Below are positions 1 through 64,000 of a stretch of DNA of 64,000 nucleotides, piece by piece (positions within the stretch are counted from its first letter, which is position 1; each line of letters begins with the position of its first letter). The notes beneath the pieces were generated by a model. The model saw nothing but the letters and a program-made list of their open reading frames with translations. It was not told the DNA's origin and did no database searches. Position numbers and translations under genes: made by a program. The stretch spans positions 1 through 64,000 of the forward strand of contig DUMZ01000020.1 of assembly GCA_012839565.1 (NCBI GenBank), given 5' to 3'. Source of the DNA: Anaerolineaceae bacterium. Its GTDB lineage: Bacteria > Chloroflexota > Anaerolineae > Anaerolineales > Anaerolineaceae.

Positions 1-383
1 GCATTTGTTTCAGGGGAATTAAGTTGACTTAAGAATGCAATATTGTGTTCTCGAAATGCTTCAAACCTGTCTTTGCAATACTGAAAAGATTTACTTTCAT
101 CAGCGAGGCCGAAAACATAAGCAGAGTTATCCCATAATAGGTTTGGTGCAATTCCAGAGGATCGTTTCACTGCTTCTGGCAAGATTATTTTTTGTGGTCT
201 TTCAACTGTCTTCTTGCCGCTCGTGGTTTCATCAAACACATAGATAATGTCTAAAAGTTCACCGCTTGCGGATATGCTCAGAAAGTAATTGATGTTCACA
301 ACGCTAAATCCGGGTTGGGGAATTTTTACGCTTTCATCATCAAGCAGTTGGTCATAGAGTTTGGCAAGATTTTGAAGAATCAT
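1..383 (-). CDS. cas8c: Cas8c (Csd1), type I-C Cascade large subunit, N-terminal part
   Basis: The first 127 residues are visible; the gene runs off the left edge. The reading frame starts with ATG at 383, two bases after the cas5c stop, so the two are likely translationally coupled. The start MILQNLAKLYDQLL and the segment KRSSGIAPNLLWDNSAYVFG are hallmarks of Csd1/Cas8c N-termini. In type I-C systems this subunit recognises the PAM and forms the large subunit of Cascade. The order cas3-cas5c-cas8c fits the I-C operon, so cas7, cas4, cas1, cas2 and the array are expected beyond the edge. Confidence 0.9.
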   Translation of the reverse strand, partial: MILQNLAKLYDQLLDDESVKIPQPGFSVVNINYFLSISASGELLDIIYVFDETTSGKKTVERPQKIILPEAVKRSSGIAPNLLWDNSAYVFGLADESKSFQYCKDRFEAFREHNIAFLSQLNSPETN

Positions 384-385
384 CG

Positions 386-1054
386 CTAACTCGCTTTCAG
401 TACATTTTGTAAGTCAATGATGCCGTCAATCATTTTGGCTTTGAAGAAGATGGGTAGGATGTTTTCGGGGTCGGAGTAGTCCATATCGTAGAGCATCCAA
501 CCGAGATCTTGCTCACCTTCAAGAACGCTTTTGGGGATTTCATCACGGTTTTCAATGAGACTGACTTTGGCGGGAAATTCACGCGTGCCAAGCACGGGTT
601 GGGTGTAATGTTGTCCTTTGCGCAGGCGGCGCAAGGCAATGTTGTAGTGTTTTTCGACAGTATCAGTGGGTCCGGCTTCTTTTGGCACCATTTCAAAGTG
701 GGCTTCAAAAACATAGTCAACATCTTTTAGAATCATCGAGGCTCTTTGCTGCCGTGCGGTGAGAATGTCGAGATAAAAGTCTTTGTTGGTGTTTCCTTGC
801 ATCAGAGATTTGGCGGTGTTAAAGGGGACTTTGTCGGAAACTTCGTTACGTCGAATATTGGTGAAAAGAATAGGGTTTAATACGTGGATACGATCTATAA
901 CCCAGCGGATGGCTGGTTTCCAGTAGACCGCCTCAATGATTCCCCGGGCTGCTGATGGGGTTGGCACGTCATAGCTGACCCGTTCAACCTTCATCTCGGG
1001 GCGGGTGAAAAGAGCGTAATTGCCCTGCACCCGGATTGCAAATCCAAAACTCAT
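386..1054 (-). CDS. cas5c: Cas5c (Cas5d), crRNA-processing RAMP of type I-C CRISPR-Cas
   Basis: A 222-aa RAMP protein. In type I-C systems Cas5c replaces Cas6: it cuts the pre-crRNA repeat and stays on the 5' handle as part of Cascade. The sequence shows the family start (FAIRVQGNYALFTRPEMKVE), the block YDVPTPSAARGIIEAVYW, and VEKHYNIALRRLRKG followed by QPVLGTREF. Tyr44 and Lys135-His136 are plausible counterparts of the Tyr/Lys/His catalytic set known for Cas5d, judged by eye. An AGGAGG ribosome site lies just before ATG 1054, 13 bp after the cas3 stop. Middle gene of the cas operon. Confidence 0.93.
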   Translation of the reverse strand: MSFGFAIRVQGNYALFTRPEMKVERVSYDVPTPSAARGIIEAVYWKPAIRWVIDRIHVLNPILFTNIRRNEVSDKVPFNTAKSLMQGNTNKDFYLDILTARQQRASMILKDVDYVFEAHFEMVPKEAGPTDTVEKHYNIALRRLRKGQHYTQPVLGTREFPAKVSLIENRDEIPKSVLEGEQDLGWMLYDMDYSDPENILPIFFKAKMIDGIIDLQNVLKAS

Positions 1055-1067
1055 GGTTGCCTCCTAG

Positions 1068-3320
1068 TTATATGTCGAAATACGCATTCCCTCCAGAGCA
1101 GACAGGGATAGTTAGACCGAGACTTTCATCGTAAGTCTGATCTGGATCTAACAATACGGGAATGGTTTTGTTTATCATGTTAACTTTTCCTGCATCAATT
1201 AATGCCTGGAATTCATTGCGATATATGTTTACGGAGTAAATTTGTAACTGTCTAAGCAAAGCGCCGGGGGATTGTACCCAAGGTAGTTTTTCCAGGAGAT
1301 CTTGCGCTTTAGATTCTCTGGGAACGATTACAGCTATTGTATCAGACCCTATCAATTTAAATCGCTCAGAAGCTGTACGAAAATCGAATGATGGCAGTCT
1401 GCTGGGCGGTTTTTCGAAACATGGGAGCACGCGGGCACTGTCAAAGGCATGGTCTGATTGAACACTGTAGAGTGATTCGTAGTAGTCTTGGATGGCTTCC
1501 AGGCAGATAGGGTCTTTGTCTTTCCAGCGGCGCAGGATTTGACGCGTGATGTCGCCGGTTTGTTGAATGTAACCAGGAACACGTTTGATGGCATCGGTCT
1601 CAGGCTCGAAAATATAAAGTTTGGCATCGGCTGATTTTCGATTTCGGTTGACGCGTCCGCCAGCTTGAATAATGGAGTCAAGGCCAGCCAAAGCCCGGTA
1701 GCCCACGGGAAAGTCAAGGTCAACGCCAGCTTCCATAACCTGGGTTGATATGACGATGCAGGGTTGATTGTTGTTTAACCTGTCTTTGATAGTGGCGATA
1801 ACTTGTTGTCGGTGCGCGGGATACATGAGCGTGGACAAATGGAAAACATGATTGTTTTTTGGCAAAAGATTAAAGATTTTTTGGGCATGCTTGCGCGTGT
1901 TGACAATGCAAAGGGTCTGGTGATGTTCAGAAAGTTTTTGAGCGAGTGTGTCATCATCCATTGTGCCCGCGTCCTGGATTGATACGCGTTTGAAGGCATT
2001 GTAAAGCTGGCTGGGGTTGGGCATGATTTCTTTGATTTCAATATTACCTGGGAGAAAACGGGCGAATTCAGGTTGAGTAGCGGTGCATAATATGGCTGTG
2101 CTTTTATAGTTGAGAACAAGTTCAGATATCGCTATCAGGCAAGGTTTGATGAAACTGTTTGGTATCATTTGTGCTTCATCAAATATGATGACGCTATTCG
2201 CCATATTGTGCACCTTGCGTGAACTTGATGACCGCGAGGCATATAACGATTCAAAAAACTGCACATTTGTGGTGACGACGATAGGGATATCCCAGTTTTC
2301 TGAGGCTAGTTTTAGCTTTTCTATAGCAGAGTCGTCTGCATCTTCGGAACGGGACTGCTCTTTGCTGAATTGTTCCCAGTCAAAATTGCTGTGATGTTCC
2401 AAAACGCAATCATTACCAAGCATTTCTTTAAATACTTTGGCATTTTGCTCAATGATGCTGGTATATGGGATGACATAGATGATGCGTTGTAGATTGTGTT
2501 TTTTGGCATGCAGTAAAGCAAATTGCATGGAAGAAATCGTTTTACCGCCACCAGTGGGCACGGTGAGACTGAACAGTCCTTGCTCGTCACTGGCACGTTC
2601 TTCGCAGGCTTGGCGGATGTGTTGGCGCAGGTCGTTTATGGGTGACTGAGGGAATTGTTTTGAGTCTAGTTCTTGTTGGAAAAACATTTGTAAGTATGTG
2701 AGCCTAGGATAAGCCCCTCGGACGATATCCTGGGTGTAAAAGGATTCTGTTTCCAGGTAATCGGCGTCTACAAGGATGGAGTAAAGCATGCGGGTTAAAA
2801 AGCTTAATGAGAAGCCACCGGATTTGCTTGTGGGTAAAATCTTGGGCAGGGTTGGTTTTGGCAAGGCATCAATGTCGATTTCTTTTCGATAATCGGTGTA
2901 GGGTTCAATTTCACGTTTTAGACGCGCGTGAAGTGTTGGATCGTTCTCGTGGTCTATGATTGTGCCTATGTCTGGCAGACCGCTGTGATGTCCGCTGATA
3001 CAGTAGGCAATCAGGTGGGCAATTGCTTCAAAGCGGGTTTTCTTGTAATAATTTACAATTTCTTGCGCGCCGGCGGTTGAGTGGTCTACCGCAACTTGTT
3101 TGCCGCGTAATCTCGCTTGAAATTTTTGAGTGTATTTCCCGAGGTCATGTAAAAAGCCTGTGATGTAGGCAAGGTTTTCCAGCCCAAGTGGCTCTCCCAG
3201 GGCTGCAGATTTTTCGGCTGTGTTTTTTAAGTGGTCAAGCAGGCGTTGCCACTCTTCTTGAGGCTCATCGCTTGAATGAGCAAAGAAAGTTGTGTAAGTA
3301 TTTGGGGATTTGGTTGCCAT
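1068..3320 (-). CDS. cas3: Cas3, HD nuclease-helicase of type I-C CRISPR-Cas
   Basis: A 750-aa full-length Cas3. The N-terminal HD nuclease domain has HDLGK at residues 58-62, with DHSTAGA (79-85) and a GHHSG motif (about 110) that supply further metal ligands. The SF2 helicase follows: Walker A TVPTGGGKT (253-261), DEAQ box (381-384), SAT-like CTATQP, and the C-terminal motif QAGGRVNRNR. Cas3 is recruited by Cascade and degrades target DNA 3' to 5'. An AGGAGA site precedes ATG 3320. First gene of the operon; all motifs are intact, so interference looks functional as far as can be seen. Confidence 0.96.
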   Translation of the reverse strand: MATKSPNTYTTFFAHSSDEPQEEWQRLLDHLKNTAEKSAALGEPLGLENLAYITGFLHDLGKYTQKFQARLRGKQVAVDHSTAGAQEIVNYYKKTRFEAIAHLIAYCISGHHSGLPDIGTIIDHENDPTLHARLKREIEPYTDYRKEIDIDALPKPTLPKILPTSKSGGFSLSFLTRMLYSILVDADYLETESFYTQDIVRGAYPRLTYLQMFFQQELDSKQFPQSPINDLRQHIRQACEERASDEQGLFSLTVPTGGGKTISSMQFALLHAKKHNLQRIIYVIPYTSIIEQNAKVFKEMLGNDCVLEHHSNFDWEQFSKEQSRSEDADDSAIEKLKLASENWDIPIVVTTNVQFFESLYASRSSSSRKVHNMANSVIIFDEAQMIPNSFIKPCLIAISELVLNYKSTAILCTATQPEFARFLPGNIEIKEIMPNPSQLYNAFKRVSIQDAGTMDDDTLAQKLSEHHQTLCIVNTRKHAQKIFNLLPKNNHVFHLSTLMYPAHRQQVIATIKDRLNNNQPCIVISTQVMEAGVDLDFPVGYRALAGLDSIIQAGGRVNRNRKSADAKLYIFEPETDAIKRVPGYIQQTGDITRQILRRWKDKDPICLEAIQDYYESLYSVQSDHAFDSARVLPCFEKPPSRLPSFDFRTASERFKLIGSDTIAVIVPRESKAQDLLEKLPWVQSPGALLRQLQIYSVNIYRNEFQALIDAGKVNMINKTIPVLLDPDQTYDESLGLTIPVCSGGNAYFDI

Positions 3321-3372
3321 TTTTTCTCCTGCGTGAATGGTTGCTTTGGATCACATCAATGGGTATGCGTTT

Positions 3373-3378
3373 ATTATA
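3373..3378 (-). promoter_or_regulatory. -10 box of the probable cas operon promoter
   Basis: TATAAT on the minus strand about 52 bp before the cas3 start. No good -35 hexamer is seen 16-18 bp upstream, so the promoter may be weak or activator-dependent. Confidence 0.45.
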
Positions 3379-3417
3379 TCAATGAGAGAAAGCTGGACGC
3401 TATGTTTTGTGATATCA

Positions 3418-3448
3418 AAAGACCCCACCACTGGCAGGGTCTTTTTTT
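3418..3448. terminator. Intrinsic terminator after leuS, bidirectional
   Basis: Stem AAAGACCC / GGGTCTTT around an 11-nt loop. It lies 24 bp after the leuS stop on the minus strand and separates leuS from the cas promoter. The longest T-run is on the plus strand. Confidence 0.75.
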
Positions 3449-3471
3449 GTTTGGATAGTAAATCAGTAAGC

Positions 3472-5928
3472 TTACACCACCACATTAACCAGCTTACCCG
3501 GCACGACGATGACGCGTTTGATGGTCTTGCCTTCCAGCGCCTCTTGAATCACGGGGCTGCTGAGCGCGGCGGAGCGGGCTTGTTCGTCGCTAAAGCCGGG
3601 GTTCAGGCTGATTCGGTCGCGCAGTTTACCGTTGATTTGCACCACCAGCGTGATTTTATCTTCAACGGTGGCTTCTTCGTCAACTTCGGGCCAGGGCTGT
3701 TGGTGGATGCTGTAAGCATAGCCCATGCGCTCCCAGAGTTCTTCGGCGATGTGCGGGGTGACTGGTGCCATCATCAGCAGGTAGAGCCTGACGGCTTCGT
3801 TCCATTCCGCGCTTGCCCAGGCGCCGGCGTTTTTGGCGCGCGCCATCTCGTTGAGTAGCTCCATCAGGCTGGAAACGATGGTGTTGAACTCGAAGTTCTC
3901 AAAGTCCGAAGTGATAGAGCGCAGGGTTTGGTGCGCTTTGCATCTTAGCGCGCGCAGGGTCTGCTCGGTGGCGCCTTGTTCGGCGGGTTCCTGGAACATA
4001 TACCACACGCGGCGCAGCCAGCGCGAGTTGCCTTCGATGCCGGTGCTCGACCACGGACCGCCCATCTGCCAGCGCGAGAAGAAAATCAGATAGGCGCGCA
4101 CGGTATCGGCGCCATAGCGTTTGACCAAATCGTCCGGCGCGATGACATTGCCACGGCTTTTGCTCATCTTTTCGCCGTCTTCGCCCAGCACCATGCCCTG
4201 GTTGCGCAGTTGCAACATGGGTTCGTCGCCGGTGACGATGCCACAATCGCGGGCGGCTTTGTGGAAGAAGCGGGTGTAGATGAGATGCATGGTGGCGTGT
4301 TCGATGCCGCCGGTGTAGGTGTCAACGGGCATCCAGTAGGCGAATTTTTCGGGGTCAAAGGGGCCGTTGTCGTAGTGCGGGCTGAGATAGCGCAGGTGAT
4401 ACCAGGCGGAACAAACGAAGGTGTCCATGGTGTCGGTTTCGCGTTCGGCGGGCGCGCCACAAGCGGGGCAGGTGGTGAAGCGCCAGCTGGGGTGCAGTTT
4501 TAGCGGGCTTTCGCCGGTGGGCATCCACTCGACGTCGTCGGGCAGGAGCACGGGCAGTTGGTCTTCGGGCACGGGCACGGCGCCACAGTGTTCGCAGTAG
4601 ATGATGGGAATGGGCGCGCCCCAGTAGCGCTGACGGCTGACGAGCCAGTCGTGCAGGCGATAGTTGACCGCTCTTTTGCCGATTTGATGTTCTTCAACGT
4701 ATTTGCTGGCGGTTTCGAAGCTTTCTTCGGCGGGCGTGCCGGTGAGCGGGCCGGAGTTAATCATCGCGCCGTAGGCTTGCACAGCCTCGGTCATTTCGTC
4801 GGGGTCGGGCGCGGGGGTGCCTTCGGGCTGGATGACGACCTTGATGGGCAGATTGAAGGCGCGGGCGAATTCAAAGTCGCGCTGGTCGTGCGCGGGAACA
4901 GCCATAATGGCGCCACTGCCGTAGCTCATGAGCACGTAATCGGCAATCCAGATGGGAATATGTTCGCCCGAAACGGGGTTTACGGCATAGCCGCCGGTGA
5001 ACACGCCGGTTTTTTCGCGGTCGGCTGCTTCGCGCTGCATGTCGGACTGATTCTTGGCTTGCGCGCGGTAGGCATCCACTTCGGCTTTGCGGCCTTCGGT
5101 GGTGATTTTATCCACCAGGGGATGCTCGGGCGAGAGCACCATAAAGGTGACGCCCCAAAGCGTGTCGGGACGGGTGGTGAAGACTTCAATCGGGTCGCCG
5201 GCTTCGGTGTGGAAGATGACGTTGGCGCCTTCGGATTTGCCGATCCACTTGCGTTGCAGGGTTTTGACGTGCTCGGGCCAGTCCAGCTGGCTGTAGTCGA
5301 GCAGTTCTTCGGCGTGGGCGGTGGTTCGGAAGAACCATTGCTTGAGGTCCTTGCGGATGACGGGCGTGTCGCAGCGTTCGCAGTGGCGGTCGTCGCCGAT
5401 GACCTGTTCGCGCGCCAGGGTGGTGTTGCAGCTGGGGCAAAAATCGACGGGTGCCAATTTTTGATAGGCGAAACCGTTCTTTAAAAACTGCAGAAACCAC
5501 CATTGAGTCCATTTGTAATATTCGGGATCAGCGGTGATGAGTTCTGAGCGCCAGTCGAAGCTGTTGCCCATCATGCGCAGTTGTTTGTCCATGCGCTGAA
5601 TGTTGGCGTAGGTCCAGGCTTTGGGGTGGATGTTGTGCTTGATGGCGGCGTTTTCGGCGGGGAGGCCAAAGGCGTCGTGGCCGATGGGGAAGAATACGTT
5701 GTATCCGCGCATGCGCATAAAACGCGCGCGGGTGTCGGGCGGGGTCATGGCATACCAGTGGCCGATATGAAGGTCGCCGGAAGGATAGGCAAACATGGTA
5801 AGCGCGTAGTGCTTGGGTTTGCTGGGGTCGGGGCTGGGCTCATAAAGCGCGTCGGCTTCCCATCGGGCTTGCCATTTGGGCTCGATTTCTTCTGGCAGAT
5901 ATGGCGGTATGCTGGTTGGGTCAATCAT
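3472..5928 (-). CDS. leuS: Leucyl-tRNA synthetase
   Basis: An 818-aa class Ia synthetase that charges tRNA-Leu in the cytoplasm. HIGH motif HIGH at residues 54-57, KMSKS at 587-591. Between them lies the long CP1 editing domain, which includes TTRPDTLWGVT and the bacterial zinc-type CxxC pairs (CPSC and CERC). The anticodon-binding domain closes the protein. Length is normal for bacterial LeuRS. An AGGAGT site lies 9 nt before ATG 5928. Upstream is a T-box riboswitch, so expression should rise when uncharged tRNA-Leu accumulates. The antisense strand has long open frames, which are GC-skew shadows. Confidence 0.98.
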   Translation of the reverse strand: MIDPTSIPPYLPEEIEPKWQARWEADALYEPSPDPSKPKHYALTMFAYPSGDLHIGHWYAMTPPDTRARFMRMRGYNVFFPIGHDAFGLPAENAAIKHNIHPKAWTYANIQRMDKQLRMMGNSFDWRSELITADPEYYKWTQWWFLQFLKNGFAYQKLAPVDFCPSCNTTLAREQVIGDDRHCERCDTPVIRKDLKQWFFRTTAHAEELLDYSQLDWPEHVKTLQRKWIGKSEGANVIFHTEAGDPIEVFTTRPDTLWGVTFMVLSPEHPLVDKITTEGRKAEVDAYRAQAKNQSDMQREAADREKTGVFTGGYAVNPVSGEHIPIWIADYVLMSYGSGAIMAVPAHDQRDFEFARAFNLPIKVVIQPEGTPAPDPDEMTEAVQAYGAMINSGPLTGTPAEESFETASKYVEEHQIGKRAVNYRLHDWLVSRQRYWGAPIPIIYCEHCGAVPVPEDQLPVLLPDDVEWMPTGESPLKLHPSWRFTTCPACGAPAERETDTMDTFVCSAWYHLRYLSPHYDNGPFDPEKFAYWMPVDTYTGGIEHATMHLIYTRFFHKAARDCGIVTGDEPMLQLRNQGMVLGEDGEKMSKSRGNVIAPDDLVKRYGADTVRAYLIFFSRWQMGGPWSSTGIEGNSRWLRRVWYMFQEPAEQGATEQTLRALRCKAHQTLRSITSDFENFEFNTIVSSLMELLNEMARAKNAGAWASAEWNEAVRLYLLMMAPVTPHIAEELWERMGYAYSIHQQPWPEVDEEATVEDKITLVVQINGKLRDRISLNPGFSDEQARSAALSSPVIQEALEGKTIKRVIVVPGKLVNVVV

Positions 5929-5999
5929 GTTTTTTTTACTCCTTTGTTTTTTGCATTTTTGTGCCGTGTTTGCCGGCTGAGTGCAAAAAGTGCTTGTTA

Positions 6000-6389
6000 A
6001 ATAAAAAATCCCTGCATGCAGGGACCAAGGGTCTTGGCGGTACCACCCTGCTTCCCGCTGTGTGAGGTCTTGGCTTTTGCTTTGGCTCGATGGCTTTTAG
6101 CTGGCTTGCTTTCGGCAGTTTAGCTTTCGGCGTGTCGGCTTTTGGCTCGTTGGCTCTTAGCTTTTTAGCGCATGACCTGGCGGGCAGCTCGTGCGGGCTC
6201 TAACGCGCCCAAACGTTCGCGGCTAAAGGGCATCACCGCGACCACGGCTTTCTTGCTTTACCTGTTTTGGACAGGTGCTGGCAATCGGCGAGCAGGTGAG
6301 TAGGGCCTGGGGCGCTCCACGGGCACCGTGCCACTTTTCAGCGTGCGTGGCTCTCTGGTGGATGGCTTATGGTCTGCTATCGTGTTTAC
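6000..6389 (-). ncRNA. T-box riboswitch (leader of leuS)
   Basis: Read on the minus strand, the T-box core AGGGTGGTACCGC lies at 6049-6037. A perfect terminator palindrome, TCCCTGCATGCAGGGA (6024-6009), followed by a run of six T, comes next. The UGGU of the bulge can pair with the ACCA end of uncharged tRNA-Leu (discriminator A73). The 5' end is set by the promoter at 6396-6425. Stem I lies in 6389-6200; the specifier codon could not be fixed by eye. Known role: uncharged tRNA stabilises the antiterminator and lets transcription read into leuS. Confidence 0.9.
6063..6175. repeat. Degenerate GGCTTTNG repeats inside the T-box leader
   Basis: On the plus strand the stretch is built from about ten imperfect copies of GGCTTTTG/GGCTCGTT/AGCTTTCGG. 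It lies between stem I and the antiterminator of the leuS leader and looks like an expanded linker. It codes for nothing visible. Confidence 0.6.
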
Positions 6390-6395
6390 GGCTGG

Positions 6396-6425
6396 AGTAT
6401 ATCACGCAGGGCGGGTGCTGCGCAA
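6396..6425 (-). promoter_or_regulatory. leuS promoter
   Basis: Minus strand TTGCGC (6425-6420), 18-bp spacer, TATACT (6401-6396). Transcription would begin near 6389, giving a leader of about 460 nt that contains the T-box. Confidence 0.6.
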
Positions 6426-6551
6426 GGGGTTTTGGTGAGGGGATTGTAATTAAAAGAAAACATTATTCTCACAGTTTGTCACGATAAATAACATAGGCAA
6501 GTATAATTAATGAGTAATGGTTCCTAGCACGTTCATGTGAAAGGATAAAAG

Positions 6552-9500
6552 ATGGTTGAGAGTGCTTTTTTAATCAATTCCTTTAAGTGGCTGGCATCTG
6601 TCCTTGTTAAAAAGGTCGAAGGTGACCTTGTTGGAGAAATTAGTGATTCTGTTCATGACAAGATAAAAAAAGCTCAGATAGAACAAACGCTCAATGAAAA
6701 ATTTGAACGTTACTTTAATGAGCAGTATGAATCTCTGTCAATATTCGAAGAGTTCAATGTGCGTCGTTTGAATGAGTGGTTATTAGATAATCTCTACACA
6801 AAAGTTATAAAGTGTTTTGTTATTGATGGTTTGCAAGAAAAAGATCGCTACAAAAATTCTTTTATGAAATCTGCATATGCAAGAGCTGAAGCCAATACGG
6901 AAATCAAAATAAAGGGTGTAAAGGCATATGTCGAGTCCTTTTTGAATGCATTTGAATATTATTATTTTATTTTGCATGAAAATGAATTAGATCAATATCT
7001 GTTACTTAAACAGACCGAAGATATAAGAATTATCCTTCACAACGAAAGAAAAGAATTAGAGGAGTCTATAAACCAGCACGACTCTTTTGCGGAATTTATA
7101 GATTCAATAATACTGGAACCACTCAAAAGCGATATCCGCTTTCACTATTTAAATCCTAAAATTGGTTTCGTCAGGCGGGATAAACAGTTTAAGGTTTTGG
7201 ATGATTTTTTAGAGCGTGAAGAAGACTTACTTTCCCTGGCAATAACCGGATTTGGAGGTATTGGAAAAAGTAAGCTGCTATATCATTACATACTGGAGTT
7301 AAATAACAGCACAGAATGGAAAGCTGTGAAGTTGAATAACTTTCATGTTGATAAGCTCTATGATAAATATACGGAGTGGCATTATCCAAAAAACTTATTA
7401 CTTGTGTTTGATTATGCTGCAGAAAAATCGGAAAAAATTGGGAAATGGCTTCAAGCAGTATGTCAATCTCGTAGCCGTCCCCGAAAAATGAGGATTGTCT
7501 TTCTGGAACGTCAAGGCTTAATAGCAGTAAATGAGCAAATTATCCTGCCTCTTTGGTATCAGAATATAAACAAGGAATCTGGCAAAGTCTTAGAAACAAT
7601 CCAATATGAGCTTGGAAATGGTTTTTATGAATTACCTCTTTTCACAAAAGATGAAATGTTTCAGGTAATGGATATGCATCCTGAATTAGAAGATGAGCTT
7701 CCACAAACCACCAAAGAATCTATATACGATAAGATTGTCAGTTTCTCTGATGACGGTAAGGATGAACGTTTCAACACACCTTTGATTGCCTTGCTGTTGG
7801 TCGATGCACATGTGAACAAAAAGAATATACCTGACTCAAAGAAGCTTATGGAGTATGTTATTAAACGGAACAAAGACTCATTGGAACGCTTTTTCCCGGA
7901 TTCTGAAAACAAAAAGAGTTTAGTGGATGCTGTAGAACGTTTATTGGTCTATGCAACTGCAACAGGTGGCTGGGACTTGACAGAGCTTTCGTCATTTTTG
8001 GATAACGACAGGGAGTTACTGGAAAAAACATTAGGAGAAGATGAACTGATATCGCTACTAGACTTTCTCAATGGAGGCACTCAAGAGCATAACAAATTAG
8101 AACCTTTAAAACCCGATATTATTGGCGAATATTTTGTACTTAACTACATAAAAAAGAAACGACGCTGGGGTGGTTGCAAGAAAATAGTTGAAACCTGTTG
8201 GAAAAAACCCGAAGAATTTGAGTCTTTTCTTAATCGTTGTACGCGCAGCTACCTGGGAGAATTTTCGAATTTGGTTTTTGACGAAAATGCGATTTTATTT
8301 CTAGGCGCTAATCCATTAGCGCAAGCAATAGTATTATTCGGAATGACTACTCTGTCGGATATCACCCATCTTAAAAGTGCTGTTGAGTGCATTGAAAGAC
8401 TTTATTACAAAAATGAAGAAAATGATATTGCAGAAGTTTATGCTACGAGTCTATTCAATCTTTCGGTTGATCAAGATGAAGTTACCGCTTGTCAGATCAC
8501 GGTCGATGAGCTAAAGATGCTCAGTGATAGGTGGAGTGAAAACGCTGAGATTTCTTTGAGATATGCAATGGGTCTGGTCAATCTTTCGACTATACAAAAT
8601 AAAATTGACACTCTCAAAACCATTTTTAATGAACTAAAAATGGTTAATGATAAATGGATTGAAAACGCTGATATTGCTTCAACATATGCAAGCGGGCTGG
8701 TCAATCTTTCTGTTATGCAAGAGAAAGCTGACGTTCGCAAAACTAATGTTGATGAACTGGAAGTGCTTAACAAAAGATGGCCCGAAAACATTGAAATTGC
8801 CATATCATATGCAAGAGGTTTAGTTATGCTTTCAGCTTTAACAGAGAAAGCGGATGCTCGAAAGAGTATTGTTGAAAAGCTAAAATTGCTTAGCAAAAGA
8901 TGGTCTGAAAATGCTGAGATTGCTTCCGCGTATGCAAGGGGTCTGTTCAATCTTTCAGCCAAACAAGGTGACGCTGCTTCTCGTAAGACCACGGTTGATG
9001 AGCTGAAAGTGCTATATGACAGATGGTCTGAAAATGCTGAGATTACTTCAGCGTATGCAATCGGTCTGGTCTATCTTTCAGCCAGCCAAAAGGACGCTGC
9101 TGCTCGCAAGACTTCGGTTGATGTGCTGAAAGTGCTATATGACAGGTGGTTTGAAAACACTGAGATTGCGGAATTTTATGCAATAGGTCTATTTAATCTA
9201 TCAGTTGAACAAAAGGAAGTTATAGTTCTCAAGACTCTAGTTGATGAGCTAAGAGGAATGACTGACAGATGGCTTGAAAACGCTGAGATTGCTCATATGT
9301 ATGCAATGGGTCTGGTCAATCTTTCGGCCAGACAGGATGAAGCTGCTTCTCGTAAGACCACGGTTGATGAGCTGAAAGTGCTATATGACAGATGGCTTGA
9401 AAACGCTGAGATTGCTATTGAATATGCAAGTGGTCTGTTCAATCTTTCAGTTGGACAAAAGGAAGTTACAGCTCTAAAGACCACGATTGATGAGCTAAGA

Positions 9501-10142
9501 GAGCTGAGTGATAGGTGGAGTGAAAACGTTGATATTGCTTTGAGGTATGCATGGGGTCTTGTCAGTCTTTCTGATAAGCAAGAGGACGTTGCTGCTCGTA
9601 AGACCACGGTTGATGAGCTAAAGATGCTTAGTGATAGGTGGAGTGAAAACGCTGAGATTGCTTTGGAGTATGCAATGGGTCTGGTCAATCTTTCGGCTAA
9701 ACAAGAGGAAGCTGCTGATTGCAAAACCACGGTTGATGAGCTGAAAGTGCTGAGTGACAGATGGCTTGAAAACGCTGAGATTGCTCTCCAGTATGGAAGA
9801 GGTCTAGTTATTCTTTCCCTTAAACAAAGTGAAACCGAAACCGGTCACACTGTTGAAAAGCTAAAAGAGCTCAATAACCAGTGGCCTAAAGATACCGATA
9901 TTGCTTTAACATATGGTAGGGGTTTGGTCATTCTTTTTGTTAAACAAAACAAAACTATTGCTCTGGAAACTAGTGAAGTGTTGTTAGAACTCTATGATAA
10001 GTATCCTGAAATCATTGAACCATTACTGAAGTTTGAAAAGATGGTCATTGATCTTTATAAAAAGCAAGACGAAATTGATGCTTTGATTGCAGAAAAAGAC
10101 AAAGCAATCGAATCAGTGCTAAAAAATGCTTACAAACCCTAA
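6552..10142 (+). CDS. STAND-type NTPase with C-terminal TPR-like repeats
   Basis: A 1196-aa protein in three parts. Residues 1-205 are helical and rich in charged residues, with no motif I recognise; this is where STAND proteins carry an effector or partner-binding domain. Residues 206 to about 620 form a STAND/NACHT-like NTPase: Walker A GFGGIGKS at 233-240, Walker B LLLVFDYA at 282-289 and RIVFLERQG at 314-322, then winged-helix-like sequence. From about 620 to 1150 there are about 13 TPR-like repeats of 41 residues. No signal peptide or membrane segment, so cytoplasmic. AAAGGAT precedes ATG 6552 and TATAAT lies at 6502-6507. The gene is clearly A+T richer than its neighbours, which suggests transfer. 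STAND-TPR proteins such as Avs sense phage proteins; that role here is inference. It is a single gene, near but not in the cas operon. Confidence 0.75.
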   Translation: MVESAFLINSFKWLASVLVKKVEGDLVGEISDSVHDKIKKAQIEQTLNEKFERYFNEQYESLSIFEEFNVRRLNEWLLDNLYTKVIKCFVIDGLQEKDRYKNSFMKSAYARAEANTEIKIKGVKAYVESFLNAFEYYYFILHENELDQYLLLKQTEDIRIILHNERKELEESINQHDSFAEFIDSIILEPLKSDIRFHYLNPKIGFVRRDKQFKVLDDFLEREEDLLSLAITGFGGIGKSKLLYHYILELNNSTEWKAVKLNNFHVDKLYDKYTEWHYPKNLLLVFDYAAEKSEKIGKWLQAVCQSRSRPRKMRIVFLERQGLIAVNEQIILPLWYQNINKESGKVLETIQYELGNGFYELPLFTKDEMFQVMDMHPELEDELPQTTKESIYDKIVSFSDDGKDERFNTPLIALLLVDAHVNKKNIPDSKKLMEYVIKRNKDSLERFFPDSENKKSLVDAVERLLVYATATGGWDLTELSSFLDNDRELLEKTLGEDELISLLDFLNGGTQEHNKLEPLKPDIIGEYFVLNYIKKKRRWGGCKKIVETCWKKPEEFESFLNRCTRSYLGEFSNLVFDENAILFLGANPLAQAIVLFGMTTLSDITHLKSAVECIERLYYKNEENDIAEVYATSLFNLSVDQDEVTACQITVDELKMLSDRWSENAEISLRYAMGLVNLSTIQNKIDTLKTIFNELKMVNDKWIENADIASTYASGLVNLSVMQEKADVRKTNVDELEVLNKRWPENIEIAISYARGLVMLSALTEKADARKSIVEKLKLLSKRWSENAEIASAYARGLFNLSAKQGDAASRKTTVDELKVLYDRWSENAEITSAYAIGLVYLSASQKDAAARKTSVDVLKVLYDRWFENTEIAEFYAIGLFNLSVEQKEVIVLKTLVDELRGMTDRWLENAEIAHMYAMGLVNLSARQDEAASRKTTVDELKVLYDRWLENAEIAIEYASGLFNLSVGQKEVTALKTTIDELRELSDRWSENVDIALRYAWGLVSLSDKQEDVAARKTTVDELKMLSDRWSENAEIALEYAMGLVNLSAKQEEAADCKTTVDELKVLSDRWLENAEIALQYGRGLVILSLKQSETETGHTVEKLKELNNQWPKDTDIALTYGRGLVILFVKQNKTIALETSEVLLELYDKYPEIIEPLLKFEKMVIDLYKKQDEIDALIAEKDKAIESVLKNAYKP
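8430..10010 (+). repeat. Tandem 123-bp repeats encoding TPR-like units
   Basis: Twelve clear units and one degenerate first unit, each with a core like RWSENAEIALEYAMGLVNLS and a linker like KTTVDELKVL. Unit length is 123 bp (for example cores at 8907 and 9030). Several copies share long identical DNA stretches, such as the segment starting near 8977 and again near 9357, so duplication is recent. Confidence 0.85.
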
Positions 10143-10280
10143 AATCATTTTTGTAACGATAGAGACGCTTTATATGAGTATCAGATTTGGCGATAATATC
10201 TATCACCCCTTCTCTAAACAAATACCAGGATACTGTGCATTATCGCTTAAGGATTAAAGCATAAGTCTTATAATAGCGCT

Positions 10281-11099
10281 ATGGCAAACCCGAAATTTGA
10301 AACATACCGACATTTTAAGCGACCTGGGCTGATGAGACGGCGGGTGGATGTGTGGCTGCCGGCGCGGTATCATGCCGAGCCTGAGCGCAAATTCCCGGTG
10401 CTTTATATGCACGACGGGCAGAACGCTTTTACGCGCAGTCCTTATGTGGGCACGGGCTGGATGGCGCATGAATGCATCGACACCCTGGCGGCTGAAGGGA
10501 AAATCACGCCACCTGTGGTGGTTGCCATCAGCTGCACGCTAAACCGCATAGGCGACTATCTGCCCCAAAAACCGCTGGCTTATCCTGGCGCGGTGGACTA
10601 TGTAAAACAAATTACGCCGCGCTATTTTTGGCCTCGCAGTGAGGTATCGGACGAATATTTGCGCTTGATTGTGCAGGATATCAAGCCTTTCATCGACAGT
10701 AACTATCGCGTGCTGAGCAATGCTGAACACACCGCGATGATGGGCTCGAGTATGGGCGGTTTGATTTCGCTTTATGCGCTGACGGAATATCCGCAGGTCT
10801 TTGGAAAGGTGGCTTGCCTGAGCACGCACTGGCCTATTTTGGGCGAGTATTTTATGCGATACCTGCGCGAAACCCTGCCCGAAGCGGGGGCGCATAAGCT
10901 CTATTTTGACCATGGGGGCGCAGGTTTGGACCAGCAATACGCGCCTTATCAGGCCGAGACAGACGCGCTGATAAAGGCGAAGGGCTACCAGGCTGGGATT
11001 GATTTTCAGAGCCTGTTTTTTGAGAACGACGACCATAACGAGCTCTTTTGGTCCGCGCGTTTGCATTTGCCGATGACGTTTTTGTTCGCTTTGCAGTAA
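10281..11099 (+). CDS. Esterase, alpha/beta hydrolase of the esterase D / Fes type
   Basis: A 272-aa cytoplasmic hydrolase (no signal peptide). The start PVLYMHDGQNAFTRS is typical of the PF00756 esterase group. The nucleophile elbow GSSMG has Ser157; the acid is probably in YFDHGGAGLD and the histidine in ENDDHNELFW near the C-terminus, so the triad is complete. The substrate is unknown: members act on enterobactin, S-formylglutathione, acyl or carbohydrate esters. TATAAT at 10269-10274 leaves only 6 nt before ATG, so the mRNA is probably leaderless. Stands alone between the STAND gene and a repeat region. Confidence 0.85.
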   Translation: MANPKFETYRHFKRPGLMRRRVDVWLPARYHAEPERKFPVLYMHDGQNAFTRSPYVGTGWMAHECIDTLAAEGKITPPVVVAISCTLNRIGDYLPQKPLAYPGAVDYVKQITPRYFWPRSEVSDEYLRLIVQDIKPFIDSNYRVLSNAEHTAMMGSSMGGLISLYALTEYPQVFGKVACLSTHWPILGEYFMRYLRETLPEAGAHKLYFDHGGAGLDQQYAPYQAETDALIKAKGYQAGIDFQSLFFENDDHNELFWSARLHLPMTFLFALQ

Positions 11100-11113
11100 G
11101 CGTTTTTTTGCCA

Positions 11114-11209
11114 GCGGCGGGACGCCGGGGCGAGATTCTCATACATTGTGCCGGTGTACACACCGTGCGACATATTTTTTCTCTCCTGCCGGCGTCCCGC
11201 CGTGCAGAT
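11114..11209. repeat. Inverted pair of family B repeats (CGGCGGGACGCCGG)
   Basis: GCGGCGGGACGCCGGGG at 11114-11130 and its inverted partner TGCCGGCGTCCCGCCG at 11187-11202. Between them is CGGTGTACACACCG, itself nearly palindromic. The same unit occurs at 27136-27244, 35157-35220 and 46571-46595. Non-coding. Confidence 0.8.
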
Positions 11210-11271
11210 TTGGTAAGTTTTGTGATGTCACTCGTCTTTATCATTAGCGTTTTGGTATTTCTGTTTTAAAG

Positions 11272-11370
11272 ACCCACACCCTTTATCCCTCTCCCCTCGG
11301 ACAACTCATTTTTGTGACACTATATAGCCACAAAGATGAATCGTTGTCCTGGAGAGGGGGAATAATAACG
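11272..11370. repeat. Family C inverted repeat, MITE-like
   Basis: CCCTCTCCCCTCGGACAAC on the left and GTTGTCCTGGAGAGGGGG on the right form a long imperfect stem around about 38 nt. The outer sequence ACCCACACCCTTTATCCC is shared with elements at 29915-29939 and 41181-41350. The rest of 11371-11681 holds two hairpins and the promoter region of the ABC operon. Confidence 0.7.
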
Positions 11371-11484
11371 CAATGTTCTTTCAACTTGCGTGCCAAAAAA
11401 TCCAAAATACATAAATCTGAATAAACCCGAATAAAAAATCATCACATGAATCTCGGACTAAAGTCTTAGCTGATTTCAACCTGT

Positions 11485-11507
11485 GAGACCAAGGCGAAAG
11501 TGGTCTC
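11485..11507. promoter_or_regulatory. Inverted repeat GAGACCA-N9-TGGTCTC, possible operator
   Basis: A perfect 7-bp inverted repeat about 175 bp before the ABC operon. It may be an operator of the linked NarL-type regulator or a relic of the family A repeat, with which it shares GAGACCA. Confidence 0.35.
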
Positions 11508-11528
11508 GCGTTCTATACTGATGATACT

Positions 11529-11562
11529 GGCAAAAGGAGTGCTTTCCAAAGCGCTTTTTGCC
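11529..11562. repeat. Hairpin GGCAAAAGG...GCTTTTTGCC
   Basis: A 34-nt near-perfect stem-loop (GGCAAAA and GCTTT against AAAGC and TTTTTGCC). No T-run follows on either strand, so it is not a standard terminator. Role unknown; it lies in the presumed leader of the ABC operon. Confidence 0.4.
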
Positions 11563-11681
11563 AAGGCTGAATGTTAACGTTGACCGCAATCATTGAGCGT
11601 CAAAAATGAATGCCAACAATGAACGTCAACAACGCGTACAAAAATGCAAAAATGCAAAACAATGCAAAAAGAGGTGAATTT

Positions 11682-12440
11682 ATGCAAAACAATACCATCG
11701 TCCATGTCCAGGGCGTCCACAAGGAACTTTCCAACGACGAAAAAACCTTTCCTATCCTTCACAATATCAATTTGAGCATCCGCCAGGGCGAATGGGTATC
11801 GCTGGTCGGGCCGAGTGGCTCGGGCAAAACCACGCTGTTGGGCATCATGGCCGGCATCGACCGCCCCACGACCGGCAAAGTCTTTATGCATGGGCAGGAA
11901 ATCAGCAGTATGCGCGAGGGGCAACTGGCGCGCTTTCGCAACCAGCAAATCGGCATCATTTTCCAGTCCTTTTTTCTCATCAGTAGCCTTACCGCGCTTG
12001 AAAACGTAGCCGTGCCCCTGTTCATCGGCAAAAACAAACGCCACGCTCTGGATAAAGCAGCGGATATGCTGGCGCAGGTGGGACTTTCGCATCGCCTGAA
12101 CAACCGCCCGCATCAGCTTTCCGGTGGCGAACAGCAACGCGTGGCCATCGCGCGGGCGCTGGTTACCGAACCCGCCATTCTCTATGCCGACGAACCCACT
12201 GGCAACCTGGACAGCAGCTCCAGCCAGCAGTTAATGATGCTTTTGCACACCCTGCGCAAACGACAGAACCTGTCTTTGATGGTGGTAACCCACGATAACA
12301 ATGTCGCCGCGCATGGTGACCGCGTGTTGCATCTCTACGACGGCATGTTGGTCGACAGGCCCGCCAGCGTTGCCAGCAGTCCCAGCACCACAACCGCGCT
12401 GGCTCCCATGCCCAAGAGCGAAGCCAACGGGAGGCAGTAA
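11682..12440 (+). CDS. ABC transporter ATPase (LolD/MacB/BceA type)
   Basis: A 252-aa nucleotide-binding subunit. Walker A GPSGSGKTT, signature LSGGEQQRVAIARAL and Walker B ILYADEPTGNLDS are of the MacB/LolD/BceA clade, which powers FtsX-like permeases in mechanotransmission or export rather than nutrient uptake. ATG 11682 is chosen because GAGGTG lies 7 nt before it; longer upstream frames lack a site. It abuts the permease gene with no gap, and the histidine kinase and response regulator follow, so the four genes form one module, likely for antimicrobial-peptide or envelope-stress resistance (inference). Confidence 0.93.
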   Translation: MQNNTIVHVQGVHKELSNDEKTFPILHNINLSIRQGEWVSLVGPSGSGKTTLLGIMAGIDRPTTGKVFMHGQEISSMREGQLARFRNQQIGIIFQSFFLISSLTALENVAVPLFIGKNKRHALDKAADMLAQVGLSHRLNNRPHQLSGGEQQRVAIARALVTEPAILYADEPTGNLDSSSSQQLMMLLHTLRKRQNLSLMVVTHDNNVAAHGDRVLHLYDGMLVDRPASVASSPSTTTALAPMPKSEANGRQ

Positions 12441-14990
12441 ATGAAAGCGAACCGGTCTTACTTTTGGCAAATCGCGGCGCGCAACCTGAAGCATGGCGGT
12501 CAGCGCGCGGTGCTGGCCATTTTGTGCATCCTTTTTGGGGTGATGTCTTTGGTCGGCATGAACACGCTGGCAAACACTTTGCGTCCGGCTTTGCTCGTTC
12601 ATGGGCGCGAAATTTTGGGCGGCGATTTTGGCGTTTATAAGAGTGGTGATGTCAGTTTTAGCGAAGAAAACCGCCAGGGTTTTGAAAAGCTCCAGGCTGA
12701 GGGCAAAATTGAAGGCTTTACCATGATCGCGGGTTCCAAAAATCTGATTTTTAAGCTTGAAAACGACCCGGTGTGGCACTACGCGGGTAACGCTTTGGGC
12801 GTGGACACCAAAACCTACCCTTTGGCAGGCAATCTTGCTCTTGCGGATAAGACGGTAAAAGAGCCGATTAAGCTTCTTGAACAGGAAAATGTCATCTTAA
12901 TCACCGCGGATATCGCCGAGAGTTTTGCTATCAAAACCGGCGACACGCTTTTAATCAGCAATATCAACGTTGGCAAACCGCTGAAAGTCACGGTGGCGGG
13001 CATTATTATCGACACGCCCAACCACGAAGGTGACAAAATTTACTATTCCTACGACCTTGCCCGCGCGCTGGAGAATGGCAATCTACAGCTGGACACAACG
13101 ATGGTTAATGTCAGCCAGGAAAAGAAACAAGCTTTAATCGACTATGCCGATGAAATTGATTGCTGGGTTTGGTCAGCGCATAGCCTGGACACTTCGCGCC
13201 AGGAACGCGACAGCACCGTGCGCCTGATGCTCAACTCGGCAGGAGGACTGGGCTTGCTGGTGGGTGGTATCGGCGTGGCAAACACGATGGTTGTGCTCAT
13301 CAGCCGCCGGCGCAAACAAATTGCCACCTGGAAGCTCCTGGGCTACGAAAACAAACACATCCGCGCCATTTTCCTGCTTGAAGCGCTGATGATGGGCGCG
13401 ATTGGCTCGCTCATTGGCGCCGGTCTGGGTGTTTTGCTTTCAAAGGGGCTCACCAAAATCTTCCTGGGCACTGCCACCTGGCTGGTTGTCTGGAAACCCG
13501 ACTACGTATCCGTGGCGATTGGCCTGGGCGCGGGCATGATTACCAGCTTGCTGTTCACCCTGTGGGCGATTTTGCGCGCCAGTAACGTGAGCCCCGCCAG
13601 CGTTATCCGCGCGGAAGATGGCAAAGCGCAAAAAGGCTCGCTGGTCAAAGACATCGTTCTGCTCACGCTAATCTTTGGCGTGTTTATGGTGATGGTGACG
13701 CTTATCATTGGCTCTGTTGTGGAAGGTCTCAAGTATATGGGCATCGCTGTGCTGGCATTGATACTGGTGTGTCTGTTCATCGCGGCTGCCATTTGGGTCC
13801 TTACCGCGCTGATGCCCACCAAACGCTTTCCGCAGCTCTTTTTGGCGCGCCAGCATTTGCGCCGTGGTGGCATTACGCCCATCATGGCGGGTGCCGCGCT
13901 TTTTGTGGGCGTGCTGACCATCTTCTTTGCCGCTTTGGCGCTGGGAAGTTCGCAAAATTTTAACGTTGATATTGCCGAAGTCTGGGAGGGTCCCAACGCG
14001 GTCATTTTAGCGCCCTATTCCGAAGAAGCCGCGGTGCGCGAAGCTGTTGCTAAACTCGCGCCCATCGAGACGGATATGGGCTACCGGGTTTCGCTGAAAT
14101 CGGTTGAAAGCGAATATGACCATCTTGTGGATCACGTTATCTTCGGACGGGAAAGTGAATTGGGCTTTTCACTGGAAGACTCCGCCCCTGGTGAGAGTTT
14201 TAAAAATTCGACAGGTGCCTGGGTCATGGACGAAGCCACTTATATGCCAGCAGAAGATGCCACTGAATTTAAAGAAAGAATGGCAATTGAAAAAGCAGGA
14301 CTAAGCAAAGACCTGACGGTTGAATTTGCCGATGGCAAGGTGGTTGAAATTCCTTTCGCGGGTGAGTATATGCCCACAGAAGATTTGCCAACGACCCTAA
14401 ACTACTTCCGCCCCATTTATATGCAATCCGACGCGCTGAAAGCGATTACCGAGCCCGACCAGTTGCAATATTATCTCAAACTTAGTCCGGAAGCGCTCAA
14501 AAATATGTCGCAAACGCTCAAAGAGCTTGATGAGCAAGCGGTGGTGATTAATATGATTGACTGGCTGGGGCGTAACATCCAAAAAGAGAAAAACTTCTTT
14601 ATCCTTGCCGTGGCGATGGCGACATTGGCTTTTTCAGCTGGCTTTGTGCTGATTGCCAACTCGGTGAGCCTTTCCATACTCAACCGCCGCTACGAAATTG
14701 GCGTGCTCAAGTGCGTTGGCTATTCTCAGGGTAAAATACTGTTAAGTTTTGTTTTGGAATACTTCATCGTCGCTTTTACCGCCTTTGTGGCGGGGCTGGT
14801 GGCAACGGAAACCTTACTGTTTGTCGTGCGTCGCTCGAACGATTTTGCCATGCGGTATATCACCTTGCCGCCTTACGCGATTGGCATTACCGCGGTGATG
14901 ACGATGGGTATCACCGCGCTGGCGGTCATCCTGGTGGCATGGAAGCCGATTCAGGTGTCGCCGACCATTGTCTTGGCCGACCGGGAGTAA
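12441..14990 (+). CDS. ABC transporter permease, double FtsX domain
   Basis: An 849-aa membrane protein. TM1 lies near residues 20-40 after a basic N-terminus (RNLKHGGQRAVLAIL), followed by an extracytoplasmic MacB-like domain to about 265. An FtsX core with 3 TM spans then follows, starting GLLVGGIGVANTMVVLISRRR (about 271). A central TM group is at 405-460, a second extracytoplasmic domain at about 510-700, and a second FtsX core starting near 715 with NRRYEIGVLKCVG. The two-FtsX layout with a large external domain is that of BceB/MacB-related exporters. Starts immediately after the ATPase stop. Confidence 0.9.
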   Translation: MKANRSYFWQIAARNLKHGGQRAVLAILCILFGVMSLVGMNTLANTLRPALLVHGREILGGDFGVYKSGDVSFSEENRQGFEKLQAEGKIEGFTMIAGSKNLIFKLENDPVWHYAGNALGVDTKTYPLAGNLALADKTVKEPIKLLEQENVILITADIAESFAIKTGDTLLISNINVGKPLKVTVAGIIIDTPNHEGDKIYYSYDLARALENGNLQLDTTMVNVSQEKKQALIDYADEIDCWVWSAHSLDTSRQERDSTVRLMLNSAGGLGLLVGGIGVANTMVVLISRRRKQIATWKLLGYENKHIRAIFLLEALMMGAIGSLIGAGLGVLLSKGLTKIFLGTATWLVVWKPDYVSVAIGLGAGMITSLLFTLWAILRASNVSPASVIRAEDGKAQKGSLVKDIVLLTLIFGVFMVMVTLIIGSVVEGLKYMGIAVLALILVCLFIAAAIWVLTALMPTKRFPQLFLARQHLRRGGITPIMAGAALFVGVLTIFFAALALGSSQNFNVDIAEVWEGPNAVILAPYSEEAAVREAVAKLAPIETDMGYRVSLKSVESEYDHLVDHVIFGRESELGFSLEDSAPGESFKNSTGAWVMDEATYMPAEDATEFKERMAIEKAGLSKDLTVEFADGKVVEIPFAGEYMPTEDLPTTLNYFRPIYMQSDALKAITEPDQLQYYLKLSPEALKNMSQTLKELDEQAVVINMIDWLGRNIQKEKNFFILAVAMATLAFSAGFVLIANSVSLSILNRRYEIGVLKCVGYSQGKILLSFVLEYFIVAFTAFVAGLVATETLLFVVRRSNDFAMRYITLPPYAIGITAVMTMGITALAVILVAWKPIQVSPTIVLADRE

Positions 14991-15003
14991 ACTAAGTTAT
15001 AGA

Positions 15004-15029
15004 CCGGGCGCGCCGTCAAACGCGCCCGG
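15004..15029 (+). other. GC-rich hairpin between permease and kinase genes
   Basis: CCGGGCGCG and CGCGCCCGG form a perfect 9-bp stem with an 8-nt loop, 13 bp after the permease stop and 12 bp before the kinase ATG. There is no T-run, so it more likely sets the ratio of upstream to downstream mRNA or guards a 3' end than stops transcription. Confidence 0.5.
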
Positions 15030-15041
15030 GAAGGACGTTTT

Positions 15042-16556
15042 ATGAACGCACAAAAGAGAATGAGAGTCCCGTTCCTGCGCAGTATCCGTGGCAAGATGGC
15101 TACCAGCTTTACGCTGGTAATCGTCTTTATTATCATCATGGTTTTGGGCTTTGTGGCGATTATCCTGGTGGTAGGAGATGGCAGTCGCCTGGGCACTACT
15201 GGTTATGTGAACGACGTGGTGAGTGCCTTGCGCATCCAAAGTTACTATTATCAGGATGCAAATGGCTATTCCCCAGAGCGCTTGCAGGAAATGATTGAAT
15301 ATATCAGCCAGCAGGGTTACTTAGTGATGCCGTCAGGCAGCTGGATAAACACAGACAAAGCCAGACTGGTGCATGGCACGGAGTTTTTCGTCATTGATAA
15401 GAACAAAATGGTTGTGGCCAGTACCACGCAAACGCCGGGTTATATCGTCGGTGAAGCTTACAAGCCACTTGAGAGTAACGAGTACGAAGAATCAAACATC
15501 GATTTTTTGCTTGATATACGTCGCTCGTCAGAACCGGTGTCTTTTTCGCGGCTTAATGGCGCCATCGAGATTCTCGTTCCCCTGGGCGGGTATAGTGATG
15601 AAATAGACTATCCAGTATGGGAGCTAAGCTATATTGTCGGTTTTACGGTTGAACCCGCGCCGCGCTTTTCCATTGTGCCCTTCTTGCAATATCTGCCCTT
15701 TGTGCTCGCCATTGTGGTTTTGATTATCGTTGTTGTCACGCCACTGGGTGTCATTTTTGGTTTGATTGCCGGCAGGGGACTCACCAAACGCATCAGCAAT
15801 CTGGCGGTCGCTTCGGAGCAACTCGCTCAGGGCAATTTTGAGGCTATTCCACTGGATAGAAGCCGCGATGAAATCGGGCAGCTTAATCGCCAAATGCGCA
15901 GCATGTCGCAAAATTTGCAAACGCTGATGCAAAGTCAGCAACAACTGGCGGCTATTGAAGAGCGCAACCGCCTGGCGCGCGAACTGCACGATACGGTCAA
16001 GCAACAGAACTTTGCCACGCAAATGCAAATCCGCGCCGCGCAGAACCTGATAGCTACCGACCCCGCCAGCGTCAGCGCGCGCCTGAACGAAGCCGAGAAC
16101 CTTTTGCGCAGTTCGCAGGATGAACTGGCGGTGATTATCAGGCAGTTGCGTCCTGCTCAGCTGGAAGACCGCGGACTGGCGGACACCCTGCGTCAAACGA
16201 TTCGCAGCTGGTGTAACCAAACGCAGATTCCGGTGCAGGTCAATATCACTGGTGAAAGGCGCATTCCTTTGGAGCAGGAACAGGCTTTGTTGCGGGTCGC
16301 GCAAGAAGCGCTCAGCAACGTCGCGCGTCACAGCAGGGCGAGCATGGTCTGGTTTGGTTTGGATTATGGACCCAATGAACTGACCATGACCATCAGCGAC
16401 AATGGCGTTGGCTTTGGCCGCAAACCGCGCGGTGGTATGGGCTTGCAAAACATGCAGGAAAGAATCGAAAGCCTGGGTGGCTGGTTTGGCACCTCCAGTG
16501 CGCCTGGTCAGGGCACGCAGGTTGTGGTTCGGTTGCCACTAACTGGACTTGGCTAG
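15042..16556 (+). CDS. Sensor histidine kinase, NarL/LiaS type
   Basis: A 504-aa membrane kinase. TM1 at about 20-45, external sensor domain to about 205, TM2 at about 220-245, HAMP domain, then HisKA_3 with the phosphoacceptor His316 in RELHDTVKQQ, and a HATPase_c domain with SDNGVGF and a G-box MGLQNMQER. The HDTVKQQ context is that of LiaS/DesK-like kinases, which pair with LuxR-type regulators; the next gene is one. GGAAGG lies near the ATG. It follows the ABC genes and probably senses the exporter's substrate or its transport flux. Confidence 0.93.
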   Translation: MNAQKRMRVPFLRSIRGKMATSFTLVIVFIIIMVLGFVAIILVVGDGSRLGTTGYVNDVVSALRIQSYYYQDANGYSPERLQEMIEYISQQGYLVMPSGSWINTDKARLVHGTEFFVIDKNKMVVASTTQTPGYIVGEAYKPLESNEYEESNIDFLLDIRRSSEPVSFSRLNGAIEILVPLGGYSDEIDYPVWELSYIVGFTVEPAPRFSIVPFLQYLPFVLAIVVLIIVVVTPLGVIFGLIAGRGLTKRISNLAVASEQLAQGNFEAIPLDRSRDEIGQLNRQMRSMSQNLQTLMQSQQQLAAIEERNRLARELHDTVKQQNFATQMQIRAAQNLIATDPASVSARLNEAENLLRSSQDELAVIIRQLRPAQLEDRGLADTLRQTIRSWCNQTQIPVQVNITGERRIPLEQEQALLRVAQEALSNVARHSRASMVWFGLDYGPNELTMTISDNGVGFGRKPRGGMGLQNMQERIESLGGWFGTSSAPGQGTQVVVRLPLTGLG

Positions 16557-16565
16557 CTGTTTTTT

Positions 16566-16590
16566 GTTCGCCCGTGGTCTCCTGACCATG
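16566..16590. repeat. Family A intergenic palindrome, copy 1
   Basis: GTTCG, 2 nt, then CGTGGTC-TCCT-GACCATG: a 7-bp hairpin with a 4-nt loop. It lies between kinase and regulator genes. Other copies are at 17351, 27181, 35085, 35115, 39089 and 54958. Confidence 0.8.
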
Positions 16591-16634
16591 AGCTTTAAGC
16601 CTGCTGTTATGCTAAGATTAACAAAGGAAAAGCA

Positions 16635-17300
16635 ATGACAGAAAAAATCAGAATTCTCCTCGTTGATGACCACGCCGTGGTGCGCCTGGGGCTAAAAAGC
16701 TATTTTGCCACCACACCCGACATTGAAGTTATCGGCGAAGCCAGCAACGGTTACGAAGCCATCCAGGTCGCCCAGAACCTGTTGCCCGATGTTATCCTGA
16801 TGGACCTGCTCATGCCCGGCATGGACGGTGTCGAGGCGACCCGCCAAATCAAAGCCAAATTGCCCAGCACCGAGGTAATTGTGCTCACGTCGTATCACGA
16901 GGACGAAAACATCTTTCCCGCCATCCGCGCGGGGGCATTGTCGTATCTGCTCAAGGATATTGACCCCGATGACTTAAGCAACGCCATTCGCCTGGCGGCG
17001 CGCAAAGAGGCGGTGCTCAACCCGCGTGTCGCTTCGCGCCTGATGCAGGAAGTGCGCGGGGGTCGGCGCGCTGAGGACTATAACCCGCTCAACGAACTCA
17101 CCGACCGCGAAATGGAAGTGCTGCAAGAAATCGCCAGCGGGAAATCCAACGCCGAAATTGCCGCCACCCTGTTTATCAGCGAAAAGACGGTCAAAACGCA
17201 TATCACCAACATATTAGCCAAACTCCATCTTAGCGACCGCACCCAGGCCGCCGTCCTGGCATGGCAGAGTGGGGTTGTAAGAAGGCGAGATGGTAGCTAG
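16635..17300 (+). CDS. Response regulator, NarL/LuxR family
   Basis: A 221-aa regulator: receiver domain with the acidic pair in LLVDDHAVV, phosphoacceptor Asp57 (ILMDLLMPG) and the switch Lys in YLLKDID, then a LuxR-type HTH (LTDREMEVLQEIASGKSNAEIAAT begins near 155). It is the partner of the kinase just upstream and would control the ABC operon. An AAGGAAAAG site precedes ATG 16635 and a TAAGAT -10-like box lies at 16613, so it may also have its own promoter. Confidence 0.95.
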   Translation: MTEKIRILLVDDHAVVRLGLKSYFATTPDIEVIGEASNGYEAIQVAQNLLPDVILMDLLMPGMDGVEATRQIKAKLPSTEVIVLTSYHEDENIFPAIRAGALSYLLKDIDPDDLSNAIRLAARKEAVLNPRVASRLMQEVRGGRRAEDYNPLNELTDREMEVLQEIASGKSNAEIAATLFISEKTVKTHITNILAKLHLSDRTQAAVLAWQSGVVRRRDGS

Positions 17301-17350
17301 AAGGTGAAGGGCAAGAACTTACACGGAGTGGGGTAAATTAAGTTCGTGAA

Positions 17351-17375
17351 CGTGGTCAGGAGACCACGTCAGAAC
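17351..17375. repeat. Family A intergenic palindrome, copy 2
   Basis: Inverted orientation: CGTGGTC-AGGA-GACCACG, 2 nt, then AGAAC. It lies after the regulator gene, 30 bp before a terminator. Confidence 0.8.
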
Positions 17376-17395
17376 AGGCAATAATAATCTAATGT

Positions 17396-17426
17396 GAAAA
17401 ACAGAGCGTCTGTACGGACGCTCTGT
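17396..17426. terminator. Intrinsic terminator after the APC/USP transporter
   Basis: 10-bp stem ACAGAGCGTC / GACGCTCTGT with a 6-nt loop; on the minus strand it ends in TTTTTC. It sits 28 bp after the transporter stop and may also stop the regulator transcript on the plus strand. Confidence 0.85.
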
Positions 17427-17454
17427 ATACTGTAATCAGCTTGGCTGGTTCGCG

Positions 17455-19695
17455 TTACTCTTCAATCTTTTTCAACTGTTGGCCGAACCAGTAAGCGCTT
17501 TCGGTTTGATAACGGCGCACGACCATGACGCTCACGGGGCTTTCTTTCAGCAAGGTGTCATCAAAGAAACCGAAAAGCACGTCCGGCTGGAACAAACCCT
17601 CGCCCGCGCCCAGTACCAAAAGGTCATAGTCGCCTTGTTTGAGTTCTTCGAGAATGGTGTCGATGGCGTTATTCGCCACAACGAGTTTGAATTCCAGATT
17701 TTCGGGTGTTGAACCCAGCGCGGCATCCGCCACAAGCTGCATCTTGGCGAGTTCATCTTCATATTGCTCATCGTCCAGCTCCTGGCGCGCGACGCGCAGG
17801 GCGGTCATGGTTTCGCCTTCGTGGTCGAGCATTCGGTTCACTATTTGAAGACCAAGCGCCACGTTTGGGCCACTTCCAAGAGAAACGAGAACTTTTTTGA
17901 CGCGTTCCGGTAAGCCTTTATCGCGCACGATAGCCACATCGCGTTGCGCGGTCATCAAAATTTCCTTGAGAACGTTGTGGGGAAGTTTGGCTTTTTCCGC
18001 GTCGCGCGGGAAGCCCAAAAGAAGCAATCGGACGTCTTTGTGAGTTTGCAGTTCTTTGGTAAAGCCTTCTTCAACCCGTGTGGCAGGCACTAATTTGGTG
18101 TAAAGCGGGAAGTTTTCCTCAATTGCCAGATTGCCAACGCGCGCCATGGTTTTGAGCTGTTCTTCTTTTTCATCGGCGATTTTCTTCTCGATTTCAGCAG
18201 CGGTGAGGGTGATGGGCGTTTTTACAACCCTGAACAAACACAGGGTCGTGTCGGTTTGTTCGCCGATCATTTGGGTTGCCAGGCGCACCAGGCTTTCGGG
18301 CGCGCCGTCGCGTTTGGCGCCGATGAGGATGCGTCCGCCGCCTTCATGTAATTCCAGAGCGGCAAGCGCTTTGCGGCGACTTTTTAGGTGTTTATTAATA
18401 AAATAAACGATGGTAAAGAAGGCTATAATGCCAGCAAGAAAGAGCAAAGCCATTTTGTCCGCGAAGGCGATGATGAGAAAACCACCCAGTAAGGCTAAAA
18501 TGACGGTAACGGGAAATAAAGGCACTTTGAAAGGACGAGGGGCGTCCGGATGCATTTTGCGGAGTTTAGGAAGCGCCAGGGTCGCCCAAAAGAGCACGAA
18601 CATATAACCCGCGCTGGAGATGAAGCTCAAAAAATCTACCACACCAATCGACGCGACCAGCGCGCAGACCAGAACAACCCCGGCAATGGCGACATAGGGC
18701 GTGCGCCAGCGGCTGAGACGCGAGAACATGCGTGGCCAGGCTTGGTCGCGGCTGAGCGTGAAAGCCTCGCGCGTGGCAGCGAGCATGGCGGTGTTGATGG
18801 AGGTCAGGGTGGCTATGATGCCCGCGATACTCATAGCCTGCACACCAATGCTTGGCCAGAATCGCGACGCGGCTTGGGTGAGCGCGGTTTCGGAGCCAGC
18901 CAGTTCGTCAAAAGGCACGGTGCCGATGGTCACATAAGCCACGGAGCTGTAAATAATCGCGGTTAAAACCAGACTGACCAAAATGCCAATGGGGATGTTT
19001 TTGCTGGGGTTGAGGACTTCTTCAGCGTCATCGGCGATAATCTCAAAGCCAACATAAGCATTGTAGACCAGCGCGATTGTGGTGAGCATGCGTCCGATAT
19101 GGGCTATGGTGCTTTGGTTCTCAAATACTTTTCTTCCGGAATGGAAGACTTCCAGGCTGAAGCCAAAATCACTGGTCAGGCCTTTATAAACATAAACGCC
19201 AAAGATGATGATGAGAAACATGCCGAGTACAATCTGCAGGTTTCCCGCTTTGGTCACACCCCTGAGATGCATCAATCCCATGAGAACGATAATGGCAATG
19301 GCGACCAGGGTAATGCCCAGCGGACTGCTACCCAGCCCGGGAATGAGAACTGACAGCGAGTAGGCAAAACCAACCGCGCTGAGAGCCGCGTAAAAAACGC
19401 TCGAAAGACAGTCCAGCGAACCGACCACAAAATGCAGCCAGCCTTTGCCAAAGGCTTCGCCAACATAGGTCATGGTACCCCCGCTAAAGGGTAAGAATGT
19501 GGCCATTTCGCAGTAATTTAATGCGATGCTAAGGGTTAGAAAACCGCCGATGATAAGCGCCAGCACGGCTTCGGGACCGGCAATGCCCGCGGCGTGACCG
19601 GTGAGCACGAAAATTTCCGCGCCGATCGTACCAGCGGCACCAAGCATAATCACCTGCCCAAGATTGAGCTGACGTTTGAGTTTACGTTGAGTCAT
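17455..19695 (-). CDS. Amino-acid/polyamine (APC) permease fused to universal stress domains
   Basis: A 746-aa protein. The N-terminal 440 residues are an APC-family permease with about 12 TM spans, starting LGQVIMLGAAGTIGAEIFVL. The cytoplasmic C-terminal half has two UspA-like halves: GGGRILIGAKRDG (about 460) and VKKVLVSLGSGPNVALGL (about 620) ending with DYDLLVLGAGEGLF. Such fusions are known in transporters of amino acids where the USP part may bind nucleotide and gate transport. ATG 19695 is chosen because TGGAG lies 5 nt upstream; the 10-residue longer start has none. Substrate unknown. Single-gene unit with a terminator. Confidence 0.9.
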   Translation of the reverse strand: MTQRKLKRQLNLGQVIMLGAAGTIGAEIFVLTGHAAGIAGPEAVLALIIGGFLTLSIALNYCEMATFLPFSGGTMTYVGEAFGKGWLHFVVGSLDCLSSVFYAALSAVGFAYSLSVLIPGLGSSPLGITLVAIAIIVLMGLMHLRGVTKAGNLQIVLGMFLIIIFGVYVYKGLTSDFGFSLEVFHSGRKVFENQSTIAHIGRMLTTIALVYNAYVGFEIIADDAEEVLNPSKNIPIGILVSLVLTAIIYSSVAYVTIGTVPFDELAGSETALTQAASRFWPSIGVQAMSIAGIIATLTSINTAMLAATREAFTLSRDQAWPRMFSRLSRWRTPYVAIAGVVLVCALVASIGVVDFLSFISSAGYMFVLFWATLALPKLRKMHPDAPRPFKVPLFPVTVILALLGGFLIIAFADKMALLFLAGIIAFFTIVYFINKHLKSRRKALAALELHEGGGRILIGAKRDGAPESLVRLATQMIGEQTDTTLCLFRVVKTPITLTAAEIEKKIADEKEEQLKTMARVGNLAIEENFPLYTKLVPATRVEEGFTKELQTHKDVRLLLLGFPRDAEKAKLPHNVLKEILMTAQRDVAIVRDKGLPERVKKVLVSLGSGPNVALGLQIVNRMLDHEGETMTALRVARQELDDEQYEDELAKMQLVADAALGSTPENLEFKLVVANNAIDTILEELKQGDYDLLVLGAGEGLFQPDVLFGFFDDTLLKESPVSVMVVRRYQTESAYWFGQQLKKIEE

Positions 19696-19807
19696 GTTTG
19701 CTCCACAAGACCTTGTTAGGGCCAATATTTAATCTGCGCTTGATTCTACTCCTATTCAAGAAAGGTGGCGTGTCAATATAAGCTTTTTGGAAAGGTATTT
19801 TAGAAAG

Positions 19808-19919
19808 TTTCCTCTAAAATAGAAACAGGCGTTACTTTACCGTATTATGGAAATTGTTAAATCTTTGCGAAATACTGGAAAGTTAATGATATTTCCGCTA
19901 TAATGGAAACAAGCCTGGT
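19808..19919. repeat. Four direct repeats, 28-bp period, upstream of satD
   Basis: TTTCC-like starts at 19808, 19836, 19864 and 19892, exactly 28 bp apart. Each unit holds an imperfect palindrome TTTCC-N8-GGAAA; the best copy is TTTCCGCTATAATGGAAAC at 19892. There are no spacers, so it is not a CRISPR array. Probably an operator array for satD, whose product ends in an HTH. The other sequence in 19696-20001 shows no gene. Confidence 0.75.
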
Positions 19920-20001
19920 TGATTAACTTTTTATTGCTCATTTAGCGGATGAGAAACCCAAAAAAGAAACTCTATGTAAAACCAAGCCCAAGGAGCGCAG
20001 T

Positions 20002-20667
20002 ATGCAAACTTATCTTGCTGTAATTGGCGATATCATCGACTCAAAGAAAATCAAGAATCGTGGTGAAATTCAGTTCGAGATGAAAAAGATATTTCAAGAT
20101 CTCAACCAAAAGTACAGTGATCTGATTGTTTCAAAATTTACTCTGACTATTGGGGATGAATTTCAGGCATTGCTTAAACCCGCGCGAGGGGTTTGGCAGC
20201 TTTTGGACCTATTAACTGTTCGAAGCTCAGCGCCCTTCCGTTTGGGGCTAGGGTATGGTGAGATCCGAACACAAATTGACCCAGAACAAAGCCTGGCCGC
20301 AGATGGAGAAGCGTTCTGGCGCGCGCGGAATGCTATAAAAATAGTGCACGTACAAAACTGGAATGGGCGTTGCCATGTGCTTTTCGAAGGGTGCCATGCC
20401 AAGCGAGATGCAATCCTAAACAGCTTAATTTTAGCAGCTGAAACCATTAAGACACAATGGACCCATAGCCAGGCAGAGCTCTTTAGGACATTGATGAAAG
20501 AGGGCATTTATCAGGTTGACTTTAATCAAAAAAACATCGCGGAAAAGTTGGGCTTATCTGAAAGCGCATTGAGCAAGCGCTTAACCAACAGTAATATTAA
20601 AGTATACTTTCAGTTAAGGGAGACCCTTGGACAATTCTTGGAGGATTATGGTAAGTGCGTTAAATGA
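20002..20667 (+). CDS. SatD family protein with C-terminal HTH
   Basis: A 221-aa protein that starts YLAVIGDIIDSKKI and has FTLTIGDEFQALL at about 50-65, both marks of the SatD family (PF16264, named from the acid-tolerance operon of Streptococcus mutans; biochemical role unknown). The order of an N-terminal Asp, a GDE turn and a later G-x-G strand (FRLGLGYGEI) recalls the nucleotidyl cyclase fold, which is inference. Residues about 180-210 (NIAEKLGLSESALSKRL) form an HTH, so it may bind the 28-bp repeats upstream. AAGGAG lies before ATG 20002. Overlaps the DUF3307 gene by 20 bp, so co-translated. Confidence 0.85.
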   Translation: MQTYLAVIGDIIDSKKIKNRGEIQFEMKKIFQDLNQKYSDLIVSKFTLTIGDEFQALLKPARGVWQLLDLLTVRSSAPFRLGLGYGEIRTQIDPEQSLAADGEAFWRARNAIKIVHVQNWNGRCHVLFEGCHAKRDAILNSLILAAETIKTQWTHSQAELFRTLMKEGIYQVDFNQKNIAEKLGLSESALSKRLTNSNIKVYFQLRETLGQFLEDYGKCVK

Positions 20668-21553
20668 TTTTACAATTTTGCTGTTGATCGCTCACTTTCT
20701 GGGGGATTATCAGTTGCAATGGGAAGCACTGGCAGAAGAAAAAACCCGCAAAGCTTCCGGGATGCTCAAGCATTTAGGCATTCATTTTCTGCTCTTGGCT
20801 GCCTTGTTTGTGTGGGGGCTATTCCAGGGCTTGGGCGTGGCATTGCTCTGGCCAGTACTGATTGTCTTTGGCGTTCACGTACTGGTGGATGTGCTCAAAA
20901 AGGTGATTAACCGCAAGCCTTATGCGCAATCCAAGCACGGCGCTAAGGTTGCTATTTATATTGCAGACCAGGTTTTGCATCTGGTCGCCATTTTATTAAT
21001 TGGTCAATGGCTCTTTTCAGACGTTTGCAGAGCTTTCAACCTGGGTAGCTTTTTAACCAGGGAAATGCTTAATTGGGTACTTTTATTGGTGCTCATTGGC
21101 AAACCTGCCAACGTGAGCTTTAAGGTGCTTTTTGGAAAGTATCAATACAAAGAGTTTGAAGAGCCACGGAAAGACAGCGATAACGACAAAGAAACTGAGC
21201 ATGATGCCACAATAAAACTCTCCGAAAGTACTGTTGGACGCATGGCGGTTGGTGTAGACCCGAGTCTTGCGCCCACAGAAAAAGAAACTGCGGCAGACGA
21301 GACGCTCGAAAACCTGCAAACCGTGGCTGGCGCGGGAGCGATAATCGGCAACATGGAACGCATTCTTTCAGCGATTTTTATGGCAACAGGACAATGGGCG
21401 GCAATTGGGGTTATCTTTACTGCTAAATCTATTGCAAGATTTAAACAGATGGAAGAAAACAAACAGTTCGCGGAATACTATCTGATTGGCACGCTTTACA
21501 GTATTTTGTATGTCGTCGTGGCTTTTTTCTTGCTTATCGGTTTTAGAAAGTAG
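20648..21553 (+). CDS. DUF3307 membrane protein
   Basis: A 301-aa membrane protein. LLLIAHFLGDYQLQWEALAEEK at the start is the DUF3307 signature (HFxGDxxLQ). TM spans lie near 10-25, 45-80, 100-125, 135-150 and at the C-terminus (about 275-295); a charged stretch of about 70 residues (170-230) separates the last pairs. ATG 20648 follows GGAGG inside the end of satD. Function unknown; the pairing with satD suggests that the two work together, for example as soluble sensor and membrane partner (inference). Confidence 0.8.
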   Translation: MVSALNDFTILLLIAHFLGDYQLQWEALAEEKTRKASGMLKHLGIHFLLLAALFVWGLFQGLGVALLWPVLIVFGVHVLVDVLKKVINRKPYAQSKHGAKVAIYIADQVLHLVAILLIGQWLFSDVCRAFNLGSFLTREMLNWVLLLVLIGKPANVSFKVLFGKYQYKEFEEPRKDSDNDKETEHDATIKLSESTVGRMAVGVDPSLAPTEKETAADETLENLQTVAGAGAIIGNMERILSAIFMATGQWAAIGVIFTAKSIARFKQMEENKQFAEYYLIGTLYSILYVVVAFFLLIGFRK

Positions 21554-21581
21554 TTTTAAGACGACGGTAAATACCAAAACT

Positions 21582-21616
21582 TCGGCTAAACTAAGATTGC
21601 ATCGTGGTTTAGCCGA
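21582..21616. promoter_or_regulatory. Palindromic operator 1 of the DUF4143 ATPase gene
   Basis: TCGGCTAAAC-N15-GTTTAGCCGA, a perfect 10-bp inverted repeat. Copy 2 is 62 bp further on with the same arms and spacer length. Confidence 0.75.
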
Positions 21617-21625
21617 AAAATAAGC

Positions 21626-21654
21626 TTGAAATTTTGTAATAAATCGGCTAAACT
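21626..21654 (+). promoter_or_regulatory. Promoter of the DUF4143 ATPase gene
   Basis: TTGAAA (21626-21631), 17-bp spacer, TAAACT (21649-21654). The -10 box lies inside palindrome 2, so protein bound there would block polymerase. Confidence 0.5.
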
Positions 21655-21678
21655 AAGATCATATCGCTGTTTAGCCGA
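21644..21678. promoter_or_regulatory. Palindromic operator 2 of the DUF4143 ATPase gene
   Basis: Same 35-bp palindrome, ending 6 bp before ATG 21685. In RNA it would form a hairpin whose 3' arm touches the GAGG ribosome site, so it could act on transcription or translation. Confidence 0.75.
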
Positions 21679-21684
21679 GGTTTT

Positions 21685-22905
21685 ATGTACAAAAATCGCG
21701 CCATTGAAACTGTTATCACAAATACAATCGAGCAATTCCCTATTCTTTTGCTTACAGGACCAAGACAGGTTGGCAAAACAACCGTTTTGAAACATATTCT
21801 TGGCGAAGACTATCGCTATGTCACCATGGATGATCCTATTCAAAGGCAATCCCTGAAAGATGACCCTGCTTTGTTTCTAAAAAACAATCCTGGCAAATTA
21901 ATTCTGGATGAAATTCAATATGTGCCCGAGTCTTTCTCATATTTAAAAATGCGTGTAGATGAAAGCCAAGAAACAGGTCAATTTGTGCTGACTGGGTCGC
22001 AAGTCTTTAATATGATGCAAGGTGTTTCAGAAACTTTAGCTGGCCGTGTGGGCATTCTTGAACTGCAGGGGCTTTCTATGCGGGAAATTTGTGATGTCCC
22101 ATTCAAGCAGCCATTTATTCCTACCGAGAGCTATCTGGAAGAACGTGAAAAACACCTGAAATCATATGAACCCATCTGGCAACATATTCATCGGGGCGCG
22201 ATGCCACGCCTTGCCTTAAATCCGGATATTAACTGGGAAATCTACTACCGCTCTTATCTGCAAACTTATCTTGAACGCGACGTGCGCCAACTCACCCAGG
22301 TGGCTGACGAGAACCTTTTTACAAAGTTCATGGTCGCGCTGGCAGCCAGGTCGGGTGAACTTCTCAACTACCAATCCATCGCCAAAGATTTGTCTGTCAG
22401 TAGCGATACAGTAAAACGCTGGATTTCTGTTCTGGAAAGTTCGCGAATTATCTATCTCTTGCAGCCATACGCGAACAACCATCTCAAACGGGCCATCAAA
22501 ACGCCAAAGCTTTACTTCCTTGATACCGGTCTTTTGGCTTATCTGACCATGTGGCTCACGCCGGAAACGCTCTCCAAGGGCGCGGTAAATGGGGCGGTTT
22601 TTGAGACTTTTGTTGTCAGTGAAATCATCAAGAGTTTTATTAATGCTGGCATCACACGTCTGCCACTCTATTTTTATCGGGACCGTGACAAACGCGAAAT
22701 TGACTTGCTTATTGAACTGGGCGACTCACTTTACCCCATCGAAATTAAACATGGCGCAAACCCCAACGCAAGCATGGCAAAGCATTTTAGCGCATTGGAT
22801 GCGCTACCCGGAAAAAAGATTGAAAATGGCGTCATTTTGTGCCGCTATGAACGTAAAATGTGGCTGAAAGATAACCTGGTCGCGCTTCCAATCGAATATA
22901 TATAG
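21685..22905 (+). CDS. AAA ATPase with DUF4143 / PD-(D/E)XK-like C-terminal domain
   Basis: A 406-aa protein of the COG1373 group. The AAA_14 domain has Walker A GPRQVGKT at 25-32, Walker B LILDEIQYV at 72-80 and the sensor VLTGSQ. A winged-helix-like middle (YQSIAKDLSVSSDTVKRWI) follows, then DUF4143 with REIDLLIE and YPIEIKHG, which matches the acidic and ExK parts of a PD-(D/E)XK fold. Role unknown for the family; such genes often occur as lone accessory genes. Twin palindromes cover the promoter and ribosome site, which suggests self-control through the internal HTH (inference). Plus-strand monocistron by eye. Confidence 0.85.
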   Translation: MYKNRAIETVITNTIEQFPILLLTGPRQVGKTTVLKHILGEDYRYVTMDDPIQRQSLKDDPALFLKNNPGKLILDEIQYVPESFSYLKMRVDESQETGQFVLTGSQVFNMMQGVSETLAGRVGILELQGLSMREICDVPFKQPFIPTESYLEEREKHLKSYEPIWQHIHRGAMPRLALNPDINWEIYYRSYLQTYLERDVRQLTQVADENLFTKFMVALAARSGELLNYQSIAKDLSVSSDTVKRWISVLESSRIIYLLQPYANNHLKRAIKTPKLYFLDTGLLAYLTMWLTPETLSKGAVNGAVFETFVVSEIIKSFINAGITRLPLYFYRDRDKREIDLLIELGDSLYPIEIKHGANPNASMAKHFSALDALPGKKIENGVILCRYERKMWLKDNLVALPIEYI

Positions 22906-22938
22906 TAAAACGATGATTAGATAGGCTATAATTCCACT

Positions 22939-23361
22939 ATGCGATACACGCTTTCTCCCGAATGGGACATCATGGTGCCCGACCATTTTCAACACCGCGT
23001 GGAAGGTGAACACGCCGTCTTTTGGACGCGGGGCGTGACCTTGCTTTGCACGGTTTTTTCGTATTCCGGCGAAAAAGGGCGCCAAACGCTTTTGGCCAAC
23101 CTTCGCGCGCGGGCGGAAATCAGGGAATTACAAACGATTGAGGATATTCAAGGCGAGATTGTGCGCTTTGCTTATATGCAAACCGAAGAACTGCGCCCGG
23201 GACATCACCGCCTGGCGTTGCATGCTTTTACCACCGCGCCATACGGCTGTTTGCAGACCTCGTTTTACATGGACGACCCGGCTACACTTCAAGACCAGCT
23301 CAAAATTTGGAACTCAAGCCGCTATCACGCCGAAGGCACGCCACCTGATATCGCAGACTGA
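22939..23361 (+). CDS. Conserved hypothetical protein, 140 aa
   Basis: I do not recognise this protein. It is soluble, with no signal peptide or TM span, mixed alpha/beta in character. TATAAT at 22927-22932 leaves 6 nt to ATG 22939, so the mRNA is probably leaderless. It ends 29 bp before the next gene, which has its own GAAAGGAG site, so the two are likely one operon. Codon use is like that of the neighbours. Confidence 0.7.
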   Translation: MRYTLSPEWDIMVPDHFQHRVEGEHAVFWTRGVTLLCTVFSYSGEKGRQTLLANLRARAEIRELQTIEDIQGEIVRFAYMQTEELRPGHHRLALHAFTTAPYGCLQTSFYMDDPATLQDQLKIWNSSRYHAEGTPPDIAD

Positions 23362-23390
23362 ACGCTGGCACAAACAGAAAGGAGACTAAC

Positions 23391-24209
23391 ATGCCCCAAA
23401 TACAACCCGAAATCGGCTTTATTGGCTTTTTCGATATTCTTGGCTACAGCCAGATTATGCTCAACAACAATATTCATAAAACATCTCAGTTTGTGTCGGA
23501 TACCTTGATGAATATCCCCAAGGATTTGATTAGCCGGCTGAGAAACATCCATGCAAACGACAATAATCAACAAATGGGACATCCTTTTGACGCTGAAGAA
23601 TGGCAGCGCATGCTGGATAAAGTTCAGTGGATTATCTTCTCGGATTCCATTTTGATTTCAATGCCCATGAACCCCGAAATGGATGCGCTTAGCCAAACCA
23701 ACCTTTATCTGGCGTTTTCAACGGTGTGTGCTTCATTGCTCAACCAAACTTTTTCAGCTGGTTTCCCACTAAGGGGCGGTATTTCACTGGGCGAGTTCTT
23801 TATTGAAGACCGTTGTTTTGCCGGCCGGCCGATTATCAATGCCTATCGTGTGGCGCAAGACCTGGAAATGTCCGGTTGTATTTTGGACGAAAGCGCGGAC
23901 GCCTTTGTAAGCGACTTGCGGCGCGCGCTCGTGCAAAATCAGCAAACCGAAGCGCTGGCGAAGTTGGACCAGACCACAATTTTGTACATCGCGCCGACCA
24001 AACTCGGTGAAGATGAACGCTTTAGGGCGATCAACTGGGTGACGCTGGAAAGCCCGGGCTTTCATGCTTTTCGTGACGACGTGCGCGACGCGACGATGAA
24101 GGCGTTTTTGATGCATAACAAAATCGCTGTGCCGTCGGTGCAGGGCAAGATTGTCAACACGGAGATGTTCATCAGGCATGTTTTGACGAACTTGCAGGAG
24201 TGGTTATAA
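23391..24209 (+). CDS. Hypothetical protein, possible nucleotidyl cyclase fold
   Basis: A 272-aa soluble protein. IGFFDILGYSQIML near the start, IIFSDSILISM at about 80, and PLRGGISLGEFF ... FAGRPIINAYRVAQDLE at 125-165 follow the order of strands and metal-binding Asp residues of class III cyclase homology domains. The canonical substrate-binding residues are not evident, and there is no GGDEF motif, so catalysis is doubtful. GAAAGGAG lies 7 nt before ATG 23391. Likely co-transcribed with the 140-aa gene upstream. Confidence 0.65.
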   Translation: MPQIQPEIGFIGFFDILGYSQIMLNNNIHKTSQFVSDTLMNIPKDLISRLRNIHANDNNQQMGHPFDAEEWQRMLDKVQWIIFSDSILISMPMNPEMDALSQTNLYLAFSTVCASLLNQTFSAGFPLRGGISLGEFFIEDRCFAGRPIINAYRVAQDLEMSGCILDESADAFVSDLRRALVQNQQTEALAKLDQTTILYIAPTKLGEDERFRAINWVTLESPGFHAFRDDVRDATMKAFLMHNKIAVPSVQGKIVNTEMFIRHVLTNLQEWL

Positions 24210-24220
24210 GCTTTTTTTAG

Positions 24221-24242
24221 TACATGGCGATGACGCCATGTA
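24221..24242. other. Perfect hairpin after the cyclase-like gene
   Basis: TACATGGCG-ATGA-CGCCATGTA, 9-bp stem, 11 bp after the stop. No T-run follows, so it is a weak terminator candidate or a 3' end protector. Confidence 0.45.
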
Positions 24243-24374
24243 TCAGTAAATGACCAAAGACAGGGAAGTTGGTAGCTTCCTTGCTTATTTAATGTACTTC
24301 GCAATAGATTTCCAGGCGGGACTAACAAAATCAGGCTAAAAAATGACCTGTTCAATATCGGTTACAATGCAACT

Positions 24375-25064
24375 ATGCCGTACTTAACCTATAACTACGA
24401 ACTTTTCCTAATCGGCGCGTTGGCTTTGCTCTTTCTCTTTCGCGCTGTTCGGGCCATGATATACAAAGAAATCAATATCCCGCGCGAGACAGTCATCGTC
24501 GCGCTGGCTCTTTTTATCGCTTTTCTCAGCACGCAGACTTTTGAAAACCACGCTATTCGTATAGACGGTTTCGCCCCACGCTATAATCTAACCCTTTTCA
24601 AAACGATAGGCAAGCTTATTGAAAAAGGTCGTAGCTATGACGGGCAGGAAACCTATCACCTGCACATCAATATCATTTATATCAACTTGCTTGGCAACCT
24701 GCTCATCTTCGCGCCGGTCGGTTTTTTGTCCGCTTTCCTGTTCAAAGAAGCAAAATGGTACAAAAGCCTGCTGGCTGGCTTTAGCTTGTCATTCACCATT
24801 GAGATTGTGCAACTCTTTTTAATCACCCGTAGTTTCGATATTGACGACTTGTTTCTGAACAGTCTGGGCACGCTTATCGGTTATCTTTTCTTCAAGCTCG
24901 TTACGCTCATCCCGCCTGTCAAGCGCTTTGCCCAAAAAACAGGTCATTCCGAACGCCCTTATGGCTGGCAATGGGCAATCGCTTACATTCTTTGCGTGAT
25001 TCTATTGAGTCTGGCAATATTCTTGCACCAATACCGTATAGCTAAAAGCGTGCCCTGGGGTTGA
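24375..25064 (+). CDS. VanZ-like membrane protein
   Basis: A 229-aa protein with about five TM spans. The VanZ signature is clear: NLLGNLLIFAPVGFLSA, then FTIEIVQLFLITRSFDIDDLFLNSLGTLIGY, where Glu, Gln, Arg and the Asp cluster are the conserved residues. VanZ proteins are linked with teicoplanin resistance and envelope stress, but most genomic copies have no proven role. TACAAT at 24363-24368 leaves 6 nt to ATG, an apparent leaderless start. The next gene begins 75 bp on with its own site. Confidence 0.88.
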   Translation: MPYLTYNYELFLIGALALLFLFRAVRAMIYKEINIPRETVIVALALFIAFLSTQTFENHAIRIDGFAPRYNLTLFKTIGKLIEKGRSYDGQETYHLHINIIYINLLGNLLIFAPVGFLSAFLFKEAKWYKSLLAGFSLSFTIEIVQLFLITRSFDIDDLFLNSLGTLIGYLFFKLVTLIPPVKRFAQKTGHSERPYGWQWAIAYILCVILLSLAIFLHQYRIAKSVPWG

Positions 25065-25139
25065 TGGGAACATCTTCGCCCTGAGTCACGTTTTAACAAC
25101 GATAAACCATGCGTTTAACGCCTTAGTCTGTGAGGAAAT

Positions 25140-26120
25140 ATGAAGAAGACCTATTTACTTAGCATAACATTAATTATCATTGCGATGCTTGGTCTTGCGG
25201 CTTGCAAGACTGCCACGCCTTATCCTGATGTAGACCCCGCGTCTCAAACTCAGGTGGCTATTTTCGCGCAAGCGACGCTGACCAAATACGCCGAGATGCA
25301 ACCCACCCAGGAACCCGCTGAAGTGGAAACGCCTATGCCAACTTTCACGCTCATCCCTGAAGAAAGCGAAGTGCCCGGCGAAGAAAGCACCGAAGCACCA
25401 GCCGAAGTGACTGAAGCCCCTACCGAAGCGCCAACCGAAGCTCCCACCGCGGAACCCACTGCTGTGCCGACTGCCATTCCCCAGCCCACCAGTCCGGCAG
25501 ATTTGCCCCAGCCTCCGTCCGGGCACACGCGCATCAGCTTTGATACCGGCACGACCAATAAAACCGTCACCGATACTGTGGAAGCCAATCAGACCAAGCG
25601 CTACGTGCTTTGGATGGCGAAGTGGCAAATTATGGATATCAGCACGTCAGCAGACAACGCGGCATATATTTCGGTGAAAACGCCCAGTGGCAAGGTGCTG
25701 GTTGGTTTCCCGAACCGCTGGATTTGGTACCGCGATTTCGCCCAGGAGAGTGGCGATTACGTCATCGAAGTTTCTGGCATAGCATACAAGAGTAATTTCA
25801 ATCTCAAAGTCAGCGTTCCGCAAATACTTCAGTTTGAAAAGGGCGCTTCCAGCCTGAAAGCGCTTGCCACAGTGCCCGCGAATGGCAGCCATGAATTTTC
25901 TGCCTGGGCCAATCAGGGACAAACCATGCGTCTGAACCTGAACAACAGCGAAAAATTTATTCTCTCTGTGATGCACGCCGATGGTACCGAAGTTCTGCGC
26001 TACGACGCGAAACTTGCCAGCGCGGAATTTGTTTTGCCCAAGGCTGGTACCTACATCATCAAGGTGCATAACATTTCGTCCGAGGCGCTCAGCGTTGAAC
26101 TCAGCCTTGAAGTCAAATAA
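25140..26120 (+). CDS. Lipoprotein with Pro/Thr/Glu linker
   Basis: A 326-aa exported lipoprotein: signal peptide 1-21 with lipobox LGLAAC (Cys22 would be lipidated). Residues about 55-120 are a low-complexity linker made of repeats of EAPTEAPTEAPT. The C-terminal half has two beta-rich halves of about 95 residues (starting TNKTVTDTVEANQTKRYVLW and GASSLKALATVPANG), resembling bacterial pre-peptidase C-terminal-like modules in pattern. Likely a surface protein of unknown ligand. GAGGAAAT precedes the ATG and a strong terminator follows. Confidence 0.8.
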   Translation: MKKTYLLSITLIIIAMLGLAACKTATPYPDVDPASQTQVAIFAQATLTKYAEMQPTQEPAEVETPMPTFTLIPEESEVPGEESTEAPAEVTEAPTEAPTEAPTAEPTAVPTAIPQPTSPADLPQPPSGHTRISFDTGTTNKTVTDTVEANQTKRYVLWMAKWQIMDISTSADNAAYISVKTPSGKVLVGFPNRWIWYRDFAQESGDYVIEVSGIAYKSNFNLKVSVPQILQFEKGASSLKALATVPANGSHEFSAWANQGQTMRLNLNNSEKFILSVMHADGTEVLRYDAKLASAEFVLPKAGTYIIKVHNISSEALSVELSLEVK

Positions 26121-26141
26121 ACAAAACTTACTTATTTAAAG

Positions 26142-26170
26142 TAAAACTGCCCCTTTTGATGGGGCAGTTT
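26142..26170. terminator. Bidirectional intrinsic terminator
   Basis: 11-bp stem AAAACTGCCCC / GGGGCAGTTTT with a 7-nt loop, between the convergent lipoprotein and DUF952-phosphatase genes. Confidence 0.9.
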
Positions 26171-26203
26171 TGTTATGGATAGTTTATTGAACAGGCAAGG
26201 ACG

Positions 26204-27037
26204 CTAAGCTTTTTTATAATCGCGCACGAATTGTCTTTGCAGATAGGTATCAACAGCGCGGGGGATATACTGGCGGGTCCATTCCACCGCCTGCTCGGGA
26301 TTCAGACCTAAAATGTCTTGTACCATGCAAGCGATAAAAATACCCGCCCTACCCAAACCAGCGTGGCAGTGTACGGCAAGGTTTTTGCCTTCATTCAAAT
26401 GCTGAATGGCCTGGGCGATGGTGCCGTCCCAGTAGCCTTTTTCCGGCGCGGAAAAGTCCGCGGTGGGCGCGTGGATGACTTCGATACCCGCGTCCGCGTA
26501 GCGTTTAAAAAGGTCCCGTCCGGTATTGCGTTTTAGCTCATCTGCGGGGCTCAGGACCACCACGACGTTAATCCCGGCTTTCAGATACTTGTCAAAAATT
26601 TCGTCATCAGGGTCAAACATCCAGCTGCCTGGCGTGGGGGATCGGTAAAGCGTGCCGGGTAAATGGACTGGCAGCAGGGTTATCAAGGGCACAGGGCCGG
26701 ACGCCAACTCGTCCGGAAGAATGATTTTGCCACTTTCGTCCTTTTGCATGATATAAACTTTTTCCACCGCGCTCACCGGCAAGGGGCCATAGATGTGCGG
26801 GAAGGGCATCTCGCCACCTTCGAGATTCTCATAAACAATGTGCTCTTTCACCGCGTCGGCGTTTATAGCCAGGCAGATTAAATTTGGTGTGTCCAAAAAG
26901 AGTCTGTTCGCGATAAAGCGCAGCTGGTAGTTATCAGAACAATGAATAAAGCCATCATCGGCAAAGTTTTTGGGCAAATACACGCCACTTTCCTGGGCGG
27001 CATCCCACTCGGCTTGGGTGGTGTAGTGGAAAATCAT
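26204..27037 (-). CDS. DUF952 domain fused to a dual-specificity phosphatase
   Basis: A 277-aa protein. Residues 1-110 are a DUF952 domain (starts MIFHYTTQAEWDAA, then DGFIHCSD and PFPHIYGPLP). Residues 120-277 are a cysteine-dependent phosphatase of the DSP/PTP type with the P-loop HCHAGLGRAG (C-x5-R) near 223-232 and the general acid probably in the APTADFSAPEKG loop. DUF952 alone has been linked to ADP-ribosyl-type folds; its role is unclear. The fusion suggests a nucleotide or phosphoprotein substrate chosen by the DUF952 half (inference). AAGGAGTG precedes ATG 27037. Confidence 0.85.
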   Translation of the reverse strand: MIFHYTTQAEWDAAQESGVYLPKNFADDGFIHCSDNYQLRFIANRLFLDTPNLICLAINADAVKEHIVYENLEGGEMPFPHIYGPLPVSAVEKVYIMQKDESGKIILPDELASGPVPLITLLPVHLPGTLYRSPTPGSWMFDPDDEIFDKYLKAGINVVVVLSPADELKRNTGRDLFKRYADAGIEVIHAPTADFSAPEKGYWDGTIAQAIQHLNEGKNLAVHCHAGLGRAGIFIACMVQDILGLNPEQAVEWTRQYIPRAVDTYLQRQFVRDYKKA

Positions 27038-27135
27038 AGTTCACACTCCTTAAATGTCGTGCCTAAGTTTTATCAGGATTTGGCAATAATTGCCATAGCT
27101 GTAGCATGCAAAGTGTTTGGTCGATTTGGCAAGTT

Positions 27136-27244
27136 CTGCGCGGCGGGACGCCGGCAGGAGAGGTATTAAGTATTATCCTCGTTCAAACGTGGTCTCCTGA
27201 CCACGTTTTTTATTATGCTCGCCCCGGCGTCTCGCCGCGGGCGA
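27136..27244. repeat. Composite repeat: family B, family A (27181-27205), inverted family B
   Basis: CGGCGGGACGCCGG at 27141-27154, the family A hairpin CGTGGTC-TCCT-GACCACG at 27188-27205, then inverted CCCCGGCGTCTCGCCG at 27222-27237. The whole block can fold into a long cruciform. Non-coding; the -10 box TATAAT for the ferredoxin gene follows at 27303. Confidence 0.8.
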
Positions 27245-27333
27245 ACCCGAAAGACCGTAACTTTTAATAAAGAATAAACCCCGCTTTGCATCAGTTCAGT
27301 GTATAATAAGGACGTTCTGGAAAAGGAGTGTGC

Positions 27334-27828
27334 ATGAAAGTCAAGGTTGACCAGGATTTATGTATCGCTTGTGGCATTTGCGAAGGGGATTTGCCCGAAG
27401 TCTTTCACATCGGTGACTCCGGCTTTGCCGAAGTCATCATGTGCCCGGTTGAAGCTGATTTTCACGACATGCTGCAACAAGTGGCAGAAGCTTGCCCCAC
27501 TGCCGCAATTCAAATCAAGGAAGCTAAATGCTCAGAACAGAAAGCGGAAACGCCAAAGGGAGCTTGCCGTGGCGCAGATGCCAGCAAACCCATTGAGGAC
27601 GTATCAACCAATACAAACCCCGAAAGGAATGTGAATATGAAAATTAAAGTTGTCGAAGATCTGTGCATCGGTTGTGGTATCTGCGAAGGTATCGCGCCTG
27701 AGGTTTTTAGCCTTGAAACCGAACCCTATGCTGTTGTTCTTTTGGAAGCAATCCCCGAAGAATTACAGGCGGACGTTCGCGAAGCGGCTGATGCCTGCCC
27801 AGAAGCTGCCATCGAAATCGAAGAGTAA
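27334..27828 (+). CDS. Tandem ferredoxin: two [4Fe-4S] units in one polypeptide
   Basis: A 164-aa protein of two homologous halves. Half 1 has CIACGIC then ACPTAA; half 2 (from Met102) has CIGCGIC then ACPEAA: each gives the C-x2-C-x2-C...C set for one [4Fe-4S] cluster. Each half is the size of a complete single-cluster ferredoxin of the Thermotoga/Desulfovibrio type. The linker (about 65-100) has extra Cys residues. AAAAGGAG precedes ATG 27334; half 2 also has its own site, GAAAGGAATG, before ATG 27637, so a single ferredoxin may be made as well. Electron carrier in the cytoplasm. Terminator follows. Confidence 0.88.
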   Translation: MKVKVDQDLCIACGICEGDLPEVFHIGDSGFAEVIMCPVEADFHDMLQQVAEACPTAAIQIKEAKCSEQKAETPKGACRGADASKPIEDVSTNTNPERNVNMKIKVVEDLCIGCGICEGIAPEVFSLETEPYAVVLLEAIPEELQADVREAADACPEAAIEIEE

Positions 27829-27850
27829 TTAATTTCCTGTCAAACGTCAG

Positions 27851-27880
27851 GGCACACCGCACCCGCGGTGTGCCTTTGCG
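27851..27880 (+). terminator. Intrinsic terminator after the ferredoxin gene
   Basis: Stem GGCACACCGC / GCGGTGTGCC with a 4-nt loop, then CTTTGCG. Confidence 0.75.
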
Positions 27881-27946
27881 TATTAATACGCTCATTCTAA
27901 TCAGCTCATAAACACGCTATGTTAGCTTTTCAGATATAATAAGAGC

Positions 27947-29176
27947 ATGAATATATCGAATATATCTGATACCGTAAACGGACAAAAGCGCATTCTCATT
28001 CTTACCAGCGATGCCGGTTTTGGGCATCGGCGCAGCGCGGAATCCGTTGAAAAAGCTCTGATCAAACACTATGGCGACCAGGTGGATGCGCGGGTGGTTA
28101 ACCCCATTACCGATACGGATAAAGCCTTGTTGCTGAATAACGTTGAGAAAAGCTACAATACCGGCATAAAAAACACTCCAGCCCTTTATCGGCTCGGTTA
28201 TCAGCTAAGCGACAATCGTCAGGTTAGCAAAATGATGGACGGCGCCTTGACGCTCGCCCTGACTTCCAGCCTAAAAGAAGTCATCAGCACTTTCAAGCCC
28301 CAGGCCATTCTCAACACCAACCCGATGTTCAACTCCGGAGTTGGCTTCGCGCTTGACCAGCTCAAAATGCACATGCCCTACTTTACCGTGGTTACGGACT
28401 TCGCGGACGTACACGCGCTTTGGTTTAGCAATGAACCCGACGTCTACTTTTTGGCGTCCGACTGGGTTCGCGTTCGCGCGCTCGAAAACGAGATGAAACC
28501 CCAAAAACTGATTGTAAGTGGCATTCCGGTCGACCCGATTTACGAAGAACCTGTGGCAAGCAAAGCCAAGCTACGCAAAAAGCTGAGAATTGAACCCAAC
28601 CTGCCCACGCTTTTGATTGTGGGTGGCGAACGGGTGAAGAATGTGGTGGAAACCGTTGAAGCCTTGGAAAATCTGGAACATGATTTTCAGGTTGTGGCAG
28701 TCGCTGGTGGTAACGACCGTCTGTTTTTGGACTTGGTCAAGCTTAAGCCCAAATTTCCCCTGCATGTGCATCACTTTTTGAGTAATATGCCCGAATGGTT
28801 GCGTGCCGCGGATGTTTTGATAAGCAAAGCCGGCGGATTAATTATCTCTGAAGGGCTGGCGGCTGGGCTGCCGATTCTGATTATCCATTATCTTCCCGGT
28901 CAGGAAGAAGGCAACGTGCGTTATGTGCTCAGCCACCAGGCTGGCGCGCTGCCTGCCAACACAGGCGAGGCGGTTGCTACTCTGGATTACTGGCTTGAAA
29001 ATGACGGCTATGCGCTTAAACTCGCCGCGCAGGCTGCCAAATATCTGGGCCGGCCCCACGCGGCCAGCGAGGTGGCGCAAGCCCTTTGGGAATCCATCGA
29101 TGATCAAACGCAAAGCCCGACATCGGCAAACGCGGATTTCGTTGAATCGGTTGCTGAAACACCTGACGAAGAATAA
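27947..29176 (+). CDS. Processive diacylglycerol glycosyltransferase (MGDG synthase-like, GT28)
   Basis: A 409-aa GT-B glycosyltransferase. ILTSDAGFGHRRSAESVEKAL at the start is the MGDG-synthase N-terminal motif (GxGHxxAA-like), and SKAGGLIISEGLAAGLPILI near 295-315 is the donor-binding C-terminal motif. Such enzymes put glucose or galactose on diacylglycerol on the inner face of the membrane. A tail of about 25 residues is rich in Ser/Thr/Glu. TATAAT at 27935-27940 leaves 6 nt to ATG, an apparent leaderless start. A VTT-type membrane protein follows 12 bp on, which fits a membrane lipid operon. Confidence 0.87.
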   Translation: MNISNISDTVNGQKRILILTSDAGFGHRRSAESVEKALIKHYGDQVDARVVNPITDTDKALLLNNVEKSYNTGIKNTPALYRLGYQLSDNRQVSKMMDGALTLALTSSLKEVISTFKPQAILNTNPMFNSGVGFALDQLKMHMPYFTVVTDFADVHALWFSNEPDVYFLASDWVRVRALENEMKPQKLIVSGIPVDPIYEEPVASKAKLRKKLRIEPNLPTLLIVGGERVKNVVETVEALENLEHDFQVVAVAGGNDRLFLDLVKLKPKFPLHVHHFLSNMPEWLRAADVLISKAGGLIISEGLAAGLPILIIHYLPGQEEGNVRYVLSHQAGALPANTGEAVATLDYWLENDGYALKLAAQAAKYLGRPHAASEVAQALWESIDDQTQSPTSANADFVESVAETPDEE

Positions 29177-29188
29177 ATCGAATGAGTC

Positions 29189-29809
29189 ATGCAACCCGAG
29201 AGTACAAGCCCCGAACACGTTAGCTATGCAAGCCAAGCCGCTGAAGCCTGCCCAAGCCAACCGCTGACAAAAAAGAGTAAAACCTTGAGCGCCATTATGC
29301 TAGCCATTATTACTGTGGCTGGCATCGCTTTGCTTATCTGGTTTGACCTTGATGAGATAGGCGCTTTTATGCATGCCAACGCCAGCTGGGTGGTGCTGAT
29401 TAGCCAGGTTATTTTTATCGCTTTGGGTTTTACCATCATCCCCGCGACGCCGATTTGTCTTATCCTGGCGGCAGTGATGGGCCCCTGGAAAGCAATATTT
29501 TGGGGCACGGTTGGCATGACGCTTTCCGCGCTGGTGGAGTATTTTGTTGCCCGTCAGTTTCACGATGCCTTTGATGTTGATCGTTGGCGCGCGAAACTGC
29601 CACCACGCTGGCGTAATTTGCCTTTGGATTCGATTTTAGTACTTATCTTTGGTCGTTTTTTTCCAGGCCCGAAGGTGATTGCCTTTTGCGCTGTTAGCAC
29701 GCGCACGCCGATGTTTAAGTATATCTGGACGGCGTTTGTATCTAATTTGTTGGGGATGGCTATCGTTATCCTGCCTTTTGTGGGTATTCTCAAACTGCCC
29801 TGGGCTTAG
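29189..29809 (+). CDS. VTT-domain (TVP38/DedA-like) membrane protein
   Basis: A 206-aa protein with about 5 TM spans after a 30-residue polar N-terminus. The segment FIALGFTIIPATPICLILAAVMGPWKA and the later GRFFPGPKVIAFCAV follow the pattern of VTT (SNARE-associated) proteins, whose known members move or flip phospholipids. Start chosen by position; the ribosome site is weak, so it is probably coupled to the glycosyltransferase upstream. The two-gene unit suggests lipid synthesis and transbilayer handling (inference). Confidence 0.8.
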   Translation: MQPESTSPEHVSYASQAAEACPSQPLTKKSKTLSAIMLAIITVAGIALLIWFDLDEIGAFMHANASWVVLISQVIFIALGFTIIPATPICLILAAVMGPWKAIFWGTVGMTLSALVEYFVARQFHDAFDVDRWRAKLPPRWRNLPLDSILVLIFGRFFPGPKVIAFCAVSTRTPMFKYIWTAFVSNLLGMAIVILPFVGILKLPWA

Positions 29810-29875
29810 AACGATTACAGCTACTTGCCTGTTTTTTTATAACAGTGAACAATTCAGTATGGATTTAAATTATCA

Positions 29876-29945
29876 CCCTCCTGGGGCTGCTTGCGTGCCG
29901 GGTGCTTTTCTCGGCTGGGGGATAAAAGGGGGTGGGCACAGGGCT
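29876..29945. repeat. Family C repeat, degenerate
   Basis: CACCCTCCTGGGGCTG on the left and CTGGGGGATAAAAGGGGGTG on the right; the right end matches the termini at 11272 and 41309 in inverted form. Between VTT and LuxR genes; no coding signal. Confidence 0.6.
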
Positions 29946-29956
29946 TTTAATTTCAC

Positions 29957-30385
29957 CTAATCGTAAATTGCCCCGACGTCGGGGAAGATAAGTCCCATCG
30001 CGGTGACCAGGGCAATCAGCGCGTAAAGCGATTCAACCCGAAACTGAACTTGCATCTTCTTTAGCCGCGCGCGCACGGTGCGGGTGCTGATGTGCAAATA
30101 CCAGGCGATTTGGTCGACGTTTAAGCCGGAAATGAGCGCCTGAAGAATCTGAAAATCGCGCGCGTCGAGTTTGAAGCCCTGAAAAACTTCCGGTGGCTGG
30201 GGGTTGGTAAGCAAAACCGCCTTGCCCACCTGACGCGCCTGCCAGGACTGGCTGGGGTAGGCTTCGTAACCCAGGTATGACTCCCAAAGCCCCTGGTTGA
30301 CACGCGCGGTAATTTGGTCGGCGCGCTCGTCGATTTCCAAAATGCGTAAGGGCTCATGGTCGCTGAAAACAAAAACTTGTGTCAC
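29957..30385 (-). CDS. LuxR-type HTH regulator without receiver
   Basis: A 142-aa protein. Residues 1-75 are an unassigned sensory-like part; residues 78-142 are a LuxR HTH (FKLDARDFQILQALISGLNV then ISTRTVRARLKKMQVQFRV). No phosphoacceptor domain is present, so control must come by another route. The start is GTG 30385 with GGAAAGGAAAG upstream. A perfect palindrome at 30407-30424 just upstream is a likely site for autorepression. Neighbouring minus-strand MFS gene is upstream, so it could be a target. Confidence 0.75.
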   Translation of the reverse strand: MTQVFVFSDHEPLRILEIDERADQITARVNQGLWESYLGYEAYPSQSWQARQVGKAVLLTNPQPPEVFQGFKLDARDFQILQALISGLNVDQIAWYLHISTRTVRARLKKMQVQFRVESLYALIALVTAMGLIFPDVGAIYD

Positions 30386-30406
30386 GGCTTTCCTTTCCCT
30401 AGAATA

Positions 30407-30424
30407 ATAGAACTATTGTTCTAT
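30407..30424. promoter_or_regulatory. Palindromic operator ATAGAAC-N4-GTTCTAT
   Basis: Perfect 7-bp arms with TATT between, extended by near-matching A/T bases on both sides. It lies 22 bp before the LuxR-type gene in the presumed promoter and in front of the MFS gene end. Confidence 0.6.
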
Positions 30425-30493
30425 ATTATCGCCAAAAGCGGAATAAAAGTCAAGTCAAAAGGGCTACACATTTAGCGCGATCGCGCCAACAGA

Positions 30494-31717
30494 TTATTTG
30501 TTTAGGATGTCTTGCAGGCGTTTTTTCTGACTGTAGCGGTCGAGCCCCCAGAACGATAAGACCGCCAGCACGCCCACCACAGCGGCAGCGAGCCAGGGCG
30601 CGGTGATGCCGATTTTGTCACTCAAAAACCCGCCGGTCACAGGTCCCACCGCCATTGCCAAAGGCCAGGTGAGCGAAAACATGCCCAAATAGCGCCCGCG
30701 TTTTTCCGGTTCAGCCAGGTTGGCTACATAAGCCGATGCGGTTGGCGAAACGATGAGTTCGCCCATGGTCAGCACGACCATACTCAGCCAAAAGCCCCAA
30801 AAATGGTTCGAAAAAGCGATAATTAGCATGGATATGGGATAAAACATCGCCCCCAAAATCATCACCTTTGTATCGCGCCAGCGTTGCACAAAACGGGTTA
30901 TGACGACCTGAAGCAGGATAACCATCAAAGCGTTGGTGGTTGGCAGCCAGCGATAAACGTCTTCGTTGTAAGCGAAGTTGTTTTTCATGTGCACCGCCAG
31001 CATCACCCACATGAAGGTGGAACAAATTTCCATCAGCGTGTGCGAAACAATCATCCAGCTAAAGTGCAGGTTTTTCAGGGCTTCTTTGTAAATCAAAAAC
31101 TGTTCGCGCAAACTTTCCCGCGCGTTTTGTGTGGGCATGGTCTCTTTGATAAAAATAACAACGATAGCGCCATAGATCAGCAGCGCGAGTGATGCCGAGA
31201 TGAAGCCTATATTGTAAGACTTCGCCAAAACAAATCCACCCAGGATGGGGCCCAGGGCGACGCCGATGTTGTGGCCCATGCGTGTGATACTGTAAGCGTG
31301 AGCGCGATGTTCCGCGTCGACCACATCTGCCACGGTCACGTTTGTGCCCACCCGATAAAGCGGACTGAAAAAACCCGCGAAAATCAGCAAAAGCACGAAA
31401 TGCCAGTACTGCGTGGCAAAAATATAGCCAGCATAGACTGCTGCCGCGCCCACCAGGCCCACCGTCATAACGCCTTTGCGCCCAAAGCGGTCAACCAGGG
31501 AGCCGGCTAAAATGGACGAAACCAAACCCGCGACCGAGTTGAAACTCATCAGTCCCATAATCGCCGCCATGGGCATGCTCAGTTTGCTGCTGGCGTAAAC
31601 GGTGAGAAAAGGCCAAATCATGGTCGTGCCGGTGGATGAAATCACCAGGCCCACGAACATGAGCCAAAACTGGCTTGAATAACGGACTTTGGTTTGCGGA
31701 TGGGAGTCGTTTTGCAT
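30494..31717 (-). CDS. MFS transporter, DHA-type efflux
   Basis: A 407-aa protein with 12 predicted TM spans. The motif after TM2, GSLVDRFGRKGVMTVG, is the MFS motif A, and GRYLGMFSLTWPLAMAVGP lies in the second half. The start WLMFVGLVISSTGTTMIWPFLTVYAS is typical of drug/H+ antiporters. Substrate unknown. Starts with ATG 31717; no clear ribosome site. Next to a LuxR-type regulator on the same strand, with 108 bp between them. Confidence 0.85.
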   Translation of the reverse strand: MQNDSHPQTKVRYSSQFWLMFVGLVISSTGTTMIWPFLTVYASSKLSMPMAAIMGLMSFNSVAGLVSSILAGSLVDRFGRKGVMTVGLVGAAAVYAGYIFATQYWHFVLLLIFAGFFSPLYRVGTNVTVADVVDAEHRAHAYSITRMGHNIGVALGPILGGFVLAKSYNIGFISASLALLIYGAIVVIFIKETMPTQNARESLREQFLIYKEALKNLHFSWMIVSHTLMEICSTFMWVMLAVHMKNNFAYNEDVYRWLPTTNALMVILLQVVITRFVQRWRDTKVMILGAMFYPISMLIIAFSNHFWGFWLSMVVLTMGELIVSPTASAYVANLAEPEKRGRYLGMFSLTWPLAMAVGPVTGGFLSDKIGITAPWLAAAVVGVLAVLSFWGLDRYSQKKRLQDILNK

Positions 31718-31772
31718 AGGCGCTGTTACTGTCTTTCCTTGCTTTGAACGCGGTTGTCAGGCTTGGTGCTGA

Positions 31773-32330
31773 TTAATCGCTCTTGATTTTCAAACTGCGG
31801 ATAATTTTATCAAAAGTACGTACGTTTGCGTCCCAGGAGGCCTTATCCGCCATTGCCACAAAAGCGATGGTGTGGGTCTTGTGTGTGCCGATGACCACCC
31901 GGCCTACCAGGTAGCTGTCGTCAACCGGTTTGGCGAAATCAAGCCCCACGGCAGGTTTTTTGTCGATTTTTAGTTCGCTTTTATTGTAGATTTCGTAGTC
32001 GTCGTCAATCAGCTCGTCCATCCAGTTTTCAAGCTTTTGGGAACTTTCTTCCAGAATTTCATCGCGGGCTTCAGACTGTGTTTTAGAAAAATAGAGATAG
32101 ACGCGAAAGTTTTCATCGCCTTCGCTGTAATCATCAGGCGCGATGCGATACTGCGTGTTGTCGTCACTGGCTAAAGCGACAAGCTCCCAGTTTTCCGGCA
32201 AGGAGATAGTAAAGGGCAGGCTTTCATCCACCCACGGGCTAAGGGGCAAGGCTTTGGCCTGGTAGCTGCAAGCCCCGCACAGGAGCAAACCCGCCAGCGC
32301 GAATAATCCAAGACGATGTCGTAAATGCAT
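31773..32330 (-). CDS. Lipoprotein, 185 aa
   Basis: Signal peptide with lipobox LLLCGAC (Cys21). The rest is a compact domain (PFTISLPENWELVALA, then FRVYLYFSKTQSEA) resembling PsbP/MOG1-like lipoproteins in pattern; no function is known. The -10 box TACAAT (32342-32337, minus) leaves exactly 6 nt to ATG, so the mRNA is probably leaderless. It shares a 38-bp intergenic region with the divergent metalloprotease gene. Confidence 0.75.
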   Translation of the reverse strand: MHLRHRLGLFALAGLLLCGACSYQAKALPLSPWVDESLPFTISLPENWELVALASDDNTQYRIAPDDYSEGDENFRVYLYFSKTQSEARDEILEESSQKLENWMDELIDDDYEIYNKSELKIDKKPAVGLDFAKPVDDSYLVGRVVIGTHKTHTIAFVAMADKASWDANVRTFDKIIRSLKIKSD

Positions 32331-32368
32331 GCCTGCATTGTACCCGAAAATACGATTATAATGAGTTC
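32331..32368. promoter_or_regulatory. Divergent leaderless promoter pair in 38 bp
   Basis: TACAAT on the minus strand (32342-32337) and TATAAT on the plus strand (32357-32362), each 6 nt before its own ATG. The two polymerase footprints overlap, so the two genes should exclude each other's initiation. Confidence 0.65.
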
Positions 32369-33064
32369 ATGCCTACGAAAAACGGTGCCAGTCCCGCGCC
32401 CCTGGAGTATAAAATTATCTATAGCAAGCGCAAGACCATCGAGTTGCGTTTTGATGGGGCTAATCTTTTGCTCATCAAAGTGCCCCAACGCACCCGCAAA
32501 TCAGCGATTGAAGCCATTTTGCACCAAAAAGCGGACTGGATCGAGCGCACGCGCAAGCGGCTCGCCCAGCGTTTGCCGGTGCCACAGATGGTGCAAGGCG
32601 AGCAAATTTTGCTTTTGGGCAGCTGGCACAGCTTGAATATTCGAAAAGTGGTGACACCCGACGAGATTTTTAACACGCCCGGAGTGATAACGCTCAGCCA
32701 AAAGCTCGCCAGCCAGGGCGCTGCCGGGCTCATACCGCTTTACCGGCAAGTGACGCGCCAGTGGACTGAACATTACGCGCAAATTTACAGCGAGAAACAC
32801 CAGCTGCCCTACAATGGCATTCGCGTTAGCAGTGCCAAAACGCGCTGGGGCTCGTGCGGGGCGAACAACACGCTGAACTTCTCATGGCGTTTGGCAATGA
32901 CGCCGTTGCTTTCCATTGAGTACGTCGTGGCGCACGAACTGGCGCACATCAAACACCGCAATCACAGCAAAGCATTTTGGGGTTTCGTGGCGCAAATCAT
33001 GCCGAATTACGAGCAAGGCCGCGCCTGGCTCAAACAAAACGGTCATGCTCTGCCTGTGTTTTGA
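32369..33064 (+). CDS. YgjP/WLM-type zinc metallopeptidase (DUF45)
   Basis: A 231-aa protein with VVAHELAHIKHRNHSKAFW: the HELAH zinc motif lies at residues 189-193, and the following HxxH-like Asn/His residues fit the DUF45/SprT-like family. Just before is RWGSCGANNTLNFSWRL, the other family block. The N-terminal part (1-100) is the usual YgjP leader. Cytoplasmic. TATAAT at 32357-32362 is 6 nt before ATG. Family is annotated as a metal-dependent hydrolase; the substrate is unknown. Confidence 0.87.
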   Translation: MPTKNGASPAPLEYKIIYSKRKTIELRFDGANLLLIKVPQRTRKSAIEAILHQKADWIERTRKRLAQRLPVPQMVQGEQILLLGSWHSLNIRKVVTPDEIFNTPGVITLSQKLASQGAAGLIPLYRQVTRQWTEHYAQIYSEKHQLPYNGIRVSSAKTRWGSCGANNTLNFSWRLAMTPLLSIEYVVAHELAHIKHRNHSKAFWGFVAQIMPNYEQGRAWLKQNGHALPVF

Positions 33065-33163
33065 GCAGAAAAAGTCGAAGGGGTCTTTCCGACCACAGGC
33101 AAAGTGCCAACCACAAAATGCCACGAACAAGTCAATCTGTGAGTACAATATAGTCAAACAGCT

Positions 33164-33913
33164 ATGAACATCGCGATTATTGAAGACCAAAAGGCACAGC
33201 GCGAAGCGTTATATCAAGCCACCCGGGACTGGCTGCGAACCAACGCGCCTACGGGGCGGGTTATGGCATATCAGAGCGCGGAAAGTTTTCTTTTCGCCTG
33301 GGAAGAGGAATCTTTTAACCTCTTACTGGTTGATATTCAGTTGCCCGGCGAGAGTGGCATCGCGCTGGTAGAGCGCCTGCGCGCCAAGGGTCACGAAACA
33401 ATGGTGGTTTTTATCACGGGGGTTAAGGAGTTTGTCTTCCAGGGCTATAAGGTCAACGCGCTGGACTACCTGTTGAAACCAGTCAGCATCAAGGACCTGT
33501 ATGCCGTGCTGGAAAAGGCGCAGGCCAGGCTGGCGCGGCAGTCGCCCCGTTTGCTTTTGGAGCTAGGCGGGGTGCTGAGTGAGATAGCCATTGAGACAAT
33601 CCATTATATTGAAGTGCTCGGGCATACCAGCACGCTGTTTTATAACCGTCCCGGCAACCCGCCTGATGTGGCCCTTTTGGAGTTTTCCAGTCGCTACAGT
33701 CTGCAAAACTGGCTGAACCGCCTGGAAGAAGTCGCCGGACCGGGGGTGTTTATTTCCCCGCACCGTAGTTTTATTGTGCATTTGGGTTGGGTGTCGCGCA
33801 TCAGCCGTGATGAACTCAAAATGGCGGATGGCTTCATCGTGCCTATCGCGCGCGGTCGCTGGCAGGAGGTCTCAAAGGCGTGGCTGGCGTACCGACGGGG
33901 GCATAGCGCATGA
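33164..33913 (+). CDS. LytTR-type response regulator
   Basis: A 249-aa regulator: receiver domain with IIEDQKAQ, phosphoacceptor Asp57 (LLLVDIQLPG) and the switch Lys in YLLKPVSI, then a LytTR DNA-binding domain (about 140-245) with GVFISPHRSFIVHLGWVSRI. LytTR regulators control virulence, bacteriocin or competence genes by binding two direct repeats one turn apart. TATAGT at 33149-33154 is 9 nt before ATG, near leaderless. Its stop overlaps the kinase start by 4 bp. The likely target is the ABC pair at 35374. Confidence 0.92.
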   Translation: MNIAIIEDQKAQREALYQATRDWLRTNAPTGRVMAYQSAESFLFAWEEESFNLLLVDIQLPGESGIALVERLRAKGHETMVVFITGVKEFVFQGYKVNALDYLLKPVSIKDLYAVLEKAQARLARQSPRLLLELGGVLSEIAIETIHYIEVLGHTSTLFYNRPGNPPDVALLEFSSRYSLQNWLNRLEEVAGPGVFISPHRSFIVHLGWVSRISRDELKMADGFIVPIARGRWQEVSKAWLAYRRGHSA

Positions 33914-35037
33914 GCCTGTTGGTTTTGCTGCTTTTTTGTGTGCCGGTTTATGTGGTTTTCCGGCTGGCGCGGTTCAAGGTGAACTGGGCGAATGTGTTGA
34001 TTCTGGCGCTTATCCTGGCGGGGTTTTTGGGCCTGGCGGTGTGGCTTGCAAGACCCTGGATTTTATTCGCCGGTGGCGGGCTGACACTTTTCTTCTTTGT
34101 GCTATTTTATGACGATGAGCCATTCCGCATCGAACTGCGCTGGCTTTTGCCTGTTTTGCTGATAACGCCCTGCTTTGCCTTGCTGTTACCGTTGCGCTTT
34201 GCTTTTGGCGCGAGCTTTTTATTCGCGCTGTTTTTGATTTGGGCATGGAAACGCGCGCTCACCTGGCCAGGCGCGCTTCTGGTAGCGCTTCTCTTTGTCG
34301 CTTTGAGTTTTGTAAGCCCGTTTTATTTGCAGATTATCCTGAGCGGTCTTAGTTTTATCGCGCTGGATGGTTTGATGTATTCCATCCAAAAGCATTTTGA
34401 CATTAACTCGCGGGCTTTTCAGCAGAGTTTGCTGAGCAGTCATTATCAGGAAGTCAAAGAAATTTACTTACAGATGCGCAGCTGGCGACATGATTATCAC
34501 AATCATTTGCAGAGTTTCAAGGCTTATTTGGCGCAAGGGCAGATTAAGGAACTGGGCAAGCATCTCAACGAGCTGGAGGCGGAGCTGGACAGCATTGACA
34601 CGCTGGTCAATTCCGGAAACGCGATGGTGGATGCCATTCTCAACAGCAAACTGAGTTTGGCGAAAAAACATGGCATTGACCTGAACGTTAAGGTCGCGGT
34701 GCTGGCGGATTTACCCATCAGCGATGTGGATTTATGTGTGATTTTGGGGAATTTGCTGGATAACGCGATTGAGGCTTGCCGGCAAATTGAGCAGGGGGAG
34801 CGTTGGTTGCGCGTTTATTTTGACACGCGGGGTGAGCAGCTTTATTTGTCGATACAAAACGCGGCGAAAGAAATCCTGAATTTTAATGAACGTCACTATA
34901 TCAGCACCAAGCGGGGCGACCATGGTTTGGGGCTTAAGCGGGTGAAACTGCTGCTGGAAAAGTATCAGGGCTTTTTGAACCTGCAAAACGAGCCGGGCAT
35001 CTTTGCTGCTGAGGTTTCGGTTCCTTTGGGGCATTAA
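33910..35037 (+). CDS. GHKL sensor histidine kinase, AgrC-like
   Basis: A 375-aa kinase. Six or so TM spans fill residues 1-165 without an external domain, as in AgrC-type peptide receptors. The phosphoacceptor is His194 in RSWRHDYHNHL. The GHKL ATPase follows with ILGNLLDNAIEAC (N-box) and HGLGLKRVKLLLEKY (G-box). It is coupled to the LytTR regulator by a 4-bp overlap. The layout suggests that it senses a peptide or membrane signal; no pheromone precursor gene was found in the window. Confidence 0.9.
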   Translation: MSLLVLLLFCVPVYVVFRLARFKVNWANVLILALILAGFLGLAVWLARPWILFAGGGLTLFFFVLFYDDEPFRIELRWLLPVLLITPCFALLLPLRFAFGASFLFALFLIWAWKRALTWPGALLVALLFVALSFVSPFYLQIILSGLSFIALDGLMYSIQKHFDINSRAFQQSLLSSHYQEVKEIYLQMRSWRHDYHNHLQSFKAYLAQGQIKELGKHLNELEAELDSIDTLVNSGNAMVDAILNSKLSLAKKHGIDLNVKVAVLADLPISDVDLCVILGNLLDNAIEACRQIEQGERWLRVYFDTRGEQLYLSIQNAAKEILNFNERHYISTKRGDHGLGLKRVKLLLEKYQGFLNLQNEPGIFAAEVSVPLGH

Positions 35038-35060
35038 TAACATTAGCAAAATCTGCTCTG

Positions 35061-35220
35061 TGGGACGCTGGGGGAAAAATAAATGTTCCTTCATGGTCTC
35101 CTGACCATGACAGGCACGTGGTCAGGAGACCACGTGCGAACAAGTGCAAACGTGTATCTGCACGGCGGGACGCCGGCAGGAGGAATAAGAACGCTCGCCC
35201 CGGCGTCCCGCCGCGGGCAT
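35061..35220. repeat. Repeat cluster: A, A', B, B' between the kinase and ABC genes
   Basis: Family A at 35085-35109 (GTTCC, 2 nt, CATGGTC-TCCT-GACCATG) and in inverted form at 35115-35141. Family B at 35157-35182 and inverted at 35194-35220. A degenerate B core starts at 35061. This fills most of the 335-bp gap 35038-35373; the rest holds the LytTR-type sites and a promoter. Confidence 0.8.
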
Positions 35221-35276
35221 GACAAAAAATCATACAAAATCCCCATATAAACTCCAAAGAAACCCCACCAACAACC

Positions 35277-35307
35277 TTTCACGTCAGAAAAACGACATTT
35301 CACGACA
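35277..35307 (+). promoter_or_regulatory. Putative LytTR binding sites: two direct repeats, 21-bp period
   Basis: TTTCACGTCA at 35277-35286 and TTTCACGACA at 35298-35307. The 21-bp spacing is two helical turns, the arrangement of AgrA/LytTR sites. A TATTCT -10 candidate at 35336-35341 puts the pair just upstream of the -35 region, a class II activator position. Confidence 0.65.
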
Positions 35308-35373
35308 AAAGCGCGAAATCAGCAAAAAGATTTGTTATTCTATGCTTGTTGGATAACTCGGAAAAGGTGAACT

Positions 35374-37164
35374 ATGAAACATCTCTGGAAAAACTTCACA
35401 TTTTTATGCGGCGAGTGGCGAAAATTGCCCATTAAAAAAACCGCATGGCTGTATTTTTTCTTGTATTTCTTATTTGGTAGCGTGGTCGCGGTGCTGGCGG
35501 TGCTTGTGCCATCGCGAGCGGTGGTCTCTTTACAAAATTTTGAGACTTTTCTGCCCTTTTTAGGATTAGTAGCCGCATTAGGTATTGCGCTGTTTCTGCA
35601 AAATATTCTGCAAAATGAAACTTATATGCTCAGTTTTCTTTTTCGCCTCCTTGAAGCTTATCCCGCTGCAATGAAGCCCATGCTGTTACCCGCCGAGCAA
35701 ATGGAAGGCCCCAAAGGCAAAGAACAGCGCAATTACATCTCTGCTGCGGTCTATTGGGGTAACGAACTTGGGGTGGAAGGTTTCATGACGAATATACGGG
35801 ATATTGTTGCAAATCTCATCAACACCTTGATATACATTCTGCTTTCAGCACGCTTGGAATGGAAATGGCTGCCTCTGATCCTCTTACCTGCTGTCGGGCA
35901 AGGCATTATGTCACTCATTTTTATGAAGCAGATAAATGAGAAAAATCAGGAACGTCAAAATCTTTGGGCTGAAGGCCATTACATGCAAAGCATCGCGCTG
36001 AAAAATGAGGCGGCAAAAGATGTCAGACTGTACCCCATCGTGGATATTTTTAAGAAAAAGTACCTGGACTTGCGCAAGCGTTGGCATGTGTATGTGAGCG
36101 GAAAACAATATCGGCTTTTCGCTGCGGATGCAAGTTTTTGGCTGTTAAGCATCGCGCGCGATGTGATTGCCTTTATCGTCCTTTTTCGACGTGTTCAGGC
36201 GGGCATGCCTGTATCCGATTTTGTGCTCTATATGGGCGTTATCTTGGGCATAAGTGCTTATGTGAGTGGGATATTTAATAAAATCGCACTTTTGTTTCAA
36301 AACAACTTTGTTGTTACGCACTTTCGCGAGGCGATGCAACAGCCGGAATATGACCAAACCGGCACGCCAGGTTTGGTTCCTCAAGGTTTGGGTACGATTC
36401 GCTTTGAGAATGTCTCTTACTCCTATTCAAGTGAGGATGAGAATACAAAATGGGCGCTAAAAAATATCAACCTGACGATTAAACCTGGTGAGAAAATCGC
36501 TTTGGTTGGCGAAAATGGCGCGGGCAAAACAACGCTGGTCAAACTTGCCACGGGCATCTTCACACCAACGCGTGGCGAAATCTATTATGACGGTATCAAC
36601 GTGAAGGAATTCAAACCTACGGAACTTTACAAAAAAGTTGCCATGGTCTTTCAGAATGTGACTATCATCGCCACGACATTGGCGGAAAACATCACTTGCC
36701 AGCCCGAAAGCGAAATTGACTATGAACGCCTGAAATGGGCAATTGAAAAAGCCGGCTTGAGCGAGGTTGTGGCACGATTGAGCGAAGGTGTGCACAGTCA
36801 ACTGACGACTTATTTACACAAAGACGGGGTGAACTTGTCGGGTGGCGAAAACCAGCGTTTGATGCTGGCGCGTGCCTTGTATAAGGGCGGCGACATCCTT
36901 ATTCTAGACGAGCCTACAGCGGCACTGGACCCGTTGGCTGAAGCTGCATTGTACGAAAGATATCATGAATTGGCCGAAAACCAAACAGCTGTTTTTATCT
37001 CGCATCGGCTTTCTTCAACCCAGTTTTGTGATCGGGTGGTCTTTTTGAAGGAAGGCGAAATCGTTGAAACCGGCACGCACGCGTCGTTAATGGAAGCCAA
37101 AGGCGCTTATCAACATATGTTCCACGAACAGGCCAAGTACTATCAAACGGAGGCGGCATTATGA
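35374..37164 (+). CDS. ABC half-transporter 1 (fused membrane and ATPase domains)
   Basis: A 596-aa exporter. TM region 1-310, with polar loops and about 6 spans; the ATPase follows with Walker A GENGAGKTT, signature LSGGENQRLMLARAL, Walker B ILILDEPTAALDP and the H-loop FISHRLSS. The motifs are intact. It overlaps the second half-transporter by 4 bp, so the active form is probably a heterodimer. No peptidase domain is present. AAAGGTG precedes ATG 35374. It lies next to a LytTR/GHKL system and probable LytTR sites, so a peptide or lipid exporter under quorum-like control is plausible (inference). Confidence 0.92.
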   Translation: MKHLWKNFTFLCGEWRKLPIKKTAWLYFFLYFLFGSVVAVLAVLVPSRAVVSLQNFETFLPFLGLVAALGIALFLQNILQNETYMLSFLFRLLEAYPAAMKPMLLPAEQMEGPKGKEQRNYISAAVYWGNELGVEGFMTNIRDIVANLINTLIYILLSARLEWKWLPLILLPAVGQGIMSLIFMKQINEKNQERQNLWAEGHYMQSIALKNEAAKDVRLYPIVDIFKKKYLDLRKRWHVYVSGKQYRLFAADASFWLLSIARDVIAFIVLFRRVQAGMPVSDFVLYMGVILGISAYVSGIFNKIALLFQNNFVVTHFREAMQQPEYDQTGTPGLVPQGLGTIRFENVSYSYSSEDENTKWALKNINLTIKPGEKIALVGENGAGKTTLVKLATGIFTPTRGEIYYDGINVKEFKPTELYKKVAMVFQNVTIIATTLAENITCQPESEIDYERLKWAIEKAGLSEVVARLSEGVHSQLTTYLHKDGVNLSGGENQRLMLARALYKGGDILILDEPTAALDPLAEAALYERYHELAENQTAVFISHRLSSTQFCDRVVFLKEGEIVETGTHASLMEAKGAYQHMFHEQAKYYQTEAAL

Positions 37165-39071
37165 GCCAGGCAGAAAAAGTAAACAAAGCAAGCAAAAAAG
37201 ACGAACGCAAAAAGGCGTGGCAAACCCTGCTGTGGGTTCTCAGGGAAGTTCATACTCTCAAGCGATCTTACACGCCATTGGTACTCATCAACACCTTGCT
37301 GAACTTAGCCACCATCTACGTACCGATACTGCTCATCGCGCCGGTTTTGGAAGGTTTTATCAGCAAAAACTGGCAAAAGGCATGGACCTGGGGCTTGACC
37401 CTGGTGGGGCTAAGCATCGCCTTGAATTTACTTAAAGATTTTTTAAGTCGTTATCTAAAAATTCAAGGCAGTGATTTGCATGAGGCTTTTTCGGCTAAAA
37501 TACACGAAAAACCGATGACTCTCGACTATCCCAGTTCGCAGGACAACGATGCCAAGAATGCGTTTCAGCGCGCGTTTCAGTCCATGAACTATGAAGGTTA
37601 TTTTAATGAGTTTATCGGGCAACTCTTTACGCTTTTGGGTGATTTGCTAAGCCTTATCACATCCGTGTCGCTAAGCGCGGTACTGTTGCTTTCTTCTCCA
37701 AAAACTGAGGGATGGCTTTCTGTCATCGCGCAACCTTGGCTGGCAACGACGGTGACGGTTGGCTTGGTTATTTTGCTGTCGTTGCTTACAAAGAAAAGCA
37801 ATGACCAGCTTGCCATCCAGCGCAAACGCTATCACGATGAGCATATCACTGTTGAAACGGATCTCAATTACATTGTGATGCAAGTTTTGCTTTCACACGG
37901 GAACTACGCGCTATATCAGGTCTACAACATGATTCCGATGATTGCTGCCTGGTACAAAGAAAAAAGCAAAGCCTTGACAGACTTTCTCTTAAAAGCCAAC
38001 ATAATAATAAAAAGAGAAATATTGAATAAAGATATCAGTGGTTTTGTTTTTACGCTGATGGCGTGGTTTGTTGCTGGTGTTAAAGTAATGACTAACGCAG
38101 TGCCCCTGGCGATGGTGGTGACCTATGCCAACAGTCTTATACAGGTCAGCAAGTCGTGGCTGAGTTTTAGCGAAAATTTGGCTACGATAACGCGCCGTGT
38201 GCCTTACTATCAGGATATTCAAAATTACATGGCGAAGGAAAACGCGCTGGAAACTGGTACGATTCCGGTTGAAAAACGACGCGACCACGAAGTTTTGCTG
38301 ACCATGGAAAACGTTAGCTTCAAATATCCCGGTTCGGACAAGTGGGCTTTGCGCAATGTGAACGTGACCCTGGACATGAAAAAGCGCCACGCGGTGGTGG
38401 GTCTGAACGGCGCGGGCAAAACAACTTTTGTCTTGCTTTTGTGCCGGCTGTATGACCCAACCGAAGGGCGTATCTTGCTGAATGGTGTGGATATTCGCAA
38501 ATACAATTATCAGGAATATTTGCGACTCTTCTCGGCGGTATTCCAGGATTTTCAGCTTTTCGCTTTTCCGGTGGCGGAAAATGTGGCTTGCGACGTGGAT
38601 TATGACGAGGCCCGTGTGCGCGCTTGTTTGGAGATGGCGGGATTCAGTGAACGTCTGGCGGAACTCGAAGAAGAAGGCAAAGGTTTGGAAACGGAAGTAG
38701 CTTCCTTCCTTGGTGGTGTGATGCATTTTAGCGGGGGTGAACAGCAGAAAATGGCTATCGCGCGGGCTTTGTATAATCAGGGCTCGGTGATGATACTCGA
38801 TGAACCCACTGCCGCGCTGGACCCCATCAGCGAGGCGGATATTTACGCGCATCTGAACGAAATCATTGAAGAGAAAACGACTGTGTTTATCTCGCACCGT
38901 ATGTCATCTTGCCGTTTTTGTTCGGATATCATCGTGTTCAATGAAGGTGAAATCGTTGAGCGCGGAGAGCATAATTCGCTTTTGGCGCAGGGCGGTTTGT
39001 ATGCTGAGATGTGGGCCGCCCAGGCGAAGTATTATTTAGAGCAAGGGCATGTGAGTCTGGTGGAGGGCTAG
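37161..39071 (+). CDS. ABC half-transporter 2 (fused membrane and ATPase domains)
   Basis: A 636-aa partner of the gene upstream. The first 45 residues are basic; the TM region runs to about 365. The ATPase has Walker A GLNGAGKTT, signature FSGGEQQKMAIARAL, Walker B VMILDEPTAALDP and H-loop FISHRMSS. The signature region is FSGG instead of LSGG, a mild change. Starts by ATGA overlap. The pair is of the type that is often linked to bacteriocin or lantibiotic export and self-protection. A family A palindrome lies 17 bp after the stop. Confidence 0.92.
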   Translation: MSQAEKVNKASKKDERKKAWQTLLWVLREVHTLKRSYTPLVLINTLLNLATIYVPILLIAPVLEGFISKNWQKAWTWGLTLVGLSIALNLLKDFLSRYLKIQGSDLHEAFSAKIHEKPMTLDYPSSQDNDAKNAFQRAFQSMNYEGYFNEFIGQLFTLLGDLLSLITSVSLSAVLLLSSPKTEGWLSVIAQPWLATTVTVGLVILLSLLTKKSNDQLAIQRKRYHDEHITVETDLNYIVMQVLLSHGNYALYQVYNMIPMIAAWYKEKSKALTDFLLKANIIIKREILNKDISGFVFTLMAWFVAGVKVMTNAVPLAMVVTYANSLIQVSKSWLSFSENLATITRRVPYYQDIQNYMAKENALETGTIPVEKRRDHEVLLTMENVSFKYPGSDKWALRNVNVTLDMKKRHAVVGLNGAGKTTFVLLLCRLYDPTEGRILLNGVDIRKYNYQEYLRLFSAVFQDFQLFAFPVAENVACDVDYDEARVRACLEMAGFSERLAELEEEGKGLETEVASFLGGVMHFSGGEQQKMAIARALYNQGSVMILDEPTAALDPISEADIYAHLNEIIEEKTTVFISHRMSSCRFCSDIIVFNEGEIVERGEHNSLLAQGGLYAEMWAAQAKYYLEQGHVSLVEG

Positions 39072-39088
39072 CGGGTTTATGTTTTAGG

Positions 39089-39113
39089 GTTCGTACATGG
39101 TCTCCTGACCATG
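39089..39113. repeat. Family A intergenic palindrome
   Basis: GTTCG, 2 nt, then CATGGTC-TCCT-GACCATG. Same consensus as at 16566; end of the ABC operon. Confidence 0.8.
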
Positions 39114-39226
39114 TCCATTGCGAGTGAGCGTTGCAGAAAAGCCAGTTTCAGTTCAGGGTGTAAGCGTCAAGTGCTAGTATAATGAAGCTGACGAACTTTA
39201 TATCCTGATACGTTGGAGAAAGGTTT

Positions 39227-39586
39227 ATGAAACGAAAAGAGAAGCTGGTGAGTCAAATCAACTGTGATAATTGCGGGGCGCCACTGCAGCCGAAGTGGGG
39301 CGAGCAGGTGCATACTTGCCCATTTTGCAAGTCGGTACAGCATTTGGCTATTGACTGGAAAGACGCCAACGCGGAGAAAGGCACGTCTTTTTCTGTCGCG
39401 CAAAGCGGAACTGTTTCGTCAAGCGATACTAAGGGAGCGCCAAAACCGCAGGGAAAAGACCCCCTCTCAATCGTGATGAAGGTTTTGTTTTTCATTGTCT
39501 TTTTCATTATCCTGTCGCTAATCTTATACACAGCGCTTAGGATGTTCGGTTTGGGTCCGTTTCAGGGGGGCTTTCCCCAGTTTTAG
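39227..39586 (+). CDS. Zinc-ribbon membrane protein
   Basis: A 119-aa small protein. INCDNCGAPLQPKWGEQVHTCPFC gives a C-x2-C ... C-x2-C zinc ribbon at residues 10-33; a polar linker follows and one TM span (VLFFIVFFIILSLILY) lies at about 85-105. Topology: the ribbon is cytoplasmic by the N-terminal location. Function unknown. GGAGAAAGG precedes ATG 39227 and TATAAT lies at 39178-39183. Convergent with no gene; next gene is tilS. Confidence 0.75.
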   Translation: MKRKEKLVSQINCDNCGAPLQPKWGEQVHTCPFCKSVQHLAIDWKDANAEKGTSFSVAQSGTVSSSDTKGAPKPQGKDPLSIVMKVLFFIVFFIILSLILYTALRMFGLGPFQGGFPQF

Positions 39587-39663
39587 GAAGGTCAGCTTTT
39601 AGCCCGGAAATATCCACGAATAGAAAACGATATCTCGCACGTCGCGCGTGCTATAATTTCGCC

Positions 39664-41103
39664 ATGCTTAAGCAACGCATTTTAGATACCCTGTTTGGGG
39701 CATTTAGCGAAGAAGAGCCCTTCAACCCGGAAAAAGCGCTTGTGCTGGCGGTGTCGGGTGGGGTGGATAGCCTGACTTTGGTGCACGCCTTGCGCGATTC
39801 GGGATTGAAGCTGATTGTGGCGCATTTAGACCATGCCTTGCGCGATGTCTCCGCGCAGCAAGCCCAGACGCTGGGCGAGATGATGGCACGCTGGGGGCTG
39901 CCCTACGTAAGCCAACGCACAGATGTGACGGCTTTTGCCCAGGCAGAAAAGCTGGGCGTTGAAGAAGCCGCGCGGATTTGCCGTTACCGGTTCTTGTTTG
40001 AAGTCGCGCGCGCACACGATGCTCAGGCGCTTGTTTTGGGGCATAATGCCGATGACCAGGTGGAAACGGTTTTGATGCACTTCATGCGTGGCGCGGGAAT
40101 GGCAGGGCTGGCGGGCATGGCAAGGCGGAGCGTTTTGCCCCAGTTTGATGCCAAAATTCCCCTGTTGCGCCCGCTGCTTGGCATCAGTCGTGCAGAAATT
40201 GAACAATATGCCCAGCAGCATCAGCTTGAAGTGCTTCTCGATGAAACCAACGTTGAACCTGTTTATTACCGCAATCAACTGCGCTTAAGTCTCATCCCCG
40301 AGATGGAAAGGCTTAACCCGGGCTTTAAACAGAGTGTGTTGCGGGCTGCGGAAGTTTTACGCGTGGATAACTTGCTGCTTGAAAAGCTTGAAGCGCAAGC
40401 TTTTAGGCAAGTTGTGGACTGGCAAAGCGAAAATGAGATTGTTCTAAACCGCGTAGCCTTTTTGCAGCTTGACCTGGCTTTGCAGCGACGTGTCGTTCGG
40501 CGCGGGCTGAACGCTTTGCGCCCGGTTAATCCTGATTTTGGCTTTGAAGACATCGAAAAAACACGCCAAGTCATCATCAACGGGCTTGGCGCGCAAGACT
40601 TGAGCCAGAAAACGCGGGCGGTGATGGTTGGGAATGCCTGTCATCTGCTTGAGCAAAGCGCTTTGCCGACGATATTGAGCATGCCACAACTTGATTCTGA
40701 CAGCACGCTTGAGCTTGGCGTTGGCGAGAGTGTTTTTCTCAACCCTGGCTGGCAACTCAGCGCCGAAATGATTAGCAAACAGGACTACGCAAAAATCTCA
40801 GACGCGGAAAAGAAAGACCCTCAACAAGCCTGGCTCAATCCTGCTGACATGGCATTGCCCTTGATTGTACGCGCGATGCAAACGGGCGAGCGCTGGGTGC
40901 CGCTGGGACTGGAGTGTGGCAGTCAGAAACTGAGCGATTTCTTCGTCAATAATAAAATTCCCCAGGCAGCCCGTGCCAAATGGCCTGTGGTGCTGAGTGG
41001 GGAATCGGTTGTTTGGGTCGTTGGCTTGCGTATCGCGCATGACTGGCGCTTGCAAGGCGACGAGAACGAGATTTTACATTTATCTTTAAAGCATAACGAC
41101 TAA
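39664..41103 (+). CDS. tilS: tRNA(Ile)-lysidine synthetase
   Basis: A 479-aa enzyme that converts C34 of the CAU-anticodon tRNA-Ile to lysidine. The PP-loop SGGVDS lies at 31-36 and the N-terminal domain is typical (HLDHALR, then GHNADDQVETV and MHFMRGAGMAGLAGM). The C-terminal tRNA-binding domain includes RAMQTGERWVPLG and the KLSDFFVNNKIP block. Full length. TATAAT at 39652-39657 is 6 nt before ATG, an apparent leaderless start. Essential housekeeping gene. Confidence 0.95.
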   Translation: MLKQRILDTLFGAFSEEEPFNPEKALVLAVSGGVDSLTLVHALRDSGLKLIVAHLDHALRDVSAQQAQTLGEMMARWGLPYVSQRTDVTAFAQAEKLGVEEAARICRYRFLFEVARAHDAQALVLGHNADDQVETVLMHFMRGAGMAGLAGMARRSVLPQFDAKIPLLRPLLGISRAEIEQYAQQHQLEVLLDETNVEPVYYRNQLRLSLIPEMERLNPGFKQSVLRAAEVLRVDNLLLEKLEAQAFRQVVDWQSENEIVLNRVAFLQLDLALQRRVVRRGLNALRPVNPDFGFEDIEKTRQVIINGLGAQDLSQKTRAVMVGNACHLLEQSALPTILSMPQLDSDSTLELGVGESVFLNPGWQLSAEMISKQDYAKISDAEKKDPQQAWLNPADMALPLIVRAMQTGERWVPLGLECGSQKLSDFFVNNKIPQAARAKWPVVLSGESVVWVVGLRIAHDWRLQGDENEILHLSLKHND

Positions 41104-41180
41104 AGCCAGTTTTGTAGAACAATTTTCTCTAAGACAATACAGTTTTCTGTGGCATTAATTGCCTGGGCGCGCATTAAAAT

Positions 41181-41350
41181 TCCCCCTATCCTGGGAGAGG
41201 GGGAGGGGTGTGGGCTTTATTACTAGTAAAATTTCAATCTATAAAGTTCACTTAATGACAAATTAATGGCAAACTGTTTGTAGTTTTTCCAAGAATATTC
41301 ACGAAAAAAACCCACCCCCTTTAATCCCCCTCCCAGGAGGGGGTGAATAA
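41181..41350. repeat. Two inverted family C repeats flanking 93 bp
   Basis: TCCCCCTATCCTGGGAGAGG starts the left arm at 41181; CCCACCCCCTTTAATCCCCC starts the right element at 41310, which ends AGGAGGGGG. Between lies A+T-rich sequence without a gene. Convergent position after tilS and the LCP gene. Confidence 0.7.
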
Positions 41351-41374
41351 GATACAATAAGCTATGACGCCAGT

Positions 41375-42340
41375 TTAGTTCGCGTCTAAGACCTCACGCA
41401 AAATACCCTTTATCTCTTCAAATTTCGGGAATAAAACCGACGCGCCACCTTCGGTAACGCCAGGCGTGACGTTGGTGTATTCAATGCGATACATGGTAAA
41501 GACGTTCTCATCAAAGTACTTGGACAAAGGCAGGGCGTAGATGATGAAATCGGCAAGTTCCATGTCGGTTTCAATGCTGCGTTTGACCGCGCGCAAGTTG
41601 CCAGGCAAATACCTGAGATGCGCGGGCTTGAGGGCTTTTTTGCCCATGGCTTTAATAACTTCCATCGCGCGGCGGTTGCGGTCGATATCGGACGAATTCA
41701 TACGCGCGCGCACATACCAAAACACTTCAGGCTGGGTCATGGTCACCGTGCCTGGTTCCACAACGCGCCAACCGCTGGCATCAAGATAGCTTGCGTCTTC
41801 CATGCGTTCGCTAACTTCAACATCAATGGGACCGAGCACATCCAGGATATGCTTAAAACCTTCGAAATCAGCCATCATGTAATGGTCGGGCCGAAAACCG
41901 AAATTCAGGGCGAAGGTATCACTCAGCAGTTGCCAGTCGCCGAAGGGGAAGGCGACGTTTAAACGTTGTTCGCCCAGTCCGGGAATAGTAACCCAAAGGT
42001 CGCGCGGGAAAGAGATGAGATTGACCTTGTTGGTCTTGGTGTTGAAGGCCATCAGCAGCATCACGTCGGTACGAAAGCCGATTTCGGGCTGATAGTCCGA
42101 GCCGAGCAGCAGAATCGTTTTGACGTGATTAGGCACGTTGATGCGCGTGGCTTCATTGGAAAGATAAGGGTCATCGAGATATTTATCGGGTGTAATCCAC
42201 AGGTTGGTCAAAAAACCAGGCTGGCCTTCGCGAATTTTATTCAGACTCACGCCAACCATCACGCCCAGTATCAAGAGTACCAGGACAATAAAAAAAGTTG
42301 AAAACGCGCAACCGCGTTTTTTGTTTGATTGCATTTTCAT
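41375..42340 (-). CDS. LCP (LytR-CpsA-Psr) family protein 1
   Basis: A 321-aa protein with one N-terminal TM anchor (about 10-30) and an extracellular LCP domain: TILLLGSDYQPEIGFRTDVMLLMAFN, then FPRDLWVTIPG and RNRRAMEVIKAMGKK. The Arg and Asp residues that bind pyrophosphate are present. LCP enzymes move undecaprenyl-linked glycopolymers to the cell wall; in a Chloroflexota-like host the acceptor is uncertain. AAAGGTG precedes ATG 42340. It follows a recombinase-like gene and a second LCP gene on the same strand. Confidence 0.88.
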   Translation of the reverse strand: MKMQSNKKRGCAFSTFFIVLVLLILGVMVGVSLNKIREGQPGFLTNLWITPDKYLDDPYLSNEATRINVPNHVKTILLLGSDYQPEIGFRTDVMLLMAFNTKTNKVNLISFPRDLWVTIPGLGEQRLNVAFPFGDWQLLSDTFALNFGFRPDHYMMADFEGFKHILDVLGPIDVEVSERMEDASYLDASGWRVVEPGTVTMTQPEVFWYVRARMNSSDIDRNRRAMEVIKAMGKKALKPAHLRYLPGNLRAVKRSIETDMELADFIIYALPLSKYFDENVFTMYRIEYTNVTPGVTEGGASVLFPKFEEIKGILREVLDAN

Positions 42341-42375
42341 AGAAACACCTTTAATATTTGGCGTTTAGCCCATGC

Positions 42376-43293
42376 CTAAGAAAGCGTGTAATCGTATTCT
42401 TCGGCGATTTTATGCAGCCTTTCTTGCACGTCGCGCCACTGGATTTTGGAAATACCCAGTTTCTGGCGAATGTTGTCGGGGTCAACGCCCTTGCTAAGGT
42501 CAATGACGGCGCTGGTCCAGCGCAGACTGTCAAAGGAAATGTTCTTCTCGAATTTGGCTTCTTCGGCGATATCGCTTAGCAGATATTCCAAACGACGTTG
42601 CGACCACGGGAAGACCTGGTCTTTGATGTCGTATTGCTGGGCGTAGTCGGTGTAGGCCTCTACCCAGTCCTGAGAAAGGGGCAAGCGTCGTTCTTTGTAG
42701 CGATAGCGGGGGTTGGAATAGCGCACATGGAGCGCGGCGTTTTTGGGGTCGTCAATTTCGAGATGTTCAACCATCAAACTCAGGCACTCGCCTTTTTTGA
42801 GCGCGGTTTCGAGCACCAGCTGAAAGAGTACCAGGGGTCGCGGGTCGGCTTTGGCACCATCGCGAATGGCCCGCGCGGCTTCAAGCGCCAGGCGATACTC
42901 CGATTGGGTCAGCGCGTGGGGCAATCGGCTGGCGACAGGCTTTTGAATGATGGGGTCGGCGGGGTTGCTTTTGAGCACGCCTGATTCAAACAGCCAGCGG
43001 AAAAAGGACTTGATTGACGTGATGCGCCTGGAGAGCGTTTTGGGACTGCAGGGGACATCACGTTCATTTTCCATCCAGTACAAGTGGTTTTCCAGGTCAG
43101 CGGTTGTAATTTGCCCGATTTGTTTGTCGGTGGGCAGGTAGCTTTCAAGCAGATTGAGATCCGCGCTAAAGGCTTTTAGGGTATGGTGCGATCTGCCCTG
43201 GTCGCGCAGGTAAATTTTCCAGGCCTGAATGGCTGGGTGCAAGAGAGTTGTCTCTTGGATATGGGCAGAGATGGGTTCAGATTTTTGGCTCAT
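42376..43293 (-). CDS. Tyrosine recombinase-like protein lacking catalytic residues
   Basis: A 305-aa protein with both domains of a XerC/XerD-type recombinase: a SAM-like N-terminal part (KIYLRDQGRSHHTLKAFSAD) and a catalytic-like part. In the latter the first Arg is Lys (ETALKKGECLSL), the HxLRH box reads FDSLRWT so the His is Asp, the LGH motif is LGI, and the Tyr nucleophile position has no Tyr (IQWRDVQERL). It likely cannot cut DNA but may bind it. GGAGGCG precedes ATG 43293. Sits between two LCP genes in the same orientation. Confidence 0.75.
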   Translation of the reverse strand: MSQKSEPISAHIQETTLLHPAIQAWKIYLRDQGRSHHTLKAFSADLNLLESYLPTDKQIGQITTADLENHLYWMENERDVPCSPKTLSRRITSIKSFFRWLFESGVLKSNPADPIIQKPVASRLPHALTQSEYRLALEAARAIRDGAKADPRPLVLFQLVLETALKKGECLSLMVEHLEIDDPKNAALHVRYSNPRYRYKERRLPLSQDWVEAYTDYAQQYDIKDQVFPWSQRRLEYLLSDIAEEAKFEKNISFDSLRWTSAVIDLSKGVDPDNIRQKLGISKIQWRDVQERLHKIAEEYDYTLS

Positions 43294-43430
43294 TTCGCCT
43301 CCATAATTTCGTATAGCTATAAGTTCTGTCCTTAAGTTTAGCCCTAATGTGTGGGTCTGTCAAATCAAGACACGTGTACATTGCCGGGCAAAGCAATTAC
43401 CGGAAGGGGATTCTATAAAAAACGTGTGGC

Positions 43431-44459
43431 TTACTGTTCGTTGCGATAAAGGGCTTCGTTGAGCATCCTGGCGATGGCGTTGTTATCGGGCATGAGCACC
43501 ATCGAACCTTCCCAGGTAATCCAGTCATACGCCATTGTGCTGTCAACCGCGAAATGTCGCAAATTGCTAAAATCCTTGAGTTTTGACGCCATGGGCATCA
43601 GCTTCATCACGGCAGTCAAAGGCATATCGGTGTCAATATATTCGCGATAATGACCGTAAAGTTCGGGGATTTTGATAATCATGTTGCGACTCATCGCCTT
43701 TTTTGCCATAGCCACTATCACGTCTTGTGTGCGGCGATTGCGATCAAAGTCGCTACTTGTCATACGCGAACGCGAGTACCAAAGCGCGGTTTGACCGTCC
43801 ATGTGCATGACGCCAGGCTCAAAAGTACACCAGCCACTGGGGTCCATGTGGCATGAATCGCTGAGCGTTTGGGTAATTTCAACGTCAATGCCATCTAAAC
43901 TGTCCACCACGGCTTTAAAACCATCAAAATGAACCATCATGTAATAATCTGGAACGATACCAAAGTTGGTCTCGAAGACCTGCTTGAGCAAGTCCCATCC
44001 GCCCAGACTCCAGGCGGTGTTGATTCGGTTTGACCAAAAGCCCGGAATTGCGACATATAAGTCGCGCGGGAAGGAGATAAGCGTAACGGTTTCGTGTTTG
44101 GGGTTTATCGAAAGCAAAATGATGACGTCGGTGCGGAAATTGCGTTCTTCGTAGTCATCCTGGCCCAAAAGGAGAATGTTCACCTGCTCGTCGGGCAATT
44201 CGCCCGCGGGAATGATGGGCACCGGCGTGGGTGTAAAGAGTGGCTGGGGAATCCCATCTTCGCCCAGGAGCCCCGCCATGTTTGCAGGTTGAAAAGGTGT
44301 GGGGGTGGGCGCGCCATCGCGCAGGATGAAGCTAATAGCAGAACTGTTTGAGCTGGCCATGGCCCTGACCAATGCGCCAGTACCAAAAACAACGAGTGTG
44401 GTGCCGATGAGAATGATAATGATGTATAAAATAATTTTGTTTTTATTAATGCCTTGCAT
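43431..44459 (-). CDS. LCP (LytR-CpsA-Psr) family protein 2
   Basis: A 342-aa paralogue of the protein at 41375. It has an N-terminal TM anchor (KIILYIIIILIGTTLVVFG), a Pro-rich stretch with PTPTPFQPA, then the LCP domain: NILLLGQDDYEERNFRTDVI, SFPRDLYVAIPGFW, and RNRRTQDVIVAMAKKAM. ATG 44459 is chosen because it starts the anchor; the upstream extension has no anchor or site. Probably a different polymer or site than LCP 1. Confidence 0.85.
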   Translation of the reverse strand: MQGINKNKIILYIIIILIGTTLVVFGTGALVRAMASSNSSAISFILRDGAPTPTPFQPANMAGLLGEDGIPQPLFTPTPVPIIPAGELPDEQVNILLLGQDDYEERNFRTDVIILLSINPKHETVTLISFPRDLYVAIPGFWSNRINTAWSLGGWDLLKQVFETNFGIVPDYYMMVHFDGFKAVVDSLDGIDVEITQTLSDSCHMDPSGWCTFEPGVMHMDGQTALWYSRSRMTSSDFDRNRRTQDVIVAMAKKAMSRNMIIKIPELYGHYREYIDTDMPLTAVMKLMPMASKLKDFSNLRHFAVDSTMAYDWITWEGSMVLMPDNNAIARMLNEALYRNEQ

Positions 44460-44705
44460 AGTTTTAGCTTTCTGTTTTGCGCTTAATATCTGGCGTCGCA
44501 CGCCAAAGCAAGCTGGCTGAGCCTGTGTTATAGTAGATGCAAGTTTCGTACCGAGTGAATACATATAGCGATATATCCCCTAAATGCTTGCCTGGCTTGA
44601 GCACTTGCGCGTGATGGAGTGATTGACCAAGTGGCGTCTCTTGAGTAGAATAGGTCTGTTACATAAAACTAACAAGCTTGTCTATTTTAAATACGGAGTA
44701 AGTTT

Positions 44706-45629
44706 TTGATCGAAGAAATTAGTCCATTACTGAATATTTTGTTGTTGAGCGTCGCTGCCAGTTTGGGTACTGGCCTTGGTGGACTTATCGCGGCACTTGT
44801 CAGACCATCGCGGCGGTCCTATGGCTTTTTGATGGGACTGACCGCTGGTGTGATGATTTGTCTTTCGTTCCTTGAGCTGGTTCCCAAAGCGCTTGAGCAG
44901 TCGAACTGGGTGACTGCCACGATTGGCTTTGCCCTGGGCGCGGTATTTATGTTCGCGCTGGACCATCTCATCCCACACATTCGCTTTGGCGAAAAGGAAA
45001 TCCGCGATACAGTGGATATCGAGCTTAATGGCGATATTGTCGGCATTGACAGCGAGATGCTGGATGAAGCTTGTTGCGACAACAAGCGTTTCAGCAAGCC
45101 CTGTGATTGTGATGAACGCAAGAGAAAACGGGGTGGGCTGTTTAGCATCCGACGCAGCGACAATGGCGAGCCCGTTGACCGCAAACTGATTAATGTGGGT
45201 TTGCTGATGGCGATAGGTATCGCGATTCATAACCTGCCGGAAGGTATCGCGGTTGGCGCGGGTTATCTGCACAATCCCCAGTTTGGTATTTTTGTGGCAA
45301 TCGCGATTATGTTGCACAACATTCCTGAAGGTATCGCCACCGCCTTGCCCCTTTGTCGCGGCGGCATTTGCAAGCGCGATGCGATTAAGATTGCCTTTCT
45401 TTCTGGTCTGGCGGAGCCGATTGGCGCGGTTTTGGCAAGTCTGGTTTTGATTAATTTCACCAAGCTTTTACCAGGAGCGCTGGCATTCGCGGCTGGGGTG
45501 ATGGTGTTCATTACTTTAGACGAGCTCATTCCAACCGCGCGCGAACACGGGCATAACCACTTTACCGCGATTGGGATTATCGTTGGGTCGCTTTCGGTGT
45601 TTGTGCTGAGTGGTATCCTGGGCATTTAG
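44706..45629 (+). CDS. ZIP family metal transporter
   Basis: A 307-aa protein with about 8 TM spans. The metal-binding helices read IAIHNLPEGIAVGAG and IMLHNIPEGIATALPL, the ZIP hallmark (HNxPEG). The cytoplasmic loop DEACCDNKRF...CDCDERKR has five Cys residues and may bind metal. TTG 44706 is the start, with GGAGTAAG 8 nt before; no Met occurs until residue about 45. Uptake of Zn, Fe or Mn. A bidirectional terminator follows. Confidence 0.88.
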   Translation: MIEEISPLLNILLLSVAASLGTGLGGLIAALVRPSRRSYGFLMGLTAGVMICLSFLELVPKALEQSNWVTATIGFALGAVFMFALDHLIPHIRFGEKEIRDTVDIELNGDIVGIDSEMLDEACCDNKRFSKPCDCDERKRKRGGLFSIRRSDNGEPVDRKLINVGLLMAIGIAIHNLPEGIAVGAGYLHNPQFGIFVAIAIMLHNIPEGIATALPLCRGGICKRDAIKIAFLSGLAEPIGAVLASLVLINFTKLLPGALAFAAGVMVFITLDELIPTAREHGHNHFTAIGIIVGSLSVFVLSGILGI

Positions 45630-45655
45630 TTTCCGGGCTTAATTTAAGTAATATA

Positions 45656-45685
45656 AAAAGGCATGCGCGCGCATGCCTTTTTTAG
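45656..45685. terminator. Bidirectional intrinsic terminator
   Basis: AAAAAGGCATGCG-CG-CGCATGCCTTTTTT: near-perfect hairpin with T-runs on both strands between convergent ZIP and SDR genes. Confidence 0.9.
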
Positions 45686-45705
45686 ACTTTATATGAAGCT
45701 TGGTC

Positions 45706-46464
45706 TTATCCGGCAAGCCAGCCACCGTCTATTACCAGGACATCGCCATTGACATATGAAGATTCATCGCTGGCCAGGAAGAGCGCGACATTGGCTATCT
45801 GATCCGCGCTTCCATGCTCAGGTGAACAAGCGTAAACGTTTTGTAACCTGGCATATCCATTCATGTTCACATCACCCATAGATGTACCGATTTCGGTGAC
45901 GATTCCACCAGGAGCGATCGCATTACAGCGTATCTTGTTCGGTATATACATGTAAGCAGTGTTCTTGGTCATTGAAACCAGGGCGGCTTTAGACGCGCAG
46001 TACACAGCGCCGGCAAGTGTTCTTATAGCACCCCCGGAAGCGATATTGATGATATTGCCACCTTCGCCCTGTTCTATAAATACCTGTACGGCTTTTCTCA
46101 TGGCACACATGGGACCATAGACGTTGATTTTCATGACATGCTCATATCTTTCGTCTTTTACGTCCCCGATAGGACTCATGTCATCCATAACGCCCGCGTT
46201 ATTGACGAGTACATCAAACCGTCCGAATTCCTTAACACAAATGTCGATCATCTCTTCATTCGTGCTCTTTAGCCCGATGTCTCCTGGGAATACGATTACC
46301 TTGCCAGGGGCATCTTCCAAAGACTTGGCAAGTGCTTCAAGTCTTTCTTTTCTTCTTGCCACAGCGACCACATTCGCGCCTTCTCTAACGAAAGTTTCTA
46401 CAATGGCTTTCCCCATTCCTGAAGAAGCGCCGGTTACGACGACAGCTTTTTTATCTAATCTCAT
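45706..46464 (-). CDS. Short-chain dehydrogenase/reductase
   Basis: A 252-aa classical SDR. NAD(P)-binding TGASSGMG at 11-18, NNAGV at about 90, catalytic IASGG ... YCASK (Ser/Tyr/Lys), and the C-terminal IDGGWLAG. The Arg-Arg after the first strand (AVARRKERLEAL) suggests NADP(H). Substrate unknown. AGGAGGT precedes ATG 46464. The base composition differs slightly from the neighbours (more A+T at wobble), so transfer is possible. Confidence 0.9.
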   Translation of the reverse strand: MRLDKKAVVVTGASSGMGKAIVETFVREGANVVAVARRKERLEALAKSLEDAPGKVIVFPGDIGLKSTNEEMIDICVKEFGRFDVLVNNAGVMDDMSPIGDVKDERYEHVMKINVYGPMCAMRKAVQVFIEQGEGGNIINIASGGAIRTLAGAVYCASKAALVSMTKNTAYMYIPNKIRCNAIAPGGIVTEIGTSMGDVNMNGYARLQNVYACSPEHGSADQIANVALFLASDESSYVNGDVLVIDGGWLAG

Positions 46465-46570
46465 TTTTACCTCCTAATGTCAAGTACCTGATTTTAATTA
46501 ATAATAACATTAAAAAACAACAACACCCCTTATTTTGTCAATTAATGAGTATATTAGCAAAACAATTGAT

Positions 46571-46595
46571 GCATGGCGGGATGCCAGCAGGGGCG
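46571..46595. repeat. Family B repeat, degenerate
   Basis: CATGGCGGGATGCCAGCAGG, close to CGGCGGGACGCCGGCAGG elsewhere. In the gap between SDR and LRR genes; single copy here. Confidence 0.6.
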
Positions 46596-46713
46596 TGAAA
46601 AAATTAGCAAACAGTGGCGGAACATTTATTGATTTTGGACGTTTATTAAGTATCTGCTGTGTTCTATGAGCATGATAAAATTAAGCTGGCATTTTAATAA
46701 AGAAAGGCATGAT

Positions 46714-48576
46714 ATGAGAAAAACGATATTTACTATATTTACTTGTCTGGTTTTAATGGTGGCGAGTGTGCAGACCAGCGTCGTTCAAGCGCAAACTGTC
46801 CTTTCTGGCGAAAAGCTTTCAAACCCGGTGGCTAAAAACTCTTTTAGAACGCCACATTATCGCTTGTCATATCATCGTTATGATGAAGAAATGCCAAACA
46901 CCTGGCATCATCCCTATTTAGAAGAAAACAAAGAGCGAGTCTACACTCCCCAAAGCGCGGAAATTATTCGACTCACCCAAAAACAAGTGCAGTCTTTTGA
47001 CTGTAACACGGTGACAGATGTGCCTTATGAAGAGTGTGAAGCTTTGGTAGCACTCTATGAAAGCACCAACGGCGCAGGCTGGAAAAGAAATTCTAACTGG
47101 CTGGAAAGTACAATTGTAGGTGATTGGACTGGTGTTTCTGTTAGCGCAGAGCATATAGTAAGTGTTAGCCTTGCGCATAATAATTTGACAGGTTCACTAC
47201 CTGTGATACTGAGTAATCTCTCGCATTTGGAAGAGTTGGAACTAGATAATAACGAAATAAGTGGTACGCTACCTGCTGAGCTAGGTAATCTGTTAAGTTT
47301 GAGATGGCTTAACCTTGACTTTAATCACTTGACAGGTTCGATACCTATTGAACTGAGCAATCTGCTAAGCTTGGAATTACTTTCCCTTTATAGAAATAAT
47401 TTGACTGGTCAGATTCCTGCTGAACTTGGTAATCTTTTGAATTTAGGATGGCTCAGACTTGGTGATAACCAATTGACTGGTGAAATCCCCGCCACATTGG
47501 GAAATCTCACGTCTTTGGTGTATCTTAGCCTTTACAGAAACCAATTAACTGGCGTAATACCTGCTTCATTGGGTAATTTAGTTAATTTGTACGAACTCAT
47601 TCTTGGCGACAACCACTTGACGGGTGAAATACCTGACAGCTTGGGTAATTTAACAAATTTGGATTACCTTTACTTAAGCAATAATTTGCTGACTGGCAAG
47701 ATGCCCACCACGTTGGGGAACTTGACAAATTTATGGCATCTCGAACTCGCAAATAACCGACTGACGGGTACGATACCAGCTGAATTGTCCAATTTGTCAA
47801 AGTTGTGGGTTCTTTCTCTCTCAAACAATCAGGTAACGGGTACGATACCTGCTGAAATAGGTGATTTGTCCAATTTGATATATCTTCTTCTTGAGAATAA
47901 TAAACTAAGTGGCTCAATACCCACTGAATTGGGCAATTTGTCAAATTTGCAAGAACTCCGTCTCGATAACAACCAACTGATGGGCACAATTCCGGTTGAA
48001 CTCTCAAATCTAATAGAATTAAAGATTCTTTCTTTCTCAAATAATCAACTAACGGGCACGATACCTGTCAAATTAGGCGATATGACAGGTTTATGGACTT
48101 TTGACCTTAGTAATAACCAGTTCACGGGCCCGATACCTGCGGAATTAGGCAATCTTGAGAATTTAAGATGGCTTGAGCTGGCTAACAACCGCTTTACGGG
48201 TGAAATCCCTGTCACGTTGGGAAACCTGAGCTATTTGTGGTATCTTGACCTTAGCAAGAATCGGTTGACAGGCACGCTGCCGGAAGAAATAGCGAATATC
48301 ACAAATTTGCGCCATTTGGACTTAAGCCACAATTATTTGAAAGGGGATTTACCAGCCAGCTTTACAAAGCTTGTAACGCTTTGTGTTGATGGGCAACATT
48401 TGGACTACTGCAAAAAAGATGATGGAAGCTACTATTTTACCGACCTTGGTTACAACTTTTTCAACGTGCCCCAACCCAACCCGCCATCTGATTTTCTTTA
48501 CCTAAAAGATCCGGACTGGGATCAAACCCAAGGCGTCTTAGACGAGTTTATTTACTTCCCAACCATCTTGAATTAG
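46714..48576 (+). CDS. Secreted plant-type leucine-rich repeat protein 1
   Basis: A 620-aa exported protein. Signal peptide MRKTIFTIFTCLVLMVASVQ, ending near VVQAQT. An N-terminal cap, ECEALVALYESTNGAGW, precedes about 17 LRRs of 24 residues with consensus LxxNxLTGxIPxxLGNL, as in plant receptors. The C-terminus ends DEFIYFPTILN. ATG 46714 is chosen because AAAGG lies 6 nt upstream and it gives a good signal peptide. Paralogue of the protein at 61269 but without its ZU5-like part; the end of the LRR region and the tail join directly. Function unknown; surface binding or adhesion is likely (inference). Confidence 0.88.
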   Translation: MRKTIFTIFTCLVLMVASVQTSVVQAQTVLSGEKLSNPVAKNSFRTPHYRLSYHRYDEEMPNTWHHPYLEENKERVYTPQSAEIIRLTQKQVQSFDCNTVTDVPYEECEALVALYESTNGAGWKRNSNWLESTIVGDWTGVSVSAEHIVSVSLAHNNLTGSLPVILSNLSHLEELELDNNEISGTLPAELGNLLSLRWLNLDFNHLTGSIPIELSNLLSLELLSLYRNNLTGQIPAELGNLLNLGWLRLGDNQLTGEIPATLGNLTSLVYLSLYRNQLTGVIPASLGNLVNLYELILGDNHLTGEIPDSLGNLTNLDYLYLSNNLLTGKMPTTLGNLTNLWHLELANNRLTGTIPAELSNLSKLWVLSLSNNQVTGTIPAEIGDLSNLIYLLLENNKLSGSIPTELGNLSNLQELRLDNNQLMGTIPVELSNLIELKILSFSNNQLTGTIPVKLGDMTGLWTFDLSNNQFTGPIPAELGNLENLRWLELANNRFTGEIPVTLGNLSYLWYLDLSKNRLTGTLPEEIANITNLRHLDLSHNYLKGDLPASFTKLVTLCVDGQHLDYCKKDDGSYYFTDLGYNFFNVPQPNPPSDFLYLKDPDWDQTQGVLDEFIYFPTILN

Positions 48577-48606
48577 CGGTTGTTTGATATTTGAATCAGT
48601 ATATTG

Positions 48607-48645
48607 AAAACACCTGGCTTATTACAAGAGCCAGGTGTCTTTTGT
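48607..48645. terminator. Bidirectional terminator between LRR1 and gltX
   Basis: 10-bp stem ACACCTGGCT / AGCCAGGTGT with a loop of 9, followed by CTTTTG on the plus strand. Confidence 0.8.
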
Positions 48646-48674
48646 TTTAGGGTGAATGTTGAGAACTTAAGGTA

Positions 48675-50099
48675 TTAAGCCAGCAGTTTTTCAAGCCCTA
48701 ATCTTAAGCGGCGCAAGGTTTCTTCCTTGCCCAAGAGGCTTGCCAGTTCAGTGGCACCACCGGGGCTGGCGGGCGCGCCACTGAGCGCGGTGCGGATAGG
48801 CCACATGGTTGTTCCTACTTTGTTTCCGCTTTCTTTCGCGTAAAGTTTGAGCGTTTCAAACAGGGCAGCGTTGCTGAAGTCTTCCTGCTTTTCAAGGACT
48901 GGAATAACCGCTTCAAGGATTGCTTTCGAACTTTCAAGGCTTGATTTGGACTTTTGATTTTCAAAAAGCGCGATATCGTATTCGGGCAGTTCAGCTAAAA
49001 ACGCCAGCATCTCAGGGATATCGCCCAGGCAATCGGTGCGGATTTGAATAAGCTGGCTGATTTGCTGCAGGTCAAAGCCACGCAGGGCATCGCCATACCA
49101 GGGTAAAGCGACTTCATGGAAGGCATCCGGGCTTAACGCGCGGATGTGTTCACCGTTGATCCAGCGCAGTTTATCCATCGAGAATGCCGCGCTCGATTTG
49201 CTGATACGGTCCATATCGAAAGCTTCGATGAGTTCTTCCATGGAGAAAATTTCGCGCTCGTCACCCGGGTTCCAGCCCAACAGGGCGACATAGTTGACGA
49301 TGGCGGCAGGTAAAAAGCCCATGTTCACCAGGTCTTCAAAGGTTGGGTCGCCTGCGCGCTTACTGAGTTTTTTACCGTCTTCCTTGATGATGTGGGGCAG
49401 ATGGATATATTCAGGGTATTGCCAGCCAAACGCTTCGTAAAGCAGGTTGTATTTGGGTGTTGAACTCAGGTATTCCTGCCCGCGGATCACATGGCTGATG
49501 GCCATAAGGTGGTCATCAACGACGTTGGCGAAGTTGTAGGTGGGGAAACCATCGGATTTGAGCAGCACCTGGTCATCAAGCTGTTTGTTTTCGATGCTGA
49601 TATCGCCATAGACGTGGTCAAAGAAGCTGGATGTGCCTTCAAGCGGGATGCGCTGACGCACAACGGGTTGAATGCCTTGGTCAAAATAGTCCTGGACTTC
49701 AGCAGGGCTCAGGTTACGGCAAGGGTCGCGGCGTTCTTCGTCGCGCTCGTCGCCGGGTTCAGGGCGGTCTTCTTTTTGGCAGAAGCAGTAGTAAGCGTCG
49801 CCTTGGTCGATGAGTTGATGGGCGTATTGTCCATATATCGCTTTGCGCTGACTTTGCACATAGGGGCCGTGTCCGCCATCTTTATCGGGGCCTTCGTCGT
49901 AGGTGATGCCGGCAAGGGCGAGTCCGTTGTAAATGGCATCAAGCGCGTCGGATACGTTGCGTTTTTGATCGGTGTCTTCGATACGCAAGATGAACACGCC
50001 CTTTGCTTTTTTGGCAATCAGATAGGCATAAAGGGCGGTACGCAGGTTGCCGATGTGCATATAGCCGGTGGGCGATGGGGCAAAACGGGTTCTAAACAT
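48675..50099 (-). CDS. gltX: Glutamyl-tRNA synthetase
   Basis: A 474-aa class Ib synthetase. The start RFAPSPTGYMHIGNLRTALY has the HIGH-like motif (HIGN); KLSKRAG is the KMSKS-like motif. The Cys-rich site EERRDPCRNLS and the Asp-rich linker are typical. ATG 50099 is chosen: GGAAG lies 5 nt before it, whereas the start 4 codons earlier has no site. A long antisense open frame (49491-50636) is a shadow. Charges tRNA-Glu (and tRNA-Gln if a GatCAB route exists). Confidence 0.97.
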   Translation of the reverse strand: MFRTRFAPSPTGYMHIGNLRTALYAYLIAKKAKGVFILRIEDTDQKRNVSDALDAIYNGLALAGITYDEGPDKDGGHGPYVQSQRKAIYGQYAHQLIDQGDAYYCFCQKEDRPEPGDERDEERRDPCRNLSPAEVQDYFDQGIQPVVRQRIPLEGTSSFFDHVYGDISIENKQLDDQVLLKSDGFPTYNFANVVDDHLMAISHVIRGQEYLSSTPKYNLLYEAFGWQYPEYIHLPHIIKEDGKKLSKRAGDPTFEDLVNMGFLPAAIVNYVALLGWNPGDEREIFSMEELIEAFDMDRISKSSAAFSMDKLRWINGEHIRALSPDAFHEVALPWYGDALRGFDLQQISQLIQIRTDCLGDIPEMLAFLAELPEYDIALFENQKSKSSLESSKAILEAVIPVLEKQEDFSNAALFETLKLYAKESGNKVGTTMWPIRTALSGAPASPGGATELASLLGKEETLRRLRLGLEKLLA

Positions 50100-50270
50100 A
50101 ATCACTTCCATTGTTTTTGTAATCCTATGAATCCTACCATAAAGCGACTAATTCGGCGCGGGATTTTGGGGATTAGTCAGGGTAATTCAATGTCTTGCTT
50201 GCGGCCAGCCATGCTGAATCATTTGGTACCATTTTATTCTCCGAAAGTGTTTGAACAGGATGATAGTCTA

Positions 50271-50669
50271 TTAACAGTCACCGTTCAAAAATTTTTCGCA
50301 ATAGGCTTTGATGCGCTGGAAGGTTTGCTCGCTCACGTAATGTTCAATGCGGCAGGCGTCCATTTCGGCGGTTTGCTCATCCACACCCAGGTGCATGAGA
50401 AAGCGCGTAAAGGTCTTATGGCGCATGAAAACAGCTTCGGCGATTTGCCGTCCCTGGGGGGTCAGCGCGATTTTGCTGCCTTCGTCGATGTGCACGAGAT
50501 TTTGTTCAGCCAGTTTTTTGACGGCCACATGCACGGTGGGGCGTTTAAAACCGAGCGCGCGCGCGATGTCTACCTGACGCACAACAGGGTTATTGCGTTC
50601 CAGCAGGAGAATTGTTTCAAGGTACATTTCGCTTGATTCGGGCATATCTAATGAAAGTTCACTTTTCAT
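50271..50669 (-). CDS. DtxR/MntR family metal-dependent repressor
   Basis: A 132-aa regulator. N-terminal wHTH: SSEMYLETILLLERNNPVVRQVDIARALGFKRPTVHVAVKKL; dimerisation and metal domain: MRHKTFTRFLMHLGV and ACRIEHYVSEQTF, with Glu, His and Cys ligands at the usual sites (E and H in the HxxFxxF helix, H in CRIEH). No SH3-like domain, so closer to MntR/short DtxR. TATAAT is 6 nt before ATG 50669, apparent leaderless. Divergent from the feo operon, with two palindromes between. Probably senses Fe or Mn and represses feo. Confidence 0.9.
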   Translation of the reverse strand: MKSELSLDMPESSEMYLETILLLERNNPVVRQVDIARALGFKRPTVHVAVKKLAEQNLVHIDEGSKIALTPQGRQIAEAVFMRHKTFTRFLMHLGVDEQTAEMDACRIEHYVSEQTFQRIKAYCEKFLNGDC

Positions 50670-50691
50670 ATCTCAATTATACCAAAAACCC

Positions 50692-50720
50692 TTGACAGAA
50701 AAGTTAGTTGGGTCTAACAT
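50692..50720 (+). promoter_or_regulatory. feo operon promoter
   Basis: TTGACA (50692-50697), 17 bp, TAACAT (50715-50720). Overlaps operator 1. The TATAAT at 50720-50725 gives a spacer of 22, so it is less likely to be the -10 box. Confidence 0.55.
50703..50718. promoter_or_regulatory. DtxR-type operator 1 of the feo operon
   Basis: GTTAG-TTGGGT-CTAAC. A 16-bp palindrome with 5-bp arms. Operator 2 has the same arms at a 25-bp offset. Confidence 0.75.
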
Positions 50721-50727
50721 ATAATGA

Positions 50728-50743
50728 GTTAGTTGATGCTAAC
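50728..50743. promoter_or_regulatory. DtxR-type operator 2 of the feo operon
   Basis: GTTAG-TTGATG-CTAAC, downstream of the -10 box and 16 bp before the feoA start codon. Bound repressor would block elongation or initiation. Confidence 0.75.
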
Positions 50744-50758
50744 AACTAAAGGAGTAAC

Positions 50759-50977
50759 ATGGTACCACTATGCTATATGCAGAATAAAAAACGATGTCGT
50801 GTCAGGCGCGCGCGTGGCAGATCCCGCGAACGCATGGAAGCTCTTGGCTTTGTGCCCGGCGAAGAGCTGGATGTGATTTCTTCTTGCGACGGAAATGTTA
50901 TCGTGCTTTTGCGCGATGCGCGCTACGCCTTGGATAAAGAACAAGCAAAAGACATTTATGTCGAGGAGGCAGTTTGA
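50759..50977 (+). CDS. feoA: FeoA-like protein 1
   Basis: A 72-aa SH3-fold protein: RVRRARGRSRERMEALGFVPGEELDVI and IVLLRDARYALDKEQAKDIYV follow the FeoA pattern. AAAGGAGT precedes ATG 50759. The second feoA overlaps it by 4 bp (TTGA). FeoA proteins bind and may regulate FeoB. Two tandem feoA genes are found in several bacterial feo operons. Confidence 0.87.
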   Translation: MVPLCYMQNKKRCRVRRARGRSRERMEALGFVPGEELDVISSCDGNVIVLLRDARYALDKEQAKDIYVEEAV

Positions 50978-51204
50978 AAACATTATTTGATATGCAACCC
51001 GGCCAAAAGGCTGTGGTCAAAAAAGTACATGGCGAAGGAAACTTGCGCCAACGCATTTTAGATATGGGCATTTTACGTGGGACTGAACTGGAAATGATTA
51101 AAAAAGCCCCATTAGGTGACCCGATTGAGTTCAAGGTGAAAGGTTATGACCTTTCATTAAGACAGTCAGAGGCATCATTAGTAGAAGTGGAGGTGCGTAA
51201 ATGA
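50974..51204 (+). CDS. feoA: FeoA-like protein 2
   Basis: A 76-aa SH3-fold protein: RQRILDMGILRGTELEMIKKAP then IEFKVKGYDLSLRQSEASLVEV. The start is TTG 50974, with GAGGAGG 5 nt upstream, and it overlaps the stop of feoA1. Its TGA overlaps the feoB ATG. The two FeoA proteins differ enough to have separate roles. Confidence 0.9.
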   Translation: MKTLFDMQPGQKAVVKKVHGEGNLRQRILDMGILRGTELEMIKKAPLGDPIEFKVKGYDLSLRQSEASLVEVEVRK

Positions 51205-53351
51205 CGAAGCAAGCCTTAACAATCGCCCTGGCGGGAAACCCAAACTCAGGTAAAACGACACTGTTTAATCAGTTGACTGGCGCAAACCAGTATATCGGTA
51301 ACTGGCCAGGTGTGACGGTCGAGAAAAAGGAAGGCAAGCTCAAAGGGCATCCGCAGGTCATCATCCAAGACCTGCCCGGTATCTATTCCCTTTCGGCAAA
51401 CTCGCTTGAAGAACGCATTGCCAGCGAACAACTGACCCAACATTCGCCCGATGCCATTATCAACATTGTGGATGGCACCAACCTGGAACGCAACCTGTAT
51501 TTGACGATGCAAATACTTGAAATGGGCATTCCGACGGTTGTCGCTATCAACATGGCGGATATGCTCAGCAGACAAGGCGCGAAACTGGATTTAGACAAAC
51601 TCTCTAAGCGCCTGGGTTGTCCTGTGGTGGGCATTTCGGCGTTAAAGGGCACACATATTAATGAGCTTATCGCTGAGGCTTTGAAAGTTGCTAAAAGCGG
51701 ACAAGCGCCTAAGGCTTTGGCTTACGAGAAAGACTTTGAAAAGTTGCTGAGTGATGCTGACGCGGTGCTTGGTTCTGATTTGCAAGAAAATCAGCGACGA
51801 TACTGGCTGACCCGCGCGCTGGAAAATCCTGAATCGCTCAATCTCAAACCTGCCAGCCTGGATGAACTAAGCGCTTTGGTAAAATCCTACGAAGAAAAAG
51901 AAGACGATGATATCCAAAGTCTGATTACCTTCGAACGCTACGCGCTGATTGACCAGGTGGTTGAAGGTGTGCGGGGTGGAAAAGTCCCCGATGCCGTGAG
52001 CACGTCGGATAAAATTGACCGCATCGTAACCAACCGCTGGCTGGCACTGCCCATCTTTGTGGTGGTTATGACACTCGTTTTTGGCCTATCGGTGTGGAGT
52101 GCCGGTCCGGGTACTTTCCTGACCGACTGGGTAAATGAAAGTTTGTTTGGTGATATTATCCCGCCCGCGGTTGAATCCCTTTTGGTAAACTGGGGGGTTG
52201 CTGACTGGCTGCAAAGTTTGATACTGGACGGTATCATCGCCGGTGTTGGCGCGGTGCTGGGCTTTTTGCCACAGATGGTGGTGCTTTTCCTGGTTTTAGC
52301 CTTCCTGGAAGGTACCGGCTATATGGCACGCGTTGCGTTTATCATGGACCGTTTGTTCAGACGCTTTGGCCTTTCCGGCAAGAGTTTCATTCCGATGCTC
52401 GTTGGCGTAGGTTGCAGTGTGCCAGGCATTATGGCTTCGCGCACGATTGAAGAAGAACGCGACCGACGCATGACGGTCACGGTGACGAGTTTCATCCCCT
52501 GCGGTGCCAAACTGCCCATTATCGCTTTGATTGCCGGCGCTTTGTTCGGTGGCGCGTGGTGGGTGGCGCCCAGTGCTTACTTCCTGGGGATTGCCGCGGT
52601 GATTATCTCGGGTATCATCCTTAAGAAAACCAAACCTTTTGCTGGGCCACCAGCACCGTTTGTGATGGAATTGCCCCCATACCGCTGGCCCGCGGTTGGC
52701 ACGGTGTTGCGTTCAGTTTGGGAACGCGCGTGGAGTTTCGTGCGCAAGGCGGGAACGGTAATATTGCTCTCAAGCATTGTCATTTGGGTTTTATCCTCTC
52801 TCGGATGGGAAAACGGCAGTTTCGGCTTGGTTGAAGATGTCGAAAATGGGCTTATGGCAAAACTGGGTGGCGCGATTGCCTGGATATTCAAACCACTCGG
52901 CTTTGGTAACTGGCGCGCGGCCGTGGCGACGATAACGGGTTTGGTCGCCAAAGAAAATGTGGTGAGTACCTATGGCGTTCTGTACGGTATCGGCGAGGTC
53001 AGCGAGGCAGGTGAGGAAATTTGGCATCTTCTCGCCAGAGATTTCACAACGGTATCTGCTTACGCTTTCCTGATATTCAACCTGATCTGTGTGCCATGCT
53101 TCGCGGCGATTGGCGCCATCAAGCGCGAAATGAACAGCGCGCGCTGGACTTGGTTCGCGATTGGCTATCAGACCATCTTCGCTTATGTGCTGGCTTTGGT
53201 TTATTATCAACTCGGCACCTGGTTTACCACAGGCGCATTCACCGTTGGCACGGTCTTTGGTATCATCGCCCTGGTGGGACTGCTTTATATGATTTTCCGC
53301 CGGCAGAAAGATTACCAAAAGTCCATGGTCAGCGCGGCACCAGCGAAATAA
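51201..53351 (+). CDS. feoB: Ferrous iron transporter FeoB
   Basis: A 716-aa protein. Cytoplasmic G domain with GNPNSGKT (G1, 12-19), DLPGIYSLS (G3) and NMAD (G4), a GDI-like helical domain, then a membrane part with about 11 spans and the gate motifs GCSVPGIMASR and CGAKLPI. The core includes FIPCGAKLPI with the conserved Cys. Imports Fe(II). Start by ATGA overlap with feoA2. Full length and intact. In an iron-repressed operon. Confidence 0.97.
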   Translation: MTKQALTIALAGNPNSGKTTLFNQLTGANQYIGNWPGVTVEKKEGKLKGHPQVIIQDLPGIYSLSANSLEERIASEQLTQHSPDAIINIVDGTNLERNLYLTMQILEMGIPTVVAINMADMLSRQGAKLDLDKLSKRLGCPVVGISALKGTHINELIAEALKVAKSGQAPKALAYEKDFEKLLSDADAVLGSDLQENQRRYWLTRALENPESLNLKPASLDELSALVKSYEEKEDDDIQSLITFERYALIDQVVEGVRGGKVPDAVSTSDKIDRIVTNRWLALPIFVVVMTLVFGLSVWSAGPGTFLTDWVNESLFGDIIPPAVESLLVNWGVADWLQSLILDGIIAGVGAVLGFLPQMVVLFLVLAFLEGTGYMARVAFIMDRLFRRFGLSGKSFIPMLVGVGCSVPGIMASRTIEEERDRRMTVTVTSFIPCGAKLPIIALIAGALFGGAWWVAPSAYFLGIAAVIISGIILKKTKPFAGPPAPFVMELPPYRWPAVGTVLRSVWERAWSFVRKAGTVILLSSIVIWVLSSLGWENGSFGLVEDVENGLMAKLGGAIAWIFKPLGFGNWRAAVATITGLVAKENVVSTYGVLYGIGEVSEAGEEIWHLLARDFTTVSAYAFLIFNLICVPCFAAIGAIKREMNSARWTWFAIGYQTIFAYVLALVYYQLGTWFTTGAFTVGTVFGIIALVGLLYMIFRRQKDYQKSMVSAAPAK

Positions 53352-53358
53352 AGGTGAG

Positions 53359-53574
53359 ATGATGACGACTGGAACCATTTTGGTCGCTTTGGCAGTTCTT
53401 TTAGTTGTTGCCCTGGTCATCTATGCAATGGTACGCCAGGCGAAACAAGCCGCGGCGTGTGGCAGTGTGTGCAGCACTTGTCCGCTGGCTAAAAAGTGTG
53501 CCGAAGTTAATGAAGAAAACCTAACAACTGTAAATTTCAGGTTTGAAGACATCGTCTCGGACTCTTCAAATTAG
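53359..53574 (+). CDS. FeoB-associated Cys-rich membrane protein
   Basis: A 71-aa protein: one TM span (ILVALAVLLVVALVIYAMV) then a short Cys-rich tail, CGSVCSTCPLAKKCAE, with four Cys residues. This is the FeoB-associated Cys-rich family, and the gene ends the feo operon. AAAGGTG precedes ATG 53359; ATG 53362 is equally possible. Might bind Fe or link the complex to a redox partner (inference). Confidence 0.85.
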   Translation: MMTTGTILVALAVLLVVALVIYAMVRQAKQAAACGSVCSTCPLAKKCAEVNEENLTTVNFRFEDIVSDSSN

Positions 53575-53599
53575 TATTGGTTGTTTTACTCCTCAAATC

Positions 53600-53630
53600 A
53601 AAGAGCGTCGCTGGTCCGACGCTCTTTGTT
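53600..53630. terminator. Terminator after the feo operon
   Basis: Stem AAAGAGCGTCG / CGACGCTCTTT with a 7-nt loop, then TTTGTTG. Confidence 0.85.
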
Positions 53631-53723
53631 GTGGGGTAGATTGTTTAGTATTGTGAAACAATGTGCTTGCACTTGTAAAAAGCGAACTGATTAATAACAG
53701 CAAAAACGCGATAAAATAGGCCT

Positions 53724-54443
53724 ATGGGTAATTTGTCTAGCGCGCAATGGGATTGTTTTATTCGTGATAAAAGCCTGCGCGTGCTCCAGGACCCCGCGTA
53801 CCGTGCTTTCATCACACCCTTGATACCCACCGTTGAGCCGGAGCGCGTTTTGGGCGTGCGCACACCAACACTGCGGGCCCTTGCCAGGCGTTTATGGCGT
53901 GAAGAACAAAACTGGTGCGCGCAGTTCATGGCAGAGTTACCCCACTTTTATTTTGAGGAAAATATGCTACACGCCTTTCTCATTGAACAGGAAAAAGACT
54001 TCCACACTGCCCTCGCCTACACCCAAGCCTTTTTATCCCACATCGACAACTGGGCAACTTGCGACAGTTTTTCACCTCCGGTCTTCAAAAAGAATCCTGA
54101 AGCGTTATACCCCATCGCTCTCGCCTGGACTCAAAGCCCACACGAATACACCGCGCGTTATGGCATCGGTATGCTGATGAAACACTTTTTGGACAAGCAT
54201 TTTAGGCCGAAAGTTCTGGCGCATGTGGCGGCTATTCAGCGTGAGGAATACTACATACGCATGATGGTAGCGTGGTTTTTCGCAGAAGCCCTCGCGAAAC
54301 AGCTCGACAATGCTTTGCCCTATCTTCAAAGCCATCAACTTGAGACCTGGACACACAATAAAGCCATCCAAAAAGCGATCGACTCGCGTCGCATCAGCCC
54401 AGCCACCAAAGCAGAATTGCGGGCTTTAAGACGAAAGCAATAA
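53724..54443 (+). CDS. DNA alkylation repair protein, AlkD-like
   Basis: A 239-aa HEAT-repeat protein. GVRTPTLRALARRLW, the block YTQAFLSHIDNWATCDSF and RYGIGMLMKHFLD fit the AlkD family, which removes N3- and N7-alkylpurines. The known Trp and Asp active residues are plausible in DNWATCD. TAAAAT at 53712-53717 is 6 nt before ATG, apparent leaderless. The next gene (HIT) begins 21 bp on with the same promoter type. Confidence 0.85.
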   Translation: MGNLSSAQWDCFIRDKSLRVLQDPAYRAFITPLIPTVEPERVLGVRTPTLRALARRLWREEQNWCAQFMAELPHFYFEENMLHAFLIEQEKDFHTALAYTQAFLSHIDNWATCDSFSPPVFKKNPEALYPIALAWTQSPHEYTARYGIGMLMKHFLDKHFRPKVLAHVAAIQREEYYIRMMVAWFFAEALAKQLDNALPYLQSHQLETWTHNKAIQKAIDSRRISPATKAELRALRRKQ

Positions 54444-54464
54444 AAAATACGATAAAATAGAGTT

Positions 54465-54941
54465 ATGGATTATTTGTATAGCAATCGCCGGGATTATTTT
54501 AATCGGGATAAGAGTTTGCCTAACTGCGCTTTTTGTGACGCGCTGGCCATGCCAGACGACTACAACAATCTCATCGTACATCGCGGTGAAGAGAATTTTG
54601 TTATTCTCAACAAGTACCCCTACACCAGTGGGCATATGATGGTGGTGCCGATGATGCATACCTGCCACATGGAAGATCTGAGCACCAGCGCCCTGACCGA
54701 GATGATGCTGCTCGCACGCCGGGCGATGGCAACTTTGGAACGTGTTTATCAAGCCCAGGGTTTCAACGTCGGGCTGAACATCGGCGCGGCGGGTGGCGCG
54801 GGTATCGCCGAACACCTGCATTTGCACGTTGTGCCCCGCTGGCAACGCGATACCAACTTTATCACTGTGTTGGGTCAAGCGCGTGTCTTACCTGAAAGCC
54901 TTGAAGACAGCTACAATCAAATCAAAAAAGCCTGGAAATAA
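54465..54941 (+). CDS. HIT family hydrolase
   Basis: A 158-aa protein. PNCAFCDALA near the N-terminus is a CxxC zinc motif of HIT hydrolases, and EHLHLHVVPRW has the histidine triad HxHxHxx. The first His block GHMMVVPMMHTCHME also matches. Likely a dinucleoside polyphosphate or AMP-nucleotidyl hydrolase. TAAAAT at 54453-54458 is 6 nt before ATG. A family A repeat and a terminator follow. Confidence 0.93.
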   Translation: MDYLYSNRRDYFNRDKSLPNCAFCDALAMPDDYNNLIVHRGEENFVILNKYPYTSGHMMVVPMMHTCHMEDLSTSALTEMMLLARRAMATLERVYQAQGFNVGLNIGAAGGAGIAEHLHLHVVPRWQRDTNFITVLGQARVLPESLEDSYNQIKKAWK

Positions 54942-54957
54942 GCCTTGATTTTTATGT

Positions 54958-54983
54958 CCATGGTCAGGAGACCACGGACGAAC
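54958..54983. repeat. Family A intergenic palindrome
   Basis: Inverted orientation: CCATGGTC-AGGA-GACCACGG, then ACGAAC. 16 bp after the HIT stop. Confidence 0.8.
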
Positions 54984-55048
54984 AGGGCGAACGGGGGATA
55001 TTACGAACGAACGTAGAATTAAGAAAGAACAGGTGAATCCAAAACAAA

Positions 55049-55084
55049 AAAGGTCTGGCAAGCCACTAAAAATGCCAGACCTTT
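55049..55084. terminator. Bidirectional intrinsic terminator
   Basis: 12-bp stem AAAGGTCTGGCA / TGCCAGACCTTT with a 12-nt loop, between HIT and the DUF2807 lipoprotein. Confidence 0.88.
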
Positions 55085-55107
55085 AACGCTCTTAATTAAA
55101 GCCGGGT

Positions 55108-55851
55108 TTACTTTTCGCCGTGGGCTTTTATTGAGCCGACACCGGTGACTTTTTGCGTTATTTGTGGGTTGCCCCAGTAATCAACCGAGTAAGCGCCTTC
55201 TAATTCTAAGTTGAGTGTGTTTTTTGCCCAAACCTCAGCATTACCGGCGCCTTCAATCTTGATGCTCACATCCTGCGATTCAACTTCAGCCATCTGATAA
55301 GTTCCCGCGCCGGCAATTCTGACGATTTGCGTATTCACCTTGCCGTCTGCGCTAAACATACCGCCACCCTCAATATTCACATCCAGGGTGTTTATATCCA
55401 GCGAGGCTAAATCCACACTAAAACCGCCGTCAAAATCAAGCTCAAGGCTGTCCACAGAAAGACCATCGGCCTGGATGTTTGCTCCACCTGCCAAATTAAA
55501 TTCCGACAAGTTTTCAAAAGTGAAAGTAAAAATAAGCTCATCGGTCGCTGACATTTGCCATACGTTTCCAGTAAAGCCAACATGCAGTGTTTCACCATCT
55601 TGCTTGACGGTTATTTTTCTCAATACCGCCTGGCTTGCTTCAATTTTCAAACTATGGCTGTTACCCTGAACCAAGACAATCTTCCCACCACCTTCAAAGT
55701 CAATCTTGCTATATCGGTCAAGCGTTTTGGTTTCACTAAACAAGGTGCCTTGCTCACCGTCTCTGATTTCGCGACTGGGGAACACATAACAAGCACCAAG
55801 CACCACGAGCGCCAGTATTAACACAACAATCAATCTTAACGTTTTATCCAT
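55108..55851 (-). CDS. DUF2807 (GIN domain) lipoprotein
   Basis: A 247-aa lipoprotein. Signal peptide with lipobox VVLGAC (Cys20). The rest is a right-handed beta-type domain of the DUF2807/GIN family: TLDRYSKIDFEGGGKIVLV, repeated turns such as FNLAGGANIQADG and INIEGGGMFSADG, and GVGSIKAHGEK at the end. ATG 55851 is chosen because GGAGGATT is just upstream. Role unknown; such proteins sit on the outer side of the membrane. Confidence 0.86.
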   Translation of the reverse strand: MDKTLRLIVVLILALVVLGACYVFPSREIRDGEQGTLFSETKTLDRYSKIDFEGGGKIVLVQGNSHSLKIEASQAVLRKITVKQDGETLHVGFTGNVWQMSATDELIFTFTFENLSEFNLAGGANIQADGLSVDSLELDFDGGFSVDLASLDINTLDVNIEGGGMFSADGKVNTQIVRIAGAGTYQMAEVESQDVSIKIEGAGNAEVWAKNTLNLELEGAYSVDYWGNPQITQKVTGVGSIKAHGEK

Positions 55852-55948
55852 ATAATCCTCCGAAACGAACATATCTCATTATTAATGATAGAGCTTTTGT
55901 ATTAGCTGTCACTTAAGGTTTTGAAAAGGACACTTAACAAAACCTTAG

Positions 55949-55975
55949 AAAAAACCGACCCGCAGGGAGTCGGCT
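55949..55975 (-). terminator. Terminator after the DUF35 protein
   Basis: Minus strand: CCGACTCCCTGCGGGTCGG then six T. Confidence 0.75.
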
Positions 55976-56007
55976 GAGTACACAGTACGCATTTGATGCA
56001 CTTCATC

Positions 56008-56409
56008 TTATTTGACCATGACAGGTCTAAACTTGTAGCCATAGGCAATGATGCCACGGTCGTTGCCGACATTGCGGATTTTGCGGGTGACCATTTCCAC
56101 CGGCATGCCGATATGCACGGGTTCGTCGCCTAAATCCGTCAGTTGCGCGCTCACCATGGGACCTTCTTTGAGTTGCACCAGCGCCACCGTGTAAGGGGCT
56201 TGTTCTTCAAAACCAGCGGGCGCGTTTTTGATATCGGTAAAAGAATAGACTTCGCCCAAACCGCTGAAAGTGAAGGGGGTCTTTGCCTCACCACCGCAAG
56301 CCGGACAGACGTCACGGGGTGGGAATATTTTGACATCGCAATGCGGGCAGACTTCGCCCTGCAAAGCGTAACGTTGTTTTTTCAATCGCCAAAAGCGTGG
56401 TACTTCCAT
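56008..56409 (-). CDS. DUF35 zinc-ribbon / OB-fold protein
   Basis: A 133-aa protein. CPHCDVKIFPPRDVCPACGG is the zinc ribbon of DUF35, followed by an OB-fold (GLGEVYSFTDIKNAPAGFE, then YTVALVQLKEG). In Archaea and other bacteria these proteins bind thiolase/HMG-CoA synthase and channel acyl-CoA. No partner gene is near here, so it is an orphan copy. AAAGGAG precedes ATG 56409. Confidence 0.88.
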   Translation of the reverse strand: MEVPRFWRLKKQRYALQGEVCPHCDVKIFPPRDVCPACGGEAKTPFTFSGLGEVYSFTDIKNAPAGFEEQAPYTVALVQLKEGPMVSAQLTDLGDEPVHIGMPVEMVTRKIRNVGNDRGIIAYGYKFRPVMVK

Positions 56410-56572
56410 AAAATCTCCTTTGCAATAGCTGCAATGGTCTTAGTTTATAGCAAGAAAACTATCAAGAACTATCAGATTTGGTGTTTTTGGGGCAATTCCA
56501 GGTGTTTTGGGGCAAAATTGCCTGTTTTTAAAAATGTTTGGCGAAACGCCGGCTTGAGATAAGAAGCGAAAC

Positions 56573-57439
56573 TTAAAACTTAATAACGCCCAGCGCGTAA
56601 CCCAGAGCATCTATGTGGCACAGTGCCAAGCGCTGCAAACTGCTTTCCTGTGGGTAATCGGCCTTGCGACGTCGCCGGCCACCGAATATCCGCTCCAGTG
56701 CCTGGGTCTTGTCATCCACAGCGGAGACCACGTCCCACATTTCAGCAAACTGTAATATCCTGCTTTCGGCTGGCAAAACTTCATTTAAACCCGGATACAA
56801 AAGCCAGGTGTAGCTAATGAAGGCTTTAAAATCCTGCGATGGGAAACAACGCCTGAAGAAATCCCTTGCTTGCGCGAATGTTGCCCGCAAAGCCTCTGGT
56901 CGCAAATCCGCGCCGTGCTGAATATGCGTGTTCAAAACAGGCGTTCCGGGTGGCAGGCGCAACTTTTGCGTCTCAGTGAAGCGCATAAAATCCCTGCCGA
57001 TGCCTTCTTTGTCCAAATAAAGCATTTCAAAGGGCTGAAACTGTAAAGAACCTATCTTAAAAAGCTTGAAGCCTATTAAATGGCGCAACCACCGCGCGTC
57101 ATTTTTTGACAGGCCTGCTTTTCCAGTTTTCTCGAAATAAAGTTGCGCGCGCAAGCGGATATCGTCGATGCTGTCCAGCCAGACTTGCCTAGGTAAACCC
57201 GCATCCACAAAGCGTTGGCGCAGGCCCGGCAATAGCGCGCAAATTATTGCCAGACGTGTAAAAGGCTTGCGCCTTAGGATGTCAAATTCGCCATCCTCCG
57301 TGGCATAAGCCTTTGAAGCCATGCCGAAAAAGTTCGGCCGAGTCTGCACGTAAGTCAGTATCTGACGGGTCACCTCTTCAGGTAACACCAAATCTGCCAA
57401 CGCGGATTCAAAGGCTTCAAAGGCTGCCCTAAAAGTCAT
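56573..57439 (-). CDS. Hypothetical protein, DUF5596/acyltransferase-like
   Basis: A 288-aa soluble protein. LSKNDARWLRHLIGFKLFKIGSLQFQPFEM near 135-165 recalls proteins annotated as acyltransferase-domain / DUF5596 enzymes; the match is by eye. Starts 2 bp after the permease stop at 57442, so it is the last gene of the ABC operon. Function unknown; it could modify or bind the substrate of the exporter (inference). Confidence 0.6.
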   Translation of the reverse strand: MTFRAAFEAFESALADLVLPEEVTRQILTYVQTRPNFFGMASKAYATEDGEFDILRRKPFTRLAIICALLPGLRQRFVDAGLPRQVWLDSIDDIRLRAQLYFEKTGKAGLSKNDARWLRHLIGFKLFKIGSLQFQPFEMLYLDKEGIGRDFMRFTETQKLRLPPGTPVLNTHIQHGADLRPEALRATFAQARDFFRRCFPSQDFKAFISYTWLLYPGLNEVLPAESRILQFAEMWDVVSAVDDKTQALERIFGGRRRRKADYPQESSLQRLALCHIDALGYALGVIKF

Positions 57440-57441
57440 AC

Positions 57442-58308
57442 TTAATCCTGTTCCTTGCGAATTCTAAACAAGCCAATGCCAAAGAAGAGCAACGCCCACA
57501 GGAAAATAATACCCGCGCTCATCCAGGGGCCTATCGCTTTGCCAAACATCTCCATATCCACGGCAAAGAAAACCCTAAATTCCGCCATATCGAGCTGGGG
57601 CGGAAGATTCATGCTCTTAATAGCGTCTGTCAGGTAAAACTTGCGCGCGAGGCTTGCCATATGGCTGAAAGGCAGTAAGGACATAAAAGTCTGCACTGAT
57701 TTGCCCAGAGCACCAAAGGGAATGTAAGCACCAGCGAAAAAACCGATTAAGGTCAACATTACACTGCTCACCGAACCATAACTGCGCACCGAATTGCGTC
57801 CACTGGCGAACAAAAAGGCCAGGCCACTAGAAACAAAAGTCGTCAGCAAGAGTGAAGCGACAATCAGCAGGGTGTTTTGCACACTGGGCAAAGGGGTATT
57901 GCGGATCAGTAGAAAGATATAAGTAAAAGCAATTGTTGCCAAAGACATGACAAAAGCGGTAAGCGTGCCGCCCAGAATATAGCCTGCCACAATCTGACTG
58001 CGGCGAACCGGCGCAACCTGAAAGTCATCAAATGCCTTGGTCTTGCGGTCAACTGGCATTTGCCCAAGCCCGGTAAAGCTTGCCGAGAAGGCGGTTATCA
58101 CCGCCAACCCAGCCATCAGCCAGGCATTTTGAAAATGAGCAAGATCAGGTACCATTTCCAATTGCTGCTCCGAGAAAAATGAGCGATTGAGGAAGAGTAA
58201 ATAAATCGTCAACAAAATAATAGAAGCCAGGAGCGTGAAGAATATGGCTGATTTATCCCTAAAGAAGAGCCTAAAAACTCTCTTTGCAATCCGTGTTGTT
58301 GTTTTCAT
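57442..58308 (-). CDS. ABC-2 type transporter permease
   Basis: A 288-aa membrane protein with 6 TM spans: SAIFFTLLASIILLTIYLLFL first, a loop, then about five more spans (VITAFSASFTGLGQMP, ILGGTLTAFVMSLATIAF, LIVASLLLTTFVSSGLAFLF, VMLTLIGFFAGAYIP). The pattern fits the ABC-2 membrane family (DrrB-like). Its start overlaps the ATPase stop by 4 bp (ATGA). Works with the ATPase at 58305. Confidence 0.88.
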   Translation of the reverse strand: MKTTTRIAKRVFRLFFRDKSAIFFTLLASIILLTIYLLFLNRSFFSEQQLEMVPDLAHFQNAWLMAGLAVITAFSASFTGLGQMPVDRKTKAFDDFQVAPVRRSQIVAGYILGGTLTAFVMSLATIAFTYIFLLIRNTPLPSVQNTLLIVASLLLTTFVSSGLAFLFASGRNSVRSYGSVSSVMLTLIGFFAGAYIPFGALGKSVQTFMSLLPFSHMASLARKFYLTDAIKSMNLPPQLDMAEFRVFFAVDMEMFGKAIGPWMSAGIIFLWALLFFGIGLFRIRKEQD

Positions 58309-59219
58309 TCTCGTAATTCCTTTCCGGTGATGGCAATAAAAACATCATCCATTCGCCCATTTACCAGTTCAAAGTTGTCAATATTGTCGCGCAAAGCTTC
58401 AATCAACGGCAGCGCGTCAAAAGCGTTGGGTATGATTGTGCGCACGGTGGTGTCAGTCAGAGTTGGTTCGTAACCCTTGTCTGTCAGAAAACGGATAACC
58501 GATTCCGGCGTTTTGCTGTAAATATTCAAAAGGTTAGGCGCGTGCTCTTTCTTCAACGATGCAGGTGAACCGCAAGCCACAATTTTGCCGTGGTCAATAA
58601 TGTACACACTGCTGGCATCATCGGTTTCTTCCATATAGTGCGTGGTCAAAAAGAGAGTCGTGCCCAGGTCGCGCTGAATACCGTTGATAATCTCCCAGAC
58701 CACGCGACGGGTTTGAGGGTCAAGTCCGGTTGTGGGTTCATCTAAAAAGAGAAACTCAGGGCTTTGCATCAGCGCCCGCCCGATATCCGCCCGACGCCGT
58801 TGCCCACCACTCAACTTGCCATAACGCTGATTGGCAAAACTGCCCATATCCAGCACCTGGATCACTTCGTCAGCACGCTGTTTGAGTTCCTTGGCATTCA
58901 ATTCATAAAACCCGCCGCGGCAGATTAAATTTTCACGCACAGTAAAGTCGTCGTCCAAAACATGATGCTGAAAGACAACGCCGATCTTGTTTCGGATAGC
59001 GAAATCGTCGCGTCCTACAAGCAAGTCGCCATAAGCAATCTCACCGGCGTCTTTTTCAAGCAGGGTGGTAATCATTTTGATAGTTGTCGTTTTGCCCGCG
59101 CCATTTGGCCCGACAAAAACGAATTTTTCACCAGCGCGAACATCAAACGAGATGTCATCTATCGCTGGTTTGCCGTTATAGCTTTTAGATAAATTACGTA
59201 CACTTAATGCTATAGTCAT
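58305..59219 (-). CDS. ABC-2 transporter ATPase (DrrA-like)
   Basis: A 304-aa ATPase: Walker A GPNGAGKTT, signature LSGGQRRRADIGRAL, Walker B FLFLDEPTTGLDPQTRR, H-loop TTHYMEE. The C-terminal region after 220 matches daunorubicin-resistance type ATPases. Drives the permease that follows. AAAGGAG lies in the end of the RNA-ligase-like gene. Confidence 0.95.
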   Translation of the reverse strand: MTIALSVRNLSKSYNGKPAIDDISFDVRAGEKFVFVGPNGAGKTTTIKMITTLLEKDAGEIAYGDLLVGRDDFAIRNKIGVVFQHHVLDDDFTVRENLICRGGFYELNAKELKQRADEVIQVLDMGSFANQRYGKLSGGQRRRADIGRALMQSPEFLFLDEPTTGLDPQTRRVVWEIINGIQRDLGTTLFLTTHYMEETDDASSVYIIDHGKIVACGSPASLKKEHAPNLLNIYSKTPESVIRFLTDKGYEPTLTDTTVRTIIPNAFDALPLIEALRDNIDNFELVNGRMDDVFIAITGKELRE

Positions 59220-59222
59220 ATG

Positions 59223-59816
59223 CTATGCTCCTTTATTATTTTCCTTTATGATCTTGTCTTGTGCAATCAAACCCTTGCCAAGTTGAAAACGATGGCTTAC
59301 ATCAAAGCTGTCCTCAGAGCTTTGGCTGGCGAGCAGGATATTATCCACACGCATGCGCCACAGGAACGGTTCTGGGGCCAAAAATTGTTTTATCTCGCGC
59401 ATTGTGGCTTCCGTTAATCCTTCGCTGGCTAAAGTGATATGCGGTGTCCAGGTTTTTGGACTGTAAAGCGTGCTCACCGTCTGGCTATGGGGCAATAAGA
59501 TTCTCCATAGTTCTTCGTGCATTTCGACAACTTGTTTTTCGGGCACGATTTTGATAAACAGTACCGTTTCTTCGCCATCGAAATGCGCCAGGCCCTGTGT
59601 TTCTATAAAAAAAGGCTTGTGTTCTTTGCTGAAAGACTCTAAAAGGGGAACGAGTGCGTTAATATCATGCTTTTCGGCAATTTGCCAGCTGAAATGGGGA
59701 ATGGGATTCTGCCATACGAACTTTATGCCAAAACGACGGTCCAGGTCTGACCATATCTTTTTTACCGCTTCGTAATAGGGCGGTGGCAGTTGGGAGATTA
59801 AACCGTGTATCGCCAT
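59223..59816 (-). CDS. 2'-5' RNA ligase superfamily (2H phosphoesterase) protein
   Basis: A 197-aa protein with two HxT-type motifs: PHFSWQIAEK near 43 and WTPHITLASEGL near 146. In the first the second residue is Ser. The family includes 2'-5' ligases and cyclic phosphodiesterases. ATG 59816 follows a TATATT/TATTTT -10-like box 7-9 nt upstream, near leaderless. First gene of the ABC-2 operon, 3 bp before the ATPase. Confidence 0.82.
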   Translation of the reverse strand: MAIHGLISQLPPPYYEAVKKIWSDLDRRFGIKFVWQNPIPHFSWQIAEKHDINALVPLLESFSKEHKPFFIETQGLAHFDGEETVLFIKIVPEKQVVEMHEELWRILLPHSQTVSTLYSPKTWTPHITLASEGLTEATMREIKQFLAPEPFLWRMRVDNILLASQSSEDSFDVSHRFQLGKGLIAQDKIIKENNKGA

Positions 59817-59913
59817 CTTAACGAAAATATACCATAGGGCTTAAGCATTATGCCAACAATATAATATGTTTTTACAGGGTTTTTTCAAGACATTAAGATA
59901 TACTTTATAAATT

Positions 59914-60501
59914 ATGGAAACTGAATCAAAGACCAAATCTCAGCGCTCAAAGCTGTGGACTCTTTTCATTAATATGCTCTATATCAGCACCTTCACCTTC
60001 GGTGGGGGCTTTGTGATTGTCAACTTTATGCGCAAGGCTTTTGTTGAAAGACTGGGCTGGATAGACGAAGACGAAATGCTGGATCTCATCGCCCTGGCGC
60101 AAAGTTCGCCGGGCGCTATCGCGGTCAATGCGTCTATTCTCGTGGGTCAGCGCGTGGCGGGTTTTGCGGGTATGGCGGTTTCGGTTTTGGGCACCATCCT
60201 GCCCCCGATGATTATCCTGACCATCATTTCGTTTTTCTATGAGGCCTTTGCCACAAACAAGTACGTCAACTTGATGCTAAAAGGCATGCAGGCTGGTGTA
60301 GCCGCCTTGATTTTGGACGTGGTCTTTGACCTGACGATCAATCTCTCCAAACGCCAGCGCCCGGTGCACGTCTTCATGCTGGCAGCTGCTTTCGTCGCCA
60401 CTTTTCTCTTCAATGTCAACGTCGTTTTTATCATCCTGACCGCAGCATTGATAGGCGTGTTTCTCAACTTATGGGACAGAAAGCTGGTCTTGCTCATATG
60501 A
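59914..60501 (+). CDS. Chromate transporter, first half (ChrA-type)
   Basis: A 195-aa protein with about 5-6 TM spans. FTFGGGFVIVNFMRKAFVERLGWI and LAQSSPGAIAVNASILVG are the CHR-family signature. Short-chain type: two genes form one transporter. TATACT at 59899-59904 is 9 nt before ATG. The stop overlaps the second gene by 4 bp. Confidence 0.9.
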   Translation: METESKTKSQRSKLWTLFINMLYISTFTFGGGFVIVNFMRKAFVERLGWIDEDEMLDLIALAQSSPGAIAVNASILVGQRVAGFAGMAVSVLGTILPPMIILTIISFFYEAFATNKYVNLMLKGMQAGVAALILDVVFDLTINLSKRQRPVHVFMLAAAFVATFLFNVNVVFIILTAALIGVFLNLWDRKLVLLI

Positions 60502-61064
60502 TTTACCTTCAGCTCTTTTTAAGCTTTTTAATCGTTGGTCTTTTTAGCATCGGTGGCGGTTATGCCGCCATGCCCATTATTCAAAGCGAGATCGTGGCAA
60601 AACATGGCTGGCTTACCGTGGAAGAGTTTAGCCATTTGGTGACCATCGCCGAGATGACCCCTGGCCCCATCGTTGTGAACGGCGCCACATTCGTAGGCAA
60701 CCGAATCGCTGGCATCCCTGGCGCGATAATTGCCACCCTGGGCAGTATCTTCCCTGCGCTGATTATCGTTTCGTTGCTGGCATATCTCTATTATCGCTAC
60801 AAAACCCTGGACACGATGAACAGTATTCTGAGCAGCCTGCGACCGGTGGTGATCGCGCTCATCGCCTCCGCTGGATTGGGCATTCTATTGAATCTCCTTT
60901 TTGGACAGAAAGCGCAAACAATTGAAAATCTTAACTGGATTGGCCTGGTGCTATTCGGAGCTGCTTTTTTCGCCATGCGCAAGTTGAAATGGAATCCTGT
61001 CCTGGTCATGTTCCTGTGTGGTGGGCTTTATTTGGGCATCCATCTTCTGCTGGGAAGTGTGTGA
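60498..61064 (+). CDS. Chromate transporter, second half (ChrA-type)
   Basis: A 188-aa protein: FSIGGGYAAMPIIQSEIVAKHGWL and IAEMTPGPIVVNGATFVG are the second copy of the signature. ATG 60498 is chosen over upstream TTG because of the ATGA overlap. The two halves should assemble as one short-chain CHR transporter; the substrate may be chromate or another anion. A terminator lies after. Confidence 0.9.
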   Translation: MIYLQLFLSFLIVGLFSIGGGYAAMPIIQSEIVAKHGWLTVEEFSHLVTIAEMTPGPIVVNGATFVGNRIAGIPGAIIATLGSIFPALIIVSLLAYLYYRYKTLDTMNSILSSLRPVVIALIASAGLGILLNLLFGQKAQTIENLNWIGLVLFGAAFFAMRKLKWNPVLVMFLCGGLYLGIHLLLGSV

Positions 61065-61212
61065 TGGTTGCGGTGGATGCCATATAAAAAAACGTGGTCG
61101 GAGGATCGCGTTTATTCTGTCTGCTCACAAAGAGATACTTGAACGAGAAAGGATGAGAGGATAATATTCCTGGCGATGTCGCATTGAGCAGAAGCACTTC
61201 GGTCAGAGCGAT

Positions 61213-61256
61213 AAAAAAAGAGCCTGCTTTCAGTAAAAACAGGCTCTTCCTTTTTA
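61213..61256. terminator. Bidirectional terminator between chrA and LRR2
   Basis: Stem AAGAGCCTG / CAGGCTCTT with a loop of 13, then CCTTTTT on the plus strand and an A-run on the other side. Confidence 0.85.
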
Positions 61257-61268
61257 CAAACAATTTTA

Positions 61269-63485
61269 TTATTTCAGCAAAGCCGGGAAATAGTTCGTAA
61301 AGCCTTTTCCTACAAGCGCGAAATCGGTCAGATGGCAGACCGGCAAACTAAACTGGTTTTGCTCTGGATTGCGCGTGTAGCTTCCAGAAGGGCAGGTTGT
61401 AATCGCGTCGCGCCATTGTTTTGCATTTTCGTCGTAATAATGGAGTGTCAGATTTTCTTCAGGTAAAAATCCAATATCCGATTCGTTATACTTTACAGTA
61501 AAGGTCATGGGAAGGTTAAACTGAGGTGTTTCGTTGTTACCATTAAAAGCCATGAGCTCAAAATGATTGCTTGCGGGAAAATAGGGTGGTTTAAAACCGC
61601 TTACCTCGGGTGTAGACTTGAAAATAAGTGTCAGTTCGCCCTCAACCGCGCCGGGTGGAACAGCGACAGATGTATTCCCATCGTTGGAAACCAGCACGCC
61701 ACCGATCTCACCGGGAAAAACAACTTTCACACCTTGAGTCTGATGCCAGTCTGAATCTTTTTGATAGAGAAAACTGGATGGTGGGTCGGGCTGAGGCACG
61801 CTAAAAAGGTTATAGCCAAGGTCGGTTGTTAAAACACCGTAACAGCGATATTCGGGCTGACCATCAACACAGAGCTCAATGAGATTTGTAAAGCTCGCTG
61901 GTATAGTCCCTTCCAAGAGATTATGACTCAAATTCAGATGCGTTAACGCAGTCATGTTGCCAAACTCAGGAGGCAGCGTTCCCGTCAATTGGTTCTGAGC
62001 AAGTTCGAGAAACAACAAGTTCGCCAGATTGCCTAGTTCAGGAGGTATGGTGCCGGACAATTTGTTTTGGCTAAGATCAAGACTCCATAAATATGACAAA
62101 TTGCCTAAGTCGGGGGGTATTGAGCCGGTCAACAGGTTTGAGTTAAGGTAGAGAATACGTAAAACTGGAAGATCACCAAGCCATATTGGTAATGTGCCTG
62201 TTAATTTATTCCGTGAAATCTGAAGGTCCTCCAAATTTGTTAAAAGACTTATTTCCCAGGGTATTGGGCCTGTCAGTTGGTTATCACTTAAACTGAGGGT
62301 CTTTAGATTACACAGATTACCTAATACAGCTGGTATTTCGCCAGTCAATTGGTTGTTGTCAAGATAAAGCCTTTCCAGTTTGGGCATATTGCCTAAGGCA
62401 TAGGGTATTGTGCCTGTTAGTTGGTTAACGCTAAGATCAAGACGCCATAAATTTGCCAGGTTGCCTAACGCTGAGGGGATTGTACCCGTCAATTGATTTC
62501 TGTCGAGAAAGAGAATTTCCAGTTTCGCAAGGTTGCCCAGTGTGCTGGGAATAGCGCCCGTTAATCGGTTGACACTAAAGTCGAGATATTTCAAATTTGA
62601 CAGATTGCCTAATGAAGCAGGTATCGCGTTTGTCAATTGGTTTCTATAAAGCATGAGAGATACTAATTGAGTTAGATTGCTCAATTCGGCAGGTATGGCA
62701 CCCGTCAGTTGATTGACACTAAGGTCGAGATATCCCATTTCTGACAGATTGCCCAGCGTGGCAGGTATCGCGCCTGTCAATTGATTTTCACCAAGATCTA
62801 AATAATCCATGTTTGCCAGATTGCCCAGTGTGGCAGGTATCGTGCCTGTTAATTGGTTGGCATGCATGATGAAATATTTTATGTTCGTAAGATTGCCCAG
62901 TTCAGCAGGAATTGCCCCTGTTAATTGATTAAAGAAAAGATAAAGATACTCTAAATACACCAGATTGCCCAGCGAAGCGGGTATTGGGCCTGTTAATTGG
63001 TTGCTGCTAAAATCGAGATACTTGAGATTTGACAAATTTCCCAGCGTAGCTGGAAGGTTGCCGGTTAAATTATTTTGAAGCAGATCAATTTCAGTAACAT
63101 GGCCTTCATAAACGATAATCCCATACCAATCATTAACTGATGTGGATTGCAACCAGTTGTCATTGCCGAGCCAGCCAGCGCCATTAGTGCTTTCATAAAG
63201 CGCGACTAAAGTTTCGCACTCATTGCGGGGCACATCCGTTACTGAACTACAGCTAAAATCCTTCACCTGTTCCTGGGTGAGCCTTAAGCTTTCTTCAGTT
63301 GGCGGGATGTATTCAAGGTCTTTGATATCGTTAAAATGGGGATGACGCCAGCTTTCAGGTTTTTCTGGAAACCAATCAGCAAAGTTTGCTTCTGGACCTG
63401 GCGCTTGCGCCTGAACAACACTCACCTGCATATTTACCATTAAAAAGGCAAGGCATATAATCATTCTAATTAAAGATTTCTTCAT
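61269..63485 (-). CDS. Secreted plant-type leucine-rich repeat protein 2 with ZU5-like domain
   Basis: A 738-aa exported protein. Signal peptide MKKSLIRMIICLAFLMVNMQ, ending near VVQAQA. Cap TDVPRNECETLVALYESTNG, then about 17 LRRs of 24 residues with LTGxIP turns. After the repeats, GGVLVSNDGNTSVAVPPGAV (about 600) resembles a ZU5-like beta domain, and the protein ends in TNYFPALLK. AAAGGAA precedes ATG 63485. Paralogue of LRR protein 1 (46714), which lacks the ZU5-like part. Likely at the cell surface. Confidence 0.88.
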   Translation of the reverse strand: MKKSLIRMIICLAFLMVNMQVSVVQAQAPGPEANFADWFPEKPESWRHPHFNDIKDLEYIPPTEESLRLTQEQVKDFSCSSVTDVPRNECETLVALYESTNGAGWLGNDNWLQSTSVNDWYGIIVYEGHVTEIDLLQNNLTGNLPATLGNLSNLKYLDFSSNQLTGPIPASLGNLVYLEYLYLFFNQLTGAIPAELGNLTNIKYFIMHANQLTGTIPATLGNLANMDYLDLGENQLTGAIPATLGNLSEMGYLDLSVNQLTGAIPAELSNLTQLVSLMLYRNQLTNAIPASLGNLSNLKYLDFSVNRLTGAIPSTLGNLAKLEILFLDRNQLTGTIPSALGNLANLWRLDLSVNQLTGTIPYALGNMPKLERLYLDNNQLTGEIPAVLGNLCNLKTLSLSDNQLTGPIPWEISLLTNLEDLQISRNKLTGTLPIWLGDLPVLRILYLNSNLLTGSIPPDLGNLSYLWSLDLSQNKLSGTIPPELGNLANLLFLELAQNQLTGTLPPEFGNMTALTHLNLSHNLLEGTIPASFTNLIELCVDGQPEYRCYGVLTTDLGYNLFSVPQPDPPSSFLYQKDSDWHQTQGVKVVFPGEIGGVLVSNDGNTSVAVPPGAVEGELTLIFKSTPEVSGFKPPYFPASNHFELMAFNGNNETPQFNLPMTFTVKYNESDIGFLPEENLTLHYYDENAKQWRDAITTCPSGSYTRNPEQNQFSLPVCHLTDFALVGKGFTNYFPALLK

Positions 63486-63631
63486 TTTTTCCTTTCTGCA
63501 AGTGAGCTATAACTGTTCTTTAGATAAGCTGACGGGTTCATTTTAATACATTTTTGTTGTATGTGAAGTTATATTTGTCATGAATTTTGAAACTCGTGGA
63601 TTTAGAAAAGGTGGACCTCTTATTTGGAAAA

Positions 63632-63673
63632 GGATTCCAGGAATCCTGTGGGCTTCCGCTTTTAAGCCCACAG
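63632..63673. promoter_or_regulatory. Palindromes upstream of holB
   Basis: GGATTCC-A-GGAATCC at 63632-63646 and CTGTGGGCTT/AAGCCCACAG at 63646-63673 (8-nt loop). Together they cover the region of the holB -35 box. Role unknown; no T-run follows. Confidence 0.4.
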
Positions 63674-63691
63674 ATGTGCTAAAATTCCCTT

Positions 63692-64000
63692 ATGACCTGG
63701 AAGATTTTTGGCCACGACGGCGCGGTGAATTATCTCAAACGACAATGCGAACCTGGCAATATGCGCCATGCCTATCTCATCACGGGGCCCGAAGGCATCG
63801 GGCGATTGACGCTCGCCAAAGCCTTTGTAAAAGCGCTTAACTGCCAAAACCCGCCTGCCAAACACGACTTTTGCAACGCGTGCCAGGCCTGCCGGCAAAT
63901 TGAGGCGGAAGCCTGGCCCGATTTGACCATCTTGCGCCCCACCGAAAACGCGCGGGATATCAAAATTGACCAGGTGCGCCAGATGCAACAAAGCCTGGCG
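63692..64000 (+). CDS. holB: DNA polymerase III delta' subunit, N-terminal part
   Basis: The first 103 residues are visible. YLITGPEGIGRLTLAKAFVKA has the P-loop with Arg in place of the Lys (GPEGIGR), typical of the ATP-inactive delta' subunit; the zinc module CNACQACRQ follows. Clamp loader subunit. TAAAAT at 63680-63685 is 6 nt before ATG 63692, an apparent leaderless start. A gamma/tau-type protein is less likely because the Lys is missing. Confidence 0.85.
   Translation, partial: MTWKIFGHDGAVNYLKRQCEPGNMRHAYLITGPEGIGRLTLAKAFVKALNCQNPPAKHDFCNACQACRQIEAEAWPDLTILRPTENARDIKIDQVRQMQQSLA

What the first reader, a model, noticed from the sequence alone, without database searches (positions are those of the whole stretch)
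10269..10283. Strict leaderless promoter architecture: -10 box, 6 nt, ATG in eleven genes
TATAAT, TACAAT or TAAAAT ends exactly 6 nt before ATG at 10281, 22939, 24375, 27947, 32369, 39664, 53724, 54465 and 63692 on the plus strand, and at 32330 and 50669 on the minus strand. Three more genes (33164, 59816, 59914) have a near-fit of 7-9 nt. These genes mostly lack ribosome sites. The sharp spacing implies transcription starts at or very near the A of ATG and is a main gene-expression mode in this organism.
Basis: partly seen in the sequence, partly recalled or inferred. Interest (0 to 1): 0.7.

Follow-up and report, generated by a model that had tools for sequence, protein, structure and literature searches.

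The report
Leaderless-gene promoters in an Anaerolineae bacterium
About one gene in eight of this Chloroflexota bacterium appears to be transcribed from a promoter box that sits six or seven bases before the start codon, so that the messenger RNA should begin at the start codon with no ribosome-binding leader; this is a real, conserved, but already known way of starting genes, and it is the minority mode here.

Summary
All eleven sites are present: TATAAT, TACAAT or TAAAAT ends exactly 6 nt before an ATG that starts a gene. The window has 13 such matches against 2.0 expected. Genome-wide, TATAAT-N6-ATG occurs 50 times against 6 for the reversed control. In a start-site model on 597 genes, 13.6% are -10-led at 6-8 nt (60 at 6, 20 at 7, 1 at 8), against 1.2% for E. 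coli. These genes have a pyrimidine at -1 (71/81), G at -14 (46/81) and no clear -35. They sit at transcription-unit heads (25% of divergent heads, 4% of operon-internal genes). The spacing matches the RNA polymerase preference for starting 7 bp after the -10 element. Orthologues keep it: HolB 26/26, TilS 27/27, YgjP 21/23 within the genus. Leaderless transcription is therefore the best explanation. No RNA data were available.

It is not a main mode, because Shine-Dalgarno-led genes make up about 70%. The spacing is also not strictly 6, because 7 is common. The three near-fits are weak. Leaderless genes with a TAtaaT box were already predicted in Chloroflexi in 2011. This is a new member of a known kind.

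The parts
10269..10274 (+). -10 box TATAAT, 6 nt before ATG 10281 (esterase)
   Evidence: same architecture in the closest relative (G010) and TAAAAT at 6 nt in one more; most other orthologues have a short leader instead
22927..22932 (+). -10 box TATAAT, 6 nt before ATG 22939 (140-aa protein, no Pfam family)
   Evidence: posterior 0.99
24363..24368 (+). -10 box TACAAT, 6 nt before ATG 24375 (VanZ-like)
   Evidence: posterior 0.93
27935..27940 (+). -10 box TATAAT, 6 nt before ATG 27947 (MGDG-synthase-like glycosyltransferase)
   Evidence: posterior 1.0
32337..32342 (-). -10 box TACAAT, 6 nt before ATG 32330 (lipoprotein-like ORF); divergent partner of 32369
   Evidence: same geometry in L049-L051
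32357..32362 (+). -10 box TATAAT, 6 nt before ATG 32369 (YgjP-like metallopeptidase)
   Evidence: box 6-8 nt before the start in 21 of 23 genomes of the genus
39652..39657 (+). -10 box TATAAT preceded by TGc, 6 nt before ATG 39664 (TilS)
   Evidence: 27 of 27 resolvable genus orthologues
50676..50681 (-). -10 box TATAAT, 6 nt before ATG 50669 (DtxR-family iron-dependent repressor)
   Evidence: posterior 1.0
53712..53717 (+). -10 box TAAAAT, 6 nt before ATG 53724 (DNA alkylation repair protein)
   Evidence: posterior 0.98
54453..54458 (+). -10 box TAAAAT, 6 nt before ATG 54465 (HIT-domain protein)
   Evidence: posterior 0.97
63680..63685 (+). -10 box TAAAAT preceded by TGTGc, 6 nt before ATG 63692 (334-aa protein read as DNA polymerase III delta' HolB; continues beyond the window)
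   Evidence: 26 of 26 genus orthologues
33164..33166 (+). start codon of a claimed near-fit; box TACAAT is 14 nt away, a poorer TATAGT 9 nt away: not accepted
59814..59816 (-). start codon of a claimed near-fit; TATATT 9 nt away: weak
59914..59916 (+). start codon of a claimed near-fit; TATACT 9 nt away: weak

Best explanation
The boxes are -10 elements of promoters recognised by the primary sigma factor. RNA polymerase starts about 7 bp downstream of the -10 element, which here is the A of the ATG (8 bp when the spacer is 7), so the mRNA is leaderless. Shown: the position, consensus, fixed spacing, pyrimidine at -1, G at -14 (extended -10), lack of a clear -35, position at transcription-unit heads, and conservation in orthologues. 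Inferred: the actual 5' end of the RNA, recognition by the primary sigma factor, and translation by direct binding of a 70S ribosome (or a 30S carrying initiator tRNA) to the 5'-terminal start codon. The mode coexists with a majority of SD-led genes, whose -10 boxes, where visible, lie mostly 24-35 nt before the start codon.
For: Spacing spike at 6-7 nt in the window, the sampled genome and relatives. EM model: 81 of 597 genes (60 at 6, 20 at 7, 1 at 8); same model 1.2% in E. coli, 18% in D. deserti plasmid P1. Of TAHAAT-ATG pairs in the sample, 52 of 79 at 6 nt and 17 of 36 at 7 nt fall on a candidate start codon of a called gene, against 1-6 of 17-35 at other distances from 3 to 14 nt. Pyrimidine at -1 in 71/81, G at -14 in 46/81. 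Transcription-unit heads: 42 of 168 divergent heads against 7 of 193 operon-internal genes; Fisher p=1.6e-7 against SD genes. Bimodal -10 distances: 6-7 nt, and mostly 24-35 nt for SD heads. Orthologues: HolB 26/26, TilS 27/27, YgjP 21/23, while three distant HolB paralogues (DnaX-like) are SD-led. E. coli RNA polymerase prefers to start 7 bp after the -10 element (PMC5730371).
Against: No transcript 5' ends, ribosome profiling or proteomics were available. The gene caller was home-made and misses some genes; for 10281 it preferred a later start. The shares are model estimates from 858 kb of a 1.97-Mb draft genome. Most 10281 orthologues lack a box at 6 nt, several having it about 19 nt upstream with a short leader, so leaderlessness is not fixed for every gene.
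Confidence: 0.93

Rival explanations
1. The box is a promoter, but the RNA starts a few bases up- or downstream of the A, giving a very short leader or a transcript whose real start codon is the next one.
For: Start-site choice varies by 1-2 bp in E. coli (PMC5730371); 7-nt spacers exist.
Against: The pyrimidine at -1 fits the A as +1 (71/81). Orthologues start at this same codon although flanks differ. A leader of 1-3 nt would behave as leaderless in practice.
Confidence: 0.05
2. The AT-rich box is a translation signal in the RNA (a ribosomal protein S1 site or unstructured start region) rather than a promoter, with transcription starting further upstream.
For: AT-rich sequence upstream of non-SD genes has been discussed as a possible S1 site (PMC5397173).
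Against: A defined TATAAT hexamer with fixed spacing, an extended -10 G and a -1 pyrimidine; nearly absent from operon-internal genes (7 of 193), where an RNA signal would still be useful.
Confidence: 0.02
3. Chance matches picked out by eye in AT-rich intergenic DNA.
For: Two of the 13 window matches do not start recognised genes.
Against: 13 against 2.0 expected, 50 against 6 genome-wide, conserved in orthologues at 31-89% protein identity.
Confidence: 0.001

Closest known systems
TA-led (leaderless) genes of bacteria, Zheng et al. 2011 (PMC3160421)
   Same: A Pribnow-like box about 12 bp upstream of the start codon (first T), TAtaaT in medium-GC genomes, explicitly including Chloroflexi; mixed with SD-led genes.
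   Different: That survey found them in 4 of 12 Chloroflexi genomes at 4.0-5.7% of genes; here the estimate is 12-14% in an Anaerolineae genus and the signal spans its order.
-10-motif adjacent to ORFs in Deinococcus-Thermus, Zhong et al. 2025 (PMC12340547)
   Same: -10 box 6-7 bp before the ORF, leaderless mRNA, coexistence with ribosome-site genes; there tested by reporters and transcriptomes.
   Different: Deinococcus box is TANNNT, most often TACACT, and in nearly one third of genes; here TATAAT, TAAAAT or TACAAT in about one eighth.
GeneMarkS-2 class of bacteria with leaderless transcription (Lomsadze et al. 2018, as cited in PMC9581028)
   Same: Bacteria with leaderless transcription in up to 40% of transcripts.
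   Different: I could not check whether Anaerolineae were placed in that class.
Extended -10 promoters lacking a -35 (E. coli/Lactococcus type)
   Same: G at -14 in 46 of 81, TG at -15/-14 in 19 of 81 and frequent in TilS and HolB orthologues; no clear TTGACA enrichment.
   Different: Here coupled to a start codon at +1.

Membership tests
Leaderless (TA-led) bacterial genes | -10-like box with its first T about 12 bp upstream of the start codon | tested here: met
   Mode 6 nt from box end to ATG, i.e. first T at -12
Leaderless (TA-led) bacterial genes | No Shine-Dalgarno site | tested here: met
   Nine of the eleven are in the -10-led class with posterior 0.93-1.0; 10281 and 63692 were not scored at that start by the model but show no SD site in the sequence
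Leaderless (TA-led) bacterial genes | Transcription-unit head rather than operon-internal | tested here: met
   42/168 divergent heads against 7/193 internal
Leaderless (TA-led) bacterial genes | Mapped transcript 5' end at the start codon | not testable with these tools
   No RNA data held; the -1 pyrimidine and spacing agree with it
Leaderless (TA-led) bacterial genes | Translation by 70S ribosomes from a 5'-terminal AUG | not testable with these tools
   From the literature only (PMC9031893)
Deinococcus-type -10-motif | Box 6-7 bp before the ORF in about 30% of genes | tested here: inconclusive
   Spacing met; share 12-14%; same model gives 18% for D. deserti P1, so the model may underestimate
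Extended -10 promoter | TG at -15/-14 replacing a -35 | tested here: inconclusive
   G at -14 in 46/81 (p=6e-16), full TG in 19/81, no clear -35 enrichment
Shine-Dalgarno-led genes | AGGAG-like site about 3-9 nt before the start | tested here: not met
   Not met by these eleven genes, met by about 70% of the sampled genes

The most novel reading that the evidence does not exclude
In this order of Anaerolineae, being leaderless is a conserved, gene-specific trait: tilS, holB and ygjP stay leaderless across the genus although protein identity to the window's copy falls to about 31-50% in the most distant members. Selection would then keep these genes in a separate translational class, for example expressed when initiation-factor or 70S ribosome levels change, and not merely on a cheap promoter layout.
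Probability: 0.25. Interest if true: 0.5.

Novelty: new member of a known kind. Interest (0 to 1): 0.3.

Why it matters
It shows that leaderless genes are a regular, conserved class in a large, mostly uncultured group of Chloroflexota, at two to three times the share reported for the phylum in 2011. In practice, gene finders that rely on ribosome sites may misplace these starts (my own caller did so at 10281), and the first base of the start codon can be predicted as the transcription start for about one gene in eight. For specialists it is expected rather than surprising.

Tried and rejected
Chance: rejected. Variant hexamers (TAGAAT, TATACT, TATATT and others) tested one by one in 464 kb showed no comparable spike at 6 nt. 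GTG and TTG starts show no spike in this sample, although GTG occurs in some orthologues. A -35 element: no clear TTGACA enrichment at 16-18 nt compared with other offsets. Rfam: no RNA families in the window. AlkD orthologues: too few and truncated to be informative. Shuffled upstream regions in the EM lost the motif and the spacing peak. Small-sample EM runs on relatives and controls (87-234 genes) are rough.

Full report
Where the window lies. It is contig C20:1-64000 of a 1.97-Mb, 20-contig draft genome. So this is a Chloroflexota bacterium of the Anaerolineae. G+C is 48.5% in the window and 46.4% in the first 464 kb sampled.

Observation. All eleven sites are exact. The window has 13 TAHAAT-N6-ATG matches against 2.0 expected, and no shuffle reached 13. 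Distances from box to ATG spike only at 6. Across the genome TATAAT-N6-ATG occurs 50 times against 6 for the reversed pattern. In 60 relatives from genus to order it exceeds the reversed control in all, though narrowly in a few. In a phylum-wide draw it is strong in the same order, present in several other families and absent or uninformative in many, some perhaps because TATAAT is rare in high-GC genomes (the GC reason is inference). Lewinella, Alkalimonas and Peregrinibacteria genomes show no excess.

How common. I wrote a coding-potential gene caller and an EM model in which every gene start is SD-led, -10-led or neither, with motifs and spacings learned from flat distance priors. On 597 genes from 858 kb it learned AGGAG-like SD sites, mostly at 3-7 nt, for 70% of genes, and a TATAAT box for 17.7%, with 50% of the weight at 6 nt and 16% at 7 nt. 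By best assignment 81 genes (13.6%) have the box at 6-8 nt: 60 at 6, 20 at 7, 1 at 8, none at 5. With shuffled upstream sequence the motif and the spacing peak vanish. The same model puts 11.7% of UBA5404 genes, 13% in a family member, 9% in a Chloroflexus MAG, 18% on D. deserti plasmid P1 and 1.2% in E. coli at 5-8 nt. The mode is real but a minority one. The window share (11 of 49) is only modestly above the rest (70 of 548, p=0.08).

Anatomy. These genes have C or T at -1 in 71 of 81 cases, and G at -14 (box numbering) in 46 of 81 against a 17% background. A -35 element is not evident. E. coli RNA polymerase prefers to start 7 bp after the -10 element, rarely more than 2 bp down or 1 bp up (PMC5730371). 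With a 6-nt spacer the A of the ATG is base 7, and with 7 nt it is base 8, so the observed 60, 20, 1 and 0 genes at bases 7, 8, 9 and 6 fit. The genes head transcription units: 25% of divergent heads are of this type against 4% of genes within 30 nt of a co-directional upstream gene (Fisher p=1.6e-7 in the related test). Among SD-led divergent heads the -10 boxes lie mostly at 24-35 nt. Box distances are therefore bimodal: transcription seems to start either at the start codon or about 17-28 nt upstream, which leaves room for an SD site. The two classes are exclusive in the model, so the absence of a 6-nt box among SD genes is partly by construction.

Conservation. TilS: all 27 genus orthologues with a readable start have TATAAT before it (20 at 6 nt, 6 at 7, 1 at 8), at protein identities down to 31%; three start with GTG. 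HolB (63692): 26 of 26 have TAAAAT, TAGAAT or TACAAT at 6 nt (24) or 7 nt (2), most with a TG just upstream of the box. Three distant paralogues of about 30% identity, probably DnaX, that the search also returned are SD-led, a useful internal control. YgjP (32369): 21 of 23 have the box at 6-8 nt. Across the order 20 of 31 TilS loci have a box at 6-9 nt. The esterase at 10281 is different: the box is 6 nt away here and in UBA5404, and TAAAAT at 6 nt in one more, but several other genus members have TATAAT about 19 nt upstream and others have SD sites, so this gene changed mode.

Divergent pair. Genes 32330(-) and 32369(+) have 38 bp between their start codons, and each has its own box 6 nt from its ATG. 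The same layout with the same 38 bp is found in two other species (L050, L051).

Interpretation and novelty. Leaderless transcription fits all of this. Translation by 70S ribosomes binding the 5'-terminal AUG is taken from the literature (PMC9031893) and was not tested. Leaderless genes with a TAtaaT box were predicted in Chloroflexi in 2011 at 4.0-5.7% of genes in 4 of 12 genomes (PMC3160421). A box 6-7 bp before ORFs was tested by experiment in Deinococcus (PMC12340547). One text search for leaderless genes in Anaerolineae found no study of them; the library is incomplete. I file this as a new member of a known kind.

Noticed in passing
window 32328-32371: Two divergent genes, each leaderless by this criterion, share a 38-bp gap holding both -10 boxes; each gene's upstream promoter region must lie partly in the other gene. 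Geometry is identical in three species (L049-L051).
   Followed up: partly
window 10255-10283 and loci L184-L197: The esterase gene seems to switch between leaderless and short-leader forms: several genus orthologues carry TATAAT about 19 nt before the ATG instead of 6, others an SD site.
   Followed up: partly
loci L128, L132, L133 (tilS): Three tilS orthologues have TATAAT exactly 6 nt before a GTG start, suggesting leaderless initiation at GTG.
   Followed up: no
sampled genome, SD-led divergent heads: SD-led heads have TAHAAT boxes mostly 24-35 nt before the start, implying short leaders of about 17-28 nt as a usual form.
   Followed up: partly
window 27300-27334: Gene 27334 shows a TATAAT about 26 nt upstream followed by AAAGGAG: a clear example of the short-leader class next to the leaderless gene 27947.
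   Followed up: no
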